DNA of 20,402 nt from a virus. The notes below the pieces were generated by a model that had not been told where the DNA came from, searched no databases, and was given only the letters and a program-made list of their open reading frames with translations. The position numbers and the translations under genes were made by a program. This document shows, piece by piece, positions 1 to 20,402 of this stretch (within the stretch, counting starts at the first letter, position 1; each line of letters begins with the position of its first letter). The stretch covers positions 1 through 20,402 of the IMG/VR virus record IMGVR_UViG_3300030329_003727; one strand, given 5' to 3'.

Positions 1-1069
1 TTAAACCTAATGATCTACCAGAACCTGTGATAAATTTGCTATTATCAGCTAACTTCCAAGTATTACCTGAGAAGTGATTCTTAAGAGCTTCATCAAATTC
101 ACGTGCTCCACCAGTACCAGTATAAAGAGTTACTTGTTTTTTCGATGCATCAGTCATACCATAGAATAAATCACCAATAATATTCTTCAACTTAGTTTCA
201 GTCATAGTTGAATAGGAATCCGTATTAACGATTTGTTGTAAAAGACCAGGACCTATAATTACAGGTTGCCCGTTTTCGTCTTTCATATAAGTATGCCCAT
301 TAGCATCATAAGTTTTTTGACCATACCAGTAGTACATTTCACACTCTTCTTTAAAGTCAAGCATGTGTAAGTACTCTTCATAGTCCATCCAAAGTTTAGT
401 AGTAGATCCACCTTTAGTTGGTAGAGAAAATTCTGCTACAAAATCTTTAGCGTTTCCAGACATATGATAAGATTTTCTTACAGTTGTAAGTTTATTTCTT
501 ACCAAACCTGGAGATTCCCAGTTTGAAGCGTTACCTCTTGAGAAGTCAACTCCTACTGGTGCATACATTTGAGCCCAAAGAGCTCCAAGTGTTGCATCTG
601 CTGCAGCTAATGAAGCTGTTGCAGAAGGATTTACTAATTGTAATGTGTATGTCCAAGAAGTTCCACCAGCTGTTTGAACTGGTTCCTTCATAATACGTGC
701 TTGAGTACCTGCTTGAGATACAATTACGTAAGGAAATACAAAGTGTTTATCAGGAAATTCCAACTCAAAAGTTGCTCCTCCTAATCCTAAATTTGCTGTG
801 CTGTTAGTCGTTGCTACTGGTCTAGTCCTCAATCTATGTGTTGCCACACGATATTCATACTCCAAGCGATCAATAGACTTAACATTACCAACTCCTTCTG
901 TTAAGAAAGATAAAGGAAATCTTTTGTCATCTTTTCCTGCTAAATGAGTAATAATTGGAGACAGCTCAGTAGGTTTAGACAACAACGCATTTGCAAGACT
1001 GTTCATATCAGTCATTTGCGAATCATTGTAAAACGTTTTTTGAACGCTTATATTTGTTCCTGTTGGCAT
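1..1069 (-). CDS. Major capsid protein, crAss-like (C-terminus beyond window)
   Basis: The frame is open from the ATG at 1069 (MPTGTNISVQKTFYND...) to the window edge, about 356 codons, so the C-terminal part is missing. I read it as the head shell protein. The composition is that of a phage capsid, with long Thr/Ser/Gly-rich beta stretches, no membrane segment and no enzyme motif, and fragments such as KLWMDYEEYLHMLDFKEE and LYTGTGGAREFDEALKNHF resemble crAss-like capsid proteins. Its place as the last gene after terminase, portal and a Glu-rich scaffold-like protein is the standard head-module order. The codon use is less AT-rich than its neighbours, as expected for a highly expressed virion gene. 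A GC-rich hairpin lies just upstream of the start. Function is from family resemblance plus position; the exact family is unproven. Confidence 0.82.
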   Translation of the reverse strand, partial: MPTGTNISVQKTFYNDSQMTDMNSLANALLSKPTELSPIITHLAGKDDKRFPLSFLTEGVGNVKSIDRLEYEYRVATHRLRTRPVATTNSTANLGLGGATFELEFPDKHFVFPYVIVSQAGTQARIMKEPVQTAGGTSWTYTLQLVNPSATASLAAADATLGALWAQMYAPVGVDFSRGNASNWESPGLVRNKLTTVRKSYHMSGNAKDFVAEFSLPTKGGSTTKLWMDYEEYLHMLDFKEECEMYYWYGQKTYDANGHTYMKDENGQPVIIGPGLLQQIVNTDSYSTMTETKLKNIIGDLFYGMTDASKKQVTLYTGTGGAREFDEALKNHFSGNTWKLADNSKFITGSGRSLGL

Positions 1070-1088
1070 ATCTAATTATTTTTGTGGG

Positions 1089-1111
1089 CCCCTATCTCCC
1101 GTTACCAGGGG
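1089..1111 (-). other. GC-rich intercistronic hairpin before the capsid gene
   Basis: On the minus strand CCCCT (1111-1107) can pair with AGGGG (1093-1089) around a 13-nt loop. It sits in the 47-nt gap between the scaffold-like gene and the capsid ATG, and the block is strikingly GC-rich in an AT-rich genome. No U-run follows, so it does not look like a terminator. It may be an mRNA stabiliser or processing site that raises capsid mRNA above the upstream genes; that role is inference. Confidence 0.4.
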
Positions 1112-1116
1112 TACGT

Positions 1117-2229
1117 TTAGAAATTTAGATCTAATTCATCTAAATCTATATTTTTACTTCGTCTAGAAACTTTCTTAGCACTTTTAACTCTTTCTACATT
1201 TTTATTAATTTTATCTTTTAAAGATGTAGCGTTTGTAGTTCTAGCTTTAGTATTAATTATACTTTTTAAATCAAATCCTTTATACATTAAATAATCTATA
1301 GCTAATTTAACTTCTATATTTGCTTCAGTATGATCTAGATCTCTTTGTGTATATCCATTTTGATCTACTGGAGTTGATAAATATTTAAAGAACTTTTGTT
1401 TTTCTTTTTCAGGAATAGAAAGACCGGCAAATTCATCAGACTTATTAATAGTATCATTAATCTCTGTCCAAAACTCTTGCTGTTTTGCAGCTTTCTGCTC
1501 CATAGTTCTTTGCTGTTGAGATACTAAACTTGCTCTCTCGTCAGCTTGAACTTTAGCTAATGATTTTCTTGCTATCTCTGCTTTAGATTTTAACTTTCCG
1601 CTATCTTCTAAATCTCCAAGAAAATCTTTTACAAATTCGTCATCATGACCTTTTTGTTGAAGATAAGTAGATAAAATAGCTTTTTGACTATGAACATCAT
1701 CTTCAGCAATTTCTAATTTACCATAATCAAAACTAGGATCATTAGCTCGCATAAATGTGTCAGAATTTCCTCCAGCTAATACATATTGAATATGTTCTTT
1801 AACTTTAGGGAAAGCTTCTAATACTTCATCTAATCTATCATCAGCCATTTGTGATGCTACATCTTTAGTTAATTCAACTAATCCTTCTGTAGTATCATCA
1901 TATTCTCCAGAACCTTCATATCCTAATTTACCTAAGATTTGACTAACAACTGTTTCACTCTCATCTTCTACTTTTTCTTCTTCAACTTCTTCCTCTACCG
2001 TTTCCTCCTGAGTTTCTTCTTCTGCTTTTGGTTCTACTTCTTTTTCTTCTACCTCTACTTTCTCTTCCTTCTTTTCTTCAATCTCTTTTTCAAACTCTGC
2101 TTCTTCTTGAGAAGCTTCTACTTTTTGCTCTTCTTGAGCAGGAGTTACTTCCTCTGTAGCTACTCCTTCTCCACTAATAACATCATCAAATAAGATGTCA
2201 TCTAGCTTAATTTTTTCATTTGTGTCCAT
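1117..2229 (-). CDS. Glu-rich capsid scaffold-like protein
   Basis: This 370-residue protein sits directly before the capsid gene. Residues about 25-100 are an extreme acidic tract of Glu-rich low complexity, followed by a helical, coiled-coil-like region (about 180-270, with KAEIARKSLAKVQADERASL) and a basic C-terminus (about 335-362, KINKNVERVKSAKKVSRRSK). An acidic, helical protein with a basic tail encoded immediately upstream of the capsid gene is typical of scaffolding proteins, which bind capsid subunits through a charged terminus and leave during maturation. The assignment rests on architecture and position; no conserved motif was recognised. The plus-strand Phe-rich open frame over the acidic tract is its antisense shadow. 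A possible promoter motif (TAAATTTG, 2252-2259) lies 23 nt before the start. Confidence 0.65.
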   Translation of the reverse strand: MDTNEKIKLDDILFDDVISGEGVATEEVTPAQEEQKVEASQEEAEFEKEIEEKKEEKVEVEEKEVEPKAEEETQEETVEEEVEEEKVEDESETVVSQILGKLGYEGSGEYDDTTEGLVELTKDVASQMADDRLDEVLEAFPKVKEHIQYVLAGGNSDTFMRANDPSFDYGKLEIAEDDVHSQKAILSTYLQQKGHDDEFVKDFLGDLEDSGKLKSKAEIARKSLAKVQADERASLVSQQQRTMEQKAAKQQEFWTEINDTINKSDEFAGLSIPEKEKQKFFKYLSTPVDQNGYTQRDLDHTEANIEVKLAIDYLMYKGFDLKSIINTKARTTNATSLKDKINKNVERVKSAKKVSRRSKNIDLDELDLNF

Positions 2230-2251
2230 ATATATTTATTGTTTTAAGTTA

Positions 2252-2259
2252 CAAATTTA
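2252..2259 (-). promoter_or_regulatory. Possible -7 element TAAATTTG before the scaffold-like gene
   Basis: It matches the Bacteroidota -7 pattern TAnnTTTG in the gap between the 931-residue gene and the scaffold-like gene. No TTTG was found at the expected -33 spacing, so this is weak. Confidence 0.25.
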
Positions 2260-2310
2260 GTAATTATATTGATATTTTTTATAATTATTTTATTTTTAGG
2301 TTCTCTATTA

Positions 2311-5106
2311 TTATATAACACTTATCGAATACCTTGATTTATATCCTCCCTTTTTAAATTTCATTTTATACCCTTCATAGAACCGTTCTCTAGATTTAGT
2401 CTTATCTTTTATTTCTAAATTCTTTCTATAATTCTCATCATAATAATTAAACATATTTGCTGTATCTGTTATATTAGGAATTACTTCTGGAGATCTTCCA
2501 TATGTCATACGCATTGCAGCTACAGCAGCTAAAGCATTATCGGTTTTTAATAATTTATTATATTCATCTTTTGTAGTAGGTAGCCCTAAGTCTTTAAGAT
2601 ATTTAAAATATTTCTTTTGGGTAGTACTATATCCCATTTTCTCCCCTTTTTTATTTACTCTTTCATCAAATAAATCATTAACCATTATTGGATCAATAGA
2701 TGCTTGCGAACTAGTATAATCTCTTCCATAAGCTTCAGGATTATACCCCATACTATTTTCCATAAAATTAGTTACTTCTAATAGTTTTCTTAATCTCTCT
2801 CTATTTTCTTCAGGCTCTTTATCTACAATTGTATTTATGGCACTTGTTAAATCTTGTCTTCTTTGAAATCCACCTGTTTGATTTTTTAACCAAGGTTTAA
2901 ATTTATCAGCATCTATCAACAGCTTTTTTGCTGCTTCAGACTCTAAATGATGTTCATAAAATAAAGCTGGTAGTGATATTTCATCACCAGATGGATTAAA
3001 TACCATATCATCAATTTTAGATTGCAATGAAGTATAATCTTTAAGTTTTGAAAAATCTTGTTTTAGTAGTTTTTTATACTTTTCTTTCCCTACTATTTTC
3101 ATTACTTCATTTGGATCCATAGAACGGTCAAATGGTTTCCCAGTTTGTGGATTTATTAAATTTTCTTGTAGATTTCTAACTACATCCTCAAGTTCTCGGG
3201 CAAGTTTATCTTGATCGACTTTCCACTTCATTACCCCTTCTTCTAAAAATTTTCCGTCTTTACCATATTTTAATTTATCGGCTTTAGTCATTCTATGTAA
3301 CCAATCTCCTTTCAAACGATCCTTATAAGGTAATAACCCTTTATCAAACAACTCTTTTTCTGCTTTCTTATCATATACAGATTTTAACCACTTATCAGCC
3401 GCTGCCTTACTCCCATACCATTTAACAGCATCGTCATAACTATGAACTATTATCCATTCTTTTCCTTTTGGAGAATAAAATCTATTTTTAGATTTAAATT
3501 GAGGTAAAGGAGGATCAACAGCTTCACCTATAAGTTTTTTAGTGCCCGCAGTTTTTAATCCTACAAAAGGATTAACTAACATATCTGCTACTCCCTTAAC
3601 ACTAAGTAAAGGAACAGCAGGCATCTTATGAGCGGCAATTAACATTTCCCAAGGAGCTAATGTAGATTTTGTAGTTCCTCTAGCAGCATGTTTACCTCCT
3701 ACTAATTCTCCTTTATGCGTGAAGAAACTTCCATCGTCAGTTTCATCAATTTTTATATCTGGGGGAGTAGTAGTATATGATGTAGTATTAAATCCGCCGT
3801 TTTGAGCCAGCATAACATTAAATTTTTCTAGATTTTTTTTATACCCACCCTTTTGTTTTAATGTATTTAAATATTTATTGTATTCTTTTATATTACTAAA
3901 AGTTTCTACATTTTTTAATAATCCTTTATTAACATCAAATTCTTTAAAGTCTGTATGTGATGGTTTTTTAGACAAAAACTTTTGTGGACCTCCTCTATAC
4001 ATTTTGGGAAGTAATTCATTTTCAACTTCTATTTTAAATATTTTTGCATTGGGATTGCCCCTACTAAACTTATCTTGATATTCTAAAGGACCCATTGGAT
4101 CTGCTGAATACCAATTGCCTGTTGTTCCCGTAGGCTTATCACCATATCTATATAAAGTTGTTTTACCACTTTTCCCCATTTTATCTAAATGACTTGATAA
4201 GTTTTTTTGTGTTAAAGTTAGATCAGGATGTTGTGTATATTGACCCTCTACTATTGGCTTCTTAATTTTATAACCTTTACCTGATATATATGGACTATTA
4301 CCATAATATTCTAAATCTTTAGAAGCATCATATTTTACTCTATCTTTAACATTATCAATAAAATTTATTTTACTACTTGGGCCTGGTTTAGGTTTAGATT
4401 TAAATATATTTTTAACTTTACTAGCTAATTTTTTAGTTCCTTCTACTAAATATTTAGCACTAAAAGGTATTATTCCAAACCCTGCATATAAAGCTGCATC
4501 AGTATAATTTCCTTCTTTAGCTTTTGAAACTGCATGAACAAAATCTGCAGTAGGATTAATAATAGCTGCAGCATCTAATATTGCATCTTTCTCTTCCTTC
4601 CCTGGTTCATAACCAAATTGTTTCATCCAAAAATCTTTTTCTTGTCTTAAACCTTTTGCATCTACAAACTTACCAAGTTTTGACTGTTCAAACTTTTTCC
4701 ATCTACTTTCTTTTACCCCACCTTTTTGATAAGCAGCTGGGGATTCTATTACTGTCCCTTCATAAGGACCAGTTGGTAAATCTTGTATTCCTGGGGGTAC
4801 ATTTTCATAACTTTCTACTAAATGCCCTTGATTATCATATTTATTAATATCAATAGGAGCCTGCATCCCAACAGTATTAAATGACTGATTAGGCTGTACA
4901 TTAGGGAACGCCATGCTAGCCTGGGTATTACCCATAGCATGTTCCTCTCTTAATCCTATTTCTTGTTGTTGTGGAGTTGATGCTACCATAGGTTCTGGGA
5001 ACATCATCTGTTGTTCTGCCTGAGCAAAAAGATCTAAATAACTTCCTTCGTAACCTTGAGCTTTGGCATTTCGTACTATGGCTAATTTTTGAGCGTTATT
5101 TAGCAT
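2311..5106 (-). CDS. Large mosaic virion-associated protein with ADP-ribosyltransferase-like patch
   Basis: A 931-residue protein encoded between portal and scaffold, its start overlapping the portal stop by 11 nt. The N-terminus (residues 1-33, helical, ending YLDLFAQAEQQ) resembles short start modules common in Bacteroidota phage structural proteins. Residues about 317-361 contain LYRYG, then GNWYSAD, then LEYQDKFS and KIFKIEV. This pattern resembles the ADP-ribosyltransferase fold (R in strand one, aromatic-S motif, helix with Y), but the catalytic Glu cannot be fixed by eye. Short motifs ending in KGG or NGG recur at about 126-130 (YQKGG), 418-422 (QKGGY), 434-439 (AQNGGF) and near the C-terminus (FKKGGY), spaced like domain boundaries. 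It may be an internal or ejected virion protein, possibly proteolytically processed. The C-terminal half is unrecognised. Confidence 0.6.
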   Translation of the reverse strand: MLNNAQKLAIVRNAKAQGYEGSYLDLFAQAEQQMMFPEPMVASTPQQQEIGLREEHAMGNTQASMAFPNVQPNQSFNTVGMQAPIDINKYDNQGHLVESYENVPPGIQDLPTGPYEGTVIESPAAYQKGGVKESRWKKFEQSKLGKFVDAKGLRQEKDFWMKQFGYEPGKEEKDAILDAAAIINPTADFVHAVSKAKEGNYTDAALYAGFGIIPFSAKYLVEGTKKLASKVKNIFKSKPKPGPSSKINFIDNVKDRVKYDASKDLEYYGNSPYISGKGYKIKKPIVEGQYTQHPDLTLTQKNLSSHLDKMGKSGKTTLYRYGDKPTGTTGNWYSADPMGPLEYQDKFSRGNPNAKIFKIEVENELLPKMYRGGPQKFLSKKPSHTDFKEFDVNKGLLKNVETFSNIKEYNKYLNTLKQKGGYKKNLEKFNVMLAQNGGFNTTSYTTTPPDIKIDETDDGSFFTHKGELVGGKHAARGTTKSTLAPWEMLIAAHKMPAVPLLSVKGVADMLVNPFVGLKTAGTKKLIGEAVDPPLPQFKSKNRFYSPKGKEWIIVHSYDDAVKWYGSKAAADKWLKSVYDKKAEKELFDKGLLPYKDRLKGDWLHRMTKADKLKYGKDGKFLEEGVMKWKVDQDKLARELEDVVRNLQENLINPQTGKPFDRSMDPNEVMKIVGKEKYKKLLKQDFSKLKDYTSLQSKIDDMVFNPSGDEISLPALFYEHHLESEAAKKLLIDADKFKPWLKNQTGGFQRRQDLTSAINTIVDKEPEENRERLRKLLEVTNFMENSMGYNPEAYGRDYTSSQASIDPIMVNDLFDERVNKKGEKMGYSTTQKKYFKYLKDLGLPTTKDEYNKLLKTDNALAAVAAMRMTYGRSPEVIPNITDTANMFNYYDENYRKNLEIKDKTKSRERFYEGYKMKFKKGGYKSRYSISVI

Positions 5107-7417
5107 TATTAGACTTATTAGCTGCTTTCGCTTTAACTTTCACTTCTGATCGTTTGATCCCTAATTCAGATCTATCAATTTCTTCATCAGCTTTATTACT
5201 TCTAATAGTTTCATCTAATTCTCTTTCTTTAATATCTATTTCTTGATTTCTAGCATCATGCTCTCTAATTAACTTCTGCATATTAAATCCAGTTTCTTCT
5301 GGACCGTCTTTTTTAGACTCAGCGTTAATTAAAGCAATTTCAATTTGAGTTTGTCTATCTTTCTCTTTTTCTAAAGATTCTGCTTCTTGCTTAGCAGCTT
5401 CTGCCTCTTGTTGCATTTTCTGCAATTGTTGTTGGGCTTGTTCTTGAGCTTGCTGTTGAGCTTGTTCTAATTCTTGCTGTGTTTTTTCAGCCCTTTTCAT
5501 TTTATCCTTTAATTGTGGAAGAGATGTAGTCTCTAACATTTCAGCAATTGTAGAAACTTGTACTCCATTTTGGAGCATCGCCTGAGATAAGGTTTTAACT
5601 GCCTCAAGACGTTCTTGATCTTTTCCAGCATCCGAAACAAATATTCCATAATTAGATTCCATATACTCCAAAGGATTAACAGATAAAAATTCTATAGTGC
5701 CATCAGGCATTACAAAAGTACCTTTCTTTCCAGTTATCCATGCCTCTTTAGAATAATCTAATAAAGCTTGAAGATCTCTTTGTTCCATTCTTTCAAATTT
5801 TCTAAATAAATCTTCAGTAATATGTGATGATTGTAATATAGCTTGTTGAGAAGTAGCTTTACCTTCATATGCTCCAATCTCTCCTTGTCTTTGCCTACTT
5901 ACCCCAGAAATTTTTTCCCATTCAACTAAAATTGATTCTAACAATGCTATGTATTGCTCAATAGTCTTAATAGACATATCTAATACAGATTGATGTTGAG
6001 GGTTAAGTTGAATTCCTTCTTTATTATAATCTACCCAAGCAATACCTGTACCTTCTACATAATACATAAACTTATCCATATCCCATTTCTTTGGGATCAT
6101 ATTAATATCAAATTGAGCGATAATATCTTTACTCCTAGCTATAGCTAATTCTAATCTATATTTATAGATATTATAATTTAACTGGTATGGTATCCCTAAT
6201 TTAACTAATGATAGATTAGCAGAATTAGTATCTGAGTATCTTCTACCATTAATAGGTAATTTACATTTTGAAGGATTATCTAAAGATAGTCTTTGATTTT
6301 CTATAGGGGCAATATTAATAAACATTCTCCCATCAATTCTAGTTCCTCCCCATACTTCATTAACCCAAAGCCATTCTAAAGAAGCTCCTTGATCTTTTAA
6401 TTCTTTAGGTAATCTAAATCCGTCTTCCACTTCCTGAGTTTCCATTTCTCCAGTTTCTATATCTAAATAAGTTAAAAATCCAATACGTTTACGAGATTTC
6501 CAATAAACATTTACAACTTCAACTAATCTATTTCTAAAAGCATTTTCATCTTTACCCGCAGATTTAGCATAAATAAAATATGCATCAGTTTCTTGATGCC
6601 TTGGTTCTTCTAATTCTAAAATTTGCTGTTCTGATAAATACTCATAATAATTATCTATAATTGTAGAAGTGTGAGCATATTTTCTTACTAATGCCCAATC
6701 TCCATCTTCAACAAATTCCAAATCTGGGTCAAGATCATAATCTACATCAATAGGATTTAATACCTCATAAAAAGGTTCTCCATTTCTAACTCCTCTATGT
6801 GTATATACTTCCCCACTAACTAAATAATGAAACCAAGCTTTTTGAACTTTATCATATACCTCTTGTTCTTGCATTATATATGTCAAAGCATTTTGACCAA
6901 TAATAGCTCTATTATCCACATATGAATTATTAAACATATCAACTATATGTTGTGGAGGTTGAACTTGCTGAAGTTCTTCTTCAGTTAACTCTCTCCCTTC
7001 TTGCATTTGCAATTGTTGAATAAATTGCATATGTAAATTTTGAAAAATAGAATCATTTAAAGCTTCTTCTCTTCTAGTTACAGAATCAGAATTTTGTACT
7101 GTAACGGTATAATTGAGGGGGCGTTTTGACTTTTCCCCTAGAAGAAGATCAATTATGGGTTTGATAATGGGGTAGTTACGCATTTTAGAAGGAAAATTCT
7201 TACGGCTTTTGCCATAAGGTTTTAATACATAACTATAATCTGCATCCTCAATTATTCCGTTATAGTAGTCATATAAGGCTTTAATATCATCTTTTTTGTT
7301 ATTATAGCCTATTCCTGAATTAGAAAGATTTATAAATGCATCTACGCATTCCTCTCTCCATTTTTTATTCTTTTTGCTTAAAGGCAGTTTTTGCCGAGGT
7401 ATTTTATCGTATCCCAT
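5096..7417 (-). CDS. Portal protein, crAss-like
   Basis: This 773-residue protein forms the dodecameric ring through which DNA enters and leaves the head. The N-terminal third has motifs I associate with crAss-like portals: ALYDYYNG, then a KSRKNFPSKMRNYPIIKPI stretch and LLLGEKSKRP (about residues 75-103), followed by an alpha/beta body. A helical C-terminal tail (about residues 655-720) is a Gln/Glu/Ala-rich coiled coil, ending in a charged, Lys-rich tail. It lies downstream of terminase and SET genes and upstream of the head assembly genes, the usual order. A TATATTTG box lies only 8 nt before the ATG, so its transcript could be almost leaderless. Portal identity is high confidence; the crAss-like label is from recognition. 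Confidence 0.85.
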   Translation of the reverse strand: MGYDKIPRQKLPLSKKNKKWREECVDAFINLSNSGIGYNNKKDDIKALYDYYNGIIEDADYSYVLKPYGKSRKNFPSKMRNYPIIKPIIDLLLGEKSKRPLNYTVTVQNSDSVTRREEALNDSIFQNLHMQFIQQLQMQEGRELTEEELQQVQPPQHIVDMFNNSYVDNRAIIGQNALTYIMQEQEVYDKVQKAWFHYLVSGEVYTHRGVRNGEPFYEVLNPIDVDYDLDPDLEFVEDGDWALVRKYAHTSTIIDNYYEYLSEQQILELEEPRHQETDAYFIYAKSAGKDENAFRNRLVEVVNVYWKSRKRIGFLTYLDIETGEMETQEVEDGFRLPKELKDQGASLEWLWVNEVWGGTRIDGRMFINIAPIENQRLSLDNPSKCKLPINGRRYSDTNSANLSLVKLGIPYQLNYNIYKYRLELAIARSKDIIAQFDINMIPKKWDMDKFMYYVEGTGIAWVDYNKEGIQLNPQHQSVLDMSIKTIEQYIALLESILVEWEKISGVSRQRQGEIGAYEGKATSQQAILQSSHITEDLFRKFERMEQRDLQALLDYSKEAWITGKKGTFVMPDGTIEFLSVNPLEYMESNYGIFVSDAGKDQERLEAVKTLSQAMLQNGVQVSTIAEMLETTSLPQLKDKMKRAEKTQQELEQAQQQAQEQAQQQLQKMQQEAEAAKQEAESLEKEKDRQTQIEIALINAESKKDGPEETGFNMQKLIREHDARNQEIDIKERELDETIRSNKADEEIDRSELGIKRSEVKVKAKAANKSNNAK

Positions 7418-7424
7418 AATCTTA

Positions 7425-7432
7425 CAAATATA
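7425..7432 (-). promoter_or_regulatory. TATATTTG -7 element abutting the portal start
   Basis: It matches Bacteroidota TAnnTTTG exactly and ends 8 nt upstream of the portal ATG. The nearest TTTG upstream is 25 nt away instead of 19-21, so the -33 box is imperfect. If used, the mRNA leader would be only a few nucleotides. Confidence 0.4.
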
Positions 7433-7494
7433 ATAAAATTTTAAACTGGTTTATAATCAAAAATAATTTTTATTGATTCTTTATAGATATATCA

Positions 7495-7827
7495 CTACAG
7501 ATAATCACAAATACTATATAAACCATATTTTAAAGTTAATTCGTCTCCTTGTTTTATTTTTTTAAGTGTTTTTAAATGTTTATATTCTTCATGTTCATCA
7601 TCAATTAATTCACAATTTGGCTTTTCTGAATGATTTATAAATCCCCCTAAAGGAGTACGTATATAATCATGTTGAAAATTTGGATCATAAACATGTGTAA
7701 TACCTATAACTACCTCTCCTGGAATGTCTTCTCTAGCGAGAATCCCTGCTCCATGAATTTGTGACGGACCTATTGCCAAGTATTCCGGGAGAGGGTTATA
7801 AGGTCTTTTTTTATCTTTTTTACTCAT
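7495..7827 (-). CDS. SET-domain protein, putative protein lysine methyltransferase
   Basis: A minimal SET domain of 110 residues. Visible hallmarks are the GxG-type S-adenosylmethionine loop (IHGAGILAREDIPGE, about 24-38), the knot motif NHSEKPNC (65-72) and the C-terminal GDELTLKY (94-101) with the expected tyrosine. The family transfers methyl groups from S-adenosylmethionine to lysine side chains; the substrate here is unknown. I chose the ATG at 7827, just after the terminase stop, with an AT-rich leader. A longer frame from 7848 adds MIQIIIN and would overlap terminase by 20 nt. Its place between terminase and portal, inside a packed head operon, suggests action on a virion or packaging protein (inference). 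No pre-SET or post-SET cysteine clusters are present. Confidence 0.75.
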   Translation of the reverse strand: MSKKDKKRPYNPLPEYLAIGPSQIHGAGILAREDIPGEVVIGITHVYDPNFQHDYIRTPLGGFINHSEKPNCELIDDEHEEYKHLKTLKKIKQGDELTLKYGLYSICDYL

Positions 7828-7828
7828 A

Positions 7829-9793
7829 TTAATAATAATTTGTATCAAACCATTTATCTGCAGCTCTATCTTCTAATATATCTTTAACTTCTGCATTATA
7901 TAATTCTCTAGTGTGGTACATACCAACCATAAACGCCATTACACGGTCAAAGTTACCATCATGATTAAATTTAATTAACTCTTGTAATAAAGCCGGGTCA
8001 TATATTTTATGCAAATTTAACAATTGCTTTCCATTTTCATCAGTCCTTCTTACAGTATTTAACCAATCTCTAATATAAATTTCCCCTTGTTTTTTCCTAG
8101 CTTCTGTCATATGCATCCCATATTGCCTCTTTACTTTTCTAGATTGTAATTCTCTTTTATCTAACATTTCAAATTCTTCTTGTAATTTATGTAACTTCCT
8201 ATGTCTCTTTGCGTATGCTATAACCTCTCCACGATCATTCTCAAATCCAATTTTACACCCATAATAATCTGCTAGCATAAATAAATTACGATTATACTCA
8301 TCCTGAGTATGCGGCCTACCTACATAAGAAGCAACAATAATATCGTCTGGATGAGATAAATTATTAGGACGTTTTAAAACATAAGCTGCCCCTAAAGATG
8401 AAGAATCTGCAGATTGATTTTGCCCATAAGGGTCATGGCAAACTACATATAAATTTCTAGGGACTTGTTGTCTTTTATTTTTATAAGGAGCTTCATATAT
8501 AACAACTGCCCCTGTAGTATCATCATCTTTTCTATGAGGAAATTTTATCACCTGTTTTGCATCTCCATCTACAGAAAATTTTATTTTTCCATCTTTACCA
8601 TAATATAATTTACCTACTGTACCAATAGAATGTAAATTTCTAGCTTTAATATTATTATACTGCTCTTGTAAAGAAGCTACATCAAATAAATTAGCAGTAA
8701 CCCTTAATGTAGCTTCCTGAGGAGAGAAAGGGTGCTCTGCAATATATTGGTCTAATGATTTTGCGTCTGCAGCCCCCTTTTTCTTTTCCCTCATTTCTTT
8801 TTCATATTCTATAGCGTCAGTAGCTTCAGAATTTCCCTCTCGATCTATAAATCCATCTAAGTTAGTTTGTATTGGGATAAAATACCCACATTTACTCCCC
8901 ATAGCTCCTTCATCCCAGATATTTTCATAATCCATACAATCATATGCTGCAGGATTATAAAAGATTTCTTCCATTGCTTCAAAATCAGAACCTTCTGTAC
9001 CTCCTGTACCAAAAGCTATCATCATCCCTAAAGTTTTAGCCCCTTGCCGCATTGTAGGCATGGTTACCTCCCAAGCTTTTAATAATCCTGGGAATGATCC
9101 TGCTTCTTCAAAGAATACTAACTCCCCTGCTTTACCCCTTACTTTATCTGGAGCATCTTTTAAACTTACCCCCATTATTTGAGATTTCATCCCCATCTCA
9201 ATCTCTAATCCATTTACTTTCTTTTTATACCCAGACATTTTATGCATTTCTCTATCTCTTAATCGTGGTTGAGCCCATGCAGTGTGATCATCTATAAAAG
9301 ATAAAAACTCCCAAGCTTTTGAGAGTAATCCATCACCAATTAAATATTCTTTTTGAGAAGCAAATACAAAGTTTTTAGAGTTACGGACAAAGAAATAATT
9401 ACGTGCTAACATAGCCCCAGCTTTATATGAATATCCTTTACGTCTAGCTTTTAAGACAATCATATGTTTATTCTTAGCCCTAGCTTTATCTATTTCTTGG
9501 AAATACTCCCAATCTCCATCATAAAATCTAGGGAAAGTTCGTTCACGTTTCGATTGAATTGTACCATCAGGCAATTTCTCATCTACAGCTCTATCAATAG
9601 GACAATAATTTAAATAGAAATAATGAAATCCTGTAACATGTAATTCATCTACAGTATATCCATACATACAACGCTTTTGTTCCTCATCCCAGAATTCATA
9701 ATACTCTCTTGTTCCAGGGAGAGCGTCTGTATAATGCCCCTTTTCTATAAACCGTAAAGCTGCTGCTCTTATTCTATCTGTTCCTTTAAACAT
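7829..9793 (-). CDS. terL: Terminase large subunit
   Basis: This 654-residue packaging motor ATPase and headful or site-specific nuclease docks on the portal. The Walker A-like loop is KARRKGYSYKAG (about 115-126), an arginine-finger-type variant seen in terminases. Walker B is GELVFFEEAG (about 223-232) with the catalytic glutamate. A coupling-type motif FGTGGTEG follows at about 261-268. The nuclease half carries VVCHDPYGQ (D454) and IGFENDRGE (E518), as expected for the RNase H-like metal site, with a third acidic residue likely near the C-terminus. The length is normal for a full ATPase plus nuclease. Its start overlaps the preceding 91-codon gene by 25 nt, consistent with coupled translation. 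Confidence 0.92.
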   Translation of the reverse strand: MFKGTDRIRAAALRFIEKGHYTDALPGTREYYEFWDEEQKRCMYGYTVDELHVTGFHYFYLNYCPIDRAVDEKLPDGTIQSKRERTFPRFYDGDWEYFQEIDKARAKNKHMIVLKARRKGYSYKAGAMLARNYFFVRNSKNFVFASQKEYLIGDGLLSKAWEFLSFIDDHTAWAQPRLRDREMHKMSGYKKKVNGLEIEMGMKSQIMGVSLKDAPDKVRGKAGELVFFEEAGSFPGLLKAWEVTMPTMRQGAKTLGMMIAFGTGGTEGSDFEAMEEIFYNPAAYDCMDYENIWDEGAMGSKCGYFIPIQTNLDGFIDREGNSEATDAIEYEKEMREKKKGAADAKSLDQYIAEHPFSPQEATLRVTANLFDVASLQEQYNNIKARNLHSIGTVGKLYYGKDGKIKFSVDGDAKQVIKFPHRKDDDTTGAVVIYEAPYKNKRQQVPRNLYVVCHDPYGQNQSADSSSLGAAYVLKRPNNLSHPDDIIVASYVGRPHTQDEYNRNLFMLADYYGCKIGFENDRGEVIAYAKRHRKLHKLQEEFEMLDKRELQSRKVKRQYGMHMTEARKKQGEIYIRDWLNTVRRTDENGKQLLNLHKIYDPALLQELIKFNHDGNFDRVMAFMVGMYHTRELYNAEVKDILEDRAADKWFDTNYY

Positions 9794-10044
9794 CTCTTTT
9801 TAATCTTTACTAATTCTGCACATTTTTCATATTCCTCTGTACTAGTATAATAATCTATCACCATATCTATAATAGCTGGAGTTCTACCATCTTCATTAGT
9901 AGGATCAAAAGGTAGATAATAAGTATCATAATCATCATTTTCTAAATCAAAATAAATATCATCTACAGTTTTCTGTTTAGTTATAAGTTCATAAGCATTA
10001 TTCATAGCTTCTTCATACATTTCTAAATCTTCTAAAAAATCCAT
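9769..10044 (-). CDS. Small acidic protein upstream of terminase
   Basis: A 91-residue protein, strongly acidic over its first two thirds (DFLEDLEMYEEAMNNAYELI, DLENDDYDTYYLPFD) with a basic tail (KIKKRCLKEQIE). No family was recognised. Its ATG overlaps the upstream stop as TAATG, and its end overlaps the large terminase start by 25 nt, so the three genes are probably translated together. A role as packaging accessory factor is possible from position only. Confidence 0.7.
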   Translation of the reverse strand: MDFLEDLEMYEEAMNNAYELITKQKTVDDIYFDLENDDYDTYYLPFDPTNEDGRTPAIIDMVIDYYTSTEEYEKCAELVKIKKRCLKEQIE

Positions 10045-10565
10045 TACATACTATATTTATTAACTTCTATTCCTCCTCTATTTGTATTAGCAGCTTGTTC
10101 TTCTTTTTTAACTATTTCCTCTAATCTCGATAATCCATCTATAACTTTCCCCATATTAGATAAATTAGCTATAAGATCTTTAGCTGAATAAATAGGTTTA
10201 CTATTATCATCTAATAAAGTTAAGTCTATATCTTTGAAATATTTTTCTAATTTTATTACTGATTCTCTGGCTGCTTTTAACAATCTTACAGCTGAAGTTT
10301 CAATTAATTTTTCATATTCCGTACAAGCATTTAATACTTTTGTAGAAGGTTTAAACTTACTTTTCTCTCCAAAGATACTATTTTTTACTTCAATATTACG
10401 TTGTTCCCACTCATAAACTGAAAATGGTGAGCGATGATCTACCATAAAATAAACAAATGCTAATTCATCGATAGATAAATTTTTAAACTCTTTAATAGTT
10501 AAAGCATATGAACTAGGCACTGCTTTATTATCATTTATATGTAAAAGATCATCTTTTAATCCCAT
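10044..10565 (-). CDS. Probable terminase small subunit
   Basis: A 173-residue, mostly helical protein. Residues about 23-60 (ALTIKEFKNLSIDELAFVYFMVDHRSPF) could hold a helix-turn-helix-like start, and about 75-150 are long helices consistent with an oligomerisation core. Small terminases recognise the phage genome and form rings beside the large subunit. Identity is inferred from size, helical content and position two genes before the large subunit, with only one small gene between; no signature motif was seen. The start codon directly follows the stop of the HU/IHF-like gene (TAAATG), so reinitiation coupling is likely. Confidence 0.5.
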   Translation of the reverse strand: MGLKDDLLHINDNKAVPSSYALTIKEFKNLSIDELAFVYFMVDHRSPFSVYEWEQRNIEVKNSIFGEKSKFKPSTKVLNACTEYEKLIETSAVRLLKAARESVIKLEKYFKDIDLTLLDDNSKPIYSAKDLIANLSNMGKVIDGLSRLEEIVKKEEQAANTNRGGIEVNKYSM

Positions 10566-10796
10566 TTAAACAGTTTCTTTTTCACTATCTTTTTTTAACT
10601 TATTAATATATTTAACTCTATTTGGATTTACGGAAAATTTACCAAAATATGGTAATCTAATTGTTTCAAAATTTCCTGACTTCATAATATTAGATACAAA
10701 TTTAAACTGATGATCTATTATTTTCTCTACATTATCTAAAGAAAGATTATGTTTAGTTGCCAGTTTTTGTATTATCGTTTTCTTGTCTTTTATCAT
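10566..10796 (-). CDS. HU/IHF-like DNA-bending protein
   Basis: A 76-residue protein if started at the internal ATG at 10796 (MIKDKKTIIQKLATKHNLSL). The sequence follows the HU/IHF pattern: an N-terminal helical pair with NLSLDNVEKIIDHQFKFV, then GNFETIRLPYFGKFSVNPNR, in which the GKF turn and preceding strand are hallmarks. The C-terminal beta-arm region is short compared with the roughly 90 residues of bacterial HU, so DNA-wrapping arms appear truncated. A longer frame from 10835 adds MLQTVDVKKIVIV, but HU proteins normally begin as this one does at 10796. It overlaps the end of the cysteine-rich gene in another frame. IHF-like genes are common in crAss-like phages. It likely shapes DNA during packaging or replication. 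Confidence 0.72.
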   Translation of the reverse strand: MIKDKKTIIQKLATKHNLSLDNVEKIIDHQFKFVSNIMKSGNFETIRLPYFGKFSVNPNRVKYINKLKKDSEKETV

Positions 10797-11292
10797 TACA
10801 ATTACAATTTTCTTTACATCCACAGTTTGTAACAACTTTCCATCTTGTAGGAGAGTCAGGACATTCTGTTGTTTTCCATTTCGCCTTATGTTCTATTAAA
10901 CACCCGCATAAACCACACCTCATAGACTCTTTCATTAAATGAGGGCAGGCATTACAAGCATCTAATCTATCTAAATACTCTTCTGAAGTTACATTAGGGG
11001 CTCCTTCTGCTACATATTTAGCTAAATCTTTTGCAAATCCGCGCGCCATTTGAAATAAAGATGGAGGGCTTGGGGGCGGTGGAGGTGGAGGTGGATCAGA
11101 AACAGGGGCCGGAGGAGAAACAGGGGGAATAGGTTTATTAGGGATATTACTATTCTCTCGCATTTTTTTGTGAAAAGCTTCTGACGCTAATTGTGAACTA
11201 AATTCCATTGGATCTCGTCCTTCAGGAACTTCTACCATATACCCATCTGGATGTTGAACCATCATTGAAGGTCTTTCGTTATTAGTCTTCAT
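10753..11292 (-). CDS. Cysteine-rich zinc-binding protein with polyproline linker
   Basis: A 179-residue protein in three parts. Residues about 1-50 include HPDGYMVEVPEGRDPMEF, a short modular head. Residues about 52-77 are a proline-rich linker with an unbroken run of eight or more prolines. Residues about 107-165 are a metal-binding module with CNAC (113-116), CGLCGC (126-131), C144 and a second cluster CGCKENCNC (157-165). The central pattern (D-x-C-x-x-C-x9-C-x-x-C-x-C ... CP) is seen in small zinc-ribbon-like proteins of many marine phages, whose role is not known. The extra C-terminal cysteine cluster is unusual. A TATATTTG box lies 49 nt upstream of the ATG. Confidence 0.75.
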   Translation of the reverse strand: MKTNNERPSMMVQHPDGYMVEVPEGRDPMEFSSQLASEAFHKKMRENSNIPNKPIPPVSPPAPVSDPPPPPPPPSPPSLFQMARGFAKDLAKYVAEGAPNVTSEEYLDRLDACNACPHLMKESMRCGLCGCLIEHKAKWKTTECPDSPTRWKVVTNCGCKENCNCNDKRQENDNTKTGN

Positions 11293-11340
11293 ATTCTTCT
11301 ATTTTTAACATTAATAATTTACCTTTTGAATTTTGTAATA

Positions 11341-11348
11341 CAAATATA
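11341..11348 (-). promoter_or_regulatory. TATATTTG -7 element
   Basis: It fits TAnnTTTG 49 nt before the start of the cysteine-rich gene, in a 117-nt gap. No clear TTTG -33 box is seen. It may start the terminase transcript. Confidence 0.35.
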
Positions 11349-11409
11349 TCATATGGATGAATATAAAAACAGCTTAATACAACTTTTCTACTAAAATCAA
11401 ACATATTTT

Positions 11410-11739
11410 TTAATTTTTATCTATAATTATTTCTATTTTGTCTGTGTTGGTATCAAAAGCTGAATTAAGTTTATAAGTATTCATACTTTTTAACATAACT
11501 CCTTTATCTTTAAATTTTTTAATATAATTATTCAAAGTATTGAAGTCTTTTATACCAACCATTCTAGCAACTTGCTTTTTATTAGGGATACTACAAAGAT
11601 TAATATCTTGAGTTATCTCTTGCGTATCTATAAACGCTGCTAAAATCTCTAATTCCTTATCTGTTAAATTAAAAATACCATTCCATATCTGTAAGTACTT
11701 ATATGTAGTATTTATATTAACTCTTATTGTCTTTTTCAT
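11410..11739 (-). CDS. Winged-helix-like DNA-binding protein
   Basis: A 109-residue protein. Residues about 20-38 (FNLTDKELEILAAFIDTQ) and about 53-80 (NKKQVARMVGIKDFNTLNNYIKKFKDKGVM) read as the helices of a winged helix-turn-helix: a Leu-rich first helix starting LTDKE, then a recognition-helix pair with the MVGI turn and a Lys-rich helix, followed by a strand. Such proteins act as small transcription regulators or replication-initiation accessories. Its start overlaps the DUF3310 gene by 23 nt. No partner or target can be named. The fold call is by eye. Confidence 0.55.
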   Translation of the reverse strand: MKKTIRVNINTTYKYLQIWNGIFNLTDKELEILAAFIDTQEITQDINLCSIPNKKQVARMVGIKDFNTLNNYIKKFKDKGVMLKSMNTYKLNSAFDTNTDKIEIIIDKN

Positions 11740-12103
11740 TATTTATTTTTTCTAGTTCAAACTTTAAGTGATCTATCGCTTTCTTAATACATTCTGTAGG
11801 GGTTTCATGCTTTTTTTGAGCTCGTAATAAATATGTCACAGCTGTCCCTATATTATAATTAAGATCAAAATTTTCTACAACTTTTCTAGCCATATATCCA
11901 TCCTTTCCTTTATAATAATCTGGTATTCTATCTACTTTAATATCATAAGCCTTATTAAATTCATACCCTTCTGGCACAGATAATTCAATTTCTCTATTTT
12001 CATCCTGTACCCCAGAAATAGTATCTTCCGTAGTCGTATAAGTCCATCCATTACGACCCGATGTGTAAAAATATTTACTTTTCTCTTCTTTTTGTTCTGT
12101 CAT
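11717..12103 (-). CDS. DUF3310 family protein
   Basis: A 128-residue protein whose C-terminal half carries the DUF3310 pattern: PDYYKGKDGYMARKVVENFDL, then NIGTAVTYLLRAQKKHETPTECIKKAIDHLKFELEKI (about 60-120), in which the tyrosine-leucine-arginine helix and conserved lysines are typical. The family is widespread in phages and has been described as nucleotide-kinase-like, though its reaction is not firmly known. The N-terminal half (SGRNGWTYTTTEDTISG...) is extra and may be a separate beta-rich module. It overlaps both neighbours (by 29 and 23 nt), placing it in the same operon. Confidence 0.75.
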   Translation of the reverse strand: MTEQKEEKSKYFYTSGRNGWTYTTTEDTISGVQDENREIELSVPEGYEFNKAYDIKVDRIPDYYKGKDGYMARKVVENFDLNYNIGTAVTYLLRAQKKHETPTECIKKAIDHLKFELEKINNEKDNKS

Positions 12104-12302
12104 TTTCTAAAATTTTAATTAATGCATTTTTATTATGTAAAGGTCTCGCATTTTTTCCCTTATGTTTATTTTCTGCGTAATATTCTGAAGGTTTATAAAT
12201 TTGTTTAACTTCTCTAACAAACTCTTTCTTATCATACTTAACAATCCACCTAGTATCACTATGATTCTTTGATCTCTTTAAATGTTCTAAATAGCTTATC
12301 AT
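12075..12302 (-). CDS. Small basic hypothetical protein
   Basis: A 75-residue, highly basic protein (MISYLEHLKRSKNHSDTRWIVKYDKKEF..., KHKGKNARPLHNKN, C-terminal NDRTKRREK). Its charge suggests nucleic-acid binding, but no family is recognised. It follows the GTG-started 59-codon gene after a 4-nt gap and overlaps the DUF3310 start by 29 nt. Confidence 0.6.
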   Translation of the reverse strand: MISYLEHLKRSKNHSDTRWIVKYDKKEFVREVKQIYKPSEYYAENKHKGKNARPLHNKNALIKILENDRTKRREK

Positions 12303-12306
12303 TTTA

Positions 12307-12486
12307 TTATTTATTTCCTTTTTTACTTACTAAAACTTTTATATACCATCCATCTCTTGTCATCCCTGACTCTGTACTCCATTTATGTTCAACTTTCGTT
12401 TTCATCAATTTAATTTGCCTATCTAATGCTATTAATGTTTCTAACCATTCTTCTGGAGTATCTACTTCAATCTCACTTACTATCAC
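12307..12486 (-). CDS. Small hypothetical protein with GTG start
   Basis: A 59-codon frame that would be missed if only ATG starts were allowed. It starts at GTG (12486), inside the end of the upstream gene (14-nt overlap), and runs MIVSEIEVDTPEEWLETLIA... to the TAA at 12307. The ordered amphipathic segment EEWLETLIALDRQIKLMKTKVEHKW and the end DGWYIKVLVSKKGNK look like a real folded protein. The frame exactly fills the gap between two genes of a packed operon. No family is recognised. A start at the internal ATG (MKTKVE) would leave a very short peptide. Confidence 0.6.
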   Translation of the reverse strand: MIVSEIEVDTPEEWLETLIALDRQIKLMKTKVEHKWSTESGMTRDGWYIKVLVSKKGNK

Positions 12487-12718
12487 TTACTTCAATTTTA
12501 GCTATCCCACTATCTATAATAATCTTAGAAAACTTAGACTGTCTATTAAACTCCTCTATATGTCCCTCTATATTTTCTCTTGTACAAAGAAAAGATAAGA
12601 ATACTTGAAGTTCTTTAGCAGCTCTTTTTGAAGCATCTTTTAACATTATAGACTCTTCAGCAGAATCTAATAATGCATGATAATCTTTAATTGATATAGT
12701 TACAGAGCCTTTTACCAC
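12473..12718 (-). CDS. Small hypothetical protein
   Basis: An 81-residue protein. The N-terminus (VTISIKDYHALLDSAEESI) is a strand followed by a helix, and the remainder alternates charged helices and a terminal strand (KIIIDSGIAKIEVSDSK). The SIKDYHALL segment resembles small phage proteins of unknown role that fold as strand-helix units. It overlaps the GroES-like gene stop by 7 nt. No function is assigned. Confidence 0.6.
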   Translation of the reverse strand: MVKGSVTISIKDYHALLDSAEESIMLKDASKRAAKELQVFLSFLCTRENIEGHIEEFNRQSKFSKIIIDSGIAKIEVSDSK

Positions 12719-12975
12719 TTACCTAATAATTGATGTTCCCCTACTAATAGATAATCTGTACCATTTATCTCTGATACTACAGCCTCTGTCCTAGGATCTA
12801 CCATAACAGTATCCCCCTGCTTTGCAAATTTGCAATCAGGTCCTACAGCTAATACTTCTAAAATGTTAGTGGATTTTTCTCTAGCAGTTTTCTTATCTAA
12901 GATAATACCAGAGTCAGTTTTTGTTTTACTTGGGTCTGGAAGGACAACCCACGATCCGTTTGGTTTAAATTTCAT
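12712..12975 (-). CDS. GroES-like co-chaperonin
   Basis: An 87-residue protein with the Cpn10 pattern: the first strand NGSWVVLPDPSKTK, then the mobile-loop region ending SGIILDKKT (about 22-30), the strand NILEVLAVGPDCKFAKQGDTVMV (about 37-59) with the conserved VGP and GD turns, and a final ISE..DYLLVGEHQLL. Host GroES caps the GroEL cage; several phages (T4 gp31, for example) encode their own version so the large capsid protein can fold. Here it lies in the late arm far upstream of the capsid gene, fitting that role. The mobile loop is short and the start PDPSKTKTD replaces the usual roof residues, so host GroEL compatibility is uncertain. The best host-type promoter in the arm precedes it. 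Confidence 0.8.
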   Translation of the reverse strand: MKFKPNGSWVVLPDPSKTKTDSGIILDKKTAREKSTNILEVLAVGPDCKFAKQGDTVMVDPRTEAVVSEINGTDYLLVGEHQLLGKW

Positions 12976-12992
12976 GTCTATATATTTTTATG

Positions 12993-13025
12993 CAAATATA
13001 TAAACTATTTTTTTATAAATCCAAA
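12993..13025 (-). promoter_or_regulatory. Bacteroidota-type promoter for the GroES-like operon
   Basis: On the minus strand TTTG (13025-13022), then 21 nt, then TATATTTG (13000-12993) match the host consensus TTTG-N19..21-TAnnTTTG. The predicted start is about 10-15 nt before the GroES-like ATG. Confidence 0.6.
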
Positions 13026-13055
13026 TATTTTTTATAAATTTTTTATTTTATTTCT

Positions 13056-13370
13056 CTAAAGGGCACAGGTACCCCCTTAGGATTCCTAATTTCGAGTTTG
13101 ATTTCTTTCTAGCAGTGCTCCTGTTTCAAGGGACCCAAGGATACTATTACTGATGTTAATTCACCGCACTTACCTATGTGCTAATTGTACCCTAACTAGA
13201 TCTTATACATTACTCTTTTCAAGGCTGTGGGAGAAAATTTCCTACTTGAGTATTCGTTTCACAACGTTTTTTCAAGCGTATTAACCTTCTTATGGCCAAA
13301 TGACCACAATATTAGAAGGTATAAATCCCACGTCTGACCCCATAACTACCTTTTGGCCCTCTGGGGTGAT
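13056..13370 (-). ncRNA. Candidate structured RNA, about 300 nt, minus strand
   Basis: No credible frame spans this stretch, and it is visibly richer in G+C than its neighbours. Read on the minus strand it has several stems. ACCCC/GGGGU pairs 13367-13363 with 13041+300 region 13341-13337. ACCUUCU/AGAAGGU pairs 13320-13314 with 13290-13284 and encloses UGGUC-AUUU-GGCCA. CUUGA/UCAAG encloses CGUU-GUGA-AACG (13066+200 region, 13266-13255), a GNRA loop. GCAC/GUGC pairs 13181-13178 with 13169-13166. CUAAGGGG/CCCUUUAG pairs 13080-13073 with 13063-13056. Two stems contain G-U pairs only on the minus strand, where the plus strand would have A-C mismatches, and the GNRA loop also exists only on the minus strand. 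It lies downstream of the membrane-protein gene, probably on its transcript. It does not show tmRNA or RNase P signatures. Confidence 0.5.
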
Positions 13371-13407
13371 ATACTTACGTATGCCTTTTTTTACTTTCAA
13401 CTTCTTT

Positions 13408-13632
13408 CTACTTCGAATCTACAAATTTTAACAAAATAACTAATACTACTAAACCAACAAATCCATTGCTACCTAATAGATTAATTACATCCATAACGTT
13501 ACTAATAACGCTCATTCCAAATACTGGGGAACCAAACACAATTTCCGCCATTACTCCAAATGATAACAACACCATAAATAAAGATGTCATACCTTTAAAG
13601 AATGATGTTGCATAATTAAATACACTTTCCAT
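13408..13632 (-). CDS. Small membrane protein, two predicted segments
   Basis: A 74-residue protein, mostly hydrophobic. The first segment covers about residues 12-36 (FKGMTSLFMVLLSFGVMAEIVFG) and the second about 50-70 (INLLGSNGFVGLVVLVILLKF), ending in a short charged tail VDSK. Two segments and small size fit a holin or another inner-membrane phage protein; no family is recognised. It is the first clear gene of the left arm, preceded by a TATATTTG box 26 nt upstream, and is followed by the structured stretch. An early host-takeover role is equally possible. Confidence 0.6.
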   Translation of the reverse strand: MESVFNYATSFFKGMTSLFMVLLSFGVMAEIVFGSPVFGMSVISNVMDVINLLGSNGFVGLVVLVILLKFVDSK

Positions 13633-13657
13633 ATAATAAAAATTTTAAGTTAGAATG

Positions 13658-13665
13658 CAAATATA
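13658..13665 (-). promoter_or_regulatory. TATATTTG -7 element before the membrane-protein gene
   Basis: It matches TAnnTTTG 26 nt before the ATG at 13632. No TTTG is seen at the -33 spacing. It is one of four identical TATATTTG boxes upstream of left-arm genes. Confidence 0.4.
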
Positions 13666-13715
13666 CGACTATTTTCCTTGCCCCCTATACTTTTTTAGAT
13701 AATTTTTTGAGTTTT

Positions 13716-13925
13716 TTAACTTAGAAGACCTTTTTTTCGAATGAACCCCCGGTCTTTTTTTGTTATTTGTACTCCTATATATAAATGCTGCCATTTTTGC
13801 CATGGGGACAAAGATATAAAAAAAATAATATAAAAAATTTTTTTTGAGGGAAATTTGTGAACGTGTGGGGTAGCTGGATCAAAGACCCCGCCCTGTTGTT
13901 GCAGTTTGAGATACCCCTGTTCCAT
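13716..13925 (-). CDS. Doubtful small frame in the divergent control region
   Basis: A 69-codon frame (MEQGYLKLQQQGGVFDPATPHVHKF..., ending GFIRKKGLLS). Composition is uneven and there is no recognised family. In its favour, the start is preceded by AATTAAGAAA-ATG, exactly the leader of the plus-strand gene at 14019. Against it, the frame runs over homopolymer tracts (A8 and A6T8 near 13818-13845) that encode IFYIIFFISL by chance, and the region looks regulatory. It may instead be a transcribed leader. Confidence 0.22.
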   Translation of the reverse strand: MEQGYLKLQQQGGVFDPATPHVHKFPSKKIFYIIFFISLSPWQKWQHLYIGVQITKKDRGFIRKKGLLS

Positions 13926-14021
13926 TTTCTTAATTCCTAATCCGTTTTATGGGAATAGGGGATATGTTCATTCTGCACTATAATTAATCGTTTCGTCTAA
14001 CCCTAAAAAATTAAGAAAATG
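13923..14021. promoter_or_regulatory. Divergent control region with mirrored leaders
   Basis: The two arms separate here. A perfect 13-bp inverted repeat, CATTTTCTTAATT (13923-13935) and AATTAAGAAAATG (14009-14021), flanks a 73-nt centre. Each copy ends in an ATG, one on each strand. The centre contains TATAAT (13979-13984) but no clear -35 partner, and no TAnnTTTG. The rest of 13,633-13,925 holds the TATATTTG box, homopolymer tracts and the doubtful 69-codon frame. Confidence 0.45.
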
Positions 14022-14429
14022 AAACACGCAATTATCATCCGCACAGCACAGTTTAACAGTAAGTACTATGCTATTTTTAAACAACTTCACGGTTTTGGCA
14101 GTAGAATGCAAGAACTGTTTGGGACTTCTGCAATTTGTATAGGTAAAGCAACAGGTTGTATCTCTGCACCTACCAAAACCGAATTGTGGAAAGAGGGCAA
14201 TGTATTTAGCAATGTCGAACTTGTTCCTTTGGAAAAATTTGAAATGGAAATGCAACCTTTGTACAATGCAGATAACGAATTAGTAGGTAACATTGCTAAA
14301 CCTTCTTGCCAAGTCGTTGTTTCCGATGAATGTAAATTAGTTACTAACATTCCTTTGGAAAGCATTGAAGACATTGCTGAAGTTACTGATGATGAGCCAC
14401 CTGCTGCTATTGAAAAATCTAAAAAATAG
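14019..14429 (+). CDS. Hypothetical protein, first gene of the right arm
   Basis: A 136-residue protein beginning MKHAIIIRTAQFNSKYYAIFKQLHGFGSRMQ. The N-terminal half mixes strands and a helix; residues about 70-115 have paired strands (NVELVPLEKFEMEMQPL, SCQVVVSDECKLVTNIPL); the tail is acidic then Lys-rich (EVTDDEPPAAIEKSKK). No family is recognised. It ends before a strong terminator, so it is probably transcribed alone or as the first early message. The codon use is noticeably less AT-rich than the plus-strand genes that follow (GC in third positions is frequent), which may mean recent transfer or high expression. The start has the mirrored leader AATTAAGAAA. Confidence 0.7.
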   Translation: MKHAIIIRTAQFNSKYYAIFKQLHGFGSRMQELFGTSAICIGKATGCISAPTKTELWKEGNVFSNVELVPLEKFEMEMQPLYNADNELVGNIAKPSCQVVVSDECKLVTNIPLESIEDIAEVTDDEPPAAIEKSKK

Positions 14430-14451
14430 TAATAGTGTGAATGCTTTAAAC

Positions 14452-14491
14452 ACAATTCAAGCCCAAACAACAGGGCTTGGATTGTTTTTTT
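14452..14491 (+). terminator. Strong intrinsic terminator
   Basis: A 13-bp stem (14452-14464 with 14473-14485, one G-U pair) has an 8-nt loop AAACAACA and is followed by a run of T to 14491. It ends the 14019-14429 gene. Confidence 0.85.
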
Positions 14492-14556
14492 AAATTTATT
14501 TAAAAAGGATAGATACGAACGATTAATAAACATAAAAAGAATTTAACTTTAAGTGT

Positions 14557-14689
14557 GTGAGTGTGATGGGACGGTTACATTACAATATTGTGTATAGCAC
14601 ACAGTATATAAATGTTGCTGCTATAAAATCTATTGATGCAGAGTTGCACAGATTTTAAAATGGTTGTGTACAACCTACATCACATTCAC
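14557..14689 (+). ncRNA. Candidate cloverleaf-like RNA with four-way junction
   Basis: The interval 14,492-14,705 has no gene but a neat fold. A 12-bp closing stem (14557-14568 with 14678-14689, one G-U) surrounds three arms. Arm one is ACATT/AATGT (14577-14581, 14611-14615) enclosing an 8-bp stem (14585-14592, 14600-14607). Arm two is an 8-bp TAAAATCT/AGATTTTA stem (14624-14631, 14650-14657) with inner TGCA/TGCA. Arm three is GGTTG-TGTA-CAACC (14662-14675). A short T-run follows at 14693. It is not a tRNA: arm sizes are wrong and there is no T-loop. No known class was recognised. Confidence 0.6.
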
Positions 14690-14705
14690 CACTTTTTACC
14701 ACAAT

Positions 14706-14734
14706 TTGACAATTAACTAGAATACTAATATAAT
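14706..14734 (+). promoter_or_regulatory. Perfect sigma-70-type promoter TTGACA-17-TATAAT
   Basis: TTGACA (14706-14711), exactly 17 nt, then TATAAT (14729-14734). This is the classical proteobacterial consensus, not the Bacteroidota one. It lies 16 nt before the 32-codon gene at 14751. It may be an early phage promoter or chance in AT-rich DNA. Confidence 0.45.
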
Positions 14735-14750
14735 ACAATATAACACTGTT

Positions 14751-14849
14751 ATGAAAAAAAGAGATAAAGATGATAAACTAATATGGATAAGTGAAACAAT
14801 TAAAAGAGATAGTAAAGGAAACATAATAACTTATACATTTGTAAGATAA
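14751..14849 (+). CDS. Possible 32-residue microprotein
   Basis: A short frame, very basic and acidic at its start (MKKRDKDDKLIWISETIKRD), ending SKGNIITYTFVR. It sits immediately after the TTGACA/TATAAT pair. The internal pattern (charged, then I-W-I-S, then NIITYTFVR) resembles a strand-turn-strand minidomain. A hairpin TGAACA/TGTTCA (14863-14884) follows. No family; coding status is uncertain because of its length. Confidence 0.4.
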   Translation: MKKRDKDDKLIWISETIKRDSKGNIITYTFVR

Positions 14850-14919
14850 AAGAAACAACACCTGAACATGTGTAAAACTGTTCATTGAATCAATTTAACA
14901 ACACTTAAAATATAACATT

Positions 14920-15393
14920 ATGGAAGATACAATAATGAAAAACAATCTTGATATTCTTGAATCAAGTAGATTTAAAACTGTAAGATTATCTAATCAATTA
15001 ATAGTAGGCAATTTCAGTTCACCTCATTCATTTACATTTGAAGATGGTTCTGTATTAGATGCTGTTAGTGATTATGATAGTGAAAGATTAAAAGTAACAT
15101 TCATTGAAACTGTTGTAAGAGATGAACATAAGTTTAGAAAATTACATAATGATGTATCTACAGTTCAATTAAAATTCACATTAAGCCAAGAAGTAGACAA
15201 TGAAATAATGGCATGGTTAAAAATGTGGGAACATAATGATGTAGATATAGTTTTATGTCCATTACCAATGATTCAAGCATTGCAACAAGGACATGAATCT
15301 AATTTTGTTTCTTTATTAAATAGTCCATTTAGGGCTGTTAGAATGAAAGATAGAATTAAGAAATTATCATCAATTGATACATTTTCAATATAA
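14920..15393 (+). CDS. Hypothetical protein
   Basis: A 157-residue protein starting MEDTIMKNNLDILESSRFKTVRL; the second methionine (MKNNLD, 14935) is an alternative start. Residues about 18-60 look beta-rich (TVRLSNQLIVGNF, HSFTFEDGSVLDAV), then a mixed helix-strand body including DEHKFRKLHNDV, EIMAWLKMWEHNDVDIVLCPLPMIQAL and a basic end (FRAVRMKDRIKKLSS). The VDIVLCPLPMIQAL segment resembles a central strand followed by a helix. No family is recognised. It is AT-rich like its downstream neighbours and is followed by a long hairpin. Confidence 0.7.
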   Translation: MEDTIMKNNLDILESSRFKTVRLSNQLIVGNFSSPHSFTFEDGSVLDAVSDYDSERLKVTFIETVVRDEHKFRKLHNDVSTVQLKFTLSQEVDNEIMAWLKMWEHNDVDIVLCPLPMIQALQQGHESNFVSLLNSPFRAVRMKDRIKKLSSIDTFSI

Positions 15394-15402
15394 TTTTAGG
15401 GC

Positions 15403-15441
15403 AAATAAGGGAGAATAGAGTTACAATATTCTCTCTTATTT
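15403..15441 (+). terminator. Long intergenic hairpin, terminator or mRNA end
   Basis: A 15-bp stem (15403-15417 with 15427-15441, one G-U) with loop GAGTTACAA. The stem's own 3' side ends in TTT but no longer U-run follows, so it may be a transcript-end protector rather than a terminator. Confidence 0.55.
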
Positions 15442-15483
15442 AAATATAATTAATCAATTTAATAACATTTAAAAACAGTTAAC

Positions 15484-15699
15484 ATGAAAACAATCTTGAA
15501 ATCAATATTTTTAACAACACTTGTAGCAATCTTTTGCGCTTGTGTATTTACATTATTAGGTTTAATCCTAAACTTTTGGAATGAAACTCTTGCCAATGCT
15601 TCATTAGCATTTATAGCATCTGTTGTAATAGGTACAATATCTTATTTTGGCATTGATGTTGCAATACAATCTTGGACAGGAGATAAATTACCTTTTTAA
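15484..15699 (+). CDS. Small membrane protein, two predicted segments
   Basis: A 71-residue hydrophobic protein. Segment one is about residues 8-31 (FLTTLVAIFCACVFTLLGLILNF), after the basic N-terminus MKTILK. Segment two is about 38-60 (NASLAFIASVVIGTISYFGIDV). The tail is IQSWTGDKLPF. No signal-peptide cleavage site is evident. No family is recognised. In an early-arm position it could alter the host envelope or exclude other phages (inference only). It is preceded by an A-rich leader and followed by structured non-coding sequence. Confidence 0.65.
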   Translation: MKTILKSIFLTTLVAIFCACVFTLLGLILNFWNETLANASLAFIASVVIGTISYFGIDVAIQSWTGDKLPF

Positions 15700-15725
15700 A
15701 ATTTAAATTATAAGAAATAAACATA

Positions 15726-15799
15726 AAATTAAACTCTCGAAAGTTTTAACTTGAATCCCTTGAATAGGTTTATCCTTGATTTGGTAGAGAGTTTAATTT
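15726..15799 (+). ncRNA. Hairpin RNA with perfect 13-bp stem
   Basis: AAATTAAACTCTC (15726-15738) pairs perfectly with GAGAGTTTAATTT (15787-15799), enclosing 48 nt that include AGG-TTTAT-CCT. It lies 27 nt after the membrane-protein stop. It could be an mRNA 3' end or an independent small RNA; no U-run follows. Confidence 0.5.
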
Positions 15800-15810
15800 A
15801 AAATTTGTAC

Positions 15811-15935
15811 ACAGGTATTTATAGACTATACCTTGTTTTCTAGAAACTAAAAGAATCTTGACACTGACTAACTGCAGATAGTCACTATTTGAAACAACAT
15901 ACTTTGATATGAGTGTTTAATATGTAAAGAGTGTC
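15811..15935 (+). ncRNA. Structured leader in front of the hammerhead
   Basis: Hairpin GGTAT/ATACC (15814-15818, 15828-15832) is followed by GACAC (15860-15864), which pairs with GTGTC (15931-15935) around a TGACTA/TAGTCA hairpin (15865-15870, 15879-15884) and CATA/TATG. The closing stem abuts stem III of the ribozyme, so they could stack coaxially. Confidence 0.35.
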
Positions 15936-15986
15936 CTTATTTTGTGATGTGTATCACAACTGATGATTCCAAAAGGATGAAATAAG
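15936..15986 (+). ncRNA. Type III hammerhead ribozyme
   Basis: All core parts are present in order. Stem III 5' strand is CTTAT (15936-15940). The cleavage triplet is ATT, with scission expected after T15941. Stem I is a 7-bp hairpin (15942-15948 with 15953-15959, loop GTGT). The core CTGATGA is 15960-15966. Stem II is TTCC-AAAA-GGAT (15967-15978), then GAA (15979-15981), then ATAAG (15982-15986), which pairs with CTTAT. The U-A pair next to the cleavage site is kept. The only irregularity is a U-U at the base of stem II, where G-C is usual, so stem II has just three Watson-Crick pairs. The 3' product would begin at 15942 and carry the downstream structured RNAs and the 16235 gene. Confidence 0.78.
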
Positions 15987-16029
15987 AAAATAAAACCCAA
16001 GTATTACAGACGAAACGAAAGTTAGAAGT

Positions 16030-16115
16030 GAAATCTTGCACGGGTTTGAAGGTTACTTACAGCATTTATTAGGAAATACTTGACTTGTTAATGTAACCTG
16101 TTTCTGCAAGATTTC
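16030..16115 (+). ncRNA. Two-tier stem RNA downstream of the ribozyme
   Basis: A perfect 11-bp stem (16030-16040 with 16105-16115) encloses a perfect 7-bp stem AGGTTAC/GTAACCT (16050-16056, 16093-16099). GGGTTT (16042-16047), in the internal loop, can pair with AAACCC (15993-15998) upstream, a possible pseudoknot linking it to the ribozyme 3' flank. Confidence 0.5.
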
Positions 16116-16127
16116 TTGTTATAATCT

Positions 16128-16216
16128 AAAATGAGTGTGTTAAAGAATGTATTCAGCAGTCTTAAATTAATTACTAAATAAATTAAACACACATTCTGTT
16201 ATTGCACACTCATTTT
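16128..16216 (+). ncRNA. Long-stem RNA upstream of the 69-codon gene
   Basis: A perfect 12-bp stem AAAATGAGTGTG/CACACTCATTTT (16128-16139, 16205-16216) encloses AGAATGT/ACATTCT (16144-16150, 16191-16197) and an AT-rich tip. It ends 18 nt before the ATG at 16235 and may be part of that gene's leader. Confidence 0.5.
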
Positions 16217-16234
16217 ATTAAAATCAATTAAATT

Positions 16235-16444
16235 ATGGAAAAAATTACAAACTTTTTTGCTTTATATTATGATATGGTTCATAGACAAGGCAAATCATTA
16301 GTAGATGTTAAATTAAAAATATTAAAAGATAGACAAGATGATAAAATATCTGATTTAGTATATTTTAGTTTAATGAAAGGATTAGCAAAGGAAGAGCAAC
16401 AATTTGAACAATTGAAAGAAATTGATAAATTTTTAGATAGTTAA
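16235..16444 (+). CDS. Small helical hypothetical protein
   Basis: A 69-residue protein predicted to be helical throughout: MEKITNFFALYYDMVHRQGKSL, then VDVKLKILKDRQDDKISDLVYFSLMKGL, then KEEQQFEQLKEIDKFLDS. Mixed charge and short length would suit a two- or three-helix bundle or a protein partner. No family is recognised. It is flanked on both sides by candidate structured RNAs and sits directly upstream of the Ro-like gene, so a role in the same ribonucleoprotein is possible but unproven. Confidence 0.65.
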   Translation: MEKITNFFALYYDMVHRQGKSLVDVKLKILKDRQDDKISDLVYFSLMKGLAKEEQQFEQLKEIDKFLDS

Positions 16445-16452
16445 TGAATTAA

Positions 16453-16671
16453 AGGAAAGGGATTCAGCAAATAACAACTATAAACAACAAATGTCAGTGA
16501 GATAAAGCCGAACCATATTGCCCATAGGGATTGATATGGGGGTTAACCTTTACGGACTGAATATTTAGTTTTGTGCATTTCTAGTGGATAGAAATCAAAT
16601 AAAAAATGCACAACACCCTTTCCTGTTTAATGCGAGCATTGCTTGGTCACAACCCCAAGATTAGAAACGCA
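16453..16671 (+). ncRNA. Multi-branched RNA directly upstream of the Ro-like gene
   Basis: A 9-bp closing stem AGGAAAGGG/CCCTTTCCT (16453-16461, 16616-16624) encloses two domains. One is ATTCAG/CTGAAT (16462-16467, 16557-16562) with inner CCATAT/ATATGG (16513-16518, 16534-16539). The other is TTGTGC followed by ATTTCTA-GTGGA-TAGAAAT (16577-16595), closed by TGCACAA (16607-16613). A 3' domain has TGCG/CGCA (16631-16634, 16668-16671) enclosing CTTGG/CCAAG (16642-16646, 16655-16659). It is unusually G-rich for this arm and no frame spans it. No known class was recognised. It may be an untranslated leader, an independent RNA or a ligand of the downstream protein. Confidence 0.55.
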
Positions 16672-16714
16672 GAGTGGACAATTAACATTAATATAAACTA
16701 AAAAATCATTAAAA

Positions 16715-18145
16715 ATGGACAAGTCAAGTTTAATAGATGTAATGCGTCAAAAAGACACATTAACATCTAATGATGCAATTACACATTCAACATCATTAAA
16801 TAATTGTGTAGATTTATTCTTTATTGCGGGAGCAAGTAGAAGAATGAGTGAAAAAGAAATTCTAATTATGTTTCAAAGAGCATATGCAGAAGATAAATTA
16901 CTTGCTTTAACTCTATTATTTTGGAGTAGAGATATTAGGGGGGGAGCAGGAGAAAGAAGATTCTTTAGAATTATTTGGAATCATCTTGTTAAAACTAATA
17001 ATGATATTTTTGTTAGTTCATTATTACCTTTAATCCCTGAATATGGTAGATGGGATGATATTTGGAAAATAGAAAGTTTTAGGCCTTTAATGTCTAATTA
17101 TTTAAGTATTAAAATATCTGAAATTATTCTTGGTACTGATAATTCATTATTATGTAAATGGTTACCAAGAAAAGGTATGTTATTTGAAATGATTAGAAAG
17201 AGATTAAAAATGACACCTAAAGAATTAAGGAAAGTATTAGTTAATAATAGTCACACTGTTGAACAACAAATGTGTGAAAAAGACTGGAAACATATAGTAT
17301 ATTCTCATATTCCTTCAGTTGCATTTGCAAGATATCGTAAAGCATTTAATAAACATGATGAAACAAGATTTCAATTATTTTTAGAAAATGTTAAAAAATA
17401 TGGAGATGAAAAGATAAATGCTAATGCTATATTTCCTCACGATGTTATTAAAGGCGATATTTTATTAAATGGAGTAGATGAACAATGGGCTAATTTACCT
17501 GATTATATGGAAAATTATAATGGTAAATTATTACCTGTTTGTGATGTATCTGGTTCTATGGGAATAGAAATATCCGGTAGAACAACAGCTTTAGATGTAT
17601 GTATTGCTTTAGGTTTATATATATCTGAAAGAAATAAAGGTATATTTAAAGATGCATTTATGACTTTTAGTGAAAATCCTGAAATGAATTATATAAAAGG
17701 TGATACAATATCTGATAGATATTCACAATTACATTCAGCTGAATGGGGACTAAATACAGATTTGTATTTAACTTTTAAAGTTTTATTAAATAAAGCATTA
17801 GATAATAATATAAGTTCAGATGAAATGCCTGATACATTATTAATTATGTCTGATATGGAATTTGATTCAGCTGTAGAAAATTCAACAAATTATGAAGCTA
17901 TTGAAGCATTATATACATCACATGGATATAAAATCCCAAAGATAGTATTTTGGAATTTACAAGGTAGAATAGGAAATGTTCCTGTTAATTGTAATGTCCC
18001 TAATACTGCACTTGTTAGTGGATTTAGTCCTGCGATATTGAAATCTATTCTTAAGAATGAAAAAGTTATCTGTACGCCATTAACTATAATGTTAGATACT
18101 TTAAATTCTGAAAGGTATGACTTAATAAGAAGCACACTTTCATAG
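16715..18145 (+). CDS. DUF2828/Ro-like protein with von Willebrand A (MIDAS) domain
   Basis: A 476-residue protein. The N-terminal part (about 1-250) is helical and resembles DUF2828 and the TROVE repeats of Ro60/Rsr: NCVDLFFIAGASRRM, then LALTLLFWSRDIRGGAGERRFFR (about 63-85) and LLPLIPEYGRWDDIW (about 103-117). The C-terminal part is a vWA fold with a complete metal-ion-dependent adhesion site: CDVSGSM (D277, S279, S281), T348 in GLNTDLY and D380 in LLIMSDMEFD. Ro proteins bind misfolded and Y RNAs through the helical ring and help nucleases in RNA quality control. That an RNA is bound here is inference from resemblance and from the RNAs upstream. The hairpin terminator overlaps the stop codon. 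The DUF2828 link was by recognition. Confidence 0.75.
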   Translation: MDKSSLIDVMRQKDTLTSNDAITHSTSLNNCVDLFFIAGASRRMSEKEILIMFQRAYAEDKLLALTLLFWSRDIRGGAGERRFFRIIWNHLVKTNNDIFVSSLLPLIPEYGRWDDIWKIESFRPLMSNYLSIKISEIILGTDNSLLCKWLPRKGMLFEMIRKRLKMTPKELRKVLVNNSHTVEQQMCEKDWKHIVYSHIPSVAFARYRKAFNKHDETRFQLFLENVKKYGDEKINANAIFPHDVIKGDILLNGVDEQWANLPDYMENYNGKLLPVCDVSGSMGIEISGRTTALDVCIALGLYISERNKGIFKDAFMTFSENPEMNYIKGDTISDRYSQLHSAEWGLNTDLYLTFKVLLNKALDNNISSDEMPDTLLIMSDMEFDSAVENSTNYEAIEALYTSHGYKIPKIVFWNLQGRIGNVPVNCNVPNTALVSGFSPAILKSILKNEKVICTPLTIMLDTLNSERYDLIRSTLS

Positions 18146-18160
18146 TGTGTTTCTTATTTT
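18127..18160 (+). terminator. Terminator overlapping the Ro-like stop codon
   Basis: A 12-bp stem AAGAAGCACACT/AGTGTGTTTCTT (18127-18138, 18144-18155, one G-U), loop TTCAT, then ATTTT. The TAG stop lies in the loop-stem border, so ribosomes reaching the stop would disturb the hairpin. Confidence 0.6.
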
Positions 18161-18171
18161 AATTTAATAAA

Positions 18172-18199
18172 TCATTTAAAACACTTAAAACACTTAAAA
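18172..18199 (+). repeat. Short tandem CACTTAAAA repeats in leader
   Basis: Two perfect CACTTAAAA units follow a diverged TCATTTAAAA unit and end 2 nt before the ATG at 18202. An A-rich leader without a Shine-Dalgarno site is typical for Bacteroidota; the repeat may simply enrich A. Confidence 0.5.
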
Positions 18200-18201
18200 C
18201 T

Positions 18202-18525
18202 ATGAAAAAATTCAAGGTAAAAACATATTGTAATATATTTGGGGAGCATAATTGTTCTCAAGATGAATTAATAGACAAAATAACTGTTGAATTCGATACT
18301 TTATTCGAAGCAATAGTTTATTTATTTGAATGTACATATCCTATTACTCATATCTCGGATTTAATACCTGATTTTAACAAGATAGAAGATGATGAAAATT
18401 TAATAAATATCACATCCACTTGTAAAGATTTAGACTTATTCGTTAAAAATCAAAAAGATAGCGAGTTTAATGGTATGTATACAGCCACGGTAACGGCTTT
18501 CAGTTACTATAATACTAATTATTAA
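18202..18525 (+). CDS. Hypothetical protein
   Basis: A 107-residue protein, MKKFKVKTYCNIFGEHNCSQDELIDKITVEFDTLFEAIVYLFECTYPITHISD..., ending TATVTAFSYYNTNY. A strand-helix-strand order (KFKVKTYCNI, LFEAIVYLFE, GMYTATVTAF) suggests a small alpha/beta fold with Asp-rich loops. No family is recognised. It precedes the 207-residue gene by 19 nt and probably shares its transcript. Confidence 0.65.
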   Translation: MKKFKVKTYCNIFGEHNCSQDELIDKITVEFDTLFEAIVYLFECTYPITHISDLIPDFNKIEDDENLINITSTCKDLDLFVKNQKDSEFNGMYTATVTAFSYYNTNY

Positions 18526-18544
18526 TAATTAAATTTAAATTATC

Positions 18545-19168
18545 ATGGAAAATCAATTAAACACAGGTAAATTAGAAACCTTAAAAATGGGCGATGTTTT
18601 ATTAGTTAAAGCAAGAAATGTAGCAAATGATAAAATTCAATTAGAATTTGCTGAAGTTTTAGAAAGCTCAACAAGAACAAAAAGCGCGTTAGGAATGTTC
18701 AATAAATCAGATTCTAATTTTACTTCAGGGGCAAGAAGAGCTTGGATGACTGCTGAACCAGAAGATGCAGCAGAATTATTAGGAATAAATGTAGATTTTA
18801 CAGAAAATGGAAATTGGATAGAAGAAGAAACTACAGGATATGATATAATTCCTTTAAATATTTTAAATCCAACTGTTGAAGGTGTATCCTTAAAAGTACA
18901 AGTTACTGAAACTACTACACCAACACAATGGCAAGAAGAAAATGTAGAAAGAGCAGCTAAAAAAGCAGGTAGAGATGGAGATTATATTACTCACGAAGGT
19001 AATTATATTTTCAGTAATACTGATGTTGTTTTAGATGAAGCTAATCATACATTTTTACAACCAGATTCAACTGGAGTTTCTTCACCAAAAGCCATTCCTG
19101 CTATAGAGAGAGAAGAATTTGTTAATGAGAATACAGGTGAGATAGTAACTGCAGAATTAAACAGCTAA
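18545..19168 (+). CDS. Hypothetical acidic protein, possible ssDNA-binding replication factor
   Basis: A 207-residue acidic protein. Residues about 10-45 form beta strands (LETLKMGDVLLVKARNVANDKIQLEFAEVLE), then a Ser/Arg-rich loop (TRTKSALGMFNKSDSNFTSGARRAWMTAE), then further strands (YDIIPLNI, VSLKVQVTETTTPTQW) and an acidic tail (IEREEFVNENTGEIVTAELNS). A beta-rich core with an acidic tail, encoded next to the polymerase, resembles phage ssDNA-binding proteins, whose tails contact replication partners. This is a positional guess, since no OB-fold signature could be confirmed. It is followed by a very AT-rich gap. Confidence 0.5.
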   Translation: MENQLNTGKLETLKMGDVLLVKARNVANDKIQLEFAEVLESSTRTKSALGMFNKSDSNFTSGARRAWMTAEPEDAAELLGINVDFTENGNWIEEETTGYDIIPLNILNPTVEGVSLKVQVTETTTPTQWQEENVERAAKKAGRDGDYITHEGNYIFSNTDVVLDEANHTFLQPDSTGVSSPKAIPAIEREEFVNENTGEIVTAELNS

Positions 19169-19229
19169 CGGATTAGGTTAGACGAAAGATATATATAAAT
19201 TATTTATATTATATAAATTATGAAAATAG

Positions 19230-19268
19230 TTTGTATAATATAAATAGTTTATGTATATTTGTAAACTA
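19230..19268 (+). promoter_or_regulatory. Host-type promoter with palindrome around the -7 box
   Basis: TTTG (19230-19233), 20 nt, then TATATTTG (19254-19261), which fits the Bacteroidota consensus. TAGTTTA (19245-19251) and TAAACTA (19262-19268) form a perfect 7-bp inverted repeat flanking the -7 element, a good operator position. It drives the 79-codon gene and DNA polymerase. Confidence 0.65.
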
Positions 19269-19315
19269 ATTCTGTATAACGGCATATAAACTTTAATTAG
19301 AAACCAATTATTGAA

Positions 19316-19341
19316 AAAGGTAGTAATTTACTGCCTTTTTT
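19316..19341 (+). terminator. Leader terminator upstream of the polymerase operon
   Basis: A 10-bp stem (19316-19325 with 19329-19338, one G-U), loop ATT, U-run to 19341. It lies between the 19230 promoter and the ATG at 19365, so transcription from that promoter would meet it about 50 nt downstream: a possible attenuator, or simply the end of an upstream message. Confidence 0.65.
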
Positions 19342-19364
19342 AATGCACTAAAAATCAATAAATT

Positions 19365-19604
19365 ATGGGACAAATGAAATGGATTTATGGTATGGTTGAA
19401 GATGGTTCATATATAATATTTAAGAAAATGTATGAAACTGCATTGAATACTAATACAGATAAATTTAAATTTGGGGGTGAAGAATTTAGTATAACCAAAG
19501 CCAAACATATATGTATCTATGGAGATAAAGCTCAAAAAGAGTATGATAAATATATTGATAGTATAGCTGATGCTGAATATGATGCTATATATTTAGAACA
19601 ATGA
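19365..19604 (+). CDS. Hypothetical protein coupled to DNA polymerase
   Basis: A 79-residue protein (MGQMKWIYGMVEDGSYIIFKKMYETALN..., ending DSIADAEYDAIYLEQ). It could be a small strand-helix fold: WIYGMVEDGSYIIFK is beta-like and KAQKEYDKYIDSIADAEYD is helical and acidic. No family is recognised. Its stop overlaps the polymerase start as ATGA, so the two are probably translationally coupled, and a role beside the polymerase is likely from context alone. Confidence 0.65.
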   Translation: MGQMKWIYGMVEDGSYIIFKKMYETALNTNTDKFKFGGEEFSITKAKHICIYGDKAQKEYDKYIDSIADAEYDAIYLEQ

Positions 19605-20402
19605 TTTATTTTATAGGTAACACTGCAATCCACGAATCACCTCATTATCAATTGGCAACAATTGATGATGTCGTGGATTATTGCAGCAGTAAAACAGTAT
19701 TAGGTGTTGATACAGAAACTGAAGGATTTGACTTTACTTGTAAGAAAATGATTATGTTTCAAATTGGAGACGCTGATAATCAATATATTATAGATACAAG
19801 ATACATTAGTATTGAACCTTTAAGAAATATACTTGAAAATAAAGATATAATTAAAATATTTCATAATGCAAAATTTGACTATAAATTCATCAAGAAATGG
19901 AGTGATATTACTTGTCAAGGGGTATATGACACATTTCTTGTTGAATTAGTCAATAGTTGTGGTAAAAGTCTTGGATATTCTCTTAAAGATTTATGTAAAA
20001 GATATTTTAATGTTGAATTAGAAAAAGAAGTAAGAAATAAATTTGTGAATTTAAATGGTACACCATTTGATAATAATCAAATAGTTTATGGGGCAAAAGA
20101 TGTTGAATATCTTTGTAAAATAAGAAAATTGCAATTACCTGTAACAGAGAAATATAGGTTACAAAATATAGTTAAATTAGAAAATGAAGTTGTATTAGCA
20201 TTAGCTGATATAGAATACAATGGATTAGATTTAGATAGAGAGAAATGGAACTCTATTGAAAATCAAAGTATGAAAAATGCAGAGATATTAATGACTAATT
20301 TAGATCAAATGGTCATTGAAAGCCATTCTCTTAATAAATTTATTAGTGAATATATACAAACAGATATGTTTACACCAATAAGTGAATTAAGGAAAGTAAA
20401 TG
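19601..20402 (+). CDS. polA: DNA polymerase I (family A), N-terminal part
   Basis: The frame starts at ATG 19601 inside the preceding stop (ATGA) and is open to the window edge, 267 codons. It carries a complete 3'-5' proofreading exonuclease of the DnaQ/Pol I kind. Exo I is GVDTETEGF (D37, E39), Exo II is FHNAKFDYK (N89, D93) and Exo III is YGAKDVEYL (Y163, D167). VKLENEVVLALADIEYNGLDLDREKW (about 191-216) is the linker typical before the palm domain, which lies beyond the window. No 5'-3' nuclease domain precedes it, as in phage T7-type polymerases. Codons 8-29 lie in a remarkable hairpin. crAss-like phages use either family A or B replicases, so this fits. Confidence 0.92.
   Translation, partial: MIYFIGNTAIHESPHYQLATIDDVVDYCSSKTVLGVDTETEGFDFTCKKMIMFQIGDADNQYIIDTRYISIEPLRNILENKDIIKIFHNAKFDYKFIKKWSDITCQGVYDTFLVELVNSCGKSLGYSLKDLCKRYFNVELEKEVRNKFVNLNGTPFDNNQIVYGAKDVEYLCKIRKLQLPVTEKYRLQNIVKLENEVVLALADIEYNGLDLDREKWNSIENQSMKNAEILMTNLDQMVIESHSLNKFISEYIQTDMFTPISELRKVN
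19623..19686 (+). promoter_or_regulatory. Long RNA hairpin inside the polymerase coding sequence
   Basis: The tip is a 12-bp stem (19643-19654 with 19659-19670, one U-G) capped by the GNRA loop GCAA. Below it is an 8-bp stem (19628-19635 with 19671-19678) and a 5-bp stem (19623-19627 with 19682-19686) with a 3-nt bulge; a 7-nt asymmetric bulge (19636-19642) separates the tip. Total is about 25 bp. The U-G pair and the GNRA loop favour the plus-strand RNA, the polymerase mRNA. Confidence 0.75.

Follow-up and report, generated by a model that had tools for sequence, protein, structure and literature searches.

The question raised by this locus is whether a short intergenic stretch in a phage early region encodes a self-cleaving RNA and, if so, what its cleavage would do to the early transcript. 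The window (the whole stretch of DNA analysed, 20,402 nucleotides, IMG/VR record IMGVR_UViG_3300030329_003727) is a fragment of a marine crAss-like phage, the terminase of which is 85-89% identical to that of 80 IMG/VR contigs and approximately 38-42% identical to those of gut crAss-like phages. The early region of the window is hypervariable among relatives. The features considered were as follows.

14706-14734, plus strand: consensus sigma-70-type promoter, 12/12 (TTGACA-N17-TATAAT), at the head of the early arm; surroundings (14677-14747) conserved in relatives
15813-15935, plus strand: conserved upstream element (AGGTATTTATAGACTA..; GACAC/GTGTC; variable hairpin; TTGAAAYRACATACTTTGA; CTTTG../..TAAAG) abutting stem III of the hammerhead; 80% identity to L158 over 15813-15990
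15936-15986, plus strand: type III hammerhead ribozyme, predicted cut 15941/15942; assigned from core, stems, Rfam score, covariation, and homologues with compensated stems (L158, L223, L040-type, Bruynoghevirus)
15967-15978, plus strand: hammerhead stem II, with a U10.1-U11.1 mismatch, then TCC/GGA and loop AAAA; a subfamily hallmark by pattern counts and PMC3088659
15996-16120, plus strand: structured noncoding RNA directly 3' of the hammerhead; fold of 15942-16240 at -59.3 kcal/mol, z -2.2; no relative of it found
16126-16217, plus strand: long imperfect palindrome (AAAATGAGTGTG...CACACTCATTTT), from sequence and fold
16235-16444, plus strand: small ORF of 69 aa between the ribozymes, putatively coding, from the ORF list
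16453-16620, plus strand: structured noncoding segment just 5' of the twister; fold of 16445-16714, twister included, z -2.83
16622-16682, plus strand: twister ribozyme, type P1-like, predicted cut 16628/16629; 44.9 bits with a window-free model, homologous to the L169 twister-P1 match, covariation in nine sequences
16715-18145, plus strand: gene for a DUF2828/DUF7788 protein (phrog_850, RNA-binding protein), 3' of the twister, from domain and family matches

Letters, fold, and homologues of the hammerhead

The initial annotation had proposed a type III hammerhead at 15936-15986, and this assignment was upheld, as no core position or stem is out of register and the homologues are compensated. 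The element reads, in order, CTTAT (15936-15940, first strand of stem III), T15941 (U15941 in the RNA; H17, the predicted cut site), TTGTGAT (15942-15948), GTGT (the loop of stem I), ATCACAA (15953-15959, second strand of stem I), CTGATGA (15960-15966), T, TCC (15968-15970), AAAA, GGA (15975-15977), T, GAA (15979-15981), and ATAAG (15982-15986, second strand of stem III). C3, U4, G5, A6, N7, G8, and A9 are present in CTGATGA and G12, A13, and A14 in GAA, and the A15.1-U16.1 pair is A15982-U15940. Stem II is formed by TCC/GGA with loop AAAA, and the 10.1-11.1 pair at its foot, normally G-C, is a U15967-U15978 mismatch. The three helices, with stem III open as in type III, are backed by covariation.

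The covariance-model search proposed in the initial annotation bore out the assignment in part: a scan of the whole 20-kb window with Rfam did not list the hammerhead, even at E<10, and a scan of a 121-nt stretch returned Hammerhead_3 (RF00008) as the top match at 26.3 bits (E 4.7e-4; per record E 1.9e-5), which is below the gathering score of 48.5. Topology, core, GAA, and A15.1-U16.1 are shared with RF00008, from which the window departs at the base of stem II, by U-U in place of G-C. A random origin had been called very unlikely, and the controls agree. Only 7 hammerhead-like arrangements (stems of at least 5/3/4 bp) were obtained in 10,000 Markov-1 windows of the same dinucleotide composition, and reversed sequence gave 0 matches in 2.9 Mb, compared with 143 in the forward loci. 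Together with the covariation described below, these results ruled out a chance origin.

A blastn comparison of the hammerhead flanking region against phage records gave matches that coincide exactly with the ribozyme in 12 Pseudomonas Bruynoghevirus (LUZ24-like) genomes. In Clew-1 and PaP3 the element consists of ATCGT or GTCGT, A followed by the cut, TCGGGAT, GTGT, GTCCCGG, CTGATGATTCC(A/T)AAAGGATGAA, and ACGAT or ACGAC; compared with the window, stems I and III have mostly different letters and are fully compensated, whereas the core, stem II, the U-U, and the stem-I cap are unchanged. A second match in the LUZ24-like group, at L008:2350-2403, was weak and was rejected on inspection for want of proper stems. 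Block 15813-15990 recurs in L158 (=L224) at 80% identity and also in L223, in which stems I, II, and III are all altered in a compensated way. The L223 copy carries a swapped U15.1-A16.1, an arrangement that is less active according to PMC3088659. Loss of the core in close relatives had been named as a result that would count against the ribozyme; the core is retained in L158 and L223, where the element is present, and most relatives are without the element altogether.

A pattern scan of viral contigs yielded at least 119 matches (the pattern AACATACTTTGATATGA by itself matches coding DNA too), and full type III stems were found in 61 of 101 distinct matches, among the matches listed. In a gapless alignment of 51 sequences, the rows of which were chosen partly by their stems, 98.0% of cells were paired, 13 of 15 pairs had changes on both sides, and the covariation score was 0.784 (0.220 after shuffling and no more than 0.11 after sliding). 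Stems played no part in finding the closest homologues (L158, L223, L040-type, and Bruynoghevirus), which came from blastn, the core pattern, or an upstream motif. Judged by letters, fold, and covariation, the type III hammerhead at 15936-15986 is genuine and belongs to a subfamily, widespread in phages, whose mark is U10.1-U11.1; cleavage is predicted. No type II hammerhead was found in the relatives of the window, and a search of them for pistol ribozymes, run without a positive control, found none. Weak hammerhead-core matches were also seen in 62 phage records from Flavobacterium columnare hosts.

The twister and the segment between the two ribozymes

The described setting, intergenic in the early arm with structured RNAs around it, was supported. 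The description had omitted the previously unlisted twister at 16622-16682, which lies approximately 690 bases past the hammerhead on the same strand; twister-P1 was first revealed by a scan 3' of the hammerhead of L158. In the window the twister reads TGTTT and, across the predicted cut, AATGCG..CTTGGTCACAACCCCAAG..CGCAGAGTGGACA, and forms the P1, P2, and P4 helices and a CAC/GTG (T1) pseudoknot expected of a twister. The U-A step in TGTTT/AATG corresponds to the twister cleavage site (PMC6154101). A covariance model built from eight relatives, with the window left out, scored the window copy at 44.9 bits (E 3e-11). Among nine twister sequences, both-side changes were found at 4/4 pairs of P2 and 2/4 pairs of P4; T1 is invariant as CAC/GTG (CAC/GUG) in 9/9, so that covariation speaks neither for nor against the pseudoknot. 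T1 of the env22 twister is CCC/GGG. With Rfam, no twister-P1 match was listed in the window, in which Twister-P5 scored 12.8 bits, and the relatives scored 34-55 bits for twister-P1 (L136 55.3, L139 54.8, L169 43.7, L158 37.2, and L223 34.2), all below the cutoff of 67.2; the L169 match is homologous to window 16616-16696 by blastn. The window shares with twister-P1 (RF03160) the P1, P2, and P4 helices, the U-A step, a GGUCNCAAGYCC-like motif in loop 4, and the T1 pseudoknot, and differs from that listing in having no listed match and in the T1 letters CAC/GUG. Each of the nine twisters precedes a gene start, and for eight the gap is roughly 20-35 nt; the one in the window is 33 nt ahead of the RNA-binding-protein gene.

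Between the GroES-like gene and the 18545-type gene, at least one ribozyme was present in 10 of 19 contigs, with nine twisters, three type III hammerheads, and one type I hammerhead in total. In this interval of a close relative, L191 carries a perfect type I hammerhead (4211-4160, minus strand) approximately 20 nt ahead of an ATG.

Ahead of the twister, eight relatives have a conserved RNA of approximately 390 nt with 74 consensus pairs, 44 of which show changes on both sides, and no Rfam match. The L139 copy (5735-5354, minus strand) ends at the twister, as do those of seven other relatives. In L158 and L223 the profile of this RNA runs from within a few nucleotides of the hammerhead up to the twister; cleavage at both sites would therefore release an RNA of approximately 417 nt in L158 (fold z -4.1). 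It had been suggested that the hammerhead processes an early transcript or trims the 5' end of a small RNA, and this proposal is partly supported by comparison, since in these two relatives a conserved noncoding RNA has its 5' end next to the hammerhead. The approximately 390-nt RNA was not found by sequence in the window, where the 69-aa ORF lies between the ribozymes; the piece excised there would therefore not be the RNA of the relatives. A hammerhead is missing from most relatives with a twister, in which the RNA must therefore acquire its 5' end in some other way. A known large phage noncoding RNA was considered and rejected, as the regions of L158, L040, L008, and L139 gave no Rfam match except the twister, plus the L008 hammerhead in a shorter scan.

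Because both self-cleaving RNAs are on the same strand, they are placed to cut a defined piece from a transcript. Our preferred reading, to which we assign a probability of roughly two in three from the sequence comparisons, is that hammerhead and twister cut the early transcript, release the intervening segment, and set the 5' end of the next mRNA. We infer that transcription runs rightward, starting at the early promoter. The hammerhead would be the 5' cutter of a two-ribozyme processing unit, cutting at 15941/15942 and leaving a 2',3'-cyclic phosphate end and a 5'-hydroxyl end, and the twister would cut at 16628/16629. Both cuts would release the structured, mostly noncoding 15942-16628 (687 nt, one small ORF included); the mRNA of the downstream gene would start inside the twister, 86 nt ahead of the start codon. 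In L158 and L223 the released piece would be the conserved, highly structured RNA (approximately 417 nt in L158). The ribozymes would in this way trim an early noncoding RNA from the transcript and free the downstream mRNA. It counts against this model that both window ribozymes are below Rfam gathering cutoffs or unlisted, that the window hammerhead may be slow, that the RNA of the relatives was not recognised in the window by sequence, and that a hammerhead accompanies the twister in a minority of the relatives that have one.

A different account is that each ribozyme acts alone as an mRNA separator, dividing a polycistronic transcript into mRNAs of one gene each, all with standard 5' ends, and that the RNA between them is a functionless leader or spacer. 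The same was proposed for prophage hammerheads in PMC3088659, the window twister stands 33 nt ahead of a gene, and 68 of 90 scorable phage type III hammerheads lie between co-directional genes, typically with the cut approximately 40 nt past the upstream stop and the end approximately 31 nt ahead of the next start. The window hammerhead is, however, atypically placed, 242 nt past the upstream stop and approximately 249 nt ahead of the next start in a 535-nt noncoding stretch, and what precedes the twister in L158, L223, and six other relatives is an RNA that is conserved and covaries, unlike a spacer. We consider this account unlikely, although worth keeping in view.

The initial annotation had presented the role of the hammerhead as new, which was overstated: phage hammerheads flanking genes were described in 2011 by Perreault et al. 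(PMC3088659). As in their prophage arrays, self-cleaving RNAs are spaced along a phage transcript in positions to split it, with cleavage predicted in the window; unlike in those arrays, two classes, hammerhead and twister, bracket one segment, which is a conserved noncoding RNA in relatives. A two-class bracket around a conserved noncoding RNA in crAss-like phages was not found described in our literature search, outside which many subscription papers lie. Such an RNA bounded by two ribozyme classes poses a testable question: do the ribozymes set the ends of a functional phage RNA?

In engineered 'Tornado' circular RNA cassettes, an RNA is freed by two flanking ribozymes with 5'-OH and 2',3'-cyclic phosphate ends. 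The arrangement in the window differs in that it is natural, is carried by a phage, and has a hammerhead on its 5' side; circularisation, the outcome in 'Tornado', would here be conjecture. It is rather doubtful, and offered as speculation, that in marine crAss-like phages a 5' hammerhead and a 3' twister form a natural cassette for excising a dedicated, structured RNA, the ends of which (5'-OH and 2',3'-cyclic phosphate) would suit circularisation by an RtcB-type ligase, and that the RNA may here act with the adjacently encoded DUF2828/DUF7788 protein. That protein resembles Ro60/TROVE proteins; it was found in 681 phage records, but not close to the ribozymes of the relatives. A Y-RNA as partner of the DUF2828 protein found no support, the hammerhead-bearing L158 and L223 having no such gene nearby.

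Stem II, the cut site, and the rate of cleavage

The U-U at the foot of stem II had been regarded as the one weakness of the hammerhead. It proved to be the conserved mark of a large phage subfamily, a member of which, from PaP3, is published as active (PMC3088659); a slow ribozyme is still predicted from AUU and U-U. The PaP3 ribozyme has U10.1-U11.1 and no other core change is apparent, and it is given as an active variant in the legend to Figure S6 of that 2011 paper, so that a phage hammerhead is not in itself new. That paper describes U10.1-U11.1 as a tolerated natural variant, and its default filter retained matches with such a 10.1-11.1 variant only where activity had been measured; the state found in the window is therefore a named variant of the hammerhead family, not an exclusion from it.

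The PaP3 hammerhead (Bruynoghevirus; PMC3088659) resembles that of the window in its 51-nt architecture, U10.1-U11.1, stem II TCC/GGA, stem I cap GATGTGT(A/G)TC, and position in a phage early/terminal gene region. Unlike in the window, the PaP3 ribozyme runs up to the start codon of the following gene, the purine-rich strand of its stem II is a likely ribosome-binding site, and a long leader lies upstream; the window instead has a noncoding stretch, U17 rather than A17, a crAss-like phage background, and then the twister. In LUZ24-like phages (L008 650-1065, Clew-1; L225, PaP3), the hammerhead and the start region of the first rightward gene overlap, with stem II AAAAGGA as the likely ribosome-binding site and a noncoding leader of approximately 370 nt upstream that has no Rfam match. 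A literature search for LUZ24 5' ends found nothing.

Pattern searches that made no selection on position 17 were used to relate that position to the foot of stem II. In the set of 122 unique type III sequences, the U-U group has A17 in 61, U17 in 7, and C17 in 1, and the G-C group has C17 in 39, A17 in 8, and U17 in 1 (Fisher p 3e-21); among 118 unique type I hammerheads, which have a permuted topology, the U-U group has A17 in 19 and C17 in 1, and the G-C group C17 in 90, A17 in 6, and U17 in 1 (p 4e-15), both p-values overstating independence because the sequences are related. The type III trend persists in 44 clusters by variable arms. In phage hammerheads of types I and III, therefore, U10.1-U11.1 apparently goes with A17 or U17 and G10.1-C11.1 with C17, a coupling that appears to be unreported; it was not found described in the literature search, many subscription papers being out of its scope. 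Both classes, U-U/A17 and G-C/C17, often occur on one contig, and single contigs carry three to five hammerheads (L033, L025, L017, L031, L112, L115, and others). A coupling between stem II foot and cut-site nucleotide in two permuted topologies, often with both forms in one genome, suggests two tuned hammerhead classes.

The window hammerhead combines U17 with U-U, as do 7 of the 69 U-U type III sequences. It is probably slow, given the AUU cut site, the U-U, the 3-bp stem II, and a competing minimum-energy fold in which stem III runs on into the core. That it has decayed altogether, from an active ancestor to a ribozyme now too slow to matter through U17, U-U, and short AU-rich stems, would agree with the low Rfam score, the competing fold, and the absence from most relatives. 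This is nevertheless improbable: L158 and L223 keep the core while L223 alters stems I, II, and III on both sides, from which we infer that selection has held the fold recently, and the U-U subfamily is large and conserved, with the PaP3 member reported active in the legend cited above.

The upstream element and its surroundings

The last approximately 75 nt of the upstream element, together with the hammerhead, occur in an unrelated marine phage type (L040, L069, L072, and L317); the L040-type copy is placed just 3' of the terminase gene, inside a unit closed by a terminator-like hairpin. A natural allosteric ribozyme, in which the upstream element is a sensor domain controlling hammerhead cleavage, is very improbable, since few independent lineages are available and the element could instead be a promoter or the 3' terminus of another small RNA, even though it abuts stem III, TTGAAAYRACATACTTTGA is nearly invariant, the flanking helices appear changed on both sides, and the element travels with the hammerhead into an unrelated phage type.

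A hairpin AACTCTC...GAGAGTT at 15735-15795, upstream of the hammerhead element, was not found in relatives. The 12/12 sigma-70-type promoter at 14706-14734 would be unusual if the host belongs to the Bacteroidota, whose promoters differ. Elsewhere in the window, a small ORF at 7495-7848 (minus strand) appeared SET domain-like by eye, with a GGFINHSEKPNCEL motif.
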